NCBI GenBank assembly: GCA_020053305.1
Contig: JAGVNJ010000041.1
Coordinates: forward strand, 1-61,109
Length of the DNA: 61,109 nucleotides
Source: Candidatus Edwardsiibacteriota bacterium
GTDB taxonomy: Bacteria; Edwardsbacteria; AC1; EtOH8
Direction of reading: 5' to 3'
The stretch's first letter is position 1. Every line of letters starts with the position of its first letter. A program made the position numbers and the translations under genes. Positions 1 to 61,109 of the stretch are shown piece after piece. The notes beneath the pieces are model-generated. The model saw nothing but the letters and a program-made list of their open reading frames with translations, was not told the origin of the DNA and ran no database searches.

Positions 1-78
1 ATTTCTTCAAAAATCGCCGGATCGCGTTCGATCATACTTCAATAACGCCACCACTATATATGCAGCTTGATGTTGTTA

Positions 79-795
79 CTATTTTGAGACAGTTAATAAA
101 ACCTCATCCGAATCTATGCGGATATTCCCGATCCCGGTTGATAACCGGAATATATTTTCTCCCGAGCCTAGTGAAATGTTGGCTTGACGGCCGTAGCTCC
201 GGCCATTCCTGCCTGATATCTTGCCCAACCCGGTCTGGGCCTCTATACGGATTCCGGCGCTGTCAGGCAGTTCCAAAGAGATATTGCCCACTCCCGTGGT
301 CAACCGGCAGTGGCCAGGCAACGATGCCTTTCCCGGCCATCCAGCCTGAATATTCCCGGCTCCGCTTTCCGCATCCAGTTTGCCGCTTATATTACGAAGG
401 TAGATATCGCCGGCCCCGATATCCATAAGCACTCCTCCGGCAATGTCCGACACCGCCACATCGCCAGCACCGCTGGAGATTTCAATCACGGTCGAGCGTG
501 GCAGGTCAATGGTAAGGTCTAAGCTTTTCCGGTTCCAGTTTTGATGTGACCCGATAAAGACCTTGACGGTATTGCCGGCTTTTTCAATTTCCGGCAGGAT
601 GTCGCCTTGGGCGTTGAGGCTGATTGCACCGCCATCGTTACCGGTGATTTTGATGTTACCGGCTTTGATATCGATCTTAAGCACATCACCCGGGGCGAAC
701 TCTATTTCGCGCTGCAGTTCCAGGGCCCGGGCCGGAAAACAAAACAGCAGGCTCACAAAAATGCCCCCTGCCAGGATTTTGAATCTGGAAAACAT
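79..795 (-). CDS. DUF4097-like secreted adhesin/beta-helix protein
   Basis: The 238-residue product has a signal peptide that probably ends after Ala24 (hydrophobic core, then ARA). The mature part is built from repeated short strands of the form GxGxI: AGNIKITG, GAGDVAVSD, GAGDIYLRN, GAGNIQAG, GVGNISLEL, GLGKISG, GIGNIRID. This periodic pattern is typical of DUF4097 (putative auto-adhesin) proteins, which fold as right-handed beta-helices and often sit beside envelope-stress or PspC genes. A strong GGAGGG ribosome site precedes the ATG. It seems to be monocistronic at the window edge. The family call rests on the repeats; its ligand is unknown. Confidence 0.75.
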   Translation of the reverse strand: MFSRFKILAGGIFVSLLFCFPARALELQREIEFAPGDVLKIDIKAGNIKITGNDGGAISLNAQGDILPEIEKAGNTVKVFIGSHQNWNRKSLDLTIDLPRSTVIEISSGAGDVAVSDIAGGVLMDIGAGDIYLRNISGKLDAESGAGNIQAGWPGKASLPGHCRLTTGVGNISLELPDSAGIRIEAQTGLGKISGRNGRSYGRQANISLGSGENIFRLSTGIGNIRIDSDEVLLTVSK

Positions 796-882
796 AATCC
801 CTCCTTTATTCTTTTTCTATAATTACGAAAACCTGAGTTTTTTGTTTCGTTTAAGGTACATATAAAAAAATAATTTACGAAA

Positions 883-1413
883 TTATTTCCGGGGGGCCGA
901 CAACCCCATGATCACCCCCAGGGCTACCGACCACAGGGCGGCCAGGCCGATCTGGTAGTGGGGCGGCAGGGAGAAGGTGACGGTGTGGGCCGGGATCCAG
1001 AACCACAGCAGGGTCAGCCAGGCCTTCTTGAGCCCGCTGGTATCCCAGCGCCACATGATCAGGTTCTCCTCCAGCCGGTGAAAGAACATCATCTGGGGCC
1101 CGAACAGAATGTTGGTCAGCACCGAGACCATAAAAGCCCAAACGATTGTTCCGTGAACGGCGGCCGGAAGCAACCCCTGGCCGATCAACCCGTCAACAAA
1201 GGCTTTCATGCCTACAAAGCCGTATTTTATGATCACCCCCAGCAGTGCCCAGGCCAGTATTTTTCCCAAGAACTGCCAGAAATTCCCAAGGGCCGATATT
1301 TTTTCCCTCCTTATCATCAGGGATGCTATTTCGCCCAGGGTGCCCAGAACGCCGAATTGCACCGCCGCCGAAAGCAGCCGGTTGTTGCTTACCCATTGAA
1401 TGTACCAATCCAT
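883..1413 (-). CDS. Small integral membrane protein, Mpv17-like
   Basis: The 176-residue protein is mostly hydrophobic, with four or five predicted membrane segments (about residues 14-31, 48-66, 84-104, 128-147 and 153-172). The C-terminal stretch with WFWIPAHTVTF loosely resembles the tryptophan/proline-rich signature of Mpv17/PMP22 proteins, but I hold that lightly. It starts 19 nt after the stop of the inositol-phosphatase homologue on the same strand, with GGAAGG upstream, so the two are probably cotranscribed. No catalytic motif is visible. A function cannot be assigned. Confidence 0.6.
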   Translation of the reverse strand: MDWYIQWVSNNRLLSAAVQFGVLGTLGEIASLMIRREKISALGNFWQFLGKILAWALLGVIIKYGFVGMKAFVDGLIGQGLLPAAVHGTIVWAFMVSVLTNILFGPQMMFFHRLEENLIMWRWDTSGLKKAWLTLLWFWIPAHTVTFSLPPHYQIGLAALWSVALGVIMGLSAPRK

Positions 1414-1432
1414 AAAAAGCCTTCCGCAATTG

Positions 1433-2209
1433 TTATTTTTTCTTCAGGACATCCAGCATCTGCCGGTGTATCTTGCCGTTGGAGGCCAGGCATTCTGGAT
1501 GATAGAGGCTGTAGCGTCCGCCGGAAAAGTTTGTGATCCTGCCGCCGGCCTCGATGATCATCAATGATGCCGCCGCCGCGTCCCAGGGCTTGAGCTTTAT
1601 CTCCCAGAATCCGTCGAACCGTCCGCAGGCCAGGTATGCCAGGTCGATGGCCGCCGAGCCGGGCCGCCGCACCGCCTGGGACCGCTTGATGAACTTTTGG
1701 AAATTTGCCAGATTGTTCTCCGGACTGGTGTGGACATCGTAGGGGAACCCGGTGGCCAGCAGACTTTTCAATAGTTCCTTTTCGTCCGAGACCTTTATCC
1801 GCTTTCCGTTCAAAAAAGCACCTCGCTGCTTTACCGCAGTGAACAATTCATCCAGGTTGGGATTATAGATCGCCCCTGCTTTCACCTGCCCCTTTTCTTC
1901 GAAAGCAATGGATACGCACCACACCGGAAAGCCGTGGGCGTAATTGGTGGTGCCGTCCAGCGGGTCTATTATCCAGCGTCGCTTTGATGGGGTGCGCTGA
2001 TCCCGGCTCTCCTCGGTCATGATGTCATCACCAGAAAAAGCCTTGCGGATAATGGAGATTATCAGAGCCTCGGAGGCCTGGTCGGCCCCGGTGACCAAGT
2101 CTATGGGGCTTTTGAATCTCACCGACAGTTTCCCCCGGGACATCTTCATCAGTAATGCCCCGGCCTTTTGGGCCGCCGCCACGGCGGTTTCTAATTCTTT
2201 TTCATGCAT
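1433..2209 (-). CDS. suhB: Inositol monophosphatase family protein (SuhB/ImpA-like)
   Basis: The product is a magnesium-dependent phosphatase of the inositol monophosphatase/FBPase fold. Numbered from MHEKEL (258 residues), the metal ligands are the Glu66-Glu67 pair in MTEESRD and the DPLDGT motif at 82-87; the third motif, KPWDAAAASLM, holds the C-terminal catalytic Asp, followed by EAGG. An upstream ATG at 2227 would add six residues, but the MHEKEL start fits family N-termini better. Likely substrates are myo-inositol-1-phosphate or related sugar phosphates; NADP(H) or PAP phosphatase activity is an alternative within the family. It heads a two-gene minus-strand unit with the membrane protein at 883-1413. 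Confidence 0.85.
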   Translation of the reverse strand: MHEKELETAVAAAQKAGALLMKMSRGKLSVRFKSPIDLVTGADQASEALIISIIRKAFSGDDIMTEESRDQRTPSKRRWIIDPLDGTTNYAHGFPVWCVSIAFEEKGQVKAGAIYNPNLDELFTAVKQRGAFLNGKRIKVSDEKELLKSLLATGFPYDVHTSPENNLANFQKFIKRSQAVRRPGSAAIDLAYLACGRFDGFWEIKLKPWDAAAASLMIIEAGGRITNFSGGRYSLYHPECLASNGKIHRQMLDVLKKK

Positions 2210-2343
2210 GAGACAAGTATAATCCAAAGCCTGGCGGATTTCAAATAAAATTCACGCCATTTTGAGTACGGCAACCATGCCATGCAATCCGAAGAATCTG
2301 GGTTCTTCGACTGTTATTACTCGGAACATACAATAGAAGACAT

Positions 2344-2466
2344 AAGGCCATTACTTCGACAAGCTCAGCACAAGGAATGGCCTTAATTACTTTCACTGTG
2401 GGGGTCCTTAACCCAGCCCTTACTTGTCCGCCGCAGCTTAAGCGAAGGTGGAAGGGCTGGGTTAAG
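2344..2466. repeat. Two adjacent inverted repeats in the 2210-2592 gap
   Basis: The 383-bp gap between the divergent suhB-like and TSUP genes has no convincing gene. It holds two hairpins. The first pairs AAGGCCATT (2344-2352) with AATGGCCTT (2376-2384). The second pairs a perfect 15-bp arm, CTTAACCCAGCCCTT (2407-2421), with its complement at 2452-2466. Between the first arms lies TTCGACAAGCTCAGCA, a sequence I recognise as common in dispersed intergenic repeats. No T-tract follows either stem, so they look like repeat elements rather than terminators. Confidence 0.7.
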
Positions 2467-2592
2467 AGCACGGACTGTATCAGCCTTAGGCCGTTCACGC
2501 CTGTATGCCGAAACAACTACGGCGTGCAGAAAAATATTGATTGACTTTGAAAATCCCATCGCTTATCCTTATGAAAATTCATTTTATAACAA

Positions 2593-3375
2593 ATGCTTGA
2601 TCCTATGATCTCCTGGCATACCTACCTGATGGTCCTGCCGCTGGTGTTCTTCGCCGGGCTGGTGGATTCCATTGCCGGGGGCGGCGGCCTGATCTCGCTT
2701 CCGGCCTACCTGGCCGCCGGCCTACCGCCCCATTTCGTGCTGGGCAACAACAAATTCTCCTCGAGCTTCGGCACCCTGGTGGCCACCCTGCGCTATTATC
2801 ACGGCGGGTTGATAGACCTGAAAGTGGCCCTGGTCAGCGCCTGCTTCGCCCTGGCCGGGTCCTTTCTGGGCACCCGGGCGGTCCTGCTGATGGATCCCGG
2901 CTTCCTGCGGTACGTTCTGCTCATGCTGGTCCCGGTAGTCACCATCTTCACTTTGCTGAACAAGAATCTGGGCGCCCATAATTACTCCCATCAGACCGGG
3001 GTAAAGACCAAGTTCATCCTGGCGGCAATAGCTTCCGGGGTGATAGGCTTTTATGACGGCTTTTTCGGGCCGGGCACCGGAGCTTTTTTGATAATCTTCT
3101 ACACCTTGATGCTCAAGTACGATTTCGTCACCGCCAACGCCAACACCAAGGTGGTCAACCTGGCCTCCAACGTGGCGGCGGTGATAACCTTCATGGCCCA
3201 CGGCAAGGTGCTCTACGCCCTGGGCATCCCGGCTGCGGCCTGCGGCATCGCCGGGAATCTGCTGGGAGCCAAGATAGTGATGAGCAAGGGCGCCAAGGTG
3301 ATCCGGCCGATATTTATTTTCGTCCTGCTGTTGCTGCTGGCCAAGATAGGTTACGACATGGTAACGGGGCGGTAG
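2593..3375 (+). CDS. TSUP-family membrane transporter (TauE/SafE)
   Basis: The 260-residue polytopic membrane protein belongs to the sulfite exporter TauE/SafE (TSUP) family, which moves sulfur-containing or organic anions across the inner membrane. The family's two glycine-rich half-motifs are present: DSIAGGGGLISLPA with GNNKFSSSFGT in the N-half, and GFYDGFFGPGTGAFL with NANTKVVNLASN in the C-half, consistent with internal pseudo-symmetry and about eight membrane helices. An in-frame ATG four codons in (2605) is an alternative start. Its stop codon directly abuts the ATG of the small peptidase gene, so the two are translationally linked. The substrate cannot be read from sequence. Confidence 0.85.
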   Translation: MLDPMISWHTYLMVLPLVFFAGLVDSIAGGGGLISLPAYLAAGLPPHFVLGNNKFSSSFGTLVATLRYYHGGLIDLKVALVSACFALAGSFLGTRAVLLMDPGFLRYVLLMLVPVVTIFTLLNKNLGAHNYSHQTGVKTKFILAAIASGVIGFYDGFFGPGTGAFLIIFYTLMLKYDFVTANANTKVVNLASNVAAVITFMAHGKVLYALGIPAAACGIAGNLLGAKIVMSKGAKVIRPIFIFVLLLLLAKIGYDMVTGR

Positions 3376-3750
3376 ATGGACAGCGCAGAATTCAATAATT
3401 TGGTGGAGCAGGCGGTGGACGATCTGCCGCAGGATTTCAAGGACAGGCTGGAGAACATCGCCATCACGGTGGAGGATTATCCCTCCCCGGCGGTGCTGCG
3501 GTCGCTGGAGGAGCGGGCCGGCAAGCATTCCCTGCTGGGGGTGTATATCGGCATTCCCTACAACAAGCGCCCGGCCTATCACATCTCGGGAAAACTGCCG
3601 GACCGGATTGAACTGTACCAGAAGAACATCGAATCCATCTGCCGGACACCGCAGGAGATTGTGGAACAGGTAAAAGAGACTATAATTCACGAGGTGGGGC
3701 ATTATTTCGGGCTAAGCGAAGAAGATTTGGAAAGGCTGGAGGATTTATGA
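3376..3750 (+). CDS. Minimal zincin-like metallopeptidase (DUF1025 type)
   Basis: The 124-residue cytosolic protein ends in HEVGHYFGLSEED, which fits the HExxHxxGxxxxD signature of the small MetMP-type zincin family. Length and the acidic tail match that family. The ATG directly follows the TAG of the TSUP gene with no gap, implying translational coupling. Fold and zinc site are established for relatives; the physiological substrate is unknown for the family. Confidence 0.82.
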   Translation: MDSAEFNNLVEQAVDDLPQDFKDRLENIAITVEDYPSPAVLRSLEERAGKHSLLGVYIGIPYNKRPAYHISGKLPDRIELYQKNIESICRTPQEIVEQVKETIIHEVGHYFGLSEEDLERLEDL

Positions 3751-3790
3751 TTATTGCATATTATAGTGCATCCCCAAAAAGAAGTAAGAC

Positions 3791-4306
3791 ATGAACGATA
3801 CTGTAATTATTGTTCCTTACGATCCTGCTTGGCCAAAACAATATGAAGTGGAGAAGGAAAGGCTGCAGGAAGCGCTTGGTTCGCTCATCGTGCAAATTGA
3901 ACACGTCGGCAGTACTGCTGTACCGGGGGTAGGTGCCAAGCCGATTATAGATATTATGATAATATTAAGCGACATAAATAATATAAGTGGCTGTGTTTTG
4001 TCTTTAAAAAACATTGGTTACGAACATTTGGGTGAATATGGTATACCTGGCAGACATTTTTTCCGTAAATTCTCCAAGAAGGCTGGCGAACGTACACATC
4101 ATTTGCATATTGTTGGCGCAGGTAATGATTTTATTGAAAAACATTTGTTATTTCGAGATTATTTGCGTTCTAATCTCGAAACAGCTCAGCAGTATTATCA
4201 ATTAAAAAAAGAACTGGCAGCAAAATATAATAATGATCGCGACTCATATACCGAAGCGAAAACAACTTTTATAGAATCAGTTTTATCCAACGCTAAAATA
4301 GAATAA
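3791..4306 (+). CDS. GrpB family protein (UPF0157)
   Basis: The 171-residue protein carries the hallmark N-terminal motif VPYDPAWPKQYE and the HVGSTAVPGVGAKPIIDI segment of the GrpB/UPF0157 nucleotidyltransferase-like family. The fold is pol-beta-like; where studied, relatives are linked to CoA-pathway or uncharacterised nucleotidyl transfer, so the role here is open. The coding sequence is clearly more AT-rich than its neighbours, which may reflect recent acquisition. It is 40 nt downstream of the peptidase gene and is followed by a strong terminator at 4333. Confidence 0.85.
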   Translation: MNDTVIIVPYDPAWPKQYEVEKERLQEALGSLIVQIEHVGSTAVPGVGAKPIIDIMIILSDINNISGCVLSLKNIGYEHLGEYGIPGRHFFRKFSKKAGERTHHLHIVGAGNDFIEKHLLFRDYLRSNLETAQQYYQLKKELAAKYNNDRDSYTEAKTTFIESVLSNAKIE

Positions 4307-4332
4307 CAATAATATGAACTTTCAATAACCTT

Positions 4333-4365
4333 AAAAGCCGCATTGCGCTCATAGTGCGGCTTTTT
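4333..4365 (+). terminator. Rho-independent terminator after the GrpB gene
   Basis: The arms AAAAGCCGCA and TGCGGCTTTT surround a 12-nt loop, and the right arm runs into a T-run. The hairpin lies 27 nt after the GrpB stop codon and should end the TSUP-peptidase-GrpB transcript. Confidence 0.8.
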
Positions 4366-4470
4366 AATTGCCCCGAAAAATATATTAAAATTTATGAAAC
4401 ATATCTCCCCAACCCTGCGTATTCTCCTATGAAACAAGAAAAAAATTAAATTTCCAAAAAGGAGAAGGTC

Positions 4471-4563
4471 ATGAAAGAAATAGTCGATTTAAAGAGCGTA
4501 GATTGGGGCGGTTTGATACCCATCGGCACCATAGTTGCCCTGTTTCTGATATCCATAATGTAA
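4471..4563 (+). CDS. 30-residue hydrophobic peptide, single membrane segment
   Basis: A short frame of 30 codons begins with ATG at 4471, preceded by AAAAAGGAGAAGG, one of the best Shine-Dalgarno sequences in the window, at good spacing. The peptide has a charged head (MKEIVDLKSVDW), then a glycine/proline turn and a hydrophobic tail (IGTIVALFLISIM) long enough for one membrane helix. A strong terminator at 4608 closes the unit, and a terminator lies just upstream at 4333, so it looks like an isolated small gene. No homologue is recognised. It is supported by the ribosome site, the length-matched transcription unit and the membrane-like composition. Confidence 0.6.
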   Translation: MKEIVDLKSVDWGGLIPIGTIVALFLISIM

Positions 4564-4607
4564 AAGATACCCAACCCCATATAACCCCTAAACTACCTCC
4601 AGAAAAG

Positions 4608-4631
4608 AAGCCGGAAAATTTCCGGCTTTTT
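4608..4631 (+). terminator. Rho-independent terminator after the 30-residue gene
   Basis: AGCCGGAAA pairs with TTTCCGGCT across a very short loop, followed by five T residues. It lies 45 nt after the small ORF stop codon. Confidence 0.85.
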
Positions 4632-4671
4632 ATCTATGGGATCATCCTTCAGCCTGCTTTATGAACGAACT

Positions 4672-4780
4672 TGTCACACTGAGAACGGCTTTTTCACCTG
4701 CCAAGTTGAAGTGTGACGAAAATAAATGCTGGTCTGCACCCGTTCGGTTTGTTGCGCACGAAGTCGTTCTCAGGGTGACA
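4672..4780. mobile_element. MITE-like element with 16-bp terminal inverted repeats
   Basis: The 5' arm TGTCACACTGAGAACG (4672-4687) and the 3' arm CGTTCTCAGGGTGACA (4765-4780) are inverted repeats with one mismatch, enclosing about 77 bp without coding capacity. The related string CACACTGAGATGCCTT occurs near 25817 and 30471, so half-elements seem scattered in the region. A second dispersed inverted repeat follows at 4793-4820. No transposase is present, so MITE is a structural description only. Confidence 0.5.
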
Positions 4781-4792
4781 GAAAATAAGGTC

Positions 4793-4820
4793 TGGATTCC
4801 CATTTTCATGGGAATGACAT
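4793..4820. repeat. Dispersed CGGGAATCCAG-type inverted repeat, short copy
   Basis: TGGATTCCCAT and ATGGGAATGACA form a hairpin. It is the short version of a repeat also seen at 23072, 49189, 49326, 50710 and 60931. Confidence 0.6.
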
Positions 4821-4902
4821 AACGGTTTTCTTTTAATATAATAATACATTCTTACGCATCATGTCTTCAAAAGCCGCTGTTATAACGGGAGTCATTTTAG
4901 GT

Positions 4903-4932
4903 TTGACACCGGTCAAATCTAAATGCTATACT
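4903..4932 (+). promoter_or_regulatory. Sigma-70-type promoter giving a probable leaderless mRNA
   Basis: TTGACA (4903-4908) and TATACT (4927-4932) are separated by 18 nt, and TGC just before the -10 makes an extended -10 element. The expected start of transcription, six or seven bases beyond the -10, falls on the ATG at 4939. No Shine-Dalgarno sequence is visible before that ATG, so the sigma-factor message is probably leaderless. Confidence 0.75.
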
Positions 4933-4938
4933 AACTCC

Positions 4939-5499
4939 ATGGCTTCCGAAAACCAAGACCAGATACTGATAGACCGCTGTCTGGCCGGCGACAGCCGGGC
5001 CTTCAACGATCTGATCAACCTCTATAAACGGCAGGTGTTCTCCCTCATCTTCCGCTTAGTCCGCAACCAGAGCGACGCCGAGGACATCGCCCAGGAGACC
5101 TTCATCAAGGCCTACAAAAGCTTCGCCAGCTATAACCCCTCCTACCCCTTTCTCACCTGGCTTTTCAAGATCGCCCACAACTCGGCCATCGATTTCTTAA
5201 GGGCCCAGAAGCCCGACTCGCTCTCCATCCACGACGAGGAGAACCCGATGGATATCGAGGACTCCCAGATCTCCCTGGAGGAAAAGATCGAAGCCGCCTC
5301 CCAGCAGGAGCTGATAGACAAAGTACTGGGCACTCTGCCTCCACTCTACCGCGAGGTCCTGATTTTAAGACATCAACAGGAGCTTTCCTACGAGGAGATC
5401 TCGAAGACCATGGATATTCCGGTAGGCACAGTCAAGATAAGGCTTTTCAGGGCCAGGGATATCATGAAGCAAAAACTGGTCAAACTGGGCTATTGCTAA
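4939..5499 (+). CDS. Sigma-70 family (ECF/RpoE-like) sigma factor
   Basis: From the ATG at 4939 the product has 186 residues and begins MASENQDQ. Region 2 spans roughly residues 25-95 (LINLYKRQVFSLIFRLVRN, QSDAEDIAQETFIKAY, FLTWLFKIAHNSAIDFLR). Region 4 spans about 125-180, with the helix-turn-helix LSYEEISKTMDIPVGTVKIR. There is no region 3, as in ECF sigma factors. A longer frame open from 4861 would place the start upstream of the promoter and is unlikely. The next gene encodes a zinc-finger anti-sigma factor, and PspC and bactofilin-like envelope genes follow, suggesting an envelope-stress regulon. Confidence 0.9.
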   Translation: MASENQDQILIDRCLAGDSRAFNDLINLYKRQVFSLIFRLVRNQSDAEDIAQETFIKAYKSFASYNPSYPFLTWLFKIAHNSAIDFLRAQKPDSLSIHDEENPMDIEDSQISLEEKIEAASQQELIDKVLGTLPPLYREVLILRHQQELSYEEISKTMDIPVGTVKIRLFRARDIMKQKLVKLGYC

Positions 5500-5580
5500 C
5501 CCAATATTATCAAATAGCTTGGACATAATGAAACATTTGAACACCCCCCATCGTATTACTACCAGAACGGAGAAAATATC

Positions 5581-6153
5581 ATGGAATGCATAGAGATAAA
5601 AAATAAGCTGCAGGAGTTGACAGACAACTCCCTTGAAGATCAGGAGGTTACAAAAGTTAAGAACCACCTGAAGTTCTGCCGTTCCTGCGCTGCCGACTAC
5701 CGCCTGCTCAATCTGGTGGCCGAGTCGGTCAAAGCCCTGCCCCTGCCTCAGGTCAGCCCCGAATTCAACGCCAACATTTTTAATGTCTTGGGCTTAGAAT
5801 ATAAGGTCCCGCGCCTCAGCCCGGCCATAAAATGGGCCACCGGTGTCATAGTCTCTTTAAGCTCTATCTGGTTGGTGATATTCGGATTGGGGTTGACCTT
5901 CGGCCTGAACAAGCTGGACCCTTACAAAATATTTTCCCTGGCCAAAGGCTTTATAAAGGCATTGCCCAACCTGCAGGTGATTCTGGTCAAGGCCGGGCTG
6001 AGGCTGGTTGACATGATAGACCTGCTGGGCCAGGTGGCCGTCACCCTGCTTAAGGGTTCCAATCTGCCGGTCCAGCTGGCCATCGCCAGCGTCGCGGCCT
6101 TCGCCATCATCGCCGTCGCCTCCAAGAGAATATACATAAATTCAAAAATATAG
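5581..6153 (+). CDS. Zinc-finger anti-sigma factor, membrane-anchored
   Basis: The 190-residue protein begins MECIEIKNKLQELTDNSLED and carries HLKFCRSC, the H-x3-C-x2-C core of the ZAS/zf-HC2 anti-sigma domain, in its first 40 residues. Two hydrophobic segments follow: about 86-107 (IVSLSSIWLVIFGLGLTF) and about 165-182 (LAIASVAAFAIIAVA). The cytoplasmic zinc domain would bind the sigma factor encoded 81 nt upstream and hold it at the inner membrane until a signal arrives. The pairing of a sigma gene with its anti-sigma gene is a well-known arrangement. Confidence 0.85.
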   Translation: MECIEIKNKLQELTDNSLEDQEVTKVKNHLKFCRSCAADYRLLNLVAESVKALPLPQVSPEFNANIFNVLGLEYKVPRLSPAIKWATGVIVSLSSIWLVIFGLGLTFGLNKLDPYKIFSLAKGFIKALPNLQVILVKAGLRLVDMIDLLGQVAVTLLKGSNLPVQLAIASVAAFAIIAVASKRIYINSKI

Positions 6154-6174
6154 CATCATAAAAGGAGCACGATC

Positions 6175-7431
6175 ATGTTCAGATTAACCAAACATACTCC
6201 CAAGGCCGGCTGGCTTGTCCTGCTGCCGATGATCGCCTTGCTGCTGGCGGCAACCGCCGGGCTGGCCGAGGAAAAAGTGGTGGGCACCAAATTGCTGGAC
6301 AAGAAGACCACCATCAAGATCCAGGGGATCGGCGAAAGTGATTCCGATACCAGCTACAAGTTCAAGATCGGCGACAAAGAAGTTCAGATCGACGCCAAGG
6401 ATGCCAAGGTGGGCGATATTTATATTGGAAAGGCCGACACCATCAACGACGACGTGGTCACCAAGGGCGGCTCCATCACGGTGGACGGCATGGTCAACGG
6501 CGACTGCGTGGCCTTCGGCGGCGGGGTGACGGTCAACGGCACGGTGATGGGCGATGTGGCCACTTTCGGCGGAGCCAGCGTGGTGGCCGGAAGGATCAAG
6601 GGCGACGTGGCCACTTTCGGCGGAGCGGCTTCCATCGACGGTACGGTGAGCGGAGATGTGGCGGCCTTCGGCGGGATGGTCAAGCTGGGGCCCGCTTCCT
6701 CGGTGGGCGGCGATATCGCCACCATCGGCGGCACGGTTGACAGGGCCGAAGGGGCCCGGGTCGGCGGCCAGATTAAGAACCTGGACCTGGGAATGCTCAA
6801 CCAGTTCATCCCCGGCGTGATCGGATCGGCCACCTTCGCCTCGCACCCCAAGCCGGTCGCCGGAAGGGCCATAAAATTCTTCATCACCTTCTTCATGCTG
6901 GCCGGGCTGGGCATACTGATAACCCTGCTGGGAGTGTTCTTCTCCAAGCCCATAGAGCGCATTACCCATATCATCGAGGTTGATTTCTGGAAGTCGGCCG
7001 GCATCGGGTTCCTGGTGCAGATCTCCCTGGCCCCGGCCCTGGTGTTCATGGCGGTCTCCATCCTGGGCATCCCCCTGATACCGCTGGCGGTGCTGCTGGT
7101 GGTGGCCGGGATCCTGATGAGCATCGCCAGCTTCGGGGTGATCATCAACCAGAAATTCCTGCATGCCGTCAATAAGCCGCCTATGAACACCCTGCCGGCG
7201 GTGGTGCTGGGCTTTGTGCTGCTGCACTCCCTGTTCCTGCTGGGAACATTGATCAACATCGCCGGCAGCCCCCTGACCGCGCTGGGCGTGATCTTCATCA
7301 TCATCAACTTCATAGTCCTGTGGTGCGGGGTGACCGTGGGCCTGGGCGCGGTGTGGACCACCCGGCTGGGCACCAGGGACCAGGCTCCGCCCAGACTGCC
7401 CAGAGCGCAGAAGATTTCTTCAGCCGAATAA
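6175..7431 (+). CDS. Bactofilin-like polymer-forming membrane protein
   Basis: The 418-residue protein has a signal peptide (LLPMIALLLAATAGLAEE). Residues about 80-205 form a run of short repeats such as GDCVAFGGGVTVNGTVMGD, GDVATFGGAS and GDVAAFGGMV, resembling the right-handed beta-helix of polymer-forming/bactofilin-like domains. The C-terminal half (about 233-395) has four membrane helices. A clear AAAGGAG site precedes the ATG, 21 nt after the anti-sigma gene, so it is in the sigma operon. It may be an envelope scaffold controlled by that sigma factor; that role is inference. Confidence 0.75.
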   Translation: MFRLTKHTPKAGWLVLLPMIALLLAATAGLAEEKVVGTKLLDKKTTIKIQGIGESDSDTSYKFKIGDKEVQIDAKDAKVGDIYIGKADTINDDVVTKGGSITVDGMVNGDCVAFGGGVTVNGTVMGDVATFGGASVVAGRIKGDVATFGGAASIDGTVSGDVAAFGGMVKLGPASSVGGDIATIGGTVDRAEGARVGGQIKNLDLGMLNQFIPGVIGSATFASHPKPVAGRAIKFFITFFMLAGLGILITLLGVFFSKPIERITHIIEVDFWKSAGIGFLVQISLAPALVFMAVSILGIPLIPLAVLLVVAGILMSIASFGVIINQKFLHAVNKPPMNTLPAVVLGFVLLHSLFLLGTLINIAGSPLTALGVIFIIINFIVLWCGVTVGLGAVWTTRLGTRDQAPPRLPRAQKISSAE

Positions 7432-7453
7432 GAATAGACTATCAAACAAAATA

Positions 7454-7490
7454 CGGCCTTGGGCCAACGACCCTCAAGGCCGCTTTATAA
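7454..7490 (+). terminator. Probable terminator after the bactofilin-like gene
   Basis: CGGCCTTG (7454-7461) pairs with CAAGGCCG (7475-7482), followed by a modest T/A-rich tail (CTTTATAAATT). It lies 23 nt after the stop codon and just before a new promoter. Confidence 0.6.
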
Positions 7491-7514
7491 ATTTCCGACA
7501 AAACCCATAGCCCC

Positions 7515-7543
7515 TTGAAGTTTCGCCCTTTCGGGTTTATAAT
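7515..7543 (+). promoter_or_regulatory. Sigma-70-type promoter for the PspC genes
   Basis: TTGAAG (7515-7520) and a perfect TATAAT (7538-7543) are 17 nt apart. Transcription would begin near 7550, leaving a leader of about 20 nt that contains AAGGAGA (7557-7563) before the ATG at 7570. Confidence 0.75.
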
Positions 7544-7569
7544 TGTATTGTATAATAAGGAGAATGATC

Positions 7570-7761
7570 ATGGCCAAAAGAATCTACCGGTCCACCAAGA
7601 ATCGGATGCTGGGCGGCGTCTGCGGCGGCATCGGCGAGTATTTCGACATCGACCCCACCATCGTCCGGCTGGTGGCGGTGGTGTTCGCCCTGTCCGGAGC
7701 CGGAATCCTGGCCTATATCATCGCCTGGATCATCATCCCCGACCAGCCGGCGGTGCTGTAG
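7570..7761 (+). CDS. PspC domain protein, 63 residues
   Basis: The start at 7570 (MAKRIYRSTKN) is fixed by AAGGAGA seven bases upstream; in-frame ATGs at 7543 and 7564 are unsuitable. The whole protein is a PspC domain: MLGGVCGGIGEYFDIDPTIV, then a hydrophobic membrane segment ending in the typical IIAWIIIPDQP. PspC-type proteins are inner-membrane sensors or effectors of envelope stress in the phage-shock response. It is followed 11 nt later by a second, longer PspC gene, forming a tandem pair downstream of the sigma/anti-sigma block. Confidence 0.85.
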   Translation: MAKRIYRSTKNRMLGGVCGGIGEYFDIDPTIVRLVAVVFALSGAGILAYIIAWIIIPDQPAVL

Positions 7762-7772
7762 GAGACCTTTAG

Positions 7773-8174
7773 ATGCCCAAACGATTATACCGTTCCGCAA
7801 AGGACCGGGTGGTGTCCGGCGTCTGCGGGGGCCTGGCCGACTATTTTGACATCGACCCCCTTCTGATTCGTATCATCTTTATAATCCTGGCCCTGTCCGG
7901 CGGGCTGGGAATCCTTATTTATCTGGCGGCCTGGATCATCATCCCCCGCCAAAACAGCCCTGAAGGCCAGGATCAAACTTCGCCAAACGATGAGGAAAGG
8001 AATCCGGGTATGAAACGAAACCCATCCGGGGTGGTGTTCGGAATGCTGATCATCATCCTGGGCATCGGCCTGCTGCTGCATAATTACGGACTGTTCCATT
8101 TTAAATTCAGCCTGATCTGGCCGCTGATCCTGATCGCCCTCGGCGTCCGGCTGCTGATCAGGGATAAAAAATAA
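7773..8174 (+). CDS. PspC domain protein with C-terminal LiaF-type membrane part
   Basis: The 133-residue protein repeats the PspC core (VVSGVCGGLADYFDIDPLLI, AAWIIIPRQN) in its first 65 residues. A charged linker rich in Q, D, E and N (about 66-85) follows, then a two-helix membrane region (about 88-130, MLIIILGIGLLLHNYG and WPLILIALGVRLLI) like the DUF5668/LiaF-type transmembrane unit. GGAG lies before the ATG, 11 nt after the first PspC stop. The tandem pair is probably coexpressed from the 7515 promoter. Confidence 0.82.
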   Translation: MPKRLYRSAKDRVVSGVCGGLADYFDIDPLLIRIIFIILALSGGLGILIYLAAWIIIPRQNSPEGQDQTSPNDEERNPGMKRNPSGVVFGMLIIILGIGLLLHNYGLFHFKFSLIWPLILIALGVRLLIRDKK

Positions 8175-8189
8175 AGGATAACAAAAAGC

Positions 8190-9524
8190 ATGAGAAAATT
8201 AGTTCTGGCGGCACTCTGTCTGGCATTGGTCGTTTCCCGGGCCGGGGCCGCCGACACCCTGGCAGTTTATCAGGACAGTTTGGCCAACGGCCTGAAAATT
8301 CTGATCGCGGAGAAACCCGGCTTGCCTTTGGTAAGTTTTCAGGTGTGGTACCGGGTGGGGTCCCGCAACGAGCGTCCGGGCATCACCGGGATCTCCCACC
8401 TGCTGGAGCATATGATGTTCAAGGGGACCGACAGGATCGGGCCGGAGGAGTTCTCCCAGATCGTCCAGAAATACGGCGGCCACTGCAACGCCTTTACCAG
8501 CGAGGACTACACCGCCTATTACGAGAACATCTCCACTGAGTTTCTGTCGGTGGCCATGGAGATGGAGTCCGACCGGATGGCCAATTTGAAATTGGATCCC
8601 AAGGAATTCGACCCGGAGCGCAACGTGGTCAAGGAGGAGCGCCGCTTAAGGGAGAACTCGCCCTATGGCCATCTGTTCGAACAGCTCAGCGCCGCCGCCT
8701 ATACCGCCCATCCCTACGGCTGGCCGGTGCTGGGCTGGATGACCGACCTGGACGCTATTACCAATCAGGACCTTCGCGACTACTATCGGATCTATTATGC
8801 CCCCAACAACGCCGTCTGCGTAATAGTGGGCGCAGTCAACCGCAAAGAAACGGCGGCCCTGGTGGAAAGATATTTCGGCGGCATCCCCGGCAATAAAATA
8901 CCGCCGCCCCGGGTCACCACCGTGGAGCCGCCCCAGATGGGCGAACGCCGGGTCAAGGTAGTAAAGGACACCCGGATGCCCTTGGTGGCCCTGGGATACC
9001 ACACCCCCCAGATAGGCCATAAGGACACTTACGCCCTGGAGCTGCTTTCCAATATCCTCAGCAACGGCGAGAGCTCCCGGCTATACCGCAGTCTGGTCTA
9101 CGAAAAACAGCTGGCCCTGTTCGCCGGCGGGTATAACGACACCCAGACCGATCCCACCCTTTTCATCTTTTACTCGGCGCCGCTTAAGGGCCATAACACC
9201 GAAGAACTGGAGCAGGCCATAGCTCAGGAACTGGACAGGATTAAAAAGGAGGGCGTCACCTCCCGGGAGCTACAGAAGAGCCAGAACCAACTGGAGGCGG
9301 AATTCGTCTTCCAGCAGCAACGGAACAACGGCCTGGCCGTTCAGATCGGCTCAGCCCAGATCCGGCTTGACTGGCGCTATCTTAACAGCTATCTTAAGAA
9401 CATCCGGGCGGTAAACAACCAGGATATCATCACCGTGGCCAATAAATATTTCACCGACCAGAATAAGACCGTGGCCACCCTGGTCCCGACCGGCAGCTCC
9501 CAGAGCAAAGGACAGGCCCAATGA
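8190..9524 (+). CDS. M16 zinc peptidase, catalytically complete subunit
   Basis: The 444-residue secreted protein has a signal peptide ending near Ala20 (LVVSRAGAAD). The inverted zinc motif HLLEH lies at residues 70-74, and the third zinc ligand is expected in VVKEERR (Glu149/150), fitting the HxxEH-x74-76-E rule of the pitrilysin/processing-peptidase family. The C-terminal half is the second M16 domain. The periplasm is the likely location. Its last four bases (ATGA) contain the start of the next M16 gene, which lacks the zinc motif, so the pair is expected to form a heterodimer. Confidence 0.9.
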   Translation: MRKLVLAALCLALVVSRAGAADTLAVYQDSLANGLKILIAEKPGLPLVSFQVWYRVGSRNERPGITGISHLLEHMMFKGTDRIGPEEFSQIVQKYGGHCNAFTSEDYTAYYENISTEFLSVAMEMESDRMANLKLDPKEFDPERNVVKEERRLRENSPYGHLFEQLSAAAYTAHPYGWPVLGWMTDLDAITNQDLRDYYRIYYAPNNAVCVIVGAVNRKETAALVERYFGGIPGNKIPPPRVTTVEPPQMGERRVKVVKDTRMPLVALGYHTPQIGHKDTYALELLSNILSNGESSRLYRSLVYEKQLALFAGGYNDTQTDPTLFIFYSAPLKGHNTEELEQAIAQELDRIKKEGVTSRELQKSQNQLEAEFVFQQQRNNGLAVQIGSAQIRLDWRYLNSYLKNIRAVNNQDIITVANKYFTDQNKTVATLVPTGSSQSKGQAQ

Positions 9525-10879
9525 GAAAGACATTTTTTGCCGCCGCCTTGTTTTTGGCCGCAGCCGGAATGGTTTCGGCCCAAAACATCTGGACCCCTCC
9601 CCAGCCCAAAAGGATCAGCCTCAATAACGGCCTGACCATTCTGCTTTTGGAGAACCGCCAATTGCCGGTGATCTCGATGGAGGTGATGGTCAGGGCCGGC
9701 AGCATCACCGACCCGGCCGGATACGCCGGGCTGGCCAACTTTACCGCTGAGATGCTGCCCAAGGGCACCTCCTCGCGCAACGCTCTGGACATCGCCGAGG
9801 GCTTCGATTTTGTGGGGGCCCAGTTCTCGATCAAATGCGATTACGATGCGACATTTTTCTCCTTGACCACCCTGGCCCGGGATTTTGACAAAACGGCGCC
9901 GGCATTGTTCGATCTTTTGTCCCGGCCGGCCTTCGATTCCATGGAGACCGGACGGCTGCAGGGGGAATTGCTTTCGGCTATCGAGGCCAAGGGAGACCGG
10001 CCCAATACCCAGTCGGCCGAGGCTTTTATCCAACTGCTCTTTGGGGGCCATCCTTATGCCCATCCGGTGATGGGCGACGCCGAAAGCGTCTCCCGCATAT
10101 CCCGTCAGGACCTGTCCGGCCACCATAAAAAATACTACGTTCCAAATAATTGCGTCATCGCGGTGGCGGGGGATTTTAAGAGCTCCCGGATCAAAAATTT
10201 GATCGAGCAGAATCTGGGCAAATGGCCCAAAAGAGAGGTTCCCGGGCTTGACCTGCCCCGTATTCCCGCCATCGAAGGGTCCCGGGCCCTGCTGATCGAG
10301 CGCCAGATCAACCAGGCTTACATCAATCTGGGTTTTCTGGGGCCAAAGAGGAACGATCCCGATTACCAAGCCATCCGGGTGATGAACTATATCCTGGGCG
10401 GCGGCGGCTTCGTGTCCCGTTTGGTCAAGAATATCAGGATGGCCCAGGGCCTGGCCTACGATGTGGATTCCAATTACGATCCCCGGACCGATTTCGGGCC
10501 CTATATCCTGTCCGTTCAGACCAAATGCGCCTCAGCCGACACCGCCGTCAAGAGCCTGATCGCCGAAATGAGGCGCATCCAGCAGGAGCCTGTCAGCGAT
10601 GAGGAACTCCAGGAGGCCAAGGATTACATCCGGGGCAGCTATCCCTTCCGCTTCGAGACCAGCGGCCAGACCGCCCGGCAGTTCCTGTATGTCGAATTAT
10701 ACGATCTGGGGGCGGATTACTTCCGGCAGGATATGGAGAAAACGCTGGCCGTGACCAAGGATGACGTAATGGCCGCCGCCAGAAAATACCTGAAGCCGGA
10801 TAATTTCCTGCTGGCGATGGTCACCGATACCAGCCAGACCAAACTGAATATCCCCGGTTTGAAGATAGAAAAGCAATAG
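9521..10879 (+). CDS. M16-like peptidase subunit lacking the zinc motif
   Basis: The 452-residue protein has a signal peptide (FAAALFLAAAGMVSAQN). It aligns by eye with the upstream M16 gene (NGLTILLLENRQLPVISMEV, GHPYAHPVMGD, GGGGFVSRLVKNIR), but the HxxEH site reads GLANFTAEML, so no zinc is bound there. The C-half retains GLAYDVDSNYDP, comparable to the substrate-binding R/Y region of processing-peptidase alpha subunits. The gene overlaps the catalytic subunit by four bases, and a terminator follows at 10893. A non-catalytic partner that forms the substrate chamber is the expected role from the family. Confidence 0.88.
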   Translation: MRKTFFAAALFLAAAGMVSAQNIWTPPQPKRISLNNGLTILLLENRQLPVISMEVMVRAGSITDPAGYAGLANFTAEMLPKGTSSRNALDIAEGFDFVGAQFSIKCDYDATFFSLTTLARDFDKTAPALFDLLSRPAFDSMETGRLQGELLSAIEAKGDRPNTQSAEAFIQLLFGGHPYAHPVMGDAESVSRISRQDLSGHHKKYYVPNNCVIAVAGDFKSSRIKNLIEQNLGKWPKREVPGLDLPRIPAIEGSRALLIERQINQAYINLGFLGPKRNDPDYQAIRVMNYILGGGGFVSRLVKNIRMAQGLAYDVDSNYDPRTDFGPYILSVQTKCASADTAVKSLIAEMRRIQQEPVSDEELQEAKDYIRGSYPFRFETSGQTARQFLYVELYDLGADYFRQDMEKTLAVTKDDVMAAARKYLKPDNFLLAMVTDTSQTKLNIPGLKIEKQ

Positions 10880-10892
10880 GTTGCCCGATATT

Positions 10893-10922
10893 AAAAAGCC
10901 CCTCCGAAACGGAGGGGCTTTG
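10893..10922. terminator. Bidirectional terminator between convergent genes
   Basis: AAGCCCCTCCG and CGGAGGGGCTT form an 11-bp stem with an AAA loop, with A-run on the left and T-run on the right. It can serve both the plus-strand M16 operon and the minus-strand gene ending at 10935. Confidence 0.85.
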
Positions 10923-10934
10923 GGTTTTGAGAAA

Positions 10935-11402
10935 TCACTCTTCCCGGGGCTCCGGGGATAGTTCGTCCAGGCTAAGCTCCCGGCTGTTGGACGGTTTGAA
11001 GACATTCCCCATCAGGGGGTCGGATCCCTGCTCGCCGCTCAGGTCGTCCAGCTTGAAAACCCGCCCTCCGGTGCCTATCTTGGAGGCCACGTCGGAATTG
11101 ACGTCTCCGCCCATCGCTTCGGACGACAATTCATCAAGATTGAACTCCCGGGCGCCCACCCCGATCTTGGCCGCTGGATCGGCATATTCCGGTTTAGGCT
11201 TGGAGATTGGTTTTTCGACCACTATCTCCTCCTTGACCGGAACCGGGGCCTGCTCCCCGGCCGACACCTTTCCGTAATGGGCGATGTCGATGACCGCATC
11301 CGTTTTGGTAACGGCGGTCTTCCGGGGCAGGATGGGATCTATCCGGGATGGCTGCCTCTGTTCGGCCAGGATCTTTTCTATTTTATGCAGGGCTTCATCC
11401 AT
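10935..11402 (-). CDS. Unknown protein with three linear LDELS motifs
   Basis: The 155-residue protein is predicted to be mostly disordered and rich in P, E, K and S. After a short helix (MDEALHKIEKILAEQ) and a P/K/V-rich middle, the C-terminal 70 residues hold three related motifs: KIGVGAREFNLDELSSE, KIGTGGRVFKLDDLSGE and NSRELSLDELSPE. The pattern (KIGxGxR)xFxLDxLSxE suggests a repeated docking peptide. It is six bases downstream of the TPR gene on the same strand, so the TPR domain is an obvious candidate partner. I do not recognise a family. Confidence 0.6.
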   Translation of the reverse strand: MDEALHKIEKILAEQRQPSRIDPILPRKTAVTKTDAVIDIAHYGKVSAGEQAPVPVKEEIVVEKPISKPKPEYADPAAKIGVGAREFNLDELSSEAMGGDVNSDVASKIGTGGRVFKLDDLSGEQGSDPLMGNVFKPSNSRELSLDELSPEPREE

Positions 11403-11407
11403 AAAAA

Positions 11408-12775
11408 TTACCTCCGGGCCCGATAGGAGGCCAGCTTTCTCCGGGCCTCCTCATGGGTGGGCTGCAGATTGAGCGCCTTCTCCCAGGCCTTGATGGCCAG
11501 TTCGAATTTCTCCAGTTCCTCGTAGGCCACTCCCAGGTTGAAATAAGCCAGGGAGTAATCCTCCCGCTTGGCGATGGCCTGGTTGAACAGCTCCACCGCC
11601 TGCTGGTAGTCCTTCTTGATGCGGTACAGGCAGCCCAGATTATTGTAGGCCTCCGGGGCCTCGGGGGACAGGTCTATGGCTTTTTTGAAGGCCTCCACCG
11701 ATTCCTCCTTTTTGCCCAGATCGCTTAGGGTCAGCCCCAGATTGTTGTAGGCTTCGGCAAAATCCGGCCGGATGTCAAGCGCTTTTCGGAACTCGACCTC
11801 GGCCGCCGCCAGCTCCCGGCGGTGGAAAAGCATCACCCCACGGTCGTTGTGCTCGTTGGCCTTCTGGCGTCTCCGCTCGTTGCTGATGTCCCTCTGTTCG
11901 TTGCGCTGGCCCTCCAAAAGCTCCTGCATGGTCTGCTGCAGTTTTATCAGCTGTTTCTCCATCTCCTCCAGGCGGGACTGCCGGACGGCGTCAGCCTCGC
12001 TTAGGGACTTCAAGTATTCGCCCGACCTGTCCATTATCTTGGCCAGGCCCTCATTCAGGCTATCGGCGTTCAGCCCCTGGCCCAGGGCCTCCACCATTCT
12101 CTCCTGCTTCTGGGATATCTCGGCCAGCAGTTCTGTTTCCCGGTTGCCCTGGGCGGCCCGGTTCTGCTGGTCCTCCAGGATCAGCTCCAATATATCGCCG
12201 AACTTGTTCTGGTTCAGCACCAGGGCCTCCTTGATATCTGAGGCGCTCTGCAGCATCGGAGCCAGGTTATCCTTCAATCCGCCTTGGGCGGCCCGGTTCT
12301 GCTGGTCCTCCAGGATCAGCTCCAGGATGTCGGTGAACTTGGTCTGGTTCTGATCCAACGATGATTTCAATTCGGCCAAGCTTTCCTGCACCGGACCCAG
12401 GTCCACCCCGCCGGCCGAGGGCATTTTATCCTTCAGGCTGTGAAGCAGTTCATTGGTGGCCTCGGCTTTTTTGAGCACATGCAGCTGGGAGGCGGCGGTA
12501 TTCTCCCGGGCCTCTTTGGTCTCGGCCAGGATAGACTTGAGAACGGTCAACTGCTCCTCGCTGCCTGGGGAACCGCTGCCCGCCGGCTGGATCTTGTTGT
12601 CGATAGTGGGCAGGGAGCATTTCCCGGCTGCGCTGTCGAAGATCTCGCACTGCGCTTCAAGACATTCCTTAAGTTCCACCTGGGGGGTTTCCTTCTCCTC
12701 GGTTATATTTCCCTCGGAGTTGTATTTTATTTCCCGGATGGTCGTGTGGACCGACAGAAAGGGACATTTATTCAT
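11408..12775 (-). CDS. Cysteine N-terminus, coiled coil and TPR repeat protein
   Basis: The 455-residue protein has three parts. Residues 1-55 contain four cysteines (Cys4, 38, 43, 53; the last three in KECLEAQCEIF and GKCS), suggesting a metal or iron-sulfur site. Residues 70-305 are helical and coiled-coil, with an internal duplication: ILELILEDQQNRAAQG-type units at 141-165 and 186-210 are nearly identical. Residues 307-445 hold four tetratricopeptide repeats (AEAYNNLGLTLSDLGKKEES and similar). No signal peptide is seen, so it is cytosolic. It is probably an assembly scaffold; the disordered companion gene lies directly downstream. Confidence 0.7.
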   Translation of the reverse strand: MNKCPFLSVHTTIREIKYNSEGNITEEKETPQVELKECLEAQCEIFDSAAGKCSLPTIDNKIQPAGSGSPGSEEQLTVLKSILAETKEARENTAASQLHVLKKAEATNELLHSLKDKMPSAGGVDLGPVQESLAELKSSLDQNQTKFTDILELILEDQQNRAAQGGLKDNLAPMLQSASDIKEALVLNQNKFGDILELILEDQQNRAAQGNRETELLAEISQKQERMVEALGQGLNADSLNEGLAKIMDRSGEYLKSLSEADAVRQSRLEEMEKQLIKLQQTMQELLEGQRNEQRDISNERRRQKANEHNDRGVMLFHRRELAAAEVEFRKALDIRPDFAEAYNNLGLTLSDLGKKEESVEAFKKAIDLSPEAPEAYNNLGCLYRIKKDYQQAVELFNQAIAKREDYSLAYFNLGVAYEELEKFELAIKAWEKALNLQPTHEEARRKLASYRARR

Positions 12776-12856
12776 TGTGAACTCCTAATATTCAATCAGT
12801 AAAAGATATCACAAACCTGCGCTTTCGTCAAGCAGGATTTTATTAATATACCCACA

Positions 12857-13363
12857 TTAGAAATGATACCCGAATTTAAAGGAAAACCAAAAAGGTATGT
12901 TATCGCTTATAGTTTTACTACTATAAGCAATTTCCATCGAAAAAGTATATCCATTTTCCGAGATATTTGTAAACCCTATTGGTAAATAATAACCATAATT
13001 TGTTTCTTTTTTGCTTGTTTTCCAGTCACCACCAGAAGGCAGCACTTGAAACGACTCATTTGGCGGATATATACATAATAAAGAGCCAATATATAACGTT
13101 TTGTCTTTTTTTGCATTGCCTTTAAAATGGTATTTGGGTCCCAAATAGTAACCCCAAATGCCAGCACCCGTTTCAATATTCAAAACGGGAAGAATAAAAT
13201 AATCCACTGAAGCCGATGCGACATATGTCGGGCCGCCCAGATTAAAACTTAAACCAAAGGGGCTCTTAACCCTTGGATTTTCATTAATATTTTTATCAAC
13301 ACCCTGTCCATAAAGGTTTGCAGCACATAACACCACCACAATACAAATCATTCTCTTCATCAT
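12857..13363 (-). CDS. Secreted beta-barrel-like protein, unknown
   Basis: The 168-residue protein starts with MMKRMICIVVVLCAANLYGQ, a signal peptide. The start at 13363 overlaps the nadA stop as ATGA. A longer frame upstream is an artefact of the nadA sequence. The mature part has alternating hydrophobic strands, many Gly, Tyr and Phe residues, and a terminal aromatic tail (FSFKFGYHF), as in outer-membrane beta-barrels. The gene is more AT-rich than nadA. No family is recognised. It is the last gene of the lpxK-nadA unit. Confidence 0.6.
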   Translation of the reverse strand: MMKRMICIVVVLCAANLYGQGVDKNINENPRVKSPFGLSFNLGGPTYVASASVDYFILPVLNIETGAGIWGYYLGPKYHFKGNAKKDKTLYIGSLLCIYPPNESFQVLPSGGDWKTSKKETNYGYYLPIGFTNISENGYTFSMEIAYSSKTISDNIPFWFSFKFGYHF

Positions 13364-14307
13364 TTTCTCCCCGACACCTCCAGCATCCGCTCCAGCGCCA
13401 GCCTGGCCTTTGTAGCCACCTGGTCCGGGACCGTGATCTCGTATTTCTGATTCTCCAAGGCCCAGGCCGCCTTGGCCAGGGTTATCATCTTCATGTTCCG
13501 GCATACCGCATTCACCGCCAGGGGATATATTCCCTTTTGGGGATTGGCGGCGGACAACTGTTCCACCAGCCCGTCTTCTGTCCCGATTACCCATTCGCTT
13601 ATCTCCGCATGCTCCTTCAGCGCCTGCACCATGCCCGAGGTGGAGGCCGCCATATCGGCCCGCTCGATCACCTCCGGCGGGCATTCCGGGTGGACGATGA
13701 CGGTGGCCCCGGGATGCTCCTCCCTGGCGTTTATGATATCCTGGACCGTGAAGCGGTTATGGACATAACAATAGCCCGGCCACAGGATCAGCTTTCGGCC
13801 GGTCATTTTTGCGACATAGGACCCCAGGTTTTTGTCCGGCACGAACAGAATCTCCCGGTCCGACGGAAGCGAGTTGATTATTTCCACCGCATTGGACGAG
13901 GTGCAGCAGATGTCGCTCTCGGCCTTGACCGCCGCCGAGCTGTTGACGTAGGTGACCACGATCGGGTTATTATATCTTTTCCTGGCCTGGCGCAGTGCCT
14001 CCGGCGTGACCATGTCGGCCATGGGACATCCGGCGCCCCGGTCCGGCAGCAGAACCTGTTTTCCGGGGTTGAGCAGTTTGGCGCTCTCGGCCATGAAGTG
14101 CACCCCGCAGAAGACGATGGTCCCGACCTGGACCTTGACCGCCGCCTGGGCCAGGGCCAGGGAGTCGCCGATGAAATCGGCCAGCCTCTGCACCGGCAGT
14201 ACTTGATAGTTGTGCACCAGAAAGACCGCATCCCGCTCTTCTTTAAGACGGGATATTTTTTTATACAACTCGTCATCGGATAATCTTTGATATTTTTCCA
14301 GGGTCAT
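13360..14307 (-). CDS. nadA: Quinolinate synthase
   Basis: NadA condenses iminoaspartate with dihydroxyacetone phosphate to quinolinate in de novo NAD synthesis, using a [4Fe-4S] cluster. The 315-residue protein shows the three-fold cluster cysteines: Cys94 (GAGCPMADM), Cys180 (WPGYCYVHN) and Cys269 (NAVCRNMKM), spaced 86 and 89 residues as in the family. LVHNYQVLPVQ near residue 33 is the usual N-terminal substrate motif, and VNSSAAVKAESDICCTSSNA is also conserved. It overlaps lpxK and the downstream secreted-protein gene by four bases on each side. No nadB or nadC is in the window. Confidence 0.95.
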   Translation of the reverse strand: MTLEKYQRLSDDELYKKISRLKEERDAVFLVHNYQVLPVQRLADFIGDSLALAQAAVKVQVGTIVFCGVHFMAESAKLLNPGKQVLLPDRGAGCPMADMVTPEALRQARKRYNNPIVVTYVNSSAAVKAESDICCTSSNAVEIINSLPSDREILFVPDKNLGSYVAKMTGRKLILWPGYCYVHNRFTVQDIINAREEHPGATVIVHPECPPEVIERADMAASTSGMVQALKEHAEISEWVIGTEDGLVEQLSAANPQKGIYPLAVNAVCRNMKMITLAKAAWALENQKYEITVPDQVATKARLALERMLEVSGRK

Positions 14308-15374
14308 CGCCTTATAGCCTCTTTAATCGTTTCTAGCAATTTTTCTTTTCCGGATTCGGGATGGAAAGCAATTTCGATCTCCATGGCAAATAGCGGCTTT
14401 CCCAGGGTCCACCCTTTCGGCAGTTTTACCGCATCCTTCTCGGTGGTGATCACAGCCTCGCAACCTCTGGCCGCCTGGCAGATCTTCTCCAGGTCGGACC
14501 GGTCATAGGAATGATGATCGCCAAAGACCATATGCTTGGAGACAGTATATCCCAGGGTTTTTACGCTGTTCTCAAAGGAATCCGGCCGGGCGATGCCGGA
14601 GAACAAAAGCAGTTTGTTGTCGCTGGTCAGTTTGATGGTTTCATTTGCTAATTGATCATCCAGCGATGTTAGTTTAACAGCCTGATGATCGCAGTAAAGA
14701 ACCGGCCGGTTCAGATGATATTTCTTCATCAGCTTTTCTATGCTCGACCGGCCATTGCTATCACCGCTTCTGGTGGCGATAATGATATCGGCTCTCTTCA
14801 GGGCCCAGGCCGGCTCACGCAATCGCCCGGCCGGCAGCAGCCAGCCGTTGCCCAGCGGCCGCCTGCCGTCCAGCAGAACGATATCCAGATCCCGGGATAA
14901 TTTCCAATGCTGGAAGCCGTCGTCCATAATGATCACATCGGCTCCGGCCACTGCCGCCAGTTCTGAGGCCCGATCTCGATTTTTTCCTACTATGACAATC
15001 GCCTTGCCCAGTAGTTTCTGGGCCATCAAAAACGGCTCGTCGCCCGACTCGACTGAACCGGTCAGCATCTTCTGCCAGTCGCTGACGGGCAGGATCTCCG
15101 ATCCTCTACCGGCAGATCCCCTATAACCCCGAGACAGTATGGCCGGTTTGAAGCCCGCCGCTGATAATTCTCCGGCCAGCATTATGCAAAACGGGCTCTT
15201 GCCGGTGCCGCCGGCACTTAGGTTTCCCACGCAGATCACCGGAAGCCGGCTTTTATGGGATCTGAAAAGTCCCGTCCGGTAGCCCGCCATTCGCAATTGA
15301 TAGATCAAAAAGTACAGGATCGAAAACGGCCAGAGAAAAATAAAAGATGCTATGTCGACTGATGTTAGTTTCAT
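14304..15374 (-). CDS. lpxK: Tetraacyldisaccharide 4'-kinase
   Basis: LpxK phosphorylates the 4' position of the lipid A disaccharide at the inner-membrane face. From the ATG at 15374 the protein has 356 residues: an N-terminal membrane-associated segment (FIFLWPFSILYFLIYQL), the Walker A GNLSAGGTGKSPF, and DDGFQHWKLSRDLDIVLLDG. A longer frame from 15536 runs through the terminator at 15424 and the small gene upstream and is not used. It overlaps nadA by four bases. Together with waaA and the heptose kinase nearby it indicates lipid A and inner-core LPS synthesis. Confidence 0.93.
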   Translation of the reverse strand: MKLTSVDIASFIFLWPFSILYFLIYQLRMAGYRTGLFRSHKSRLPVICVGNLSAGGTGKSPFCIMLAGELSAAGFKPAILSRGYRGSAGRGSEILPVSDWQKMLTGSVESGDEPFLMAQKLLGKAIVIVGKNRDRASELAAVAGADVIIMDDGFQHWKLSRDLDIVLLDGRRPLGNGWLLPAGRLREPAWALKRADIIIATRSGDSNGRSSIEKLMKKYHLNRPVLYCDHQAVKLTSLDDQLANETIKLTSDNKLLLFSGIARPDSFENSVKTLGYTVSKHMVFGDHHSYDRSDLEKICQAARGCEAVITTEKDAVKLPKGWTLGKPLFAMEIEIAFHPESGKEKLLETIKEAIRR

Positions 15375-15423
15375 AATGCCATTAGGATAACCCATCCGGA
15401 AAGAAATTACAACAATTTTATGT

Positions 15424-15449
15424 AAAAAGCCGCCCCAAAAAGGGCGGCT
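15424..15449 (-). terminator. Terminator of the HAMP sensor unit
   Basis: AGCCGCCC and GGGCGGCT flank a CAAAAA loop, and on the minus strand the stem is followed by TTTTT. It sits 35 nt after the stop of the 78-residue gene and separates that unit from lpxK. Confidence 0.85.
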
Positions 15450-15483
15450 CATTATATCCTGAGGCAAATAAATAAAGTGGTTT

Positions 15484-15720
15484 TCAGGCCAGCTTGGCCA
15501 CCAGCTGCGACAACTCCTGGGCCTTATCCTTTTCAATGATCAGGGAGCCGGAAATAAAAAGCCACTTCGACAGTTCGTTCAGGTGTTCTTTCTGCAGCTG
15601 CTCATACTCCAATCCCTGCAGGTGGTATTTCGTCTGTCTGGCCAGGAACATCTTGGCGGCCGGCCCTAAGTAAGCGGTGGAGATGCTCAAAACTTTCTGG
15701 GCAAGATCTGTCATAGTCAT
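15484..15720 (-). CDS. 78-residue helical protein paired with the HAMP sensor
   Basis: The protein begins MTMTDLAQKVLSIST and is predicted to be all-helical. Its core, AYLGPAAKMFLARQ followed by HLNELSKWLFISGSLIIEKD and AQELSQLVAKL, recalls the small GPxAxxxL-type helical domains found at the C-termini of some response regulators (DUF8082-like), a weak match made by eye. Start codon and stop of the HAMP gene overlap as ATGA, so the two are translationally coupled and probably form one sensor unit in which this protein provides the output. No enzyme motif is seen. Confidence 0.6.
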   Translation of the reverse strand: MTMTDLAQKVLSISTAYLGPAAKMFLARQTKYHLQGLEYEQLQKEHLNELSKWLFISGSLIIEKDKAQELSQLVAKLA

Positions 15721-16544
15721 TTCCCCTGCTCCGGTTTGCCTTCTGTTTCCTTATGCTCCATCATCATGATCTTCAGGCTGGCCGCCATCCGGCCGAAGGA
15801 GTCCGCCAGGTCGCCGATCTCGTCATGGCGCCTGATGTCCATCTTCACCTCCATGTCGCCCATGCTGATCTTGTTGGCGACCCGGTTGAGACGATTGACG
15901 TCCTTGATGATAGTTCCAGAGAACAATAATATTATGAATCCCGCGAACAAAACCGCAATGCCGATGATCAGATAGATGGTATTTCCAATAAACTTCTGCC
16001 GGGCGATGACCTCCTTGCTGCTCATATCTACGCCCACCAGCCCCACCGAGTTCCCCAGCGAGTCCCTGATGGGGGCATACCCCGAAAGGAAGGTTCCCCA
16101 CTGATCGGTGACGTATTCGTTATCGGCGCTGGGTTTTTCGAACCCGGCCAGCATCTCGTCGTTGATCTCCTCGTAGATCTCACCTATCTTGGCGGGCTCC
16201 TCGTCGTCGGGGTCCACCACGAACACCGCGCCCTCCCCGGTTTTGCGCATGGTGTAGATATAGGTGATGTGGTCGTTGGCCTCCTGGACCTTGAGCAGGG
16301 TCCGGGCAATGGCCCTAAAGGCCGGGATCCCTTCGTCGCCTGGTTTGATCTTGGCGTGAACATCGCCGTCGATGTTCACCGCAATGGCCGAAGCCACCGC
16401 CATCAGTTCGGTTCGCATTTGCTCCTTGAGGGCTTTCTTGGTCTCATTGAATGTGTACAGGAATGCCATTCCCGATATCAGCAAAATAAGCACCACGAAA
16501 CTCAGGGTCAGTTTGGTTTTAAGGCTGTGAAAAAATCGTGACAT
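15717..16544 (-). CDS. Extracytoplasmic sensor with HAMP domain, no output domain
   Basis: The 275-residue protein has a first membrane helix at about 13-32, a periplasmic Cache-like region (about 35-180, with IDGDVHAKIKPGDEG, ITYIYTMRK and LVGVDMSS), a second helix at about 187-209, and a HAMP domain (about 210-263, INRLNR-type linker, DEIGDLADSFGRMA). It ends soon after with a polar tail. There is no kinase, methyl-acceptor or cyclase domain. The next gene overlaps by four bases and may supply the missing output. The DEIGDLADSFGRM element is a textbook HAMP AS2 helix. Confidence 0.85.
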   Translation of the reverse strand: MSRFFHSLKTKLTLSFVVLILLISGMAFLYTFNETKKALKEQMRTELMAVASAIAVNIDGDVHAKIKPGDEGIPAFRAIARTLLKVQEANDHITYIYTMRKTGEGAVFVVDPDDEEPAKIGEIYEEINDEMLAGFEKPSADNEYVTDQWGTFLSGYAPIRDSLGNSVGLVGVDMSSKEVIARQKFIGNTIYLIIGIAVLFAGFIILLFSGTIIKDVNRLNRVANKISMGDMEVKMDIRRHDEIGDLADSFGRMAASLKIMMMEHKETEGKPEQGK

Positions 16545-16607
16545 TTTTACCTCGATTAAAATTTACGTATCCATTGTATAATCTATTGAAAACAATTTCA
16601 AGCTTTT

Positions 16608-17879
16608 TTATCGTTCTTTTTTTATCGTCCGGATGATAATTTTTGCCGCTTTTCCCGAAGCCCCCCGTTTCTCCTCCACCATTCTCAGGGCATTGCTCCC
16701 TAAACGGCGGATCGATTCGTCGTCGCCGATCAACTTTTCAAGAACCGTTCGCAGATCCCCGGCATCGGAAATCTGCACGGCCCCTTGGGCAGCCAGCAGC
16801 CCCCGGGCGCTCTCCCGGGCGTTGGACACATGTGGTCCGAAAATGACCGGCAGGCCCAGGGCGGCCGGCTCCAGGGGATTGTGCCCGCCCACCGGCACCA
16901 GGCTGCCGCCGACAAAGGCGATGTCGCCGGCCGCATAGGCGTCTATCAGTTCCCCCATGCTGTCCAACAGCAGGACAGTCTTTGATTTTTCCGATCCGAT
17001 GAACTTGCTACGCAGGAAAAACGGGATATTTTTATTGGACAGGATCTCCTCCACCGTTGAAAATCTTTCCGGATGCCGGGGGGCTATTATCAGTTTCATC
17101 CCGTCGGACAATCCGGCCCAGGCGTCCAGGATCGTCTCCTCTTCGCCTTCCCGGGTGCTGCCCGCCACCAGTATCAGGTCGTCCGGTGAAAACCCCAGGT
17201 CCGCCCTGAGTTTCATTTTTTGTTCCCGGCTGACCGGGCGCCGGATGGTATCGTACTTGATGTTCCCGGCATTGATTATTTTCCCCGAATCGACCCCCAA
17301 TGACTTGTATCTTTCCCCATCCTCCGGGCTTTGACAGGCGATGCATTCCACCCGGTTCAGCAGGGGCCGGAACAGGAACCCGAAGAAACGATACCAGGGC
17401 AGCGACCGGTCAGACAGCCGGGCATTGACGATGAACACCGGTATCTTCCGGGCATAACAAAGCCACATCAGGTTGGGCCACAGCTCGGTCTCCATCAGCA
17501 CCAGGACCGAGGGTTTTATCCTGCCCAGCGACAGGGCGATCGAAAACAGAAAATCCAATGGCAGGAAGAACGTGACCGATCCCTGATTGATCCTGGCCGC
17601 CCGGTCCTGGCCGGTTTGGGTCATGGTGGAGATCACTGTTTCATAACCGGAGCTCTCATTTTTCAGGGCTTCGATCAGAGGCGGGATCAGCGCTGCTTCG
17701 CCCATGGAAGCGGCATGAAACCAGGCTGGATTGTTCTGCATCTTTGGAACCAACCCGCATCTCTGGCGCCACTTTTTATTGCCGGAAAACAGGCAGGCCA
17801 ACAGCAAATATGGCCAACCCAGAAGGAAGGCCATCGTTAAAACGATATTATATAAAATAAGCCCAATTAAAAGATCCAT
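16608..17879 (-). CDS. waaA: 3-deoxy-D-manno-octulosonic acid (Kdo) transferase
   Basis: WaaA/KdtA transfers Kdo from CMP-Kdo to lipid IVA. The 423-residue protein has an N-terminal membrane anchor (LIGLILYNIVLTMAFLLG), the catalytic-Glu motif HAASMGEAALIPPLI, STMTQTGQDRA, METELWPNL, and the nucleotide-binding C-terminal Rossmann fold with GSTREGEE and GGSLVPVGGHNPLEPA. Its ATG overlaps the stop of the heptose kinase gene (TAATG), so the two are cotranscribed. Kdo number (mono- or bifunctional) cannot be told from sequence. Confidence 0.94.
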   Translation of the reverse strand: MDLLIGLILYNIVLTMAFLLGWPYLLLACLFSGNKKWRQRCGLVPKMQNNPAWFHAASMGEAALIPPLIEALKNESSGYETVISTMTQTGQDRAARINQGSVTFFLPLDFLFSIALSLGRIKPSVLVLMETELWPNLMWLCYARKIPVFIVNARLSDRSLPWYRFFGFLFRPLLNRVECIACQSPEDGERYKSLGVDSGKIINAGNIKYDTIRRPVSREQKMKLRADLGFSPDDLILVAGSTREGEEETILDAWAGLSDGMKLIIAPRHPERFSTVEEILSNKNIPFFLRSKFIGSEKSKTVLLLDSMGELIDAYAAGDIAFVGGSLVPVGGHNPLEPAALGLPVIFGPHVSNARESARGLLAAQGAVQISDAGDLRTVLEKLIGDDESIRRLGSNALRMVEEKRGASGKAAKIIIRTIKKER

Positions 17880-18871
17880 TACCAGCTTTTCAACGCCTCC
17901 TTCAGTTCGTTCACCGAGACCGCGGCCACCCCGAATTTAGAGACCTCCACCCCGGCCGCATGGTTGGCCAGAACAGCCGCCTCCAGGAAGCTGGCCCCGG
18001 CCGCCAGGGCCAGGGTCAGCACCGCTATCACCGTGTCCCCGGCCCCGGAGACATCGTAGACCTCCCGGGCCATGGTGGGGATGTGTTGGCTGTTGTTCTC
18101 CCCTGTCACCAGGCACATGCCTTTGTCGCCGGCGGTTATCAGCACCGCCTTGGTCTTGAGCCTGGCCATCAGGATTCTGCCGGCCTTCAGCATGTCCGGC
18201 GGCCCGGCTATCTTGATCCCCAGGGCCCTCTCGGTCTCCAGCACATTGGGCTTGAACAGGGTCACCCCCTTGAAATCCAGAAAGTGGTTGAATTTGGGAT
18301 CCACCGTGACGATCTTTTTATGCCTGCGGCACAGCTCCAGGGCGGCCTTGAGCACCTTGTCGGTTATCAGTCCCTTGTTGTAGTCCTCTATCAGCACCGC
18401 ATCGGCCGCAGGGATAAGTTTTTTCAGCCGGGCTATGACCCGGGCCTCCGAGGCCGGCGAGATGTCCTGGCGGTGCTCCCGGTCCACCCGCACCACCTGC
18501 TGGTGATGGGCCACGATCCTGGTCTTGATGGTGGTATGCCGCCGGGGATCCTCCACCAAGCCGCTTTTGGATATCTTCCGCTTCTGGAATTCCTTCAAGA
18601 TGGTCTGGCGGGGCCGGTCCCGGCCGATCACCCCCACCGGCACAACTTTAGCCCCCAGGCTGGCGATGTTCCAGGCCACGTTGGCCGCGCCGCCCAGCAG
18701 GTATTTCTCCTCGCTGACCTCCACCACCGGCACCGGGGCCTCCGGGGATATCCGGCTGACCTGGCCGAACAGGTATTCGTCCAGCATCAGGTCCCCCAGC
18801 ACCAGGATGGTTTTTTGTCGGAAACCGTTGATCAGGGCGTCGGATCTTTTTTTGTCCAGTTTGAGCTGCAT
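17879..18871 (-). CDS. rfaE1: D-glycero-beta-D-manno-heptose-7-phosphate kinase
   Basis: This PfkB-family sugar kinase of 330 residues matches the kinase half of HldE/RfaE: GDLMLDEYLFGQVSRISPEA, GGAANVAWNIASLGAKV, DPKFNHFLDFKG, and the catalytic GAGDT motif (DVSGAGDTVIAVL). The adenylyltransferase half present in bifunctional HldE is absent, so a separate nucleotidyltransferase (RfaE2-type) is expected elsewhere. It overlaps waaA by one base. The pathway is ADP-heptose synthesis for the LPS inner core. Other PfkB substrates cannot be fully excluded, but the SRISPEAPVPV motif is characteristic. Confidence 0.88.
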   Translation of the reverse strand: MQLKLDKKRSDALINGFRQKTILVLGDLMLDEYLFGQVSRISPEAPVPVVEVSEEKYLLGGAANVAWNIASLGAKVVPVGVIGRDRPRQTILKEFQKRKISKSGLVEDPRRHTTIKTRIVAHHQQVVRVDREHRQDISPASEARVIARLKKLIPAADAVLIEDYNKGLITDKVLKAALELCRRHKKIVTVDPKFNHFLDFKGVTLFKPNVLETERALGIKIAGPPDMLKAGRILMARLKTKAVLITAGDKGMCLVTGENNSQHIPTMAREVYDVSGAGDTVIAVLTLALAAGASFLEAAVLANHAAGVEVSKFGVAAVSVNELKEALKSW

Positions 18872-18969
18872 GGTTCGTCAATATCCGTTATCGGTTGATG
18901 ACCGTAAGTATCAATATCTTAAAACACTTGGCGGATAATGTCAATGATAATTTTGCCCTTGCTTTTCAC

Positions 18970-18998
18970 TTGCGCAAACGGTTGCGGTATGTTATATT
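18970..18998 (+). promoter_or_regulatory. Candidate promoter upstream of phoH
   Basis: TTGCGC (18970-18975) and TATATT (18993-18998) are 17 nt apart, with TGT before the -10 as an extended element. Transcription would start near 19005, 335 nt before the first possible phoH start codon, giving a long leader or a separate RNA. Confidence 0.5.
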
Positions 18999-19004
18999 AA
19001 TTAG

Positions 19005-19200
19005 CCGGGAACGCAGGCGGGAGAGTGATGCTTTGAGCAGCGAAGCTTTTAGTCGGCCGCCGTTTGAGTGGCAGAGGCATAAGCAAAGCAATGCTTGAGA
19101 CGCCGCAATGAAAAGATAAACAATGTTTGAAGAGCACGACTAAAAACAAAGCGATGTTTAATCGCTGGCAAATTTAATATTTTTTCTTAATTCTATCGGA
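19005..19200 (+). other. Candidate structured leader or small RNA in the 18872-19339 gap
   Basis: The 468-bp gap between the divergent heptose kinase and phoH genes contains no convincing protein gene. Downstream of the 18970 promoter the sequence can fold: TTTTAGTCG (about 19047) complements CGACTAAAA (about 19137), AAGCA/TGCTT forms a small hairpin near 19080-19096, and GCGAT-GTTTA-ATCGC lies near 19151-19165 before a T-rich stretch. Short related strings (GATGCTTTGAG, CAATGCTTGAG, CAATGTTTGAA, CGATGTTTAAT) recur four times. I see no match to 6S, RNase P, tmRNA or SRP RNA. Function is unknown. Confidence 0.3.
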
Positions 19201-19339
19201 ACGGTGCCGGCAAATCTTGTTGTCTCCTCGAACATTGCCCCGCCCCAAAAGTAGACATCTCGGACGGTGTCCCGCTGTATTTACCCGCATTTCAATCGTT
19301 GCCGGACACGCAGGCCTGCATCTCAAAACGTAAACTTAA

Positions 19340-20362
19340 ATGGAAGCCCATAATAAAAGCATGGCCAGAGAAACATCGGAAATAACCGAGCGCATCTCCC
19401 TGGCGGGGATAGACGCCGCCAACCTGCTGGGGGCCGGTGACGCCAACCTGAAGATGATCCAGCATTCTTTCAGATCCAGGCTTACCGCCCGGGGCGACGA
19501 GGTCATCATCACGGGCCAGCCCCGGGAGCTGGAGATGCTCACCAGCCTGATCCTGCGGCTGCGGGAGAAGGTGGAATCCGGCGCAGCGCTCACCGAGCGG
19601 GACATCGGCTACGCCATAGACGATCTCCGGCAGCAGCCGGCAGCCGGTTCCTCCCGGGAGAGGCCGGCCGGGCTCTCGGCCCTGAAGAAACTGATCAAGC
19701 CCAAATCCCCCGGCCAGGAGAATTACCTGGAGGCCATGCAGAACAGCGACCTGGTGATCGCCATCGGCCCGGCCGGGACCGGCAAGACCTACCTGGCGGT
19801 GGCCGCTGCGGTGGCGGCCTTGAACGAACGGCAGGTGGAGCGGGTGGTTCTGTGCCGGCCGGCGGTGGAGGCCGGGGAATCGCTGGGCTTTCTGCCGGGC
19901 GACCTCAAGGAGAAGATCGACCCCTACATGCGGCCGCTGTACGACGCCCTCTACGATATGATGTCCCCGGAGAAGGTCAACCGCTTTCTGGCCAACGATA
20001 TCATCGAGATCGTGCCCCTGGCCTACATGCGGGGCCGGACCCTGAACAATTCCTTCGTGATCCTGGACGAGGCCCAGAACGCCACCAAGACCCAGATGAA
20101 GATGTTTTTAACCCGGCTGGGCTTCAATTCCCGGGCCGTCATCACCGGGGACATCACCCAGATAGACCTGGCCCGCAGCGACAGCTCCGGGCTGATCGAG
20201 GCCCGCAACATCCTGCAGGGGGTGGAGGGCATCAGTTTCGCGGCCCTGGGCGAGCGGGACGTGGTGCGGCACCGCCTGGTGCACCATATCATCCAGGCCT
20301 ACCAGAACTATTCCGGCAACGGTGGGGCAGCCCCCGGGGCCGAAGGAGGACCGGCCGACTGA
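19340..20362 (+). CDS. phoH: PhoH family ATPase
   Basis: The protein (340 residues from the first ATG) has an N-terminal KH-like region (TERISLAGIDAANLLGAGD through about residue 100) and the PhoH ATPase domain with Walker A GPAGTGKTYLAV, GFLPGDLKEKIDPYMRPLYD, FVILDEAQNAT and ITGDITQIDL. PhoH proteins are RNA-linked ATPases, often next to ybeY. A second ATG at 19361 (MARETSE) is equally possible; neither has a clear ribosome site. The 7TM-HD gene follows seven bases after the stop, then ybeY and CNNM, the usual bacterial order. Confidence 0.92.
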   Translation: MEAHNKSMARETSEITERISLAGIDAANLLGAGDANLKMIQHSFRSRLTARGDEVIITGQPRELEMLTSLILRLREKVESGAALTERDIGYAIDDLRQQPAAGSSRERPAGLSALKKLIKPKSPGQENYLEAMQNSDLVIAIGPAGTGKTYLAVAAAVAALNERQVERVVLCRPAVEAGESLGFLPGDLKEKIDPYMRPLYDALYDMMSPEKVNRFLANDIIEIVPLAYMRGRTLNNSFVILDEAQNATKTQMKMFLTRLGFNSRAVITGDITQIDLARSDSSGLIEARNILQGVEGISFAALGERDVVRHRLVHHIIQAYQNYSGNGGAAPGAEGGPAD

Positions 20363-20369
20363 CCGGATT

Positions 20370-22613
20370 ATGAAAATATCGTTGAAAAAAATATTGTCCC
20401 TGACCAAAGGGCTGTGGCCGCTGCACCCCCAATCCAGGAAGTTCCAGATCTACTGGATCAAGCGGGTGGCCCTGGCCGGCATCCTGCTGCTGGTGATAGC
20501 CAATCTTTTCTCCCCGGCCCGCAACGACGAGATAAAACTCAAGGTCGGCTCGGCCTCCCCGCGGGACATCTACGCCCCGTTCGATTTTCCGCTGGTCAAG
20601 GACCCGGCCCTGCTGAAGGCCCAGCAGGACAGCGCCGCCTCCCAGGTGCTGGCCATCGTCTACCGCAACCCGGAGTTCGACCGGAAACTTTACAGCGACG
20701 TGGAGCTTTTCCTGATCAACCTCTCCAACCTCCGCCAGGAGGACGAATACCTCTCCAACCAGATAAAGATCATTCAGTCATGGAAGCTGAATCTGAGCCG
20801 CGGCACCGCCGACCTGCTGCTGACCGTGCCCGGCCTATACTCCTTTCAGCAGGGATTGAAGGACATCGTCCACTCCCTGCTGGAGCCGGGGGTGCTCCCC
20901 TTGAACGACGGCCAGGCTAAAATGCTGGGGCCCGAAGTGGTGCTGCGGCAGGGGCAGGACCTGCAGAGGATCCCGGCCTCCCGGCTGTTCACCATGGAGT
21001 CCCTGCCGGTGATGATCCGGGTAAAAAGCCAGACCGCCTTTCCCAATTCCGAGCCCATGGCCAAGGCCCTGTCCGAGGTGGCCTCAAAGTTACTGGAGCC
21101 CAACCTGGCGGTGGACACCAGCGAGGTGGGGTCGGCCCGGGCCCGGGCCCGGGAGTCGGTCTCCAGATACACCGGCCAGATGACCAAGGGCGAGAAGATT
21201 GCCTCCGCCTATCAGAAGGTGGATGCCAAGACGGCCCAGAAGCTCCATTCGCTGCAGATCAAACTGGACGAGATCACCACCGTCTCCCGGCGCAGCGGCT
21301 GGAACTATGTGCTGACCCTGCTCTCCCGGCTGCTGGCCCTGGGCTTCTTTCTGGGCATCCTGACCTTTTATCTGATCCGGTTCCGCCCGGAAGTCTTCCG
21401 CAACTTTCACTCGCTGCTGATCCTGGCCACCATCATCCTGCTGAGCATGCTGTCCGGCTGGCTGGTGCTGTCCCGCCCCGATTTCCCGCCCTACCTGCTC
21501 CCGGCGGCCCTGGGCCCGATGCTGGCCAGCCTGATGTTCGACATTCCACTGGGGGCGGTGATGGCCGTCACCGCCAGCCTGCTGTTCGGGGTGGTCACCG
21601 AACTGAGCCTGCCCATCACGGTGGTGGCCCTGGCCTCGGGCTCGGTGGCCTCCTTCCTGGTCAAGGGCCTGCGCAGCCGCTTCCAGTTCATCATCACCAG
21701 CTTCCTGGCCATCACCCTGGCCAGCGGCCTGGCCATCGCCGCCATGGAATACTTGAAGCTGTCCACCTTTCAGCAGATCCAGCAGTCGCTGCTGATGGCC
21801 CCGGCCAGCGCCTTCCTGTCTATTGTGCTGACCCTGCTGCTGCTGCCGGTGCTGGAGGCGGTCTTCAACACCACCACCGACTACAGCCTGCTGGAGATGG
21901 CCGACCCCGACCAGCCCCTTTTAAAGCGCCTGTCCATCGAGGCCACCGGCACCTTCCAGCACAGCCTGCTGGTGGGCAACCTGGCCGAGGTTGGCGCCAA
22001 GGCCATCGGAGCCAACAGCCTTCAGGCCCGGATCATGGGCTATTATCACGATATCGGAAAACTGGCCAAGCCGGATTATTTCATCGAGAACCAGGGCGGG
22101 GCGGCCAACCGCCACGACGGCCTGGCCCCCAAGATGAGCTTCCTGGTGGTGGCCGCCCATGTCAAGGAGGGGCTGGAGCTGGCCAGGAAGCACCGCCTGC
22201 CGCAGATCATCAAGGATGCCATCGCCCAGCACCACGGCACCACCCTGGCCAAGTATTTCTACCACAAGGCCAATCTTTCCTCCGAGGGCAAACTGCTGGA
22301 AGGGGATTTCCGCTATCCCGGGCCCAAGCCCCAGTCCAAGGAGATCGGCCTGGTGATGCTGGCCGACGTGGTGGAGGCCTCGGTCAGGTCTTTGAAGGAC
22401 CGTGATCCCAAACGGGTCCGCCGGATGGTCAAGGCCACCATCGCCGACAAGGCCAACGAGCTGGAGCTGGACGAGTCCAACCTGACCCTCCATGACCTGC
22501 ACCTGGCAGGCGAGGCTTTCCTGCCGGTGCTGCAGGCCCTGTTCCATCCCCGGATAGAATACCCCGTGGCCAAGAACGGCGGCGAACAAAAAACCGGCCC
22601 TCAAAACGCCTGA
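20370..22613 (+). CDS. 7TM-HD family cyclic-di-AMP phosphodiesterase (PgpH/YqfF-like)
   Basis: From the ATG at 20370 the protein has 748 residues. Layout: a short cytosolic N-terminus, one membrane helix (about 29-46), a large extracytoplasmic 7TMR-HDED domain (to about 300), seven membrane helices (about 310-510), and a cytosolic HD domain with HSLLVGNLAEVGAKAIG, YYHDIGKLAKPDYF and QIIKDAIAQHHGT. Relatives such as PgpH hydrolyse cyclic di-AMP. The frame also opens at 20322 inside phoH, but no ribosome site favours that start. AAGGAGGA at 20343 lies further than usual from the chosen ATG. Confidence 0.9.
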   Translation: MKISLKKILSLTKGLWPLHPQSRKFQIYWIKRVALAGILLLVIANLFSPARNDEIKLKVGSASPRDIYAPFDFPLVKDPALLKAQQDSAASQVLAIVYRNPEFDRKLYSDVELFLINLSNLRQEDEYLSNQIKIIQSWKLNLSRGTADLLLTVPGLYSFQQGLKDIVHSLLEPGVLPLNDGQAKMLGPEVVLRQGQDLQRIPASRLFTMESLPVMIRVKSQTAFPNSEPMAKALSEVASKLLEPNLAVDTSEVGSARARARESVSRYTGQMTKGEKIASAYQKVDAKTAQKLHSLQIKLDEITTVSRRSGWNYVLTLLSRLLALGFFLGILTFYLIRFRPEVFRNFHSLLILATIILLSMLSGWLVLSRPDFPPYLLPAALGPMLASLMFDIPLGAVMAVTASLLFGVVTELSLPITVVALASGSVASFLVKGLRSRFQFIITSFLAITLASGLAIAAMEYLKLSTFQQIQQSLLMAPASAFLSIVLTLLLLPVLEAVFNTTTDYSLLEMADPDQPLLKRLSIEATGTFQHSLLVGNLAEVGAKAIGANSLQARIMGYYHDIGKLAKPDYFIENQGGAANRHDGLAPKMSFLVVAAHVKEGLELARKHRLPQIIKDAIAQHHGTTLAKYFYHKANLSSEGKLLEGDFRYPGPKPQSKEIGLVMLADVVEASVRSLKDRDPKRVRRMVKATIADKANELELDESNLTLHDLHLAGEAFLPVLQALFHPRIEYPVAKNGGEQKTGPQNA

Positions 22614-22629
22614 CATGCCGTAAGAAAAA

Positions 22630-23058
22630 ATGATGACCGTTTTCATCGAATGCCTGGACCGTTCCTCCCCTATCAAGGAAGCCGGACTGAAACGCTGCAT
22701 CTGCCGGATCCTGGCGGCCGAGGGCTATGCCGATTACGACCTGACGTTGATCCTGGCCGACAGCGCCTGCCTGCGGCGGCTCAATAAAAAATACCGCAGC
22801 ATCGACAAGACCACCGACGTCATCTCCTTCGCCATGCTGGAGGGCCAGGCCCCGCCGGTGGCCGACGCCAACCTGGGGGACATCTACATCTCCCTGCCCC
22901 GCACCAGGAGGCAGGCCCGGGAATACCGGGTGAGCTTCGAGGAGGAGCTCAAAAGGCTGGTGATTCACGGGCTGCTGCATTTGATCGGTTATGATCATAT
23001 CAGGCCGGGTCAGGCAAAAAAGATGCGGAAGAAGGAAGAATTGTATATTGGTTATTAG
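22630..23058 (+). CDS. ybeY: Endoribonuclease YbeY
   Basis: The 142-residue protein carries the zinc signature HGLLHLIGYDH (H-x3-H-x5-H), and DKTTDVISFAML in the centre. YbeY is a metal-dependent RNase needed for 16S rRNA 3'-end maturation and ribosome quality control. The start is the first of two adjacent ATG codons, 16 nt after the 7TM-HD gene. It is part of the phoH-7TM-HD-ybeY-CNNM string, an order common in bacteria. Confidence 0.93.
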   Translation: MMTVFIECLDRSSPIKEAGLKRCICRILAAEGYADYDLTLILADSACLRRLNKKYRSIDKTTDVISFAMLEGQAPPVADANLGDIYISLPRTRRQAREYRVSFEEELKRLVIHGLLHLIGYDHIRPGQAKKMRKKEELYIGY

Positions 23059-23071
23059 TTACTGGTTATTT

Positions 23072-23155
23072 GTCATTCCTGCGAAACCTGTCCTCGCGGA
23101 GGCGGGGAGCAGGAATCCAGGATCTTTGTGGATTCCCGACTTCTCGGGAATGACA
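23072..23155. repeat. Dispersed GTCATTCC / GGAATGACA inverted repeat, long copy
   Basis: The element opens with GTCATTCCTGCG and closes with CTCGGGAATGACAG; inside are GCAGGAATCCAGG and TGGATTCCCGA, so two hairpins are nested in tandem. It fills most of the gap between ybeY and the CNNM gene. Related copies lie at 4793, 49189, 49326, 50710 and 60931. Confidence 0.65.
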
Positions 23156-23221
23156 GTTGAGATTGCACCCATTTGTCAGGCCGGGTGGCAAAAAATATAA
23201 CTTAACACAAGGAGTCATTTT

Positions 23222-24568
23222 TTGGAAACCAACCTTTGGTTAGAAATCTTTATCATCATTGTTTTGATTTTATTGAACGGCTTTTTCGCCGCCGCCGAGA
23301 TCGCCCTGATCTCGGTCCGCAAGTCCCGCCTTAAAGAACTGGCCCAGAACGGCAGCCGCAAGGCCGGCATCATCCTGAGCATCCTGGAGGACCCCTCCCG
23401 CCTGTTCGCCACCATCCAGATCGGCGTCACCTTCGTGGGCTTTCTGGCCGCCGCCATCGCCGCGGTCAGCACCTACAAAATACTGGCCGAATGGATATCC
23501 CGTTTCCCCGTCTGGTTCATCAGCTCCAACAGCCAGCCCGTCGCCGTGGCCTTAGTCACGGTGATAATTTCTTTCGTAACCTTGATCTTCGGCGAGCTGG
23601 CCCCCAAGAACATCGCCCTCAAACATGCCGAGGCCATCGCCCTTTTTGTGGCCGACCCGCTGAACCTGATGGCCAAGGGCGCCAAGCCGCTGATCTGGCT
23701 GCTGGCCAAATCCAGCGACCTGGTGCTGTCGCTGTTCGGCATCAAGAAGGTCCACAACAACCAGCTGGTCACCGAGGACGAGATCCGCTCCCTGCTGCGG
23801 GCCGGGCACGAGCAGGGCCTGCTGGACCGCTCCGAGACCGAGATGATCCACGGCATCTTCGAGCTGGGCCAGACCACCGCCAAGGAGGTGATGGTTCCCC
23901 GGATAGACATGGTATCCGCCGAGGACAGCCTGACCCTGGGAAAGGCCTTGCGCCTGATGGACCAGTCCGGCCATTCCCGTCTGCCGGTGTTCCACGACAC
24001 GGTGGACAACATCGTGGGCTTCGTGCACGACGAGGACGTCAACCGGGCGCTGAAGACCAAGGAACGCTCCGCCTCCATCGCCGACATCATCCGCCCGGCC
24101 CATTTCGTGCCCGACTCTAAAAAATTAGACAGCCTGCTGGAGGACTTCAAGGCCTGGAAGACCCACAGCGCCATCGTGGTGGACGAGTACGGCGGCACCG
24201 CCGGGATGGTGACCCTGGACGATGTGCTGGAGGAGATCGTGGGCGACATCCGGGACGAGTTCGACACCGAGGCCCCGCATTACAAGAGGATAGACGACCG
24301 CACCTGCCGGATCGACGCCAGGATGGATATCGAGGAATTGAACGAGGCCCTGGGCACCAGCTTCCCCACCGAGGGATACGAGACCTTCGGGGGATTCATC
24401 TACGACATCGCTGGCAAAGTCCCGGCAGTGGGCGACAAGCTGAAATGGCCGCTGGCCGACCCGGCCTGGGAGTTCGTGGTGGAGAACGTCAGCCGGAGAA
24501 GGATAATCTCTGTGCGGGCCAAACGGCTGGGCAAGGTGTCGGCCAAGGCAGTAGCGCCTAAGGAATAA
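23222..24568 (+). CDS. CNNM/CorC-HlyC family membrane protein
   Basis: The 448-residue protein has an N-terminal DUF21/CNNM membrane domain (about 1-190, four helices, AAAEIALISVRKSRLKEL and GELAPKNIALKHAE), a CBS-domain pair (about 205-340, MVPRIDMVSAEDSL and IVVDEYGGTAGMVTLDDV), and a C-terminal CorC_HlyC domain (about 355-440). The family is linked to magnesium/cobalt transport. Translation appears to begin at TTG (23222), with AAGGAG about eight bases upstream; no ATG fits the N-terminus. Confidence 0.92.
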   Translation: METNLWLEIFIIIVLILLNGFFAAAEIALISVRKSRLKELAQNGSRKAGIILSILEDPSRLFATIQIGVTFVGFLAAAIAAVSTYKILAEWISRFPVWFISSNSQPVAVALVTVIISFVTLIFGELAPKNIALKHAEAIALFVADPLNLMAKGAKPLIWLLAKSSDLVLSLFGIKKVHNNQLVTEDEIRSLLRAGHEQGLLDRSETEMIHGIFELGQTTAKEVMVPRIDMVSAEDSLTLGKALRLMDQSGHSRLPVFHDTVDNIVGFVHDEDVNRALKTKERSASIADIIRPAHFVPDSKKLDSLLEDFKAWKTHSAIVVDEYGGTAGMVTLDDVLEEIVGDIRDEFDTEAPHYKRIDDRTCRIDARMDIEELNEALGTSFPTEGYETFGGFIYDIAGKVPAVGDKLKWPLADPAWEFVVENVSRRRIISVRAKRLGKVSAKAVAPKE

Positions 24569-24582
24569 CGGACCCCACCCTT

Positions 24583-24612
24583 CCCTCCCCTAAAGCATTA
24601 GGAGAGGGAATT
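24583..24612 (+). terminator. Probable terminator after the CNNM gene
   Basis: CCCTCCCCTAA and TTAGGAGAGGG form an imperfect stem around AGCA, followed by AATTTTAT. The same CCCTCTCC-type string recurs at several gene ends here (32708, 37077, 42770), so it may also be a repeat. Confidence 0.5.
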
Positions 24613-24638
24613 TTATCATCATCAATTATCTTAAATAT

Positions 24639-25724
24639 ATGCCAAAATTTATACCCGGTTTGAAATTGTCCGAACGGTTCTTCCAAGAAGCCGTAAAACC
24701 GCTCATCGAAAAAAAGTTTCCCGGACTAAAATATTCCGCCGGGCTTATCGATCATGGTTCTGAGGTGCTTGGCTACGACACGGAACTTTCGACCGATCAC
24801 CATTGGGGTCCGAGGGTTTTGCTTTTTATTTCCCCAAAAGACATCGGATTAAAAAAACAGATTTTTGACTTTCTCGGCAGGAACCTGTCCCCGTCCTTTC
24901 GGGGATACTCAACACATTTCGGCGATCCCGACCAAGCCGGCGTTAGGCTCCTGACCGCAGTAAAAGTGGGACAGCCCATAAGCCATCGCGTGGAAATCCA
25001 AACCATCGGATCATTTTTTAAAAACTATCTTTTGATCGATCCTAAAGATGATCTTACTGCTTCCGGGTGGCTGATATTGTCCGAACAAAAGCTCCGAACC
25101 ATCCGGAGCGGCAAAATATTTTACGACCAACTTGGCCTAAAAAAAGTTCAGCACAAACTGAATTATTACCCAAAAGATGTTTGGCTCTACATGCTGGCGT
25201 CCGAATGGTCGAAGATAGCCCAGGAGGAGCCCTTTGTCGGACGCTGCGGCGACGTCAAAGACGAACTGGGATCAAAAATCATTGCCGCACGGCTGGTGCA
25301 ATCCATCATGAAACTCTGTTTTTTGATGGAAAAGGAATATGCCCCTTACAGCAAGTGGTATGGCACGGCCTTTTCCCGTCTGAAGTGCGCCAAAAAACTT
25401 TCTCCGGTTCTGCACAAGGTCCTGGCCTCGGAAAACTGGAAGCAGCGCGAAAAATATCTGTCTCAAGCATACGGGTTCGCTGCTCGAATGCATAACGGTC
25501 TTAAGATCACCCGGCCACTGGCAATAAAAGTGTCGAGTTTTTATGATAGGCCTTATTTAGTGATCCATGGAGAGATATTTGCAAATGAGATCATGAAAAA
25601 GATCAATGATAGGGCGGTAAATAAACTTCCCGCAATCATTGGTTCCGTGAATCAATTGACCAACACAGTAGACCTTTTGGATAATAATGAGCTATTGAAG
25701 CGAATGAAATTGTTGTACCAGTAG
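24639..25724 (+). CDS. DUF4037 domain protein (nucleotidyltransferase-like)
   Basis: The 361-residue protein has the DUF4037 hallmark near residue 38: HGSEVLGYDTELSTDHHWGP, a pol-beta-like nucleotidyltransferase site with a GS...D.E/D arrangement. The rest is helical and includes a segment resembling the C-terminal substrate domain (LSEQKLRTIRSGKIFYDQLG, WLYMLASEWSKIAQEEPFVG). Cytosolic. The specific nucleotidyl acceptor is unknown for the family. GC content is lower than in the flanking genes. It stands alone between two repeat-rich gaps. Confidence 0.82.
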   Translation: MPKFIPGLKLSERFFQEAVKPLIEKKFPGLKYSAGLIDHGSEVLGYDTELSTDHHWGPRVLLFISPKDIGLKKQIFDFLGRNLSPSFRGYSTHFGDPDQAGVRLLTAVKVGQPISHRVEIQTIGSFFKNYLLIDPKDDLTASGWLILSEQKLRTIRSGKIFYDQLGLKKVQHKLNYYPKDVWLYMLASEWSKIAQEEPFVGRCGDVKDELGSKIIAARLVQSIMKLCFLMEKEYAPYSKWYGTAFSRLKCAKKLSPVLHKVLASENWKQREKYLSQAYGFAARMHNGLKITRPLAIKVSSFYDRPYLVIHGEIFANEIMKKINDRAVNKLPAIIGSVNQLTNTVDLLDNNELLKRMKLLYQ

Positions 25725-25882
25725 CCCCTACCCTACCCTAAAGTTCAGCCTACGTAGCAAGAGGTAATATAGCTGACTACTACGGCGAAGTGGGCCATTA
25801 GGAGAGGGAGAATGTCACACTGAGATGCCTTGATCGCCCGACAAGTCGAATGTGTGAAATTATTTTAAGAAACGATGTATTT

Positions 25883-26509
25883 ATGAAAAAGAAAACCCAA
25901 ATATTGCTCATCCACGGCGGGACCACCTTTAAGATCCAAAAGGATTATCTGCGCTTTTTGAAAACCCGGCCGGTCTCCATTGAAAAGCGGATGCGCTGGA
26001 GCGAAGATTACCTGGACAAAAGATTGGGACGTTATTTCGAGATAATCCGGCCCGGCATGCCGTTAAAGGAAAATGCCAAGTATGATGATTGGAAGATCCA
26101 TTTCGAAAGATATTTTCCTTTTTTGAGGAACAATCTTGTTTTGATAGGCACTTCCCTGGGCGGCATCTTTCTGGCCAAATATCTATCGGAAAATAAATTT
26201 CCTAAAAAGATATTGGCGGTTTATCTGATCTGCCCGCCGTTTGACGACACCCTGCCCGAAGAGGACCTGGTCGGAGGGTTTAAGCTTAAACCTGATCTTT
26301 CTTTGATCGAGAAGAACACCAGGAATCTTTACCTGCTGTTTTCCCGGGACGATAATGTCGTTCCTGTATCACACGCCCCTAAATACGCTAAGAAATTTAA
26401 AAAAGCAAATATCATAATCTTCGATAGCAAGAATGGACATTTTAAAATCTCCGTGTTTCCAGAGATCATAAAAATGATACTGTCTGATATAAAAAGGTTG
26501 TCCCGCTGA
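25883..26509 (+). CDS. Small alpha/beta hydrolase
   Basis: From MKKKTQ the protein has 208 residues; a longer frame from 25850 lacks support. It has the strand-turn HGGTTF near the N-terminus (oxyanion loop), the nucleophile elbow GTSLGG, a probable Asp in SRDDNVV and a catalytic His in NGHFKI, so the full Ser-Asp-His triad of a small RBBP9-type serine hydrolase seems present. No signal peptide. Its substrate cannot be predicted. Confidence 0.75.
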   Translation: MKKKTQILLIHGGTTFKIQKDYLRFLKTRPVSIEKRMRWSEDYLDKRLGRYFEIIRPGMPLKENAKYDDWKIHFERYFPFLRNNLVLIGTSLGGIFLAKYLSENKFPKKILAVYLICPPFDDTLPEEDLVGGFKLKPDLSLIEKNTRNLYLLFSRDDNVVPVSHAPKYAKKFKKANIIIFDSKNGHFKISVFPEIIKMILSDIKRLSR

Positions 26510-26652
26510 GAGGCCTTCCTTATCTAACAAGCCGAATGTGTGAAAACCCCGCAACTCTATGCCATCGTTCTATGAGATAACAAACCCGACTACCTGGCCG
26601 ACCGGCCAATGGCTACGTGGGTGAATCTGGCCCACCCGGAAAGACAGGGTTA

Positions 26653-28941
26653 ATGCCCAAATCATCCGATATCCACAAGATCGCCTTCCTGGGCGATTAT
26701 CTCCCCAGAAAGTGCGGCATCGCAACCTTCACCACGGACCTGCGCACCTCGGTGGCGGCGGAGTTTCCCGCCACCCAGTGCCTGGTGGTCCCGGTCAATG
26801 ACGTCGAGGGCGGCTACGATTATCCGCCGGAGGTGCGGTTCGAGATCGCGGAGCAGGACCTGCCGTCCTACCTGCGGGCGGCCGATTTCCTCAACATCAC
26901 CAATGTGGATGTTCTCTGCGTGCAGCACGAGTTCGGCATCTACGGCGGGGCGGCCGGCAGCCACCTGCTGGCCCTGCTGCACAAGCTGCGGATGCCCATC
27001 GTCACCACGCTTCACACCATCCTGCGCGAGCCCAACCCCGACCAGCGGCGGGTGATGCGCGAGTTGATCCGGCTGTCCACCCGGCTGGTGGTGATGTCCG
27101 AAAAGGGCCGGGAGTTCCTGCTGGATGTCTACCAGGCTCCGGCCAATAAAATAGATCTCATTCCCCACGGCATCCCCGAGATGCCCTTTGCCGACCCCAA
27201 TTATTTCAAGGACGAGTTCGGGGTGGCCGGCCAGCAGGTGCTGCTCACCTTCGGGCTGCTTTCGCCCAACAAGGGCATCGAGTACGCCCTGAGGGCTCTG
27301 CCGGCCATCATCGCCGAGTTTCCCAACACGGTCTACATCGTGGTGGGCCAGACCCACCCCAACCTTCTGCGCGACGAGGGCGAGTCCTACCGGCTGAGCC
27401 TGGAGCGGATGGCCAAGGAGCTGGGGGTCCAGAAGCACGTGGTGTTCTTCAACCGCTTCGTCGAGCTGGAGGAGCTGACCCGGTTCATCGGCGCCACCGA
27501 CATCTACCTTACCCCCTACCTGACCGAATCGCAGATAACCTCGGGCACCCTGGCCTACGCCTTCGGGGCCGGCAACGCAGTGGTGTCCACCCCCTACTGG
27601 CACGCCCAGGAACTGCTGACCGAGGAGCGCGGCAAATTAGTGCCGTTCCGCGACCCGGAGGCCATCGCCGGGGCCGTCATCGGCCTGTTGCATGACGCCC
27701 CGCTGCGCCATTCGATGCGCAAGAACGCCTACCAGCTGGGACGGGGCATGGTGTGGAACCGGGTGGCCCATCTTTTTGTGGAATCCTTCCGCCGGGCCGG
27801 CCAGGAGCACAGCTTCGTGGGGCGAAAATCCTCGCCCATCAAGACCCTTGACGAACAACCCGACCAGCTGCCGGATCTTAAGCTGGACCATCTGTACCGC
27901 CTGAGCGACTCGACCGGGATATTCCAGCACGCCAGCTTCACGGTCCCCAATTTCGCCGAGGGCTACTGCACCGACGACAACGCCCGGGCCCTGCTGCTGA
28001 CCCTGATGCTCCAGCAGGCGGGGCACAGCACCCCGCGCAGCAACGAGCTGGCCGCCACCTATGCCGCCTTTTTGAACCACGCCTTCGTCCGCAAGATCCG
28101 CCGCTTCCGCAATTTCATGAGTTTCGACCGGCGCTGGCTGGAGGATGTCGGCTCGGAGGACTGCCATGGCCATGCCCTGTGGGCCCTGGGGCTCTGCGTG
28201 GGCCATGCCGGCCACGGCAGTTTCCACATGCTGGCGGCGGAGCTCTTCGAGCAGGCCCTGCCGGTCGCCCCCGGGCTGACCTCGCCCCGGGCCTGGGCCT
28301 TCGCCCTGATCGGAATAGACGAATACCTGCGGCGCTTAAGCGGCGACCGCCGGGCCGGGCAGATCCGGGAATCGCTGACCGCCAAGCTGATGCAACGCTA
28401 CGCCGACGCCTCAAGCCCGGATTGGCAATGGTTCGAGGACGTGGTCTCCTACACCAATGCCAAGCTGCCGCACGCTTTGATCTTAAGCGGGCGCAGCATG
28501 AGCAACGCCGAAATGCTGGAGACCGGCCTTAAAACGCTGCGCTGGCTGGTCAAGGTGCAGACCTCCGAGGCCGGCTCCTTCCGGCCGGTCGGCTCCAACG
28601 GATTCTTCCCCAAAGGACAGGCCCGGGCCCTGTTCGACCAGCAGCCCATCGAGGCCCAGGCCACGGTATCGGCCTGCATCGAGGCCTATTCCGCCACCGG
28701 CGACCTGTACTGGGCGGCCGAGGCCCGCCGGGCCTTCGAATGGTTCCTGGGGCGGAACGATCTGGGACTGGCCCTGTACGATTCCGGCACCGGGGGCTGC
28801 CGCGACGGACTGCACGTCGACCGGGTCAGTCAAAACCAGGGGGCCGAGTCGACCCTGGCTTTCCTGCTGGCTTTGGCGGAGATGCAGACCCTCCAGAGCG
28901 CCCTCACCAGTTTCAACGGGTCGCCGGATGAACAGCTATGA
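26653..28941 (+). CDS. GT4 glycosyltransferase fused to an (alpha/alpha) barrel domain
   Basis: The 762-residue protein has a GT-B glycosyltransferase domain (about 1-390) with AFLGDYLPRKCGIATFTTDL at the N-terminus, HEFGIYGGAAGSHL, GLLSPNKGIEYALRALP and YLTESQITSGTLAYAFGAG. A second domain (about 410-760) is helical and hairpin-like, with HASFTVPNFAEGYCTDDNAR and WAFALIGIDEYLRRLSG, resembling six-hairpin enzymes such as epimerases or hydrolases. The start at 26653 was chosen over 26617. It overlaps the GH130 gene by four bases, so both probably act on the same mannoside or polysaccharide. Confidence 0.8.
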   Translation: MPKSSDIHKIAFLGDYLPRKCGIATFTTDLRTSVAAEFPATQCLVVPVNDVEGGYDYPPEVRFEIAEQDLPSYLRAADFLNITNVDVLCVQHEFGIYGGAAGSHLLALLHKLRMPIVTTLHTILREPNPDQRRVMRELIRLSTRLVVMSEKGREFLLDVYQAPANKIDLIPHGIPEMPFADPNYFKDEFGVAGQQVLLTFGLLSPNKGIEYALRALPAIIAEFPNTVYIVVGQTHPNLLRDEGESYRLSLERMAKELGVQKHVVFFNRFVELEELTRFIGATDIYLTPYLTESQITSGTLAYAFGAGNAVVSTPYWHAQELLTEERGKLVPFRDPEAIAGAVIGLLHDAPLRHSMRKNAYQLGRGMVWNRVAHLFVESFRRAGQEHSFVGRKSSPIKTLDEQPDQLPDLKLDHLYRLSDSTGIFQHASFTVPNFAEGYCTDDNARALLLTLMLQQAGHSTPRSNELAATYAAFLNHAFVRKIRRFRNFMSFDRRWLEDVGSEDCHGHALWALGLCVGHAGHGSFHMLAAELFEQALPVAPGLTSPRAWAFALIGIDEYLRRLSGDRRAGQIRESLTAKLMQRYADASSPDWQWFEDVVSYTNAKLPHALILSGRSMSNAEMLETGLKTLRWLVKVQTSEAGSFRPVGSNGFFPKGQARALFDQQPIEAQATVSACIEAYSATGDLYWAAEARRAFEWFLGRNDLGLALYDSGTGGCRDGLHVDRVSQNQGAESTLAFLLALAEMQTLQSALTSFNGSPDEQL

Positions 28942-30422
28942 ATAAAAGGATCTCCCCTGTCGTAACGCCGCCAGCGGTGCAGGCCAAACGCATCGGTCCG
29001 GTGATCTCCCCGGACCGCTCCCGGGTGCTGCTGCGGCCCTTCTATCCCGTCCGGAAGGACATCGTCCGGAGGATCGTGGCCCAGGTGATGGCCCTTACCG
29101 ATGAAGCGGCGGCCCAGCTTCTGGCCTCGGTGCTGGGCGAGTTTCAGGACCGGCACCTGAATGTCCGGCAGACCTTCCTCGACCGCTTCAGGCAGGTGCA
29201 GCGCTACCTCAAGGACCGGAAGGAGACCACCCCGGAGAAACAGCTGTTGATCGGCTCCTACTTCTCGCACGAATATTCCCCGGAATCGGCGGCCCTGTTC
29301 AATCCGTCCATCGTGCCGCACCCCGACCAGAGCAATCTTCCCGGGGGCTCGCTCCGTTTTGTGTTGAGCCTGCGGGCCACCGGCGAGGGGCATATCTCCT
29401 CCATCACCTTCCGCACCGGCACCGTCAGCGCCAAACACCGCATCAAGCTCACGCCGCCGGTTTCGTTTGTGACGGAGCCGGAGCCCCTGACCAATGCAAT
29501 ATACCAGAAGGATCTCTTTGCCCGCAAGCTCCAGGAGGCGGGACTGCACAGCAATTTTTGCCGGCGGGTGGTGGCCCAGCTTCCCGGGGAATTCATTCTG
29601 GATGACCTGCGCCGGGCGCTGAAATCAGAGCGCCGGCAAATGACCCCGGTCGACGCCCTGGCCGACCGGGCCTCCCAGGGCATTCTGCTGCTGGCCGAAT
29701 CGAATTATGAAGTGCGATTCGATCCCGCCAGCCACCTGGCCCAGCGGATCCTGTTTCCCTCGGTGCCCAGCCAGAGCAACGGCATCGAGGACGCCCGGTT
29801 CGTCCGGTTCCGGGATGACGACGGCGGCATCACCTATTACGCCACCTACACCGCCTACGACGGCAAGATCACCCTGCCCCAGCTGCTGGAGACCGCCGAC
29901 TTTCTCCATTTCAAGTTCCTGACCCTGAACGGCCCGGCCGTCCAGAACAAGGGCATGGCCCTGTTCCCCCGCAAGATCGACGGGCGTTACGCCATGCTGT
30001 CGCGCCAGGACGACGAGAACATACTGCTGATGTACTCCGACAACATCCATTTCTGGCAGACGCCCCAGCCGCTGCTGCAGCCGGCCCAGCCCTGGGAGAT
30101 GGTGAAGATCGGCACCTGCGGCTCTCCAATCGAGACCGAGGCCGGCTGGTTAGTGCTGAGCCACGGGGTCGGCCCCATGCGAAAATACTGCCTGGGGGCC
30201 TTCCTGCTGGACCTTAAGGACCCCTCGCGGGTGATTGGCCGCCTGCGCCAGCCGCTGTTGTCGCCCAACCAAGACGAGCGCGAGGGCTACGTGCCCAATG
30301 TGGTGTACACCTGCGGCGCGCTGCTGCACGGCCGGGAGCTGGTGATACCTTACGCCATGAGCGACTATGCCACTAATTTTGCCACCGTGCCGATAGACGA
30401 CCTGCTGGCAGCGATGGAGTGA
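28938..30422 (+). CDS. GH130 family beta-mannoside phosphorylase/hydrolase-like protein
   Basis: The 494-residue protein shows the five-bladed GH130 pattern in its C-terminal two thirds: NGIEDARFVRFRDDDGG, YYATYTAYDG, KGMALFPRKIDGRYAMLSRQ, GSPIETEAGWLVLSHGVG and DEREGYVPNVVYTCGAL. GH130 enzymes phosphorolyse or hydrolyse beta-mannosidic bonds. The first 200 residues form an extra helical domain. It overlaps the GT4 fusion gene by four bases, so synthesis and phosphorolysis of one mannose-containing glucan or oligosaccharide is a reasonable inference. No signal peptide, hence cytosolic. Confidence 0.85.
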   Translation: MNKRISPVVTPPAVQAKRIGPVISPDRSRVLLRPFYPVRKDIVRRIVAQVMALTDEAAAQLLASVLGEFQDRHLNVRQTFLDRFRQVQRYLKDRKETTPEKQLLIGSYFSHEYSPESAALFNPSIVPHPDQSNLPGGSLRFVLSLRATGEGHISSITFRTGTVSAKHRIKLTPPVSFVTEPEPLTNAIYQKDLFARKLQEAGLHSNFCRRVVAQLPGEFILDDLRRALKSERRQMTPVDALADRASQGILLLAESNYEVRFDPASHLAQRILFPSVPSQSNGIEDARFVRFRDDDGGITYYATYTAYDGKITLPQLLETADFLHFKFLTLNGPAVQNKGMALFPRKIDGRYAMLSRQDDENILLMYSDNIHFWQTPQPLLQPAQPWEMVKIGTCGSPIETEAGWLVLSHGVGPMRKYCLGAFLLDLKDPSRVIGRLRQPLLSPNQDEREGYVPNVVYTCGALLHGRELVIPYAMSDYATNFATVPIDDLLAAME

Positions 30423-30530
30423 GCGGTAGATAAGGGTGTTTAGATTATAGATTTTAGGGATTATCCCTGCCACACTGAGATGCCTTACCTGCGTAGTGAT
30501 AAATGTATTTTTAAATGCAAAGGAGCGGTT

Positions 30531-31013
30531 ATGTGGACACCAAACGAAATACGCAAGTTAATAGCACTTATTACTGGTATAATCCTTGCAGCTATAGGTA
30601 TTTTGCTATTATTTCATCAAGTGCAAGCATCAGGTAACATAAAAATAAACATGAATATTATAAACGGCGAAATAGAATCTGGCAGTGCTGGAATGCTGCT
30701 TTTATTTTTTTCTTTCTTCATAATTGTTTGGTCAACATTTGGTAGAAGTGACTCAACCCATAAAGAAGCTGTGGGGCTTGAGAATACACATCCAAAAAAC
30801 ACCAAGGCCTATATTAAAAGATATTTCTTTGCAACATTATTTGCTTGGGTAGTTGAATCTGTAATAATTTATGCAATTTATAAATTTGATACAGCATGGA
30901 CTGTTGCAGCTGTATTTGTTGGAATTATAGTCATCATTGTGACAATAAACTTTTTTTATGTTTACATCAGTGGGGATGTTTCGGAATTTGAAAAAAATAG
31001 CAACGGAAAATAA
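30531..31013 (+). CDS. AT-rich membrane protein, unknown
   Basis: The start at 30531 (MWTPNEIRKLIALI) is set by AAAGGAG just upstream. The 160-residue protein has four predicted membrane segments: about 10-28, 46-66, 97-120 and 127-149. The sequence is far more AT-rich than the GH130 gene before it and recO after it, suggesting transfer. A half-copy of a dispersed repeat (CACACTGAGATGCCTT) lies at 30471. No family recognised. Confidence 0.6.
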   Translation: MWTPNEIRKLIALITGIILAAIGILLLFHQVQASGNIKINMNIINGEIESGSAGMLLLFFSFFIIVWSTFGRSDSTHKEAVGLENTHPKNTKAYIKRYFFATLFAWVVESVIIYAIYKFDTAWTVAAVFVGIIVIIVTINFFYVYISGDVSEFEKNSNGK

Positions 31014-31119
31014 ATACTGCTGTTGTTAACAGGTTTTATTTTTGACTTCAAGTGTAAATACTTTGCAAAATAAACAATCGAGCGCCCCAAAGCCATAGCT
31101 CTCAAGAAAAGGTGGTAGA

Positions 31120-31478
31120 ATGAAATTCTGCTGGGTGACCATAAACGTAAGGAACATGGAACGGTCCCTGTCCTTTTACCGGGACCTTCTGGGCCTGGAG
31201 CTAAAACGCAAAATGAGCCCCAGCCCCGATATGGAGATCATCTTTCTGGGCACCGGGGAGACCCAAGTGGAGCTTATCTGCAATAAAAAAGCCGGCGATA
31301 TTGTCGCCGGCCAGGACATCTCCCTGGGCTTCGAGGTGGAATCGTTGGATAAATTCAGCGAGATCTTAAAGAGCAGGAACATTCCGGGCCGTTCCAGCCC
31401 AACCCTCACATCAAATTTCTGTACATCCTCGATCCCGACGGGGTGAAGATCCAATTGGTGGAAAATATAAAGCAATAA
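31120..31478 (+). pseudogene. Frameshifted glyoxalase/VOC family protein
   Basis: The frame beginning MKFCWVTINVRNMERSLSFY is a vicinal-oxygen-chelate (glyoxalase-type) protein and runs correctly to SRNIPG near 31390. There the reading frame breaks. In the next frame the family C-terminus continues as GPFQPNPHIKFLYILDPDGV and LVENIKQ to a stop at 31476-31478. The expected join suggests loss of a few bases near 31385-31392. Either the gene is broken or there is an assembly error. The glyoxalase fold would otherwise be complete, about 118 residues. Confidence 0.7.
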
Positions 31479-31782
31479 TTGTCTCTAATCTGCGACCTGA
31501 TATATTTTGTTCCTTGGCTTTTTTCTCCGCTTTCTCTTTGAAGAGAAAGCTCCAAAGAGAACTGTCGCTGCACCGCTGCCCGGGAGTTTATAATAGTCAG
31601 CTGCCTAAATGTCTTGACCACGAAACAAGGCTTACGCAGGCAAAACATTTTTTACGGCAGCTTTTGCCAAACAGCAGCGCTGATGCGACCCGGGTCCCCG
31701 CCTTCATCCCCTTCCCGCATCGGGAAGGGGCAGGGGTTAGGTCGGTCCCCGCCATTACTTGAATTAATTCTGATATAACTTC
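31479..31782 (+). other. Intergenic stretch before recO, no gene seen
   Basis: The 304-bp gap holds two hairpins: TTCTCTTTGAAGAGAA near 31532 and CCCCTTCCCGCATCGGGAAGGGG at 31709-31731. Neither is followed by a good T-run. No reading frame here looks real, and no clear promoter or ribosome site for recO was found. Confidence 0.5.
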
Positions 31783-32511
31783 ATGATCGAACGCACCGAA
31801 GCCATAATATTAAAGACCCAGAATTTTTCCGAGACCAGCCGCATCGTCAGCGCCTTCACCCGGCAGTTCGGCCGGATGAATTTCATGGCCAAGGGGGCCC
31901 GCAAGCCCCGGAGCAGGTTCGGGGCTTCCTTTCAGCCCGGCGGGGTCTCCCAGATCGTCTTCTACCGCAGCCGGCATTCCGAGCTGCACACCGTCTCTGA
32001 GACCGACGTGGTCTGGGACCCCTCGGCCCTGGCCGAGGACGGCCGGATGAACCCGGCGGCGGTGGCCCTGGAGATGGGCTACAAGCTCACCGCCTTGGAG
32101 TCGCCCAATATGGCCTTCTACAAGAATCTTTCGGGATTTTTGCGGGCACTGCCATCCTCCGGGGAAAGCCCCAGCCAACTGCTGGGCTTTTTCCTGGCGG
32201 CCCTCAACAACCTGGGACACTCCCCCCGGCTGGATTCCTGCGTCAAATGCCGCCGGGAGCTTAAAAGCGGAGGGCCGGTCTTTTCGGTGACCGAGGGCGG
32301 ATTCCTCTGCCCCCGCTGCCACGCCCCGGAGGGGGAATGCGTTCATCTGAGACCGGCCCAGTCCGCGGCCCTGTATGGCTGGCACTCCACCGGAGAACTG
32401 TGCGACATCACCCGCCACGACTGCAAATGCCTGATCGAAACCCTCACCGCTTTCGTCAACCACCATATATCCGGCCGGACCAAGTTGATCTGCGTGAAAT
32501 ACCTGGCCTGA
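31783..32511 (+). CDS. recO: DNA repair protein RecO
   Basis: RecO loads RecA on single-stranded DNA in the RecFOR pathway. The 242-residue protein has an N-terminal OB-fold (RTEAIILKTQNFSETSRIVS, GRMNFMAKGARKPRSRFG), a central helical region, and a zinc finger with the CVKC and CPRC cysteine pairs (about residues 149-186), typical of RecO. The first residues (MIERTEAIIL) fit the family start. No Shine-Dalgarno sequence is evident. It stands alone, followed by repeats. Confidence 0.93.
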   Translation: MIERTEAIILKTQNFSETSRIVSAFTRQFGRMNFMAKGARKPRSRFGASFQPGGVSQIVFYRSRHSELHTVSETDVVWDPSALAEDGRMNPAAVALEMGYKLTALESPNMAFYKNLSGFLRALPSSGESPSQLLGFFLAALNNLGHSPRLDSCVKCRRELKSGGPVFSVTEGGFLCPRCHAPEGECVHLRPAQSAALYGWHSTGELCDITRHDCKCLIETLTAFVNHHISGRTKLICVKYLA

Positions 32512-32521
32512 TCCAAATAAT

Positions 32522-32550
32522 GTAGGGGAGGGTTTTAAATCCTCCCCTAC
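32522..32550. repeat. Palindromic GTAGGGGA repeat, copy 1
   Basis: GTAGGGGAGG pairs with CCTCCCCTAC around a TTTTAAA centre, 29 bp in all. It is followed by GTAAAAACGGCCC, closely matching the flank of copy 2. Confidence 0.75.
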
Positions 32551-32647
32551 GTAAAAACGGCCCTAATCCGATTACCCACCCGCTGTCCTTTTCATTGTAT
32601 GGACACCATATACCGTGCCCCATGACACCATGCATGCCCCAATAATT

Positions 32648-32676
32648 GTAGGGGATGGTTTCAAACCATCCCCTAC
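32648..32676. repeat. Palindromic GTAGGGGA repeat, copy 2
   Basis: GTAGGGGATGGTTT pairs with AAACCATCCCCTAC around one base, again 29 bp. It is 97 bp after copy 1 with the same orientation and similar flank (GTTAATACGACCC). Compensating changes keep the stem. Confidence 0.75.
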
Positions 32677-32707
32677 GTTAATACGACCCCGGTAAAACCT
32701 CACCCTG

Positions 32708-32740
32708 CCCTCTCCAAATTCATTTGGAGAGGGATTTTTT
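32708..32740. terminator. Terminator between recO and the M3-like peptidase gene
   Basis: CCCTCTCCAAA pairs with TTTGGAGAGGG around TTCA, followed by six T on the plus strand. It overlaps the stop codon end of the convergent minus-strand peptidase gene by two bases. Confidence 0.8.
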
Positions 32741-34265
32741 ATTCCGCCAAATACTTCAGCGAGAATTCCTCCCCGCTCACCCTCTTATATAATTCGGGAT
32801 AGGTATAGGTCCCGGATGGCCCGATCACCTCCTCCATCAAAAATTTTCCGAATTTTTTACCCTGGGACATGATGTCATCGGTCTTGTGGCGCTTTTTGAA
32901 CACCTCCCTCAGCATGTCGCAGGTCAGGTCGCCCATGAAATAATTGTGCAGGTAGATGGGATGGGTGGTGTGGTGGATCCGGTATCCCCAGGCCGGCTCT
33001 TCGGCGTAGGGTTCCTCGCCCAGTATCTGCCGGAAGGTCTTCCAGTACAGCTGGTGGACGTCGTCGATGGCCTTGATATTCTCCCGGTATAGGGCCTGAT
33101 CGAACATTATGGCCGGAATGGCCCCCAGCCGGGTGGCCCGGTCCCATCTTTTCAGGGCGGCGAAATCCTCCTCCGCCCGGGCCGGCTGATCCCCGAAGAA
33201 CCGACCGTAGAACGCCCGGTGGTACAGCAGATCGCCGAACAGGTTGGCGAACCCCTCGGAGACGATACCGCTGACCCCCATGTTCAGCAGCACCTCCCGG
33301 GGCTTCAGCAGAAAGGAATGCAGGGCGTGCCCGGTCTCGTGTAGCAATACCCCGTACTCGTCGTAGCGATTCTCCACGTTGGCCAGTATCCGGGAGTCCT
33401 TGGCCGTCTGAATGGGAAAATTGTAGCCCCACTCCGATTTGTTGCGCCGGGGGAAGATATCGTAGGTGATGTTATATTTGGCGATGTCCCAGCCGAAATT
33501 CAAGAAGAATTCCCGGAGCACATCGTAACAGGCCGACATGTCCACCTGTTGGTTCAGTTCCGGGGCCAGATGGGCGCTGATATAGGCCTCATCCCACGGC
33601 TTTACTTTAGCGTCGCCGATGAATTTTTCCCCGTATTCCGCCTTTATCTTTTTCATGGCCGGCAGTAGTTTGGCTGCTTGTTCCGGCCAGCCGTCGAACA
33701 GATTCGTATCCAGCTCCTGTTGTTCCAGCTGGTAGGCCACGAAGTTCTTGGCCCCGTAGAGCCGGGCATATTCTTTTCTTAAACCGATAAGCTCGGCAAA
33801 GCCGGCCTGGAACAGCGGCTGATTCACCTGGGCCCGGGCCAGGTAGGCCTTTTTTCTTTTCTCCCGGTCCGGCTCGCTGCGCAGGATCTGGGTTATCTCG
33901 GTGGAGCGGATCTCCCTTCCCTCCAGACTGGACCGGTGGGTGTTAAGCACCTGGGACAGTTGGGTGGACAGTTTCTGTATCTCCAGCTCCAGCTTGTTCA
34001 TCTCGTCGGACAGGTGATATGGTTTGAAGGTCTTGTACAGTATCTCCACCCGGCGTTTATCCAGCGGCTCCAGGTCCATTGCTTTATGATCCAGAATAGC
34101 CTGGAAGTTTTTCTGGTCCTTGAAGACCTTGACCATTTTCTGGTAGGCCTTCTGTGAGCCCAGATCGTATCCGGTGGTGTACTGGACCCATTCCAGCCGG
34201 AAATACTGGGCCGATTGCTTTTCCAGCTTGCGGCCGATGGCGGTCAGTTTTTTTATCCGGGACAT
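32739..34265 (-). CDS. M2/M3-like zinc oligopeptidase
   Basis: The 508-residue cytosolic gluzincin has HETGHALHS as its zinc motif and SEGFANLFGDLLYH downstream, which supplies the third-ligand Glu. Upstream, the helical region matches the overall layout of M3 oligoendopeptidases and M2 peptidases (RSEPDREKRKKAYLARAQVN, LRKEYARLYGAKNFVAYQLE). HHTTHPIYLHNYFMGDLTCD near the C-terminus forms the substrate site in relatives. No signal peptide. The precise family (M2 or M3) is uncertain. Confidence 0.85.
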   Translation of the reverse strand: MSRIKKLTAIGRKLEKQSAQYFRLEWVQYTTGYDLGSQKAYQKMVKVFKDQKNFQAILDHKAMDLEPLDKRRVEILYKTFKPYHLSDEMNKLELEIQKLSTQLSQVLNTHRSSLEGREIRSTEITQILRSEPDREKRKKAYLARAQVNQPLFQAGFAELIGLRKEYARLYGAKNFVAYQLEQQELDTNLFDGWPEQAAKLLPAMKKIKAEYGEKFIGDAKVKPWDEAYISAHLAPELNQQVDMSACYDVLREFFLNFGWDIAKYNITYDIFPRRNKSEWGYNFPIQTAKDSRILANVENRYDEYGVLLHETGHALHSFLLKPREVLLNMGVSGIVSEGFANLFGDLLYHRAFYGRFFGDQPARAEEDFAALKRWDRATRLGAIPAIMFDQALYRENIKAIDDVHQLYWKTFRQILGEEPYAEEPAWGYRIHHTTHPIYLHNYFMGDLTCDMLREVFKKRHKTDDIMSQGKKFGKFLMEEVIGPSGTYTYPELYKRVSGEEFSLKYLAE

Positions 34266-34292
34266 TTGAGGCTCCTATATTATCTATCGTTC

Positions 34293-34922
34293 TTATCTTA
34301 TCATTTTATCCAGCCACTTGCAACCGTCATAAAGCTCCCTGCGGTCCTTCGGGCTGTGCCGACCTTTGGTGATCATCAGGGTATCGGTGATGCCCTGGGA
34401 AGAAAAATCCCGGTGGATGCTCTGATTGGCCTCCAGGTTCCAGTCCTTTTCCCGGGATATCAGATAAAAATAATGCCCGGACAGAGATTCCCACTTGGCC
34501 AAATCCATGGCCCCGTTGTGGGCGCAGATGCAGACCGCCCCCTTGACTCTATCGGGATGAAGAAAAACCTCCATCATGGCTTGCACCGCCTGCCCGGAGA
34601 AGCCGTAGATGAAGATATTGTTTGTATCCACTGGATATTTGGAGATAAGCTCTCGGTAAGTATCCATTATATCCCGGTCGTTCTGCCAGACATCGCGGTG
34701 ATTCTTGGTCTTGGCCGAGGTGCAGATCACCCAGCCCAGCTTGTCGGCAATGGCCCTATTTGAATCCAGGTCCTTTTGGGTGGCCCCGGTGCAGGAGGTG
34801 ATGATCAGGGCCGGTGCGGGCTTTTTTATGTTCTTGGGAGCATAGAAATAATCCTGCTGGGCGAATAAAAGAGAGGTAAAAAGCAGCAATGATGCTCCCA
34901 AAACGATGCCGGACTTTTTCAT
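34293..34922 (-). CDS. Secreted alpha/beta hydrolase with atypical nucleophile elbow
   Basis: The 209-residue protein has a signal peptide (GIVLGASLLLFTSLLFAQ). Its fold resembles dienelactone-hydrolase or depolymerase-type esterases: strands APALIITSC and DTNNIFIYGFSGQAVQAMM, then KGAVCICAHNGAM. The nucleophile elbow reads GFSGQ instead of GxSxG, so the second Gly is replaced by Gln. The Asp is not obvious; His in KGRHSPKD could complete a triad. The ATG overlaps the stop of the YcaQ-like gene by four bases. Confidence 0.6.
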   Translation of the reverse strand: MKKSGIVLGASLLLFTSLLFAQQDYFYAPKNIKKPAPALIITSCTGATQKDLDSNRAIADKLGWVICTSAKTKNHRDVWQNDRDIMDTYRELISKYPVDTNNIFIYGFSGQAVQAMMEVFLHPDRVKGAVCICAHNGAMDLAKWESLSGHYFYLISREKDWNLEANQSIHRDFSSQGITDTLMITKGRHSPKDRRELYDGCKWLDKMIR

Positions 34923-36124
34923 TTCAAATGCCTTTTGATGTTCTTTCCGTATTTTGCCGGATAGGTTTTGATCAAAGAGACTTCATCGCATTTATTGAAA
35001 GCGGCAAATCCTTTCAGGCTCTTGCCCAGGGCCGCAAAGAACTCGTCGCCATCAGTCATTTCTTTCTCGATGAACAGCGAATTGATGATCAGTTCCTGGT
35101 TCTTCCGGTCGGCCTTGGGGTCCAGCCTTCCCACCAGGTCGCCTTTCCACAATATCGGCAGGCTGAAATAGCCGTATTTCCGCTTGTCGGCCGGAAGGTA
35201 GCATTCCAGGGTGTAGTCGAAATCGAATATTTCCTTGATGCGGTTGCGCAGGATAACTAAATTATCAAATGGCGACAGCAGATGCGCCCTGGGTTCGCCG
35301 CCCTTTGATACGTCGTTGATCCCGGCCAGATCTTCCTTCAAAATATAATATTTCTTTGGCAAACCATCGATGGATATCTGGACTATCTCCCCGCTTTCCT
35401 CCAGCTCCTTCAGCCATCTGCTCATCCGTCCGGTGATGTGCATGTACTTGTCGATGTCTCCTTCGCTGGCCGGACCCATGGAGCCCAGGGCCCGTTTGAT
35501 GAAGAAATGCTTCTCCTCCCGCTCGCCGGGTATCGAGATGTCCAGGCCCGGGGGCAGGACCCGCTCGGTCAGGTCGTAGATCCTCCGGAAGTTTTTTCTT
35601 TCGCCGACCATCAGTTCACCCCGCAAAAAGAGCACCTCCAGGGCCATCTTCTCCGGCTTCCAGTCCCACCACACGCCTTTCCGCTTGTTCCGGCCTTCGA
35701 AATCGCTACCGGATAAAGCTCCCTCTTCCACCACCCGCTTTTTCACCCGGTCAATGATCTGCTTCTTTCCCTTTATCCAATTGGAGATGGACTTGCTGCG
35801 CTTGCCCTGCATGTGGGAGATATAATAGCGGTAATCCTTGATGGGCAGATAGCTGGCGGCATGTGCCCAGTATTCAAAGATTTTCCTATCGTGCTTCTGT
35901 AGTTGGTGGAGATGTTCTTGGCAATAGCCCTCCACCCTGGCATTGAGGGCCACGTGATGCGAACGCTCGATGATGTGGATGGTGTCTATCTGAATGTATC
36001 CCAATTGGTCAATGGCCTGATAGGTTCCGTCCTTGCCTCTCAGGGATGTAGAATCGTCCAGTAATTGCTTATGCAGGATGAGGTTTTTGGCTTGTTGTAA
36101 TGATATTTTATGCAATTGGGTCAT
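34919..36124 (-). CDS. YcaQ/AlkZ-like (HTH_42) DNA glycosylase
   Basis: From the ATG at 36124 the protein has 401 residues (a TTG at 36139 would add five). It belongs to the winged-helix HTH_42 family that unhooks interstrand crosslinks and excises alkylated bases. The catalytic region reads GYIQIDTIHIIERSHHVAL, where QID fits the Q-x-D motif of the YcaQ branch rather than the Q-x-Q of AlkZ. EYWAHAASYLP and a C-terminal LSPFDNLVILRNRIKEIFDF are typical. It lies between a methyltransferase gene and a hydrolase gene in one unit. Confidence 0.87.
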   Translation of the reverse strand: MTQLHKISLQQAKNLILHKQLLDDSTSLRGKDGTYQAIDQLGYIQIDTIHIIERSHHVALNARVEGYCQEHLHQLQKHDRKIFEYWAHAASYLPIKDYRYYISHMQGKRSKSISNWIKGKKQIIDRVKKRVVEEGALSGSDFEGRNKRKGVWWDWKPEKMALEVLFLRGELMVGERKNFRRIYDLTERVLPPGLDISIPGEREEKHFFIKRALGSMGPASEGDIDKYMHITGRMSRWLKELEESGEIVQISIDGLPKKYYILKEDLAGINDVSKGGEPRAHLLSPFDNLVILRNRIKEIFDFDYTLECYLPADKRKYGYFSLPILWKGDLVGRLDPKADRKNQELIINSLFIEKEMTDGDEFFAALGKSLKGFAAFNKCDEVSLIKTYPAKYGKNIKRHLK

Positions 36125-36140
36125 GCTAACTTTATTCAAC

Positions 36141-37055
36141 TCATTTCGGTTTTTGTGCCTCGATAGTAAAGCCCAGCACTTTCATGATAAATCCATGTTC
36201 TGCCGCCAATTCCGCAATGGTGCTTTCCTTTGGGTCCAGCGCTAAACGGCTGGTGTTGAATGACGATATCTGGAAACCTGCTTCTCTCAATCTTTTTTCA
36301 TAGCCTTGGCCTATATCAGGGTCATTCATTTTTCTTTTCCACTTTTCCTGAACCGTTGCCGGAAATTTGGAAAAACTCTCCGGGTCCAGGTCAATGTCTG
36401 ACATAAACAATTTTCCGCCGGGTTTTAATATTCGGAAAGCTTCCTTTATGGCCAAATGGCTGCCTGAAATGTTGGCTATACCACCGGCACTATCAACACA
36501 ATCAAACGAATTTGATTTTACTGGACACTTTGTGGCATCAAAATGGGCAAATCCGACATTGGGCCATTTATTCAATTGATCTCTGAATCTTTGCCACTCC
36601 CGCAAAACAATCAGTCCCATGTCATTGAACAGTATTTTTGCCTTTGGATCAAAGTCTAGTATCAATGGCGCAAAACCACCGCCCCAGCCGCAGGCTATTT
36701 CCATAATCAACCCGCCGTGTTCGGCTATTCTTTTAACCCATGAATAATGCTTATGATCTTTGTTCCAATCTTCTAATCTTTTCCGGTAATTGTCTGTTAT
36801 CAGCGTTTCCCGCTTTACGCCGTATTTGTTAAACTCCCTTGCAATCGCCTCTTCATTGCCCCAAGTATCTTGCCCCTTCTCAACAAAAGAAGGAATCCGG
36901 TCCAATACGGGGTAAGAATACTTTCTGTTCGCTGTCTTTAAAAAGCCGTTGCCCCAGGAATCATTAACGCTGCTTCCTTCGAAGATCAACGGTAAATTAA
37001 CCGCTGGCGCAGCAAAAATATCATGGTATATATTTTGCATGAGTTGTTTTTTCAA
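36141..37055 (-). CDS. Class I SAM-dependent methyltransferase, unknown substrate
   Basis: The 304-residue protein contains a Rossmann methyltransferase core: motif I IMEIACGWGGGFAPL (about 116-130), FNDMGLIVL as the acidic motif II, FAHFDATKCPVKSNSFDCVD, and FRILKPGGKLFMSDID as the motif-IV/V region. The N-terminal 90 residues include YPVLDRIPSFVEKG, a Trm112-like strand often found before such domains. The stop codon is one base from the possible TTG start of the YcaQ-like gene, so both share a transcript. The product could modify a small molecule; the substrate is not predictable. Confidence 0.75.
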   Translation of the reverse strand: MKKQLMQNIYHDIFAAPAVNLPLIFEGSSVNDSWGNGFLKTANRKYSYPVLDRIPSFVEKGQDTWGNEEAIAREFNKYGVKRETLITDNYRKRLEDWNKDHKHYSWVKRIAEHGGLIMEIACGWGGGFAPLILDFDPKAKILFNDMGLIVLREWQRFRDQLNKWPNVGFAHFDATKCPVKSNSFDCVDSAGGIANISGSHLAIKEAFRILKPGGKLFMSDIDLDPESFSKFPATVQEKWKRKMNDPDIGQGYEKRLREAGFQISSFNTSRLALDPKESTIAELAAEHGFIMKVLGFTIEAQKPK

Positions 37056-37076
37056 TTGTTTCTGAACTCATCCCAT

Positions 37077-37097
37077 CCTTCTCTTGGCAAGAGAAGG
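37077..37097. repeat. Short hairpin of the CCTTCTCTT type
   Basis: CCTTCTCTTG and CAAGAGAAGG form a hairpin between the methyltransferase gene and the DUF503 gene. Similar strings lie near 24583, 32708 and 42770. Confidence 0.45.
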
Positions 37098-37136
37098 GGA
37101 TTAAAGTGTTGAGTTTTTTATTGGTAAAAATATAAC

Positions 37137-37172
37137 AAAAGGCCGACCCCCGTTGGAGATCAGCCTTTATTT
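37137..37172 (-). terminator. Probable terminator of the rimP-nusA-infB-DUF503 unit
   Basis: On the minus strand AAAGGCTGATC pairs imperfectly with GGTCGGCCTTTT, ending in T's, two bases after the DUF503 stop. Confidence 0.55.
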
Positions 37173-37173
37173 C

Positions 37174-37455
37174 TTATCTTATCTCTGTTTGATAATTAAT
37201 CAATTCAACATCTCTCTGTTGCCGAATGAAATCCACCGCCTTGGCCAGCACCTGGTCGGCGAACTGGCCGTCGTTGGCCACCACTGCCAGACCCAAGGTG
37301 GCCCTCTGCCATAAATTCTCATCATCCACCTCGGCCGCCGAAAGGTTGAATTCGTTCCGCAATCTCTGTTTAAGGCCCTTCACCGCCCGGCGCTTGTCCT
37401 TTAACGACTGGCTGCCCGGGATGAACAGTGAGATCCTGCAAACCCCTATTACCAA
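37174..37455 (-). CDS. DUF503 family protein
   Basis: The 93-residue protein matches the DUF503 family, whose gene commonly lies between infB and rbfA: MVIGVCRISLFIPGSQSLKD, then DKRRAVKGLKQRLRNEFNLS and AEVDDENLWQRATLGLAVVA. The start is TTG at 37455; no ATG is in frame upstream, and VIGVCR is the usual second position onwards. Its normal neighbour infB is separated from it by an outer-membrane gene. Function unknown, presumed ribosome-assembly related from context. Confidence 0.85.
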   Translation of the reverse strand: MVIGVCRISLFIPGSQSLKDKRRAVKGLKQRLRNEFNLSAAEVDDENLWQRATLGLAVVANDGQFADQVLAKAVDFIRQQRDVELINYQTEIR

Positions 37456-37521
37456 CTTAGCGCCCCGTTCATTTAAAACCGATAAACTGTAAATTCGTAA
37501 ACTCTTTTACCGGATCAACAG

Positions 37522-38640
37522 CTAGAACCGGTATCCCACCCCCAGCGAACCCTCAACCAGAAGGTTGGGCTTTACATAAGACCCCGCGGTAATCTTATCC
37601 CCGGGAAGGAACATCCCTCCGCGACCCTGGCCCCAGATGAATATCTTCGAGGCAAGGCTATAATCAACACCGGCCCCGCCCCGAAAGATGGGACTGAGGG
37701 CCTTCTGTTCCTCTCCGGTAGCCGGATCGATATAGACCGCGCCGTCGTAGTTATTTTGCCAGGACAAAACACCGGCGCTGACCAAAAGGTAAGGAGTGGC
37801 TTTCTCCCAGAAGGAGAATTTATACCGCCCCTCGGCCTCGATGTTGATGTAGCTGTTTTGATAAAGCTGGTAATTGGGTTCCTGGTCGTTTTCCGTGAGC
37901 TTGTTGCCGCCGAAACCCAGGCTCAGTCCGGTCATGATCCCGTATCCGACATCCATCCCCCCGCCAATCCGGATCATGTAGCCGTAATCCGCAGCGGAGA
38001 TTATTCCTCCCCTGAGGTTGATGGCCCCGCCGCCGGCAAAGATCTGCCACCTGCCGGAAGCCGATGCTCCCTTGCCGGACAGTTTGACATCAAGCTTAGG
38101 TTGCTGCTTGTCCTTAAGGCTTAGGCTGCGGCTGGCCGGGGGATAGCCGGGGGCGGTGAACAAGAACTGATAGTTTCCCGGCCTCAGTACCGCTTTGTAT
38201 TGCCCATCGGCGGCCTGGCTTTCGGTCTGCAGCGTTTGAGAGCCGGTGATGTTTACCCGGGCCCGTAGCGGACGGCCGCTGGCCGAATCGGTAATGCCGC
38301 CCGAAACCTCGGCCTCCCGTCGCTTAAGGGTCAGGTCCCACTTCTCGGCCTGGTCGGCGGCTACTGTTATCTTGCGCTCGATCCAGCGGTATCCATTGGC
38401 ATAAATGTGGACCTTGTAGTCGCCCGGAGACAGTTCCGCCTGGTAGCGCCCTGCCGAATCGCTCACCACCCCCGGAACATCCGTGCCGGGAAAGGTTATC
38501 ATGCCCTTCATGGGGACGCCGGAGTCCCGGTCCTTGATCGCCCCGGCGATGCTGCCCTTGGCGGGTTCCTGACACAGCCCCTGGCTGACAACCAGGCCGC
38601 ACCAAACCATCACCAACGCCAATACCGCTTTATTTTTCAT
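37522..38640 (-). CDS. Outer-membrane protein with two CarboxypepD-reg-like domains
   Basis: From the ATG at 38640 (372 residues; AGGAAGG nine bases upstream) the protein has a signal peptide (LALVMVWCGLVVSQGLCQE). Two carboxypeptidase-regulatory-like beta-sandwich domains follow, about 28-105 (GSIAGAIKDRDSGVPMKG) and 108-195 (AEVSGGITDSASGRPLRARV). The last 170 residues are rich in Gly, Tyr and alternating hydrophobics and end in GVGYRF, as in an eight-stranded OmpA-type barrel. A longer frame from 38808 runs into infB and is rejected. It is inserted in the infB-DUF503 interval. Confidence 0.75.
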   Translation of the reverse strand: MKNKAVLALVMVWCGLVVSQGLCQEPAKGSIAGAIKDRDSGVPMKGMITFPGTDVPGVVSDSAGRYQAELSPGDYKVHIYANGYRWIERKITVAADQAEKWDLTLKRREAEVSGGITDSASGRPLRARVNITGSQTLQTESQAADGQYKAVLRPGNYQFLFTAPGYPPASRSLSLKDKQQPKLDVKLSGKGASASGRWQIFAGGGAINLRGGIISAADYGYMIRIGGGMDVGYGIMTGLSLGFGGNKLTENDQEPNYQLYQNSYINIEAEGRYKFSFWEKATPYLLVSAGVLSWQNNYDGAVYIDPATGEEQKALSPIFRGGAGVDYSLASKIFIWGQGRGGMFLPGDKITAGSYVKPNLLVEGSLGVGYRF

Positions 38641-38720
38641 CTTGAGCATCCTTCCTGTTATTTTAAACTTTCCGGAGAGAAACGCTAAATAACCGGGGGT
38701 CAAGCCGTATGCAAAAATGT

Positions 38721-41198
38721 CTATTCCTGTTTGATCTCTTCTATGATATAGGTCTCCACTATGTCGCCTACCTTGATGTCGTTGAATTGCTCCAGCCCCA
38801 GGCCGCACTCGAAGCCGGTCTGCACCTCTCGGACGTCGTCCTTGAAGCGTTTGAGCGAGGCAAACTTCCCGTTGTACACCTCCACGTTGTCCCTGATAAG
38901 ACGGACCTTGTGGGAGCGGGCGATGGTCCCGGACAGGACCTGGCAGCCGGCGATGGTGCCTATCCCGGATATCTTGTAGGTCTCCCGCACCTCCACCCGG
39001 CCCTGCACCGCCTCCTTGAACACCGGGGCCAGCATCCCCTTCTGGGCCTTCTGCAGGTCCTCCAGGGCGTCATAGATGATGTTGTACATGCGGATCTCCA
39101 CCCCCTCGGTCTCGGCCAGCTCCCGGGCCCGCTCCTCGGGCCTGACATGGAAGCCGATGATGATGGCATTGGAGGCCTGAGCCAGCCGGACGTCGGACTC
39201 ATTGATGGCGCCCACCCCCTTGTGAATCACCAGCAGCTTGACCTTGTCGTTGGACATCTTGAACAACGAATCGCCGATGGCCTCGATGGAGCCGGCCATG
39301 TCGCCCTTGATCACCAGCTTCAGCTCCTGGATGGCCCCCTCCTGGATCTGGTCGTAGATGCCCTCCAGGGTGATCTTCTTGGCGGGGCGGAATTCATGCT
39401 CCCGCTTCAGCTGCTGGCGGCGGTTGGCCATCTCCCTGGCGTCCGATTCAACCTGGTAGACCTGGAAGGAATCGCCGGCCATGGGAGCCCCCTCAAAGCC
39501 CTGCACCAGCACCGCGCTGGATGGCCCGGCCTTAAGAACCTGCTTGCCGTGCTCGTCATACATGGCCCTCACCCGGCCGCTGTACAATCCGGCCACGAAA
39601 GGCTGGCCCTTCTCCAGGGTGCCCTGCTGAACCAGGACGGTGGCCAGAATGCCCTTGCCCTTGTCCAGCCGGGACTCTATCACCGTCCCCTTGGCCGGGC
39701 AGTCGGGATTGGCCTGCAACTCCAGCAGGTCGGCCTGCAGCAGCACCATCTCCAGCAACTTCTCCACGTTGAGTCCGGTCTTGGCCGAAACCTCCACTGC
39801 GATGGTCTTGCCGCCCCAGTCCTCCGCCAATAAACCGGCCTTGGAAAGCTCTTGCTTCACCTGATTGGAATCGGCCTTGGGCAGGTCCATTTTGTTGATG
39901 GCCACTATGATCGGCACCTTGGCCGCCTGAGCATGGTCTATGGCCTCCCTGGTCTGGGGCATCAGCCCCTCGGTGGCAGCCACCACCAAAATGACGATAT
40001 CGGTCACCTGGGCGCCCCTGGCCCGCATGGCGGTAAAGGCCTCGTGGCCCGGGGTGTCCAGAAAAGTTATCGAGCCGCTGCCTGTTTTCACCTCATAAGC
40101 ACCGATATGCTGGGTGATGCTGCCGTGCTCCCCTCCGGCCACATCGGTCTTGCGAATGGTGTCCAGCAGGGTGGTCTTGCCGTGGTCCACATGGCCCATC
40201 ACCGTCACCACCGGAGGCCGGGGCTTCAGGTTTTCCGGGGAAAGCTTTTCATCCTCCTTCTCCTCGGGCTGGTTGAATTCATCCTGCTCCTCCAGCACAT
40301 AGCCGAATTCATCGGCGATGGTGGCCAGGGTGTCCAGGTCCAGCCGCTGGTTGATGGTGACCATCAGGCCCAGGCCCAGTGCCTTGGCGATCACCTCTCC
40401 CGGCTTGGCCCCTATGGCCTGGGCCAAGTCGGCCACCGAGGAATATTCCGGCAGCTTAACGACCTTTTCGTCAACCGCCTCTCCCGGCGCATCCCCCCGC
40501 TCCTTGTCCTTATAGGATCTGCGGGCCTTGCCCCTTTCGATGGCGGCCATGGTCTGCCTGACCGTGGCGGCGATGGCCACATGGTCAACCGGCAGCTTTT
40601 TATCCTTATGTTTTTTCCGCTTGCGTTTTCTTTTTCTTTTTCCCAGCGCGTCATCTTCCGCCAGTGGCTTGGGATAGGGGGTGGTCATCTCCTTGGGATA
40701 GTCTATGGGGGTGGGCACGATCTTGGTGATCACCGGCTTGTGCACCACCGGCCTGGGCGGCACCGGCCTTCTCATCATTGGCTTGGCGCCCGAAACCGCC
40801 GCAACCCTTGATACAATGACCGGGGGGGCTTCCTCCACCGCCACCTTGGCCTCGGCTTTGACCGTGGCTTCTTTTTTCTCCTGGATCTTCTTCTTCTGCT
40901 GCTGTTCCTGCTTGACCGCCTCCTTCTCCTCCTCGAACTTCAGCTTGACAGACTCCAGCATATCCTTGGTGACCAGGCTCATCCGGCTCTTGATGTTGAA
41001 ATTAAGCTCGTTGAGCATGGACAGCAGGGCATCGGCCGATATCTTCAGATCTTTGGCCGCCTCAAAAACCTTCACTTCCTTGGCCGGTTTGGCGGCCTCA
41101 GGTTTCTTTTTGGCAACGGGCTTCTTCTTGACCGCTTCCGTCTTTTTGACCACTTCTGTCTTCTTGGTGGTCTTGGTAGTTTTCTTAGTCACTGCCAT
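38721..41198 (-). CDS. infB: Translation initiation factor IF-2
   Basis: The 825-residue GTPase delivers initiator tRNA to the ribosome. Order: Lys-rich N-terminal tail, an IF2-N-like domain ([20 protein letters not shown]), another low-complexity basic stretch (about residue 195, [14 protein letters not shown]), a second IF2-N domain (about 250-310), the G domain with [31 protein letters not shown] and NKMD, then domains II, III and IV with the C-terminal [18 protein letters not shown] region. The start is eight bases after the nusA stop. Length is in the normal range for IF-2. Confidence 0.97.
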
Positions 41199-41206
41199 AA
41201 TATCTC

Positions 41207-42679
41207 CTATTCCTGCCGTTCCAATGGTTCTCCGGCCTGGTGCTGTTCATCGTCATTGTCGGATTCTTTTTCTCCCTCGCTGCCGGATTCTTCGGCCGGT
41301 TTCTCATCGGCTTCAGCCGGTTCTTCCCCGCCGCCAGGTTTGATCAGGATCGGCTCTTCCTCGCCGACAGGCTGGTCATTAACCGGCTGATCGTCGGGCT
41401 TGGCCGGGGCGTTCTTCTCGTCAAAATGCATCAGCTGGGCGTCCTTGGCCTCCTTGGCGGCCGACAGCACCTTCTCGGCCGTCTTGGCGCCAATGCCGTC
41501 GATGCTGGTCAGGCCCTCCTCGCCCGATTCTATCACCTTCTCCACCGTATCCAGCCCGGCCTCCTTGAGCTTGGCTTTGATCTTGTCGGAGATGACCAGT
41601 TCCTCCATCGGGAGCTGAACCTGGGCCAGCGCCTCGAACCTCTCCTGATACTGGCTGTCGGTCATCACGTCTATCCGCCAGCCGGTCAGCTTGGCCGCCA
41701 GGCGGACATTCTGGCCCCGTTTGCCGATGGCCAGCGAATACTGGTCGTCGGGGCAGATCACTATCACCCGTTTCTCCTCGGGCTCGGGGAAGGCCTCCAG
41801 CCCCTTGGCCGGAGAAAGGGCCCGGGCCACGAACAGTGCCGGGTCCGGCGACCAGGACACGATGTCTATCTTCTCGCCCGACAATTCCCTGACCACCGTC
41901 TGGACCCTAGCGCCCTTGAGTCCCACAAAAGCCCCCACCGCATCCACCTTGCTTTCGGTGGAGTGCACCGCCACTTTGGTCCGGTCGCCCGCCTCGCGGG
42001 AGACGGCCTTTATCTCCACCAGGCCCTCTTTGGTCTCCGGCACCTCCTGCATGAACAGGCGCTTTACAAAATCGGGATGGCTGCGCGACAATATCACCTG
42101 CGGCCCTTTGATGGTCTTGGCCACGTCCAGGACCACCGCCCGGACGGTGCGCCCCTGCTGGTATCGCTCGGAGCGGATCTGCTCGGAGTAGGGCAGAACA
42201 GCCTCGGTGCGGTCCAGGCTGACCAGGATGTCGTCCCGGCTGATCTGCTGGACCGTCCCGGTGACGATATCCCCCACCTTGCCGGAGAAATCCTTGAACA
42301 CCTGTTCCCGCTCGGCCTCCCGCACCTTCTGGAACAGTATCTGCTTGGTGGCCTGGATGGCCATCCGCCCGAACTCTTCGAACGGCAGGATCACCTCCAC
42401 CTCGTCGCCCGGCTGGGGGTCGTCTATATATTCGGCGGCATCCTCGGCGGAGATCTCCAGGGCCGGATTGAGGACCTCTTCGGTCACCACCTTCTTGGCA
42501 AAGATGCCGATCTCACCGGTATCGTCCTCCAGCTCCACGAAGATGTTCTCCGAGGTACCGAACCTCTTTTTACAGGCCTGCAACAGGCCCATCTTGAGGG
42601 TCTCGATGACGAATTCCTTGCTCAGATTCTTGCGCCTGGCGATCTCGCTCAGGGCTTCGATTACGTCTAGGTTGGACAC
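41207..42679 (-). CDS. nusA: Transcription termination/antitermination factor NusA
   Basis: The 490-residue protein binds RNA polymerase and RNA. Order: NusA N-domain (about 1-125), S1 domain (about 128-195, GDIVTGTVQQISRDDILVSL), KH1/KH2 (about 225-340; GLKGARVQTVVRELSGEKID and AIGKRGQNVRLAAKLTGWRI), a helix-hairpin-helix near 375-400 (SIDGIGAKTAEKVLSAAKEA), and a long acidic tail (EEEPILIKPGGGEEPAEAD onward). It lies between rimP and infB, the classic order. Confidence 0.97.
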   Translation of the reverse strand: MSNLDVIEALSEIARRKNLSKEFVIETLKMGLLQACKKRFGTSENIFVELEDDTGEIGIFAKKVVTEEVLNPALEISAEDAAEYIDDPQPGDEVEVILPFEEFGRMAIQATKQILFQKVREAEREQVFKDFSGKVGDIVTGTVQQISRDDILVSLDRTEAVLPYSEQIRSERYQQGRTVRAVVLDVAKTIKGPQVILSRSHPDFVKRLFMQEVPETKEGLVEIKAVSREAGDRTKVAVHSTESKVDAVGAFVGLKGARVQTVVRELSGEKIDIVSWSPDPALFVARALSPAKGLEAFPEPEEKRVIVICPDDQYSLAIGKRGQNVRLAAKLTGWRIDVMTDSQYQERFEALAQVQLPMEELVISDKIKAKLKEAGLDTVEKVIESGEEGLTSIDGIGAKTAEKVLSAAKEAKDAQLMHFDEKNAPAKPDDQPVNDQPVGEEEPILIKPGGGEEPAEADEKPAEESGSEGEKESDNDDEQHQAGEPLERQE

Positions 42680-42795
42680 GACTTTTACTCCTTAGTATGT
42701 ATGTGATCCTGTGTGTTATTTTATTGCTTTGATTTCCGGGCTAACTTTTAGCTCAATCCCTCTCTTCTCCCGACAAAAGAGAGAGTAGCTTAGGT

Positions 42796-43278
42796 CTATT
42801 TTTTCTTCAATTCCACTTCCAGCCGGGCTTTTTTTATCTGGGCCAGCGGCAGCCAGACCGATTCCTGATCCTTCAGGATGATCTTGACCATTCCGTTCTG
42901 GACCTCGCCGATATGCCCGATGAAGGTGTTCTGGCCGTTCAGGGGCTGGCTGATGACCACCTTGACCGGCCGGCCGGCGTAGCGCATGAAATCTTCCGAC
43001 TTTTTCAACGGCCGGTCCAATCCGGGGGAGGACACCTCCAGATTATAGGGATGCGGGATGGGGTCGTTGGCATCCAGCTCGGCCGAGATCCGGCGCGACA
43101 GGGCGCTGCAGTCCTCCATGGCGACCCCCTGGCCGGGCCGGTCTATGAACACTCTTAGAAAATCACCGCCGGTCTTGTATTCCACGTCCACCAGCTCCAG
43201 CCCCATCTCGTCGGCCATGGGCCGGACCAGCTCCTTTATTTTGTCAATGATCTCTTCGGCCGTATTTTTTATTTCCAT
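42796..43278 (-). CDS. rimP: Ribosome maturation factor RimP
   Basis: The 160-residue protein matches RimP: MADEMGLELVDVEYKTGGDF, then FIDRPGQGVAMEDCSALSR, NLEVSSPGLDRPLKKSEDF and the C-terminal Sm-like domain (FIGHIGEVQNGMVKIILKD). RimP acts in 30S subunit assembly. It heads the rimP-nusA-infB unit; a promoter should lie in 43279-43387, but I cannot point to convincing boxes. Confidence 0.95.
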   Translation of the reverse strand: MEIKNTAEEIIDKIKELVRPMADEMGLELVDVEYKTGGDFLRVFIDRPGQGVAMEDCSALSRRISAELDANDPIPHPYNLEVSSPGLDRPLKKSEDFMRYAGRPVKVVISQPLNGQNTFIGHIGEVQNGMVKIILKDQESVWLPLAQIKKARLEVELKKK

Positions 43279-43387
43279 CGGTATCCTGTTCGTTTAAATC
43301 GCTAAGACGCCATAGAGAAACTCCGGATTTACAAATCCTGGTGATCTCGGCAGTTAAAGATTCCGGTTGGTTTTTCGGATAGCAAAA

Positions 43388-43412
43388 GAGAGCGGGCTTT
43401 GTACCCGCTCTC
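43388..43412 (-). terminator. Terminator of the M48/glycosylase unit
   Basis: GAGAGCGGG and CCCGCTCTC enclose CTTTGTA, and on the minus strand a CTTTT tail follows. It separates the decayed glycosylase gene from rimP. Confidence 0.75.
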
Positions 43413-43465
43413 CTAAAAATCAAGTCTGGAGGTATTATAGCCTAAAAGGAGATATAATGCAAGGA

Positions 43466-43896
43466 TTATTTTGCCCGCTCCCAGCTTTCCACCGGGCCTT
43501 GGATAACTCTGAAAAGGATATGGGTCTGGATACTTTTAATACTGCGTAATGAAATATACCGCCGGGCATCCCGCTTGTTTAGTTTCTTCAATAGATGGAG
43601 AAGCTCGTATTCCACCTGGCCCCAAGCGACCTTTATCTTCGGGGTTGTTTTTTTAGAGGATATTTTATTGCCATCGAAGCTATATCCTCTGGCCACCGAT
43701 TCTTATGAATACCGCTCAAGTAAGCACCGATAGCCGCCAACGGATCGTTTTGTTCCCTGAACCTTTGTAATTGGGGATGGTTCCTATAACCCTTGGTCCT
43801 TCCCTGCAGGACCTTCTGGGCCAACAGCCCCTCGCGCCACACTGCCAACAGGCCCTGGCGGTCCAGGTATTTGGGATGTATTGACCAAAGGCGCAT
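43466..43896 (-). pseudogene. Frameshifted pyrimidine-dimer DNA glycosylase (endonuclease V type)
   Basis: Read on the minus strand, MRLWSIHPKYLDRQGLLAVW, then GYRNHPQLQRFREQNDPLAA match the T4 endonuclease V/PDG family up to IHKNR near 43700. The frame then breaks by one base. In the other frame the family continues: ARGYSFDGNKIS, then VAWGQVEYELLHLLKKLNKR and HILFRVIQGPVESWE. One extra or missing base near 43697-43703 restores about 143 residues. The enzyme would cut at UV pyrimidine dimers. It is either a recent pseudogene or a sequence error, since no other damage is seen. Confidence 0.78.
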
Positions 43897-43899
43897 AGC

Positions 43900-45234
43900 T
43901 CAATTATCTGAAGCTTTTTTTATCTCCAGCTCTCTTATTCTATTGTGCTCATATTTCCAGTGCATTGAATTGTAGATCCTGGTCCTTCCGCTGGGATGAT
44001 CATAGAACAGCCATTCCTCAAATTTTCCCGGCTCCAGCTTGCGGTATTCCACCATCTTCAGGGCAATGGTGGCAAAGGCATCAGGCTCCTGCGAGAGGTT
44101 GAGCGCAAAATAATCGGCTTCCTGCTCGGTTAGGCGGCTCAGGTTATTATTGACGGGCGCAATGATAAAAAAGAAGATCGACAGCAGGGCAAATATCAGC
44201 GGCAGTCCGACAATATCCTCGATACCGGTTATTCCCCAAGCCGTTCCGAACCTGCGCTGGAACCACGCGAACGCCAGGTTCACGAAGGCAAAGCCGGCCA
44301 TTATCAATAACGCCATTACCAGCAATATTTGATACACGTGATGGAGGACATAGTGTCCCATCTCGTGGGCCATCACTACCTTTATTTCCTGCGGTGTGCA
44401 CCTGTTCAGAAGGTTATCGTTCAAAGATATCCTGACGGTACCCAACAATCCGGAGACATTGGCGCTGATCCGCTTGCTTTGCTTGGAGGCATCGAACTGG
44501 TAAACGTTATTGGCAGGGACCCCATTGGAGCGGGCCATAGAGAGGATGACTTTCTTGACCGGCCCTTCGTCCAGTGGTTTGTATTTGTTGAACAACGGAG
44601 CTATCACTATAGGGGAGATAAGCATGGCAAGAATCAAAAAAAACAGCATCAAACCCGATCCCCATATCCACCAGGCCTTCTTCACTCTGCGCAGTATGAC
44701 ATACAGCAATGATATCAAAAGGCTCATCAATACCAAGGAAATCAGCAATCCCGTAAATTCCTCGCTTATCCAGGTCCCGAAGGTCTGATTGGACAATCCA
44801 TACTGGTGCTCCCTGAAAAATCCCTGATACAGGCTTAGCGGAAAGCTTAATATGGTCGTGATGATGATATACTGAACGATATATCCAATATCCCCGAGAA
44901 ACCTTTTTTTGAACAATCTTTCCGAAAGCTGCCTCATCTTGGCCGATAACTTCGTGGCCAACAACAACCAAGATATCCCCAAGAGATATAGCAGGTTCCA
45001 AAGGCTCAACCAGTAATCCCCTTCAAAATATGCGGCTGCTTTGTCCTTCTGCTCTTGCTTTACGGATGAAAGATAGAATTCGGTGGCTTCTATCGGATCA
45101 GCCGGCACGGAATCGGAATTAATGGAAGAAAAATCGAATTCTCTGGTGGTGGTGTTTTCTTGCGCCAAAGAAATATTCATAAAACCCATAAGCAGTAAAA
45201 AAGAAAATAACGGGATAAGTAAATGTTTATTCAT
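43900..45234 (-). CDS. M48 family (Ste24/CAAX-protease-like) membrane metallopeptidase
   Basis: The 444-residue protein has a signal-like N-terminus (LLIPLFSFLLLMGFMNISLA), several membrane helices, and the M48 zinc motif VMAHEMGHYVLHHV, with the third-ligand region TEQEADYFALNLS. The layout, with a helix bundle before the catalytic domain, matches the Peptidase_M48_N plus M48 arrangement of Ste24-like proteases. It is separated by three bases from the downstream glycosylase remnant. Expected role: membrane-protein or lipoprotein quality control. Confidence 0.88.
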   Translation of the reverse strand: MNKHLLIPLFSFLLLMGFMNISLAQENTTTREFDFSSINSDSVPADPIEATEFYLSSVKQEQKDKAAAYFEGDYWLSLWNLLYLLGISWLLLATKLSAKMRQLSERLFKKRFLGDIGYIVQYIIITTILSFPLSLYQGFFREHQYGLSNQTFGTWISEEFTGLLISLVLMSLLISLLYVILRRVKKAWWIWGSGLMLFFLILAMLISPIVIAPLFNKYKPLDEGPVKKVILSMARSNGVPANNVYQFDASKQSKRISANVSGLLGTVRISLNDNLLNRCTPQEIKVVMAHEMGHYVLHHVYQILLVMALLIMAGFAFVNLAFAWFQRRFGTAWGITGIEDIVGLPLIFALLSIFFFIIAPVNNNLSRLTEQEADYFALNLSQEPDAFATIALKMVEYRKLEPGKFEEWLFYDHPSGRTRIYNSMHWKYEHNRIRELEIKKASDN

Positions 45235-45263
45235 TATATTCTCCTGAAAAGAAGTTTATTTGA

Positions 45264-45374
45264 CTACTTCTCTGAATTTATCATCTCCGCCGCGATCCGG
45301 CCCGGCTGGTAGATGGCGGGCAGGCCCGAGCCATAGATATCTCGCTTAAGATTTACGACCCCTAACCAGTTCAT
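45264..45374 (-). CDS. Possible 36-residue ORF or gene remnant
   Basis: A short minus-strand frame (MNWLGVVNLKRDI, then YGSGLPAIYQPGRIAAEMI) runs from 45374 to a TAG at 45264. Its high-GC, protein-like composition and glycine-rich tail look like the C-terminal end of a once-larger enzyme. No clear ribosome site. It lies upstream of the M48 gene, 29 nt before its start. Confidence 0.25.
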   Translation of the reverse strand: MNWLGVVNLKRDIYGSGLPAIYQPGRIAAEMINSEK

Positions 45375-45499
45375 GAATTAGAACAACCCTGTTCTACCGG
45401 GATGGATTGCTTCATTAGACTTTTCCCGGTGGCTTTTCGCAATGACCCCAGGAGAATACCTCTCTCCCTTTGGGGGAGAGGCTGGAGAGGGGTCTGTTC

Positions 45500-46180
45500 C
45501 TATATCAAATTCTTCTCGGCGAAGCTGTAATGCCCCAGCCGGCCCACTATCAGGTGGTCCAGCACCCGGATATCCATGGTTTTGGCCACGCTGATGATGG
45601 AGTCGGTCAGGGCCCTGTCCTCCGGCGACGGCTGGCAATGGCCGCTGGGATGGTTGTGCACCAGGATCAGCCCGGCCGCATGGCAGTCCAGAGCTTCCTT
45701 GATGATCCGCCGGGGGTAGACCGCGGCCTTGTCCACCGTCCCCTGGTTTATTGTGTTGTGTTTCAGCACCTCGTTCTTGGTGTTGAGGTAGATGCACAAG
45801 AAAACCTCGTTGGGCTGGCCGGCCAGCTTGGCCTTGGCAAAATTAAGCACCGCCTGGGGGGAGGATAACACATCCCTTGCCGACATCTCGTTGGTCATAT
45901 AATATTCGGTCAGAGCTTTATTCAATTTTATCAAAATGCCGGAGCCCGGGCTCAAACCCTTGACCTTGTCCAGTTCCTCGGGGGATGCTTCCAGCACTCC
46001 CGATAGCCCGTTGAATCTCTTTATCAGTTCTTTGGCCAGGGGTTTGACGTCGCGCCGGGGCAGGGCATAGGTCAATAATAGCTCCAGCAGTTCGTAGTCG
46101 TGCAGGCCGTCCCCGCCGGCCTTGCGGAATTTATCCTTCAGCCGCTGCCGGTGCCCGGCGTTAAGTTCCCTGTTATCCAT
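45500..46180 (-). CDS. radC: RadC family JAB-domain protein
   Basis: The 226-residue protein has an N-terminal helix-hairpin-helix region (DYELLELLLTYALPRRDVKP, ELDKVKGLSPGSG) and the C-terminal JAB/MPN metal motif HNHPSGHCQPSPED. RadC proteins are common near repair genes, though their biochemical role remains uncertain. The start (MDNRELNAGHRQRLKDKF) fits the family. It is divergent from the response regulator gene, sharing a 126-bp gap. Confidence 0.92.
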   Translation of the reverse strand: MDNRELNAGHRQRLKDKFRKAGGDGLHDYELLELLLTYALPRRDVKPLAKELIKRFNGLSGVLEASPEELDKVKGLSPGSGILIKLNKALTEYYMTNEMSARDVLSSPQAVLNFAKAKLAGQPNEVFLCIYLNTKNEVLKHNTINQGTVDKAAVYPRRIIKEALDCHAAGLILVHNHPSGHCQPSPEDRALTDSIISVAKTMDIRVLDHLIVGRLGHYSFAEKNLI

Positions 46181-46306
46181 TTTTCACCCGTTCAATTTTC
46201 ATGAAGAGATTATTGTTGGGAATACCCACCTGTTTATGCAAACCGGCTTGCATATTTGCCGGGTTTGTTATACAATTCAGTTGAATCATCTTTTCCGAGG
46301 AGGTCT

Positions 46307-46945
46307 ATGGATACCTATACCATCCTGGTGGTTGAGGACGAGGCCAACATGGCCCGGCTTCTGGAATTTCAACTGCGGAAGGCCGGCTACCAGGTGATCC
46401 AGGCCCGCGACGGGCAGGACGGCCTGCAGGTGGCCAGGGAAAAACCGGTGGACCTGATATTGACGGACATCATGATGCCGATGATGGACGGCTACGAACT
46501 GTGCCGGGCCGTCAAGAAGAGCCCCGATCTGAAACACCTCCCGGTGCTGATGCTCTCGGCCAAGATAGACCGGGCCAGCATCATCCACGGTTATGCGGTG
46601 GGCGCCGCCCGTTATCTGACCAAGCCCCTCAAGCGGGAGGAGCTTTACAAGGGCATTGACCTGCGGCTGAAATACGCCTCCAAGGCCCGGTCCATGCTGG
46701 CCCGCAAGGCCAAGGAGTGGTCCGGCAAATTATCTGTGACCAACATATTCAAACTGCTGGAGCTGTTCTCCATCGGCGGCTGGACCGGCCGCATAGAAAT
46801 AACCAATATCGAAGGCCAGCATGGCTGCCTGCATATAAACCAGGGGGCCATCGAACACTGCAGTCTGGAGGGCCAGATCAATCTCTTCAATATATTCGTG
46901 GTGCTGTCGTGGGAACAGGGTATCTTTGAAGCCATCCGGTACTGA
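46307..46945 (+). CDS. Response regulator: REC domain plus DUF4388
   Basis: The start at 46307 (MDTYTILVVEDEANMARLL) is set by GAGGAGG. The 212-residue protein begins with a receiver domain: acidic pair ED at 10-11, phosphorylation Asp in DLILTDIMMPMMDGYEL, and the Lys in TKPLKREELY. After a linker, residues about 140-212 form a DUF4388/PatA-like domain (KLSVTNIFKLLELFSIGGWT, then GCLHINQGAIEHCSLEG). DUF4388 regulators usually act by protein contact in gliding or signalling arrays, not by DNA binding. No histidine kinase is adjacent. Confidence 0.88.
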   Translation: MDTYTILVVEDEANMARLLEFQLRKAGYQVIQARDGQDGLQVAREKPVDLILTDIMMPMMDGYELCRAVKKSPDLKHLPVLMLSAKIDRASIIHGYAVGAARYLTKPLKREELYKGIDLRLKYASKARSMLARKAKEWSGKLSVTNIFKLLELFSIGGWTGRIEITNIEGQHGCLHINQGAIEHCSLEGQINLFNIFVVLSWEQGIFEAIRY

Positions 46946-46982
46946 GTCTTTCCCGAGGCAATAATATCCGCCCTTTATGAAA

Positions 46983-47690
46983 CTATTTCGACAGGACCTT
47001 CTGTCTTAAGTCCTCCGGAAATTTTTCTATGGCATATCTCAATGCCGTTCTGGGCATTTTCTTTTTATTTTTGATCACGTAGTCAAAGACCTCCCGCTGG
47101 TGCTTATCCCCGGCCACCTTCAGCATCCAGCCGTATCCCTTCTGCACCAGATACTCTTTGTCCAATAACAGAATATCCGCCGTCCTGAAGACCTCCTTAA
47201 GGGAAACGCCCCGCCGCAGGCCGTAGATCAGGGCCACGGCCGAGGCCCGCCGCATCCACCATTGGCGAGAACCGGCCCACTTTAAGACCCGGGGAGCAAA
47301 CTCCGGATGATGGTATAAAAAATATCCCACAGCATGAATACAGAGATCGTCAACCCCGCCCCAGTCCGGGGCATATTTTTTTAGCCATTTTTCGAATATA
47401 ACAAAATCGCCCGGCTGGTATTGATTTTTCAGCCTAAAGGCCCAGTCAAAGGCAATGGTCCGTTCCTCGCTGAGGCCGGATCCCAGAAGCAGGCCGCACA
47501 GCCTGAATATCTCGTCCTTGGGACGGTACTTGATTGCGGCGTAATGTTTCCGGGAGAACTTTCGAACCGTCGGAGTCCTGACCCCGTAAAGTTTGAGTCC
47601 CTCTTTGAAAAAGACCTGAATAGCCCGGCGGTATCTTTCATCGCTGTTGATCGACAGGTCATTCCGGATGGCTTTTAAATATTTATCCAT
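46983..47690 (-). CDS. AlkD-like DNA alkylation repair protein (HEAT-repeat glycosylase)
   Basis: The 235-residue protein starts at 47690 (MDKYLKAIRNDLSINSDERY), two bases after the stop of the ATL gene. It consists of ARM/HEAT-like helices typical of AlkD: GVRTPTVRKFSRKHYAAIK, LLGSGLSEERTIAFDWAFRL, then DDLCIHAVGYFLYHHPE and WMRRASAVALIYGLRRG. AlkD family glycosylases remove 3-methyladenine and 7-methylguanine. Tight coupling to the ATL gene supports a shared alkylation-damage role. Confidence 0.88.
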   Translation of the reverse strand: MDKYLKAIRNDLSINSDERYRRAIQVFFKEGLKLYGVRTPTVRKFSRKHYAAIKYRPKDEIFRLCGLLLGSGLSEERTIAFDWAFRLKNQYQPGDFVIFEKWLKKYAPDWGGVDDLCIHAVGYFLYHHPEFAPRVLKWAGSRQWWMRRASAVALIYGLRRGVSLKEVFRTADILLLDKEYLVQKGYGWMLKVAGDKHQREVFDYVIKNKKKMPRTALRYAIEKFPEDLRQKVLSK

Positions 47691-47692
47691 TT

Positions 47693-47995
47693 TCAAGGTT
47701 TCCACCGGTATCTTTCCATGTCCACCCTGCCGTACAGATCGAACTCCACCCCTTCACTCTCCAGCATGACCCGCTGTTCCTCGTAACCCTGGCCGGGCTT
47801 TAGGGATATCTGGCCTTTGCCGTTTATCACCCGGTGCCAGGGGAGTTTTTCCTTGCCGGAGCTGGAATGCAGCAGCCAGATCACCGCCCGGGCCCCGCGG
47901 GGGTTTCCGGCCAGGGCCGCGATCTGCCCGTAGGTGGCCACCTTGCCGCGCGGGATGCGTTTGATGATGGAGATTATTTGTTCGGAGAAGGTCAT
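47693..47995 (-). CDS. Alkyltransferase-like protein (ATL), Cys-to-Trp active site
   Basis: The 100-residue protein is the DNA-binding domain of the O6-alkylguanine-DNA alkyltransferase family: FSEQIISIIKRIPRGKVATY, GQIAALAGNPRGARAV, and the active-site motif PWHRVINGKG, where Trp53 replaces the acceptor Cys of PCHRV. So it cannot accept an alkyl group; ATL proteins flag O6-alkylguanine for nucleotide-excision repair. Length (about 100) fits ATLs rather than MGMT. The 5' end of this gene also occurs at 54122 and 54799. Confidence 0.92.
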   Translation of the reverse strand: MTFSEQIISIIKRIPRGKVATYGQIAALAGNPRGARAVIWLLHSSSGKEKLPWHRVINGKGQISLKPGQGYEEQRVMLESEGVEFDLYGRVDMERYRWKP

Positions 47996-48019
47996 GCGAT
48001 ATGCTACGGTTTATTGTTG

Positions 48020-48093
48020 GGACACGGCGTGCCGTGTCCTTACCTTTTGCAAGAGACCAAAGCGACGTCCAGTGCTGGTCGCCGCTTCTTTTT
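48020..48093 (-). repeat. Two hairpins between the ATL gene and the slipin fragment
   Basis: GGACACGGC/GCCGTGTCC (48020-48039) is a perfect 9-bp stem. GCGACGTCCAG...CTGGTCGCCGC (48062-48085) is a decayed copy of the GCGGCC-type hairpin found at 53972, 54930 and 56794. Confidence 0.5.
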
Positions 48094-48099
48094 GTCCGG

Positions 48100-48237
48100 T
48101 TATTTATTCTCGTTCTTGTCCAGTATCTGGGTGAACAGCTTCATGAACTCTAACGGGAGCGAGAAGACAATGGTGGAATTCTTATCCACTACGATCTCGG
48201 TCAGTATCTGCAGGCAGCGCAGCCGCAGGGTTACCGG
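48100..48237 (-). pseudogene. 3' fragment of a slipin (SPFH) gene
   Basis: On the minus strand this stretch reads PVTLRLRCLQILTEIVVDKN, then FSLPLEFMKLFTQILDKNEN and a stop, matching the last 45 residues of the intact slipin at 56831-57592 ([40 protein letters not shown]). Homology stops abruptly at 48237, inside the SWIM gene end. The rest of the slipin gene is missing here. The stop codon of the SWIM gene lies within this fragment. Confidence 0.8.
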
Positions 48238-49124
48238 CGTTTCTTTGGTCCGCCGCCCAACGCCCGGCGTTCCGCCGCTGTCGCGACGGCGCCATACCAG
48301 CCGGCAATCAAATCCGCCATATTTTGAGAACTGACAGCGAACTGCGCCGGTCCCAGCATCCGGACAACGGCTGCGGAGGCCTCGGGGGATTTCATGTTGA
48401 ACCCGATCCCGGAGGCCTGTTTGTCAGCCTTCCAGAAATTTTCCAGACAATCCTCCAACGATCTCAACGTCTCCACCGGCGCTTCGGCCTCCGTGTGACG
48501 TTGAGGCGCCAGGTTCTCGGCGGCTTCCGACCGCCGTTTTCGCAACTCTTCGATGATCCGGCCCTTGTCCCGCCCCCGCAGGGCAAACAGCACGAAGGGA
48601 TCGCGGTCGAACATCTCGCCCAGCACATAGTAGACCGCGGCTAGATGCTTGCAGGGATTGGCCCAGTCCGGGCAGTCGCATTCCGTGGCCAGGTCCTTGG
48701 GCGATTGCGGGAAAAGCGGGCACTTGGCGGCGGCGAAAGATTCCTCGATGGTCCGCGGCATTTCTCCTGCCAGCAGCTTGGCGGCAAACACGGCCTTTGA
48801 GGCCATGGCCTTGATGGCCTTGTTCCACTGCCGGTCGGACAGCGGCTTCAGCCGGATCACCACGATATAAGGCTGCCGGGCAGAGCCCTGCACCAGGGCT
48901 TTGACGGCGCCCGGCTCGATCCCGGCCTTGATCACCTGTCCGCTGCGGGCGTAGGAGCGGCCCCGGGCCAGGCGGGTGCCCATGTTGAACGACTCCAGCA
49001 CCCCGATCCAACGCTTGGACCACCAGGTGTCTCCCACCGCGCCCTTTTTCATCTGCACCTTGATGCCGTTGGCCGGTCGCCGTGGTTTCGGCTTATAGTA
49101 AAATGAATCTCTCCAATATGCCAT
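48231..49124 (-). CDS. SWIM zinc-finger protein (YwqB-like)
   Basis: From the ATG at 49124 (AAGGAG eight bases upstream) the product has 297 residues. The SWIM motif CDCPDWANPCKHLAAVYYVL (CxCx(n)CxH) lies near residue 164. The N-terminal half (RFWWSKR-like basic region, TRLARGRSYARSGQVIKAGI) matches SWIM proteins that partner SNF2 helicases, such as YwqB beside YwqA in Bacillus. Here the SNF2 gene lies 1.7 kb upstream on the same strand, separated by a DUF2293 gene and a decayed gene. Its last codons run into the slipin fragment, so the natural C-terminus may be altered. Confidence 0.85.
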   Translation of the reverse strand: MAYWRDSFYYKPKPRRPANGIKVQMKKGAVGDTWWSKRWIGVLESFNMGTRLARGRSYARSGQVIKAGIEPGAVKALVQGSARQPYIVVIRLKPLSDRQWNKAIKAMASKAVFAAKLLAGEMPRTIEESFAAAKCPLFPQSPKDLATECDCPDWANPCKHLAAVYYVLGEMFDRDPFVLFALRGRDKGRIIEELRKRRSEAAENLAPQRHTEAEAPVETLRSLEDCLENFWKADKQASGIGFNMKSPEASAAVVRMLGPAQFAVSSQNMADLIAGWYGAVATAAERRALGGGPKKRR

Positions 49125-49188
49125 GACGATAACTCCTTGCTGCATTTCTCTAAACATGTATTTGGACTTAGCGTCCTTTGGGCTGGCT

Positions 49189-49229
49189 TGTCACGATCCT
49201 GGATTCCCGTTTACACGGGAATGACACGG
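49189..49229. repeat. Dispersed repeat, CCTGGATTCCCG / CGGGAATGACAC copy
   Basis: CCTGGATTCCCGT and ACGGGAATGACAC form a hairpin with a short loop. Orientation is opposite to the copy at 49326, 97 bp further. Confidence 0.6.
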
Positions 49230-49283
49230 CCAGAATAAACATGACCTCTTGCCAGGCAACACATAAAAACAAGAATTCCTATA

Positions 49284-50084
49284 CTAGCCAGTTATCCCAT
49301 ATCTTAAAAGGTTGTTCGCGTCCCTTGTCATTCCCTCGCCGCGCCCCGACAAAGTCGAGGCTCCGATTTCATCGGGGCCGTGGGAAAGAGGGAATCCAGG
49401 TTTGGCAGAATAGCTTTGGCTTCTCCAACAGCACATGATTTCATCAACCTTTTCCCTCACCAGCGACCGGGCTTCGTGCCGGTCAATGCCGCTGAACAGC
49501 AACTCGTCGTAATTCGTCAGCGCATGGCGCACATGGGCGCGCACCGCCAGTTCGACCGCTTCCCCGCTTAGATCCTTGGCCGCTGCGCAGCGGCCGACCC
49601 GTCCGCTGTATTTTTGGCAGGCATGGCCGGCGATCTCATTCTCTTTACCGGCCGGGCAGCCGGGATATAGTTCCCTGATCCGCGCGGCGAATTGCTGAAC
49701 GTATTCCTTGTCGGTTTCCTCGCGGCGCTCTGCCTCCCGCAGCCTCCGCCGCTCGCGGATGTCGGCGTCCTTCAGGCATTCGTTTTCGGCCTTTTCTAGA
49801 GCTTCCTCTTCGACCAATATTCCCTGCCGCTCGTACCGTTTCCTGGCCCGGCTCCATTTGAGCACCACGGCCGACAATTTGGAATATTTCCGGGAGCGGA
49901 GGGTGAGCGCGGCATTGCCCGATGGCAGAAACAGCAAGTGATCCAAATCTGCGCAGGCTAAGCACAGCGCCCCTTTGTCGCGGGATAGGAAAATCCAGGC
50001 TTTGGAACCCAGGTTCTCCTTGCACTCATCGCAGATTGAATCCCGCGAGGAGATGAAGACTTTCAGTTCATTGTCTTTGATCAT
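49284..50084 (-). CDS. DUF2293 domain protein with altered C-terminus
   Basis: The 266-residue protein has a Cys-pair region (CDECKENL, CLACADLD) at the N-terminus and the DUF2293 domain at about 140-215: PGCPAGKENEIAGHACQKYS, GRVGRCAAAKDLSGEAVELA and REKVDEIMCCWRSQ. After CCWRS the last 48 codons are read from a dispersed repeat (49326-49400) and beyond. The domain itself appears complete, so the tail is likely a late replacement of the original end. Role unknown; it lies between the SWIM and SNF2 genes. Confidence 0.7.
   Translation of the reverse strand: MIKDNELKVFISSRDSICDECKENLGSKAWIFLSRDKGALCLACADLDHLLFLPSGNAALTLRSRKYSKLSAVVLKWSRARKRYERQGILVEEEALEKAENECLKDADIRERRRLREAERREETDKEYVQQFAARIRELYPGCPAGKENEIAGHACQKYSGRVGRCAAAKDLSGEAVELAVRAHVRHALTNYDELLFSGIDRHEARSLVREKVDEIMCCWRSQSYSAKPGFPLSHGPDEIGASTLSGRGEGMTRDANNLLRYGITG
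49326..49400. repeat. Dispersed repeat inserted in the DUF2293 3' end
   Basis: The element runs from TGTCATTCCCTCG to GAGGGAATCCAGG with an internal CCCCGAC...GTCGAGG/CCGATTTCATCGG hairpin. It lies inside the reading frame of the gene at 49284-50084. Confidence 0.65.
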
Positions 50085-50202
50085 GGCTATTCGCTGATTA
50101 TAAAATCCTTTTTTGTCTCTTTAAACTGTCACGATATTTGAAAATGCTTTTTTCACCCGATAAAAGAAACTTTAAAAAACTGATGCCCATGTATTTGCAT
50201 GT

Positions 50203-50617
50203 TTACTGAATGCTTAAAAGCAACAAATATTCTTGTATCCTTTTTACAGTTGACAACCCTTCCACATCTCGTCTATATAAGGCCACCGCCTTAATTGCAA
50301 CTTCTGCATTGTTATTGTTCCACGGTATTCCATCGTAATCCAAAAAAGTAAATAATTAATTTTTATTGGCAAGAAATCGTTTTTGCCGTTTTGCACATAT
50401 TTCGGTTTCACAATATGGTGATATTTTTGTCTTTTAGTTTGTTGTTGATCGTTTGAAGTATTTCGTAATCGTCTATCTGCTTTTGTTTAAGTTTCGTAAA
50501 AAGTATATCATATTCTGTGGCAGTTCTTTCAGCGCTTTTCAAAAACCTGTATGCCTTGTATTGACAAAGTAAGAAGCTGCGCAGGATTTCATTGGTTATT
50601 CTCACAAGTTCTATCAT
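50203..50617 (-). pseudogene. Remnant of a RecB-like nuclease/IS66-type fusion (TM0106-like)
   Basis: The minus strand carries two pieces. The 5' piece (50408-50617) reads VRITNEILRSFLLCQYKAYR, resembling the N-terminus of TM0106-type RecB-like nucleases. The 3' piece (about 50203-50345) reads FLDYDGIPWNNNNAEVAIKA, then LYRRDVEGLSTVKRIQEYLL to a stop, resembling the IS66-like C-terminal domain of such proteins. The middle of about 1 kb is missing and frames do not join. The area is strongly AT-rich. No ribosome site was needed for the call; it rests on motif recognition. Confidence 0.55.
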
Positions 50618-50709
50618 TTGTCCTTTTATTGTGAATAATATATTTTACGTACCGAGGAAGTTCATGCCCAGCATCATTGTTCCCCGCCCTTGGCGTCAAC
50701 CACGGCAAG

Positions 50710-50764
50710 GCATGGATTCCCGCTGGAGTTTAGCCTGAACCAGGTCGAAGGGCGGGAATGACAA
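50710..50764. repeat. Dispersed repeat copy, GGATTCCCG / CGGGAATGACA
   Basis: ATGGATTCCCGC and GCGGGAATGACA bracket a 31-bp centre. It lies between the nuclease remnant and the SNF2 gene. The rest of the 50618-50845 gap shows nothing else. Confidence 0.6.
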
Positions 50765-50845
50765 TCCCTTTAGTTCCCTAATTGATACGATAAGTATTTA
50801 ACACTTATGCAAATAGTATAACGGGGCTTCCTGAACGAAGCGGCA

Positions 50846-53800
50846 TCACTCGCCGCCCACCGCCTCGGCCGAAAGCTCGAATACCCGGCGCAGCTCCTCG
50901 GTGGACAGCTCGGTCAGCCAGGATTCTCCGGCCCCGATCACGCTTTGGGCCAGCTTTTTCTTTTTTTCGATCATCTGGTCGATCCGCTCCTCCAGCGTTC
51001 CGAGGCAGACGTACTTGTAGACCTGCACGTTCTTCTTCTGCCCGATGCGGTAGGCCCGGTCGGTGGCCTGATCCTCGACGGCCGGATTCCACCAGCGATC
51101 GAAGTGGAACACCTGAGTGGCGGCGGTCAGATTCAGTCCGGTGCCACCGGCTTTCAGCGACAGGATGAAGATCGGCGGCCCCCCGGCGGGGTCTTGGAAC
51201 CGCGCCACCATCGCGTCCCGCGCCTTTTGCCCGACGCCGCCGTGCAGAAACAGCGCCTCGCGGCCGAACCGCTCCTGCAGGTGGGGCCGCAGGATGTCGC
51301 CCATCTCGGTGAACTGGGTGAACACCAAAGCCCGTTCCCCGTTTTCCAGGGTTTCCTCCAGCATCTCGGTCAGCCGCTCCAATTTTCCGGAACGCCCGCC
51401 CGCCTTGCTGTTGTCCTTCATAAAGTGGGCCGGATGATTGCAGACCTGCTTCAGCTTCACCAGCGCCGACAGCACCAGTCCGCGGCGCTCGATGCCATCG
51501 GCCTTTTCGATTTTGGCCAGCATGTCCTTGACCACGGCGCCGTAGAGCGTAGCCTGCTCCTTGGTCAGATTACAGAACACCTTGATCTCCTGCTTTTCGG
51601 GCAGGTCTTTGATGATGGTCTTGTCGGTCTTCAAGCGCCGCAGCAAAAAGGGCTGAACCAGGGTTTTCAGCCGCCCGGCTTTCTTTTGATCCCCGAACTT
51701 TTCGATCGGCACGGCGTACTGCTTGCGGAAATCTTCGGCCCCGCCCAGATATCCGGCATTGAGAAAATTCATTATTGACCACAGTTCGGTCAACCGGTTT
51801 TCCACCGGGGTTCCGGTCAACGCCAGGCGGCGGCCGGCCGGCAGGGTCCGCACCGCCTGGGTTTGTTTGGCCGCCGGATTTTTGATGTTTTGGGCCTCAT
51901 CCAGCGCCACCCGGCGCCAATTAACCCGGCTCAAATGATCGCGGTCACGGTGGGCCAGGCCATAGGTGCTGATGACAGCGTCGTGGGCTGTCGCGGCTTT
52001 TTCGAATTTCTGGCCGGCATGACGGTCAGCGCCATGATGCACTAAACAGGAAAGCGTTGGCGCAAATTTTGCGATTTCCCTTTGCCAATTGCCCACCACC
52101 GACATCGGCGCCAAAATCAGAGTCGGCCCGATCTTTTCTTTGGTCCCTTCCCGCTCCTGCAACAACAGGGCGATCAGCTGCACGGTTTTCCCCAGCCCCA
52201 TGTCGTCGGCCAGGCACCCCCCAAAGCCGAAGCGATCGAGAAACGACAGCCACCCCAGGCCGTTCAACTGATAGGGCCGCAGTTTGCCGACAAAACCTTT
52301 GGGTTGCTTGCCCGGCCGGTGGGCCGTGTCAGCCGAGGGATCCAACAGATCGGCGATCCATCCCTCGGCCTCGATACCGGTTACCGGAAGGCCGGCGATG
52401 TCCCGGCCATCCCCGGCGCCCAGTCGCAGCAGCTGTCCCAGTGTCATCTGGCCGGCCGCCTGGTTCTGCAGCGCCTTCACCGCCTTCTGAATGTCATCCG
52501 GACGCACCTCGACCCATTGGCCGCGCACCTGCACCAGAGGCGCCTTCAACGACGCCAGCCGCCGGAATTCATCGAACGAAATCAAATGCTCGCCCAATGC
52601 GATTTTCCAGTCGAACTCGACTATGCTCTCCAGACCAAACAAGCCGGAGCTTTCCTTTTTTTCAAACGGCCGCACCGCCAGCTTGATCCCCAATTGCCCG
52701 GATGGTTTCCGCCACCAGGGCGGAATCATTACTCCGAAACCGGCCTGTTCCAGCAGCGGCGCGCCCTCGATCAGAAAACGGTGAGCCTCGACCGTTGTCA
52801 GCCGGTCCCCCACCGGGCAGGCGGATTCCAACGCCCGTTCCAACGGCGGAAACAGGCGCGAGGCTTTTCCCAATTCGGCCAGCAGCAGTTCCTGGGGATT
52901 ATTCACCCGCCGCCTGAGAACTATGGCCGCATTGGATTTGGTCTGCCAAACGGCCGCCGCATCAATCATCAGGCTGTGGTCTTCCCTGTCCCGCAGGTGA
53001 AAGCCCAGGCTCCAGCCGTCCTGTTTTTCCGGATCTTCCGGTGGAATCAGCCGGAAGCAGGCGTGGAAGGCCTTGTCATCCCGGCTGCGCAGCGGTTCGG
53101 TCCAGCCGTGGAAATCGCGCTGGAATGCCTGCAAATACTGTTCCTGCTGTCTAATCATCGGATCCGGGGCAGTGAGGGCCGCCAGCCATTGCTGGTAAAT
53201 CGTTCCGGCAGTTTTCCTGTTCCTGGTGATTTTCCGGGTCTCGCCCGATAAATGATCCCGCACGAAGGCGTCAACCATCGTGTCCAGGAAATCGCGCAAC
53301 ATTTCTTCCGGCGCCGCATCCGCCGCCGCCCGGCAAACCGGCGGACATGACGCCAGCAGTTGGGACATCCGTCCCAGGGCGTCATCGTCCGGCAATGCCC
53401 GCCACGTTGCCCGCCCGGCCCCGCGCTCGATGACGAAATCCGGAACGAACCGCTGCCGCACCAGCATTTCCATGGCCATGGCGGCGGCCCTCATCCAGAA
53501 TTTAAGCGAATCGCCGCAGACGCACCCGGCCGGGAATTCCGCCGGCAGCGACGTCAGAACGTCCAGCGCCTCAAGACCGGTCAGGACCAGAGAGGGAACG
53601 GTCCATTCCGCCAGATGCGGTTTTTGGTCCGCCACGCCGGGGCCGGGTTGTCCCAGCAGCGGTGCGCTAGGCGCCGGACGGGTCGCAGCCGACGGCAAGC
53701 GGAGCCGCAGGCTTCCGCCGTCATAGCGGATCATGGCCAACTCGGGCGCCAGTGACTGCAGGGAGTTTTGGAGCGTTTTGACGCCGGCAGCAAACGGATG

Positions 53801-53938
53801 ACAGCGGCCCGGCTCTTTGGCGGGTTTTAACCCGGTGGCGGGTTTCTTTTTTCGCGTCGTCCGCCGCTGTTCCTGCGCGCTGCTCTCCGCCCACAAGTGG
53901 AGTTGTTCCTGATTCCAGATGCCGTGAATGATGATCAT
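50846..53938 (-). CDS. SNF2/Swi2 family helicase-like ATPase (HepA/YwqA-like)
   Basis: The 1030-residue protein has a long N-terminal region (about 1-540) of the bacterial SNF2-associated type, then two RecA-like ATPase lobes: motif I LADDMGLGKTVQLIALLLQE, motif II DEAQNIKNP, STYGLAHRD, then VFTQFTEMGDILRPHLQERF and motif VI DRWWNPAVEDQATDRAYRIG. It is a cytosolic DNA translocase, not a true unwinding helicase. Pairing with a SWIM protein is known in other bacteria. It starts at 53938, with a 1-kb stretch of remnants and repeats to the right. Most of the gene is high-GC. Confidence 0.92.
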   Translation of the reverse strand: MIIIHGIWNQEQLHLWAESSAQEQRRTTRKKKPATGLKPAKEPGRCHPFAAGVKTLQNSLQSLAPELAMIRYDGGSLRLRLPSAATRPAPSAPLLGQPGPGVADQKPHLAEWTVPSLVLTGLEALDVLTSLPAEFPAGCVCGDSLKFWMRAAAMAMEMLVRQRFVPDFVIERGAGRATWRALPDDDALGRMSQLLASCPPVCRAAADAAPEEMLRDFLDTMVDAFVRDHLSGETRKITRNRKTAGTIYQQWLAALTAPDPMIRQQEQYLQAFQRDFHGWTEPLRSRDDKAFHACFRLIPPEDPEKQDGWSLGFHLRDREDHSLMIDAAAVWQTKSNAAIVLRRRVNNPQELLLAELGKASRLFPPLERALESACPVGDRLTTVEAHRFLIEGAPLLEQAGFGVMIPPWWRKPSGQLGIKLAVRPFEKKESSGLFGLESIVEFDWKIALGEHLISFDEFRRLASLKAPLVQVRGQWVEVRPDDIQKAVKALQNQAAGQMTLGQLLRLGAGDGRDIAGLPVTGIEAEGWIADLLDPSADTAHRPGKQPKGFVGKLRPYQLNGLGWLSFLDRFGFGGCLADDMGLGKTVQLIALLLQEREGTKEKIGPTLILAPMSVVGNWQREIAKFAPTLSCLVHHGADRHAGQKFEKAATAHDAVISTYGLAHRDRDHLSRVNWRRVALDEAQNIKNPAAKQTQAVRTLPAGRRLALTGTPVENRLTELWSIMNFLNAGYLGGAEDFRKQYAVPIEKFGDQKKAGRLKTLVQPFLLRRLKTDKTIIKDLPEKQEIKVFCNLTKEQATLYGAVVKDMLAKIEKADGIERRGLVLSALVKLKQVCNHPAHFMKDNSKAGGRSGKLERLTEMLEETLENGERALVFTQFTEMGDILRPHLQERFGREALFLHGGVGQKARDAMVARFQDPAGGPPIFILSLKAGGTGLNLTAATQVFHFDRWWNPAVEDQATDRAYRIGQKKNVQVYKYVCLGTLEERIDQMIEKKKKLAQSVIGAGESWLTELSTEELRRVFELSAEAVGGE

Positions 53939-54121
53939 GCTTGCGCCTATATATCAATGAGATGATTAGATCGGCGGCCAGTAATGGCCGCCGCTTTCGT
54001 TTATTCTACCGACGTAATACTACGGTCGTAAGGCCGTAGATGTAGTGACTCCTGCAAAGCAGGGCGGATGAAGTCTGAAATTAGGTCAAAGATGCTATGG
54101 CCGTAAGGCCATAGTCATTCA
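53939..54121. other. Hairpin-rich gap upstream of the SNF2 gene
   Basis: The gap contains the GGCGGCCA/TGGCCGCC hairpin at 53972-53993 and two related palindromes: CTACGGTCGTAAGGCCGTAG at 54020-54039 and CTATGGCCGTAAGGCCATAG at 54095-54114. The two palindromes share GGNCGTAAGGCC and are followed by ATGTAGTGACT and TCATTCACT. No gene is seen. The ATL gene stub begins at 54122. Confidence 0.6.
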
Positions 54122-54193
54122 CTGCCCGTAGGAGGCCACCTTGTCGCGCGGGATACGTTTGATGATGGAGATTATTTGGGTGGAGAAGGTCAT
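54122..54193 (-). pseudogene. 5' stub of the ATL gene, copy 2 (24 codons)
   Basis: The minus strand reads MTFSTQIISIIKRIPRDKVA, then SYGQ and a stop (TGA). It matches the first 72 bases of the ATL gene at 47924-47995 with about eight differences, then diverges. It has no PWHRV region. The stub is in the same orientation as the intact gene. Confidence 0.8.
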
Positions 54194-54243
54194 ATATCTG
54201 TTCGTATTTTTTCCCACGAAATACACGAAAAACTCTAAATAAA

Positions 54244-54372
54244 TTATAAGTTTCGTGGTTTATAGGATGTTGAGTTGGTAAGGTTTATAATTTTTCCTAC
54301 TATGACCCAGATACCTTCATCATGAAGCCGTTTGATGACAGCATCAAAAACCTGATAGTTATTTTCGTTTAA
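54244..54372 (-). pseudogene. Remnant of a nucleotidyltransferase (toxin-like) gene
   Basis: The minus strand reads NYQVFDAVIKRLHDEGIWVI, then VGK and unrelated residues to a stop at 54244. This matches the N-terminus of pol-beta-like nucleotidyltransferases (QVFDEVIKRL, WVLVGG), which commonly follow small DUF6788-like genes in toxin-antitoxin-type pairs. The active-site GSxxLxLxG...DxDxD section is missing. The frame overlaps the end of the gene at 54359-54673 by 14 bases. Start codon absent. Confidence 0.5.
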
Positions 54373-54673
54373 CGAGCTTTTCAAGTTTTATAATATCCTT
54401 AACAACGCTTTGAAGCTTTTTTTGGTGAGCCTGGCGCAAATGCACGTTTTCTTTCAGTTTTATAACCTGTTCCGATTTTTCCGGACCAACATACTTGAAA
54501 ACCACCCGATCTCCCTGCCGAAAGGCCAGATATACATATACGCCACTGGAACGCCGCTTATAGGAAATACTGCCCTTGGGGCATTGGGAAATATGATCCC
54601 GGTATTTTTTCTCCAAGGCCTGTAAGCGCCCAAGTTCTTCCGATAGAATGCTTTTTACAACGTGATAAGCCAT
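54359..54673 (-). CDS. DUF6788-like small protein, antitoxin-type partner
   Basis: The 104-residue protein (MAYHVVKSILSEELGRLQAL, then KKYRDHISQCPKGSISYKRR) has a central three-strand motif SGVYVYLAFRQGDRVVFKYV and a helical, Lys-rich C-terminus. This layout resembles the small proteins (DUF6788-like) that precede nucleotidyltransferase genes in probable toxin-antitoxin modules. The stop codon overlaps the remnant of such a gene at 54244. It has a strong own promoter (54702-54730) with boxes. The region is AT-rich compared with the flanking high-GC genes. The family call is from memory, so moderate confidence. Confidence 0.6.
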   Translation of the reverse strand: MAYHVVKSILSEELGRLQALEKKYRDHISQCPKGSISYKRRSSGVYVYLAFRQGDRVVFKYVGPEKSEQVIKLKENVHLRQAHQKKLQSVVKDIIKLEKLVKRK

Positions 54674-54680
54674 ATAATAT

Positions 54681-54776
54681 GCCTAACAATTAGTTGTTTT
54701 GATTATATAATGTTAGGCAACAATTGTCAATAGAAAAATGCCTAACATTAAACATATATTCGGACATTGTTAGGCA
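54681..54776 (-). promoter_or_regulatory. Consensus promoter with four alternating octamer boxes
   Basis: On the minus strand TTGACA (54725-54730) and TATAAT (54702-54707) are 17 nt apart, a perfect sigma-70 pair for the gene at 54359. The octamer TGTTAGGC or its complement GCCTAACA occurs at 54681, 54711, 54740 and 54769, alternating in orientation with steps of 30, 29 and 29 bp. One box lies in the promoter spacer and one in the leader just before the ATG. They look like binding sites of an autoregulator or repeats of an element end. Confidence 0.7.
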
Positions 54777-54798
54777 ATGGTTGTTTTGAACCCGTTAA

Positions 54799-54911
54799 AC
54801 CGCCCGGGCGCCTCTGGGATTGCCGGCCAGGGCCGCGATCTGGCCGTAGCGGGCTACTTTGCCGCGCGGGATGCGTTTGATGATGGAGATTATTTGGGAG
54901 GAGAAAGTCAT
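54799..54911 (-). pseudogene. 5' stub of the ATL gene, copy 3 (38 codons)
   Basis: The minus strand reads MTFSSQIISIIKRIPRGKVA, then RYGQIAALAGNPRGARAV and a stop (TAA). It matches the ATL gene at 47883-47995 over 113 bases and diverges exactly after GCCCGGGCGGT. No PWHRV region. It directly precedes the hairpin at 54930 and the AT-rich gene. Confidence 0.85.
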
Positions 54912-54929
54912 GTTCTATACATAATAAAT

Positions 54930-54951
54930 TGGCGGCTATTATTGACCGTCA
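54930..54951. repeat. Degenerate GCGGC hairpin, copy 3
   Basis: TGGCGGCTATTATTGACCGTCA resembles the hairpins at 53972 and 56794 but with weaker pairing. It overlaps the final codons of the AT-rich gene on the minus strand (stop at 54939). Confidence 0.35.
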
Positions 54952-56777
54952 CTTTTGTTTAAATATTTTGCTAAGTATATAAATGTAATTGGTTTGTTAC
55001 CGTAGGTTCTTATGCTGGCAATCCCGTTCTTATTAATGTCTACAACATGTCCATATTGTTCAAATACCCAGGTTTTATTTGATTCTAAATCATAAAATAC
55101 AGGGAACTTGCTTGTAAAGCCCAAATATTTGTTATTTTCTGACATTATAATATCGTCTGTCCCAAATGTTTCGTATTTAAATATTTCAGTTCCATTTTCG
55201 TCGAACATAATTAAACTATCTGACTCCCTTGAACCTATCGATTTTTCATTCAAAAAATTAAAAGAGATGTATTTCCCGTCCCGGCTAATAATGTGTCTAC
55301 AAATATTTGCATATTTCTTTACCCATAAAGATTGACCCTTTTCATTGTAATAAGTAATTCTGGTTGATTGTGTAATTGGATCTTCAATCCCACCTGTTTC
55401 CGGATTTTCTTTAATAAATTCTTCGGTCATTTCATACCAGACAACTGTATCCTGCAATATTATGGCACGCTTGGCGTTTTTGCTTACGGCTGCCCTTGAA
55501 CTGATATTAATTTCAGCCGGTATGCCTTTGCCACTACTGCCAGGTATTTTGTAACTGCCGGCTTTTCCTTCAGACAATAAAGGTATTGTTTTTATAATGG
55601 AATCATTTTCATTGTAAAAAATAACAGAAGGGTTATAGCCGTGCCAGGGTTTTTGTTTTATTAAATTGTTAGTTAAAACACGGAAACTATCATTTAAATT
55701 ATTTTCTTTAAGTTGACTATAGTTTGATAGATTAAGCATTTTTAATGCTTTGGGGCGGACATAGTTGTTATAAAGATCAAGATATGCCTCTTTTGCCGCT
55801 TTAAATCTAACGGTATCTGTATCACTTTCAACAAGGGTTATTTCAACTTCTTCAAGAGCTATCCGGGGTCCTTTTGTTAAATATATTATTGTGCTGTCTG
55901 TTTTTGCCTCAACCGAGTCTTGAGGGATAATATATTTTACACTATGGGTTTGTATCTCGTTGAATGTTGTTTCAAGGGTTTGTGGTGAATTGTTGATATT
56001 ATATTTTATAATGATGTCGCCTGCATCAGTAATGTCCAAACCTGTCTTTTGGTCTATAGTGCTCACAATATTAATGCTATCATTGTCAATCAAATTGGCA
56101 ACAAGCCATTCGCTTGTATCTGTCTGGGGGTATACTTCGCATACTTTAAAATATTTGCTGTCTGGTGTGGATGCATAACCATAGGTGGTATGTATTTTAA
56201 GTGTACGTTGCAAAACGGTTGTGCCGGCTTTATTTATTATTTGTATTATTTCTGTAGGTTCAGAATCACAAATAATAGTATCCGGAATTGTTATTATTAT
56301 GCTTGATGCGTTGGGGGCGATTTGGGTTATATGGCATCCGGTTGGTCTGTAGTCGTTCGAAAGCACTGTTATTTCCCAAAGGGTATCCTTGGGCATCGCC
56401 AATAAAGCCAACTTTTCACTTATCCAATATTTAATAGAATCACCGCTTGATAATCGTGCTATCAAATAGTCAGAAGACTTTATTACACCATATGTGCCGT
56501 TTGGGGCGGTATGCATTTCCCGGTTCTTAATGTGGTAGTAATAATTCTTTCCGATTTTATATTTATCTGCAATATAACGATAAAATGTTGACTCTGTGGT
56601 ATCGCTTGTGGTGTCACTTATTTCTTTTGCCCAAGAATCTGAAGGGGGTTCAATATTCTTGTAAGGGGAAAGAATATCGAACACAGAAATATCCCCCTTT
56701 TTATTTAATGCTGCAAGCCAATAAATACTGCCGGTGAATATAAGGGTAATAACTATTATAATAGATATTTTTTTCAT
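54939..56777 (-). CDS. AT-rich secreted or membrane-anchored protein, unknown
   Basis: The 612-residue protein begins MKKISIIIVITLIFTGSIYW, a signal anchor or signal peptide. The rest is rich in D, S, T, I and N, with many beta-strand-like segments: PDSKYFKVCEVYPQTDTSEW, NRE-type loops, GKYISFNFLNEKSIGSRES, DIIMSENNKYLGFTSKFPVF. The last third has repeated SxDGKYxxF/SENNKYLGF-type elements that suggest a beta-propeller. It is far more AT-rich than all neighbours, so it was probably acquired. It lies between the third ATL stub and the slipin hairpin. No family recognised. Confidence 0.65.
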   Translation of the reverse strand: MKKISIIIVITLIFTGSIYWLAALNKKGDISVFDILSPYKNIEPPSDSWAKEISDTTSDTTESTFYRYIADKYKIGKNYYYHIKNREMHTAPNGTYGVIKSSDYLIARLSSGDSIKYWISEKLALLAMPKDTLWEITVLSNDYRPTGCHITQIAPNASSIIITIPDTIICDSEPTEIIQIINKAGTTVLQRTLKIHTTYGYASTPDSKYFKVCEVYPQTDTSEWLVANLIDNDSINIVSTIDQKTGLDITDAGDIIIKYNINNSPQTLETTFNEIQTHSVKYIIPQDSVEAKTDSTIIYLTKGPRIALEEVEITLVESDTDTVRFKAAKEAYLDLYNNYVRPKALKMLNLSNYSQLKENNLNDSFRVLTNNLIKQKPWHGYNPSVIFYNENDSIIKTIPLLSEGKAGSYKIPGSSGKGIPAEINISSRAAVSKNAKRAIILQDTVVWYEMTEEFIKENPETGGIEDPITQSTRITYYNEKGQSLWVKKYANICRHIISRDGKYISFNFLNEKSIGSRESDSLIMFDENGTEIFKYETFGTDDIIMSENNKYLGFTSKFPVFYDLESNKTWVFEQYGHVVDINKNGIASIRTYGNKPITFIYLAKYLNKSDGQ

Positions 56778-56789
56778 AAACTTATCAGT

Positions 56790-56817
56790 AAAAGCGGCGG
56801 CCGTTGCTGGCCGCCGC
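56790..56817 (-). terminator. Terminator after the slipin gene
   Basis: GCGGCGGCC (56794-56802) pairs perfectly with GGCCGCCGC (56809-56817), and a run of four T follows on the minus strand. It lies 14 bases after the slipin stop. It is the best-preserved copy of the hairpin also found at 48062 and 53972. Confidence 0.8.
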
Positions 56818-56830
56818 TTCTGTTTTCCGT

Positions 56831-57592
56831 TTACGCCTTCTTCTCGTTCCGGTCAATTATCTGGGTAAAATACTTCATAAACTCTATCGGCAGGGGGAAG
56901 ATGATGGTGGAATTCTTCTCCACCGCGATCTCGGTCAGGGTCTGCAGGTAGCGCAGCTGCACGGTCACCGGCTCCTGGGCCATCACCGAGGCCGCATCCC
57001 GCAGTTTGGACGATGCCTGGAATTCGCCGTCGGCGTGGATCACCTTGGCCCGGCGCTCGCGCTCGGCCTCGGCCTGCTTGGCCATGGCCCGGCGCATGCC
57101 CTCCGGCAGGTCCACATCCTTGACCTCCACCGCCTGGACCTTGATGCCCCAGGGATCGGTGCGATCATCGATCACCTTCTGCAGGGTCTGGTTGATTTTC
57201 TCCCGGTTGGAGAGCAGTTCGTCCAGTTCGTGCTCGCCCAGAATGGAGCGCAGGGTGGTCTGGCCCATCTGGCTGGTGGCGTACATGTAATCCTCCACCG
57301 CGATGATGGCCTTGTCGGGCTGGAACACCTGGAAGTACATCACGGCGTTCACTTTCACCGAGACGTTGTCCTTGGTGATCACCTCCTGGGCCGGCACGTC
57401 CAGGGCGATGGTGCGCAGGGTCACCTTGACCATCTTTTCGAACATGGGGATCAGGATGATCAGCCCCGGGCCCCGGGTGCCCACATAGCGGCCCAGCCGG
57501 AAAACCACCCCCCGTTCGTACTCCCGCAGGATCTTGATGGTATTGACCAGAATGAACAGCACGAAGATAATTAAGACAATGTAACCCGTCAT
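56831..57592 (-). CDS. Slipin (SPFH/stomatin family)
   Basis: The 253-residue protein has one N-terminal membrane helix ([17 protein letters not shown]) and a full SPFH/band-7 domain: [60 protein letters not shown], and the coiled-coil region with [20 protein letters not shown]. It lies on the same strand as the NfeD gene, its usual partner, but a lipoprotein gene sits between. Its 3' end is duplicated at 48100-48237. Confidence 0.93.
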
Positions 57593-57689
57593 GGCTTTTC
57601 TCCTTTGTTAAATGTTTGTTTATTATTTAAGCGTTAAGCGAATAGCGTCAAGCGTTAAGGTTCTTTTACTTTGGTCGATGTCCAATACA

Positions 57690-58667
57690 TTAAAACCTAT
57701 ACCCAAAAGTTATCTGGAATAATAATAAATTAGCATCAATGGATGTCGTAGCCGGTTCAAACTTGGGATTTAATGTTTCATACTCTATCCCCAGGTTGCC
57801 GAAAAAATTTGATTTCATATGCATCTGCATGTTAAGACCGGCATACCATCCCCAGCCCTTGGCATAACCGGGATATGGCTGAAACAAACCTCCGCTGGCT
57901 GTTTCTATCAACGAAACTAGATCATCCGATAATTTCAACAGGTCGTAATTGATGCCGCTTTGGATATCTAAATGCGTCATCATGAACGGACTGTACTTTC
58001 TATACCAGGCATATCTGATGCCGGAACGGATTATTCTCTCGTTGTAGAGAGCAAATGGTTCATACCCTCTCATATGGGCAGTGGTATATAGAATGTCGCA
58101 CCCGACGTCAAAACCCAACGCTTCGGTATGCATATATGTACCGCGCAAACCCATTCCGATCTTGAACACCGATTCGGGCTCGGGGTCCAGGCCTGGCTTC
58201 TTCTGGTTCCCTCCGGTGACGATACCAGAAAGCATGCAAAAGCTGAACGATGGCCCCCGGTTAAAAGTGCTGTCAATATAATTTGTCGGCAAATACTTCC
58301 GGGGCAGCTCATTGTCGTCATAAATTGAATCGGAGTAGAAATCCGCATAGGTCTGGAAACAACTGCTGGCAAAGAAAGAGGGTTCTTTCATGTTATAAAG
58401 ATTGGCTGCCCGGGCACCGATGGATTCACACTCCCTGATGATCGTTTCCAAAGCATCCTCCCGGGTATTCTTCAAGCATAATCCGTTGTCATAAATGATC
58501 AGGGTGCCGATCTTTTTGGTGCTGTCCAGCCCCGAGGCGTCATAGATTATCTGCGGATTGGTTTGCAGTAATGGTTCGCTGTCTATCTGATATCCGATTC
58601 TTTTCAGCGATGGGGCGCAGGAAACGGTGAGCAACCCGGTCAACAAGACGATAAAATATTTATTCAT
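57690..58667 (-). CDS. Lipoprotein with beta-barrel-like tail
   Basis: The 325-residue protein has a lipobox: MNKYFIVLLTGLLTVSCAPS, with lipidated Cys17. The N-half contains KIGTLIIYDNGLCLKNTRED, the C-half alternating aromatic strands (FGNLGIEYETLNPKFEPATT, ending FGYRF), resembling a membrane-associated barrel. No family recognised. It is located between the slipin and NfeD genes on the same strand, 97 and 57 bases from each, and may be recently inserted into that unit. Confidence 0.65.
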   Translation of the reverse strand: MNKYFIVLLTGLLTVSCAPSLKRIGYQIDSEPLLQTNPQIIYDASGLDSTKKIGTLIIYDNGLCLKNTREDALETIIRECESIGARAANLYNMKEPSFFASSCFQTYADFYSDSIYDDNELPRKYLPTNYIDSTFNRGPSFSFCMLSGIVTGGNQKKPGLDPEPESVFKIGMGLRGTYMHTEALGFDVGCDILYTTAHMRGYEPFALYNERIIRSGIRYAWYRKYSPFMMTHLDIQSGINYDLLKLSDDLVSLIETASGGLFQPYPGYAKGWGWYAGLNMQMHMKSNFFGNLGIEYETLNPKFEPATTSIDANLLLFQITFGYRF

Positions 58668-58724
58668 ATTTCCTTTTCTTGTTTTTCGCTTTTAACCTAT
58701 TCAACCTTTTAAACCTATTTAAGC

Positions 58725-60002
58725 TTAATTTATTTTCTCCACCTTCAGTCTCATGCCCTTCACCTCCACCACTTTGACCTTGGCTCCCTCGGGTATCTCG
58801 GCGTCCGACCAGGCGCTCCAGTGGGTGCCGGCCACGAAGGCCCGGCCGCCGTCCTTGTTGACAACCGTCCGGGCGTCGCCCTCCTGGTCCAGCAGGCCCT
58901 TGTCGCCCGACACCGGCCTGGTCCTCAGGGTCTTTATGGACAGCCAGACCCCGATGATGAAGAAGGCCGCGGTCACAGCTACCACCGGAACGATCACCTG
59001 CAGGGAGACCCTCATGGCCGGATCCGGGGTCTGAAAAAGCATCACCGATCCCAAAAACATGGCAACTATCCCTCCTATGCTAAGTATTCCGTGCGAGGCT
59101 ATCTTGACGTCTAAGATGAACATGACTATGGCCAGTATTATCAGCAGCATCCCGGCGTAATTGACCGGCAGGGCCTGGAACGAGAAAAAAGCCAGTATCA
59201 GCGAGATGGCCCCCACCACCCCGGGAAAAATGGCTCCGGGGTTGGAGAACTCGAAATACAGCCCCAGCAGGCCGGCCATGAACAGGATGTAGGCGATGTT
59301 GGGGTTGGAGATTATGGACAGGAGCCTGTCCCGCCAGTTCATCTCCACCTGGACCCTTTCCGCTCCCTTGGTATGCAGCACCACCGTGTCCTGGCCCATA
59401 ATGATCCGCCTGCCTTCCAGCGAATCCAGCAGGGCCCCGGTATCGTCGGCGATCAGGTCTATCACCTTTCGCTTGAGCGCCTCGGTCTCGGATAATGAGA
59501 CGCTGCTACGCACCGCCGAATCGGCCCAGGCGATGTTGCGGCCCCGCTTTTCGGCTATGGAGCGGATATAGGCCGCGGCATCGTTGGTCACCTTGCCGGA
59601 CATGGTGCTGTCCATCTGCCCTCCGGTGCCGATGGATACCGGATGGGCCGCCCCGATGCTGCTACCCGGGGACATGGCTGCCACGTGCGAGGCCATCGTG
59701 ATGAAGGCCCCGGCCGAGGCCGCCCGCGACCCCTGGGGCGCCACATAGACCACCACCGGGACCGTGGAGGCCATGATGGCTTTGATCACCTGGCGCATGG
59801 ACTGGTCCAAGCCGCCGGGGGTGTCCATTTCTATGATCAGGCATTCCGCCTTTTCTGCTTGAGCCTTTTCTATGGACTGCACCATGAAACGGGCCGAGGC
59901 CGGGCTGATGGCATCCTCCACCCGAATGATCATCACCTGAGAGGCCTGGGCAATTCCCGTAATAACGGACAACAAAATCAGAACGCAGACAAACTTCCTC
60001 AT
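58725..60002 (-). CDS. NfeD family membrane-bound serine protease (long form)
   Basis: The 425-residue protein has a signal peptide, a ClpP-like protease domain with Ser96 in SRAASAGAFITMA and a Lys at 137 in SGKVTNDA (matching the Ser-Lys dyad of 1510-N-type proteases), four membrane helices at about 230-345 (NIAYILFMAGLLGLYFEFSN and following), and a C-terminal NfeD OB-fold (DQEGDARTVVNKDGGRAFVA). Long NfeD proteins work with slipins in membrane-protein quality control. The slipin gene lies downstream after the lipoprotein gene. Confidence 0.93.
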   Translation of the reverse strand: MRKFVCVLILLSVITGIAQASQVMIIRVEDAISPASARFMVQSIEKAQAEKAECLIIEMDTPGGLDQSMRQVIKAIMASTVPVVVYVAPQGSRAASAGAFITMASHVAAMSPGSSIGAAHPVSIGTGGQMDSTMSGKVTNDAAAYIRSIAEKRGRNIAWADSAVRSSVSLSETEALKRKVIDLIADDTGALLDSLEGRRIIMGQDTVVLHTKGAERVQVEMNWRDRLLSIISNPNIAYILFMAGLLGLYFEFSNPGAIFPGVVGAISLILAFFSFQALPVNYAGMLLIILAIVMFILDVKIASHGILSIGGIVAMFLGSVMLFQTPDPAMRVSLQVIVPVVAVTAAFFIIGVWLSIKTLRTRPVSGDKGLLDQEGDARTVVNKDGGRAFVAGTHWSAWSDAEIPEGAKVKVVEVKGMRLKVEKIN

Positions 60003-60106
60003 ATCATCTCCTCAAATTTTAAGCAATAAAAGTCACATCACTTTTTTGCCAAAATAAAATCCGTGTCAATCCGTCAAAATCAGCGGGAATCAGCGTTCTA
60101 TCGAAA

Positions 60107-60880
60107 TCAATATTGAAAATGCTTGATCTTCTCGCCCATCTTGCCGATCTCGGTCATGCTCTCGATGCCTATGTCCAGGTGTATCTTGCTGAACTTTTTA
60201 GTGACCTCCCGGTCGCTCTTCTCGGTCTTGATGCCGTGGGGCACCATGGGAATGTCCGACACCATCAACAGGGCGCCCCGGGCGATCTGGTTGGCGTGGC
60301 CCACGATGAACAGGGTGGCGGTCTCCATGTCTATGCCGATGGCGGTCAGCTTACGTAAATACCTCTTGAATTCGGCGTCCCATTCCCACACCCGGCGGTT
60401 GGTGGTGTAGATCACCCCGGTGCGATAGTCCAGTTTCCGCTGTTTGAGCTTGTCGGAGACGAACTTGTGCAGTTTGAACGACGGCAGGGCCGGCACCTCC
60501 GGCGGAAGGTAGTCATCGCTAGTACCCTCGCCCCGGATGGCCCCGATGGGCAGGATAAAATGCCCCAGCTCGGTGGTCTTTTTCAGCCCGCCGCACTTGC
60601 CCAGGAACAGCACCCCCTTGGGATGACGGGCCACCAGGAGGTCCATCACTGTGGCGATGTTGGGGCTGCCCATGCCGAAATTGATCATGGAAAGCCCGGC
60701 CGAGTTGGTGGCGGCCTGCATGGGGCGCCCCAGCCCCTTGATCTCGCAGTTGAACCGCTCGGCAAAGCTCTGGATGTAATCGTCGAAGTTGGTGAGCAGT
60801 ATGTAATCGCCGAATTCGTTTATGTCCATACCGGTGTAGCGGGGCAGCCAGTTCTTTGCGATGTCTAATTTTGTCTTCAT
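60107..60880 (-). CDS. amn: AMP nucleosidase, short form
   Basis: The 257-residue protein contains the nucleoside phosphorylase/hydrolase fold: SAGLSMINFGMGSPNIATVM, GVLFLGKCGGLK, and GIDMETATLFIVGHANQIAR near residue 190, followed by DIPMVPHG. It lacks the extra N-terminal domain of enterobacterial Amn (about 480 residues), as is usual in Bacteroidetes-type enzymes. The reaction is AMP hydrolysis to adenine and ribose 5-phosphate. It is separated from NfeD by 104 bp. Confidence 0.85.
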   Translation of the reverse strand: MKTKLDIAKNWLPRYTGMDINEFGDYILLTNFDDYIQSFAERFNCEIKGLGRPMQAATNSAGLSMINFGMGSPNIATVMDLLVARHPKGVLFLGKCGGLKKTTELGHFILPIGAIRGEGTSDDYLPPEVPALPSFKLHKFVSDKLKQRKLDYRTGVIYTTNRRVWEWDAEFKRYLRKLTAIGIDMETATLFIVGHANQIARGALLMVSDIPMVPHGIKTEKSDREVTKKFSKIHLDIGIESMTEIGKMGEKIKHFQY

Positions 60881-60930
60881 AAATCAATTTTTCTTCTGTA
60901 ATATTGCTTCGGCGGATAAATAGCGCAGTG

Positions 60931-61023
60931 TGTCATTCCCGCGCTTCATTGCATTCAGCATAAACCCTGAGCCAGCAGGGCTTGCATGCCTTACTCAGGG
61001 CAGGCTTCCGGCGGGAATCCAGG
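60931..61023. repeat. Dispersed repeat copy at the window end
   Basis: TGTCATTCCCGCG and GGCGGGAATCCAGG bracket 66 bp, with an inner CCTGAGCCAG...CAGGGCTTGC pairing. The last 80 bases (to 61109) show nothing else but a GGCGTGCTCCGCTTTTAGCGG palindromic string. Confidence 0.6.
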
Positions 61024-61109
61024 CCTGGATGCCATTTGGAATTTATCCCGCCACGCCACGCCAAAGGCGTGCTCCGCTTTTAGCGGGGCCACGGGCACTT
61101 GATGCGGGA

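Follow-up and report, generated by a model that had tools for sequence, protein, structure and literature searches.

Inverted boxes over the promoter of an antitoxin-like gene: a candidate autoregulatory operator in a widespread, undescribed protein family

Within the window, that is, the whole stretch of 61,109 bp of DNA analysed here, four short boxes in alternating orientation lie upstream of and across the promoter of a gene (54359-54673, minus strand) encoding a 104-residue, antitoxin-like putative DNA-binding regulator, delineated by its open reading frame, its homologues and an AlphaFold2 model. Comparison of sequences across phyla suggests, with a probability of about 0.8, that the gene is autoregulated through this array as its operator, that the encoded protein belongs to an antitoxin-like family of DNA-binding proteins, so far undescribed, whose genes normally directly precede and overlap that of a nucleotidyltransferase (NTase) of the NTP_transf_8 family, and that the protein binds the boxes as inverted pairs and represses its own transcription.

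The 61 kb window contains four exact copies of the 8-mer TGTTAGGC/GCCTAACA, all located at 54681-54775. Specifically, the gene-proximal box 1 (54681-54688, minus strand) reads TGTTAGGC on the strand of the gene and lies downstream of the likely transcription start and ahead of the ATG (54671-54673), while box 2 (54711-54718, plus strand) reads GCCTAACA on that strand and lies inside the 17-bp promoter spacer; together these boxes form a proximal inverted pair. Box 3 (54740-54747, minus strand), located upstream of the -35 element, and box 4 (54768-54775, plus strand) are the inner and outer members of a distal inverted pair. The promoter itself is a perfect sigma-70 promoter on the minus strand, TTGACA-17-TATAAT, with its -35 element at 54725-54730 and its -10 element at 54702-54707, both of which are conserved in the family. 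The perfect promoter, the box within its spacer and the box ahead of the ATG had all been described in a first-pass annotation of this DNA and are borne out here. That annotation had also placed the boxes at 54681, 54711, 54740 and 54769 in regular steps of 29-30 bp; the first three positions and the first two steps (30 and 29 bp) stand, while the last box starts at 54768, giving a final step of 28 bp.

A chance origin of the array is negligible. The 8-mer is found at a density of 1.34 per 61 kb in shuffled versions of the window, and the probability that three further copies fall within 95 bp of a given copy is approximately 1.5e-9, or approximately 1e-4 when any starting 8-mer is allowed. 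Additionally, the boxes extend into longer matches, such as the perfect 12-nt pair TAATGTTAGGCA/TGCCTAACATTA, and no second GCCTAACA-N10..40-TGTTAGGC pair is present elsewhere in the 2.59 Mb assembly.

Homologues of the regulator were collected by searching with the window protein, followed by a profile, over 386 genomes, together with a scan of named genomes, yielding a family set of 57 distinct loci for which 150 bp or more of upstream sequence was available. Named members are found in Omnitrophota, Elusimicrobiota, Nitrospirota, Margulisiibacteriota, Zixiibacteriota, Saganbacteria and Clostridia. The window regulator matches the family profile at 5.8e-35 and 120.7 bits, values obtained with a profile that included the window sequence, and single-sequence matches independent of that profile were obtained in genomes G003 (7.4e-26) and G081 (2.4e-15). 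As a sole query against genome contigs, the window protein returned no match, and the alignment A1 was too divergent for a pattern search; the central family member L020 worked as a query. Searches of the phyla centred on G052, G185 and G138, each covering two to three genomes, added no members, and no regulator homologue was detected in phage and viral collections. Among plasmids, one distant match was found, on a Subdoligranulum plasmid, with no clear pair in its upstream region. Viral contigs carrying TGCCTAACA-N-TGTTAGGCA pairs gave 23 matches, none with the regulator and most of them terminators or hairpins.

The architecture of the array is conserved across this family. A scan independent of the letters of the window, in which inverted 10-mers matching at nine or more of ten positions were sought at a step of 28-33 bp within 160 bp upstream of each gene, identified an inverted pair in 54 of the 57 loci (0.98 expected in dinucleotide shuffles), and all four boxes alternate in 35 of the 57. 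Of 84 steps within a pair, 76 measure exactly 30 bp, while the step between pairs is mostly 27-29 bp, such that boxes 1 to 4 take family positions of about -24, -54, -82 and -112, respectively. When loci are aligned on the proximal box, the arrangement TTGACA-4nt-box-3nt-TATAAT is conserved at approximately 75-91% per base; box 2 thus mostly stands at a distance of 4 nt from the -35 element upstream of it and 3 nt from the -10 element downstream, and its partner directly precedes the Shine-Dalgarno sequence in most loci. No such promoter elements surround the boxes of the distal pair in the family alignment.

In contrast to this fixed geometry, the letters of the half-sites differ by lineage: TTGCCTAACA is found in the genus of the window, and TTACCATACA, TTACCTTACA, TTACACTACA, TTACCAGACA and TTAACCAACA elsewhere, the commonest form by a simple weight matrix being TTACC[C/T]AACA. 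Lineage-specific half-sites are expected if each operator changes together with its own regulator, and the shift of box letters along with the protein lends further support to an operator. The first-pass annotation had proposed a repressor-type array over the gene's own promoter, perhaps bound by the gene's product, to be doubted should homologues keep the promoter and lack the boxes; the opposite is observed, with boxes in nearly all loci, and the search for arrays upstream of homologues that it had suggested reveals the same architecture, promoter embedding included, in many phyla with differing letters. Taken together, these data strongly favour the operator interpretation.

The nearest relative provides a particularly close comparison. 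Among ten genomes of this phylum, a homologue is found only in G003, a member of the same genus, where the protein shares 45% identity with the window regulator and its gene occupies the same interval between an alkyltransferase-like (ATL) gene and an SPFH gene. Four boxes, at steps of 30, 39 and 30 bp, lie over the same TTGACA-17-TATAAT promoter, and the boxes of the distal pair are identical to those of the window while the spacer between them has diverged. The step between pairs is 39 bp in G003 versus 29 bp in the window, and this 10-bp difference corresponds to one helical turn. An NTP_transf_8 nucleotidyltransferase gene follows the G003 regulator gene and overlaps it. The interval of G003 also contains a tRNA-Ser (gct) gene (L004 2029-2102) between the array and the SPFH gene, which is absent from the corresponding stretch of the window, a difference consistent with an island site.

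A mechanism can be proposed on the basis of this geometry. A dimer of the protein, or two copies of it, would bind each inverted pair, probably via a three-stranded beta-sheet, with 10-bp half-sites 30 bp apart as the binding unit (TTGCCTAACA here, TTACCNNACA in general). Since the two proximal boxes flank the -10 element and fill the promoter spacer and the 5' untranslated region, including the start region, occupancy of this pair is proposed to block RNA polymerase and hence transcription. The distal pair lies one phased step further upstream and may strengthen or tune repression, and the regular phasing of the boxes suggests that binding to the array is cooperative.

The regulator itself offers few clues from known families. 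No above-cut-off match was found for the 104-residue protein in Pfam, NCBIfam or PHROGs, and its homologues are likewise without a Pfam or NCBIfam family. The AlphaFold2 model (pLDDT 93, from a 50-row alignment) predicts a helix at residues 2-29, strands at 35-41, 44-53 and 56-64, and a helix at 68-103. A fold search with this model returned no significant PDB or viral structure match, so that a DNA-binding role is not established by fold; weak matches were to prefoldins and integrase arm-type DNA-binding domains. Within the sheet, residue 50 tracks operator position 7 across 21 representatives sharing less than 65% identity: alanine or valine accompanies A at position 7 in 10 of 11 cases, locus L077 being the exception, and other residues accompany a different base in 10 of 10 (Fisher 3.4e-5). 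This association is not significant once relatedness is corrected for and, because only about five independent switches occur on the tree, is a lead rather than a result. A broader and more tentative proposal, against which the odds lie somewhat, is that the modular three-stranded beta-sheet between two long helices represents a novel type of DNA-reading domain for antitoxins, found in those of two or more NTase toxin families (NTP_transf_8 and AbiEii) as well as in Fic-domain proteins, and that single sheet residues such as residue 50, reading operator position 7, rewire its specificity and thereby give the NTase operon of each lineage an insulated four-box operator.

The genomic partner of the regulator is highly consistent. 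An NTase of PF12281 (NTP_transf_8) is encoded directly downstream in 50 of the 57 loci, usually overlapping the regulator gene, and three of the remaining seven loci end at a contig edge; all 25 partner NTases scanned match PF12281 and none is AbiEii. At one locus (L075) regulator and NTase are naturally fused, and at another (L076) a different NTase occupies the partner position. Several partner NTases are frame-broken or truncated, an apparent excess that is biased because homologues were found through intact regulator genes. The modelled NTase (pLDDT 89) resembles nucleotidyltransferase folds such as those of the MenT1 toxin (8an4, E 1.5e-4) and ANT(2'') enzymes, and toxicity of the NTase, which the regulator would neutralise, is therefore plausible.

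The window genome (G000) departs from this arrangement, with no PF12281 gene in the window or anywhere else in the genome. A possible remnant of the start of a lost NTase gene (VFDAVIKRLHDEGIWVIVG, 54295-54351, minus strand), which follows the stop codon of the regulator, has the frame and place seen in relatives, but its score of only 0.7 bits lends it no statistical support. We infer that the window copy is an orphan family member left behind after loss of the toxin.

Whether the partner acts as a toxin bears on the name given to the regulator. In an alternative that we consider unlikely, the operon would encode a self-regulated enzyme, modifying a small molecule or nucleic acid, together with its repressor, making "antitoxin" a misnomer. 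Our literature search found no paper naming PF12281/NTP_transf_8 or DUF6922. The lack of a characterised NTP_transf_8 member in the papers searched and the resemblance of the modelled NTase to ANT(2'') aminoglycoside NTases both suit such an enzyme; a small gene overlapping the NTase gene, distributed patchily over many phyla and naturally fused to it in one case, is nevertheless reminiscent of toxin-antitoxin systems, as are intact regulators whose NTase is broken or missing and a fold and operator logic resembling those of MenT1 and AbiE.

A second alternative accepts the boxes as a real operator and assigns their binding to a complex of NTase and regulator, or to an unlinked host regulator, instead of the 104-residue protein alone. 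In many toxin-antitoxin systems it is the complex that binds the operator best, the regulator contains no recognisable classical DNA-binding domain, and another protein, for example as part of an NTase complex, could be needed for box binding. Set against this are operator letters that vary from lineage to lineage together with the linked gene, and the recurrence of the sheet module with a different NTase family having similar half-sites. An unlinked host regulator is further at odds with the presence of the pair at only this locus in the window genome, unlike the sites of a global regulator, and a complex with the perfect state of all boxes in a genome without a PF12281 NTase, although that state could also reflect recent NTase loss. 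On balance, such a binder appears improbable, and binding by the regulator itself is preferred.

The surroundings of the module show signs of recombination. ATL 5' gene fragments flank the regulator module on both sides, at 54122-54193 (minus strand) and at 54799-54912 (minus strand), the latter 23 bp beyond box 4; the intact ATL gene is at 47693-47995, and the stretch repeated from its start is 47883-47996. An SPFH gene-end fragment is likewise repeated beside the intact ATL gene (48059-48238 versus 56791-56972). The ATL-SPFH interval looks like a recombination hotspot into which modules are inserted with copies of flanking genes. Downstream of the regulator, two 23-nt hairpin-like repeats (CTACGGTCGTAAGGCCGTAG / CTATGGCCGTAAGGCCATAG) are found at 54017-54039 and 54092-54114, 75 bp apart, and between the array and the SPFH gene lies a 612-residue open reading frame (54939-56777, minus strand) with only a sub-threshold Pfam match.

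The core consensus of integron attC sites is RYYYAAC/GTTRRRY. That the boxes might mark the ends of a small mobile element as terminal or sub-terminal repeats, the other explanation offered in the first-pass annotation, or be attC-like sites, is suggested by the direct repeats of the ATL fragment and by the fit of the window's GCCTAAC...GTTAGGC to the attC core, but is very improbable, given that the array is single-copy in the 2.59 Mb genome, with no multiple repeat-bounded copies of the kind that a MITE or IS end would leave, that box distances to the -35 and -10 elements and the start codon are kept across lineages, that the attC core is not conserved over homologous loci, with half-sites such as TTACCATACA, TTACACTACA and TTAACCAACA failing to fit it, and that an Rfam scan gave no match at the array.

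An autoregulatory operator carries implications beyond this locus. Four boxes lead to a rule that can be tested in dozens of genomes and to a regulator family, hitherto unannotated, whose operator can be read and whose partner is an NTase family on which the literature search returned no papers. The upstream signature TTRCCNNACA-N20-TGTNNGGYAA over TATAAT provides a means to locate these operons, and orphan copies of the regulator, in poorly studied phyla, while the co-varying protein and operator sequences constitute a natural data set on how a beta-sheet might read DNA.

Several known systems resemble the one described here. AbiE of Streptococcus agalactiae (AbiEi/AbiEii) is a type IV toxin-antitoxin system in which the product of the upstream gene, both regulator and antitoxin, binds inverted repeats that cover the promoter of that gene; the operator is a single pair of 23-bp repeats that stand 3 bp apart (PMC3985639). 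Both systems are two-gene NTase operons with inverted repeats covering the promoter, and they differ in three respects. Firstly, the AbiE toxin belongs to DUF1814/AbiEii (PF08843), while the partner here is PF12281, and the window contains no AbiEii gene. Secondly, the regulator has no AbiEi match in Pfam or NCBIfam, its predicted helix, three-strand, helix topology differs, and the AbiEi winged-helix antitoxin is absent from the listed structure matches of its model. Thirdly, the half-sites here are 10 bp long at a 30-bp step. Since toxin family and regulator fold both test negative, the family is not AbiE. The half-site TTACACTACA (loci L009, L012, L021 and L078) is contained exactly in abiE IR2 (TGTAGTGTAA; PMC3985639), at a step of 23 bp there and 30 bp here, a match that may reflect chance, convergence or shared recognition.

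A related sheet is found in DUF6922 (PF21956) proteins encoded before AbiEii-type NTases, which have the three-stranded module in common with the regulator and lack its two long helices. Their TTAC..ACA-like palindromes have adjacent half-sites, whereas those described here are 30 bp apart. At seven loci (L125, L127, L129, L134, L136, L137 and L138) the sheet module is fused to DUF6922 upstream of AbiEii-type NTases, and short palindromes with such half-sites (e.g., TTATCACACTTTGTGTGATAA) lie just upstream. At two others (L081 and L082), a 316-residue Fic-domain protein contains the same sheet-like region close to the N-terminus, and upstream of its gene is an inverted repeat, TTAGGGAAC..GTTCCCTAA. 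The MenT NTase toxins (PMC10435456, PMC11375011) are linked to the partner NTase through the MenT1 structure noted above and belong to a different Pfam family. Nearest in architecture is Rv2827c-Rv2826c of Mycobacterium tuberculosis, in which the antitoxin binds four inverted repeats, arranged in two pairs from -1 to -131 of the start codon, with negative cooperativity by measurement (PMC7319586). As here, four inverted repeats in two pairs cover the promoter of an NTase system; the repeats of Rv2827c are 23 bp long, and its antitoxin and toxin families are unrelated to those of the operon described here.
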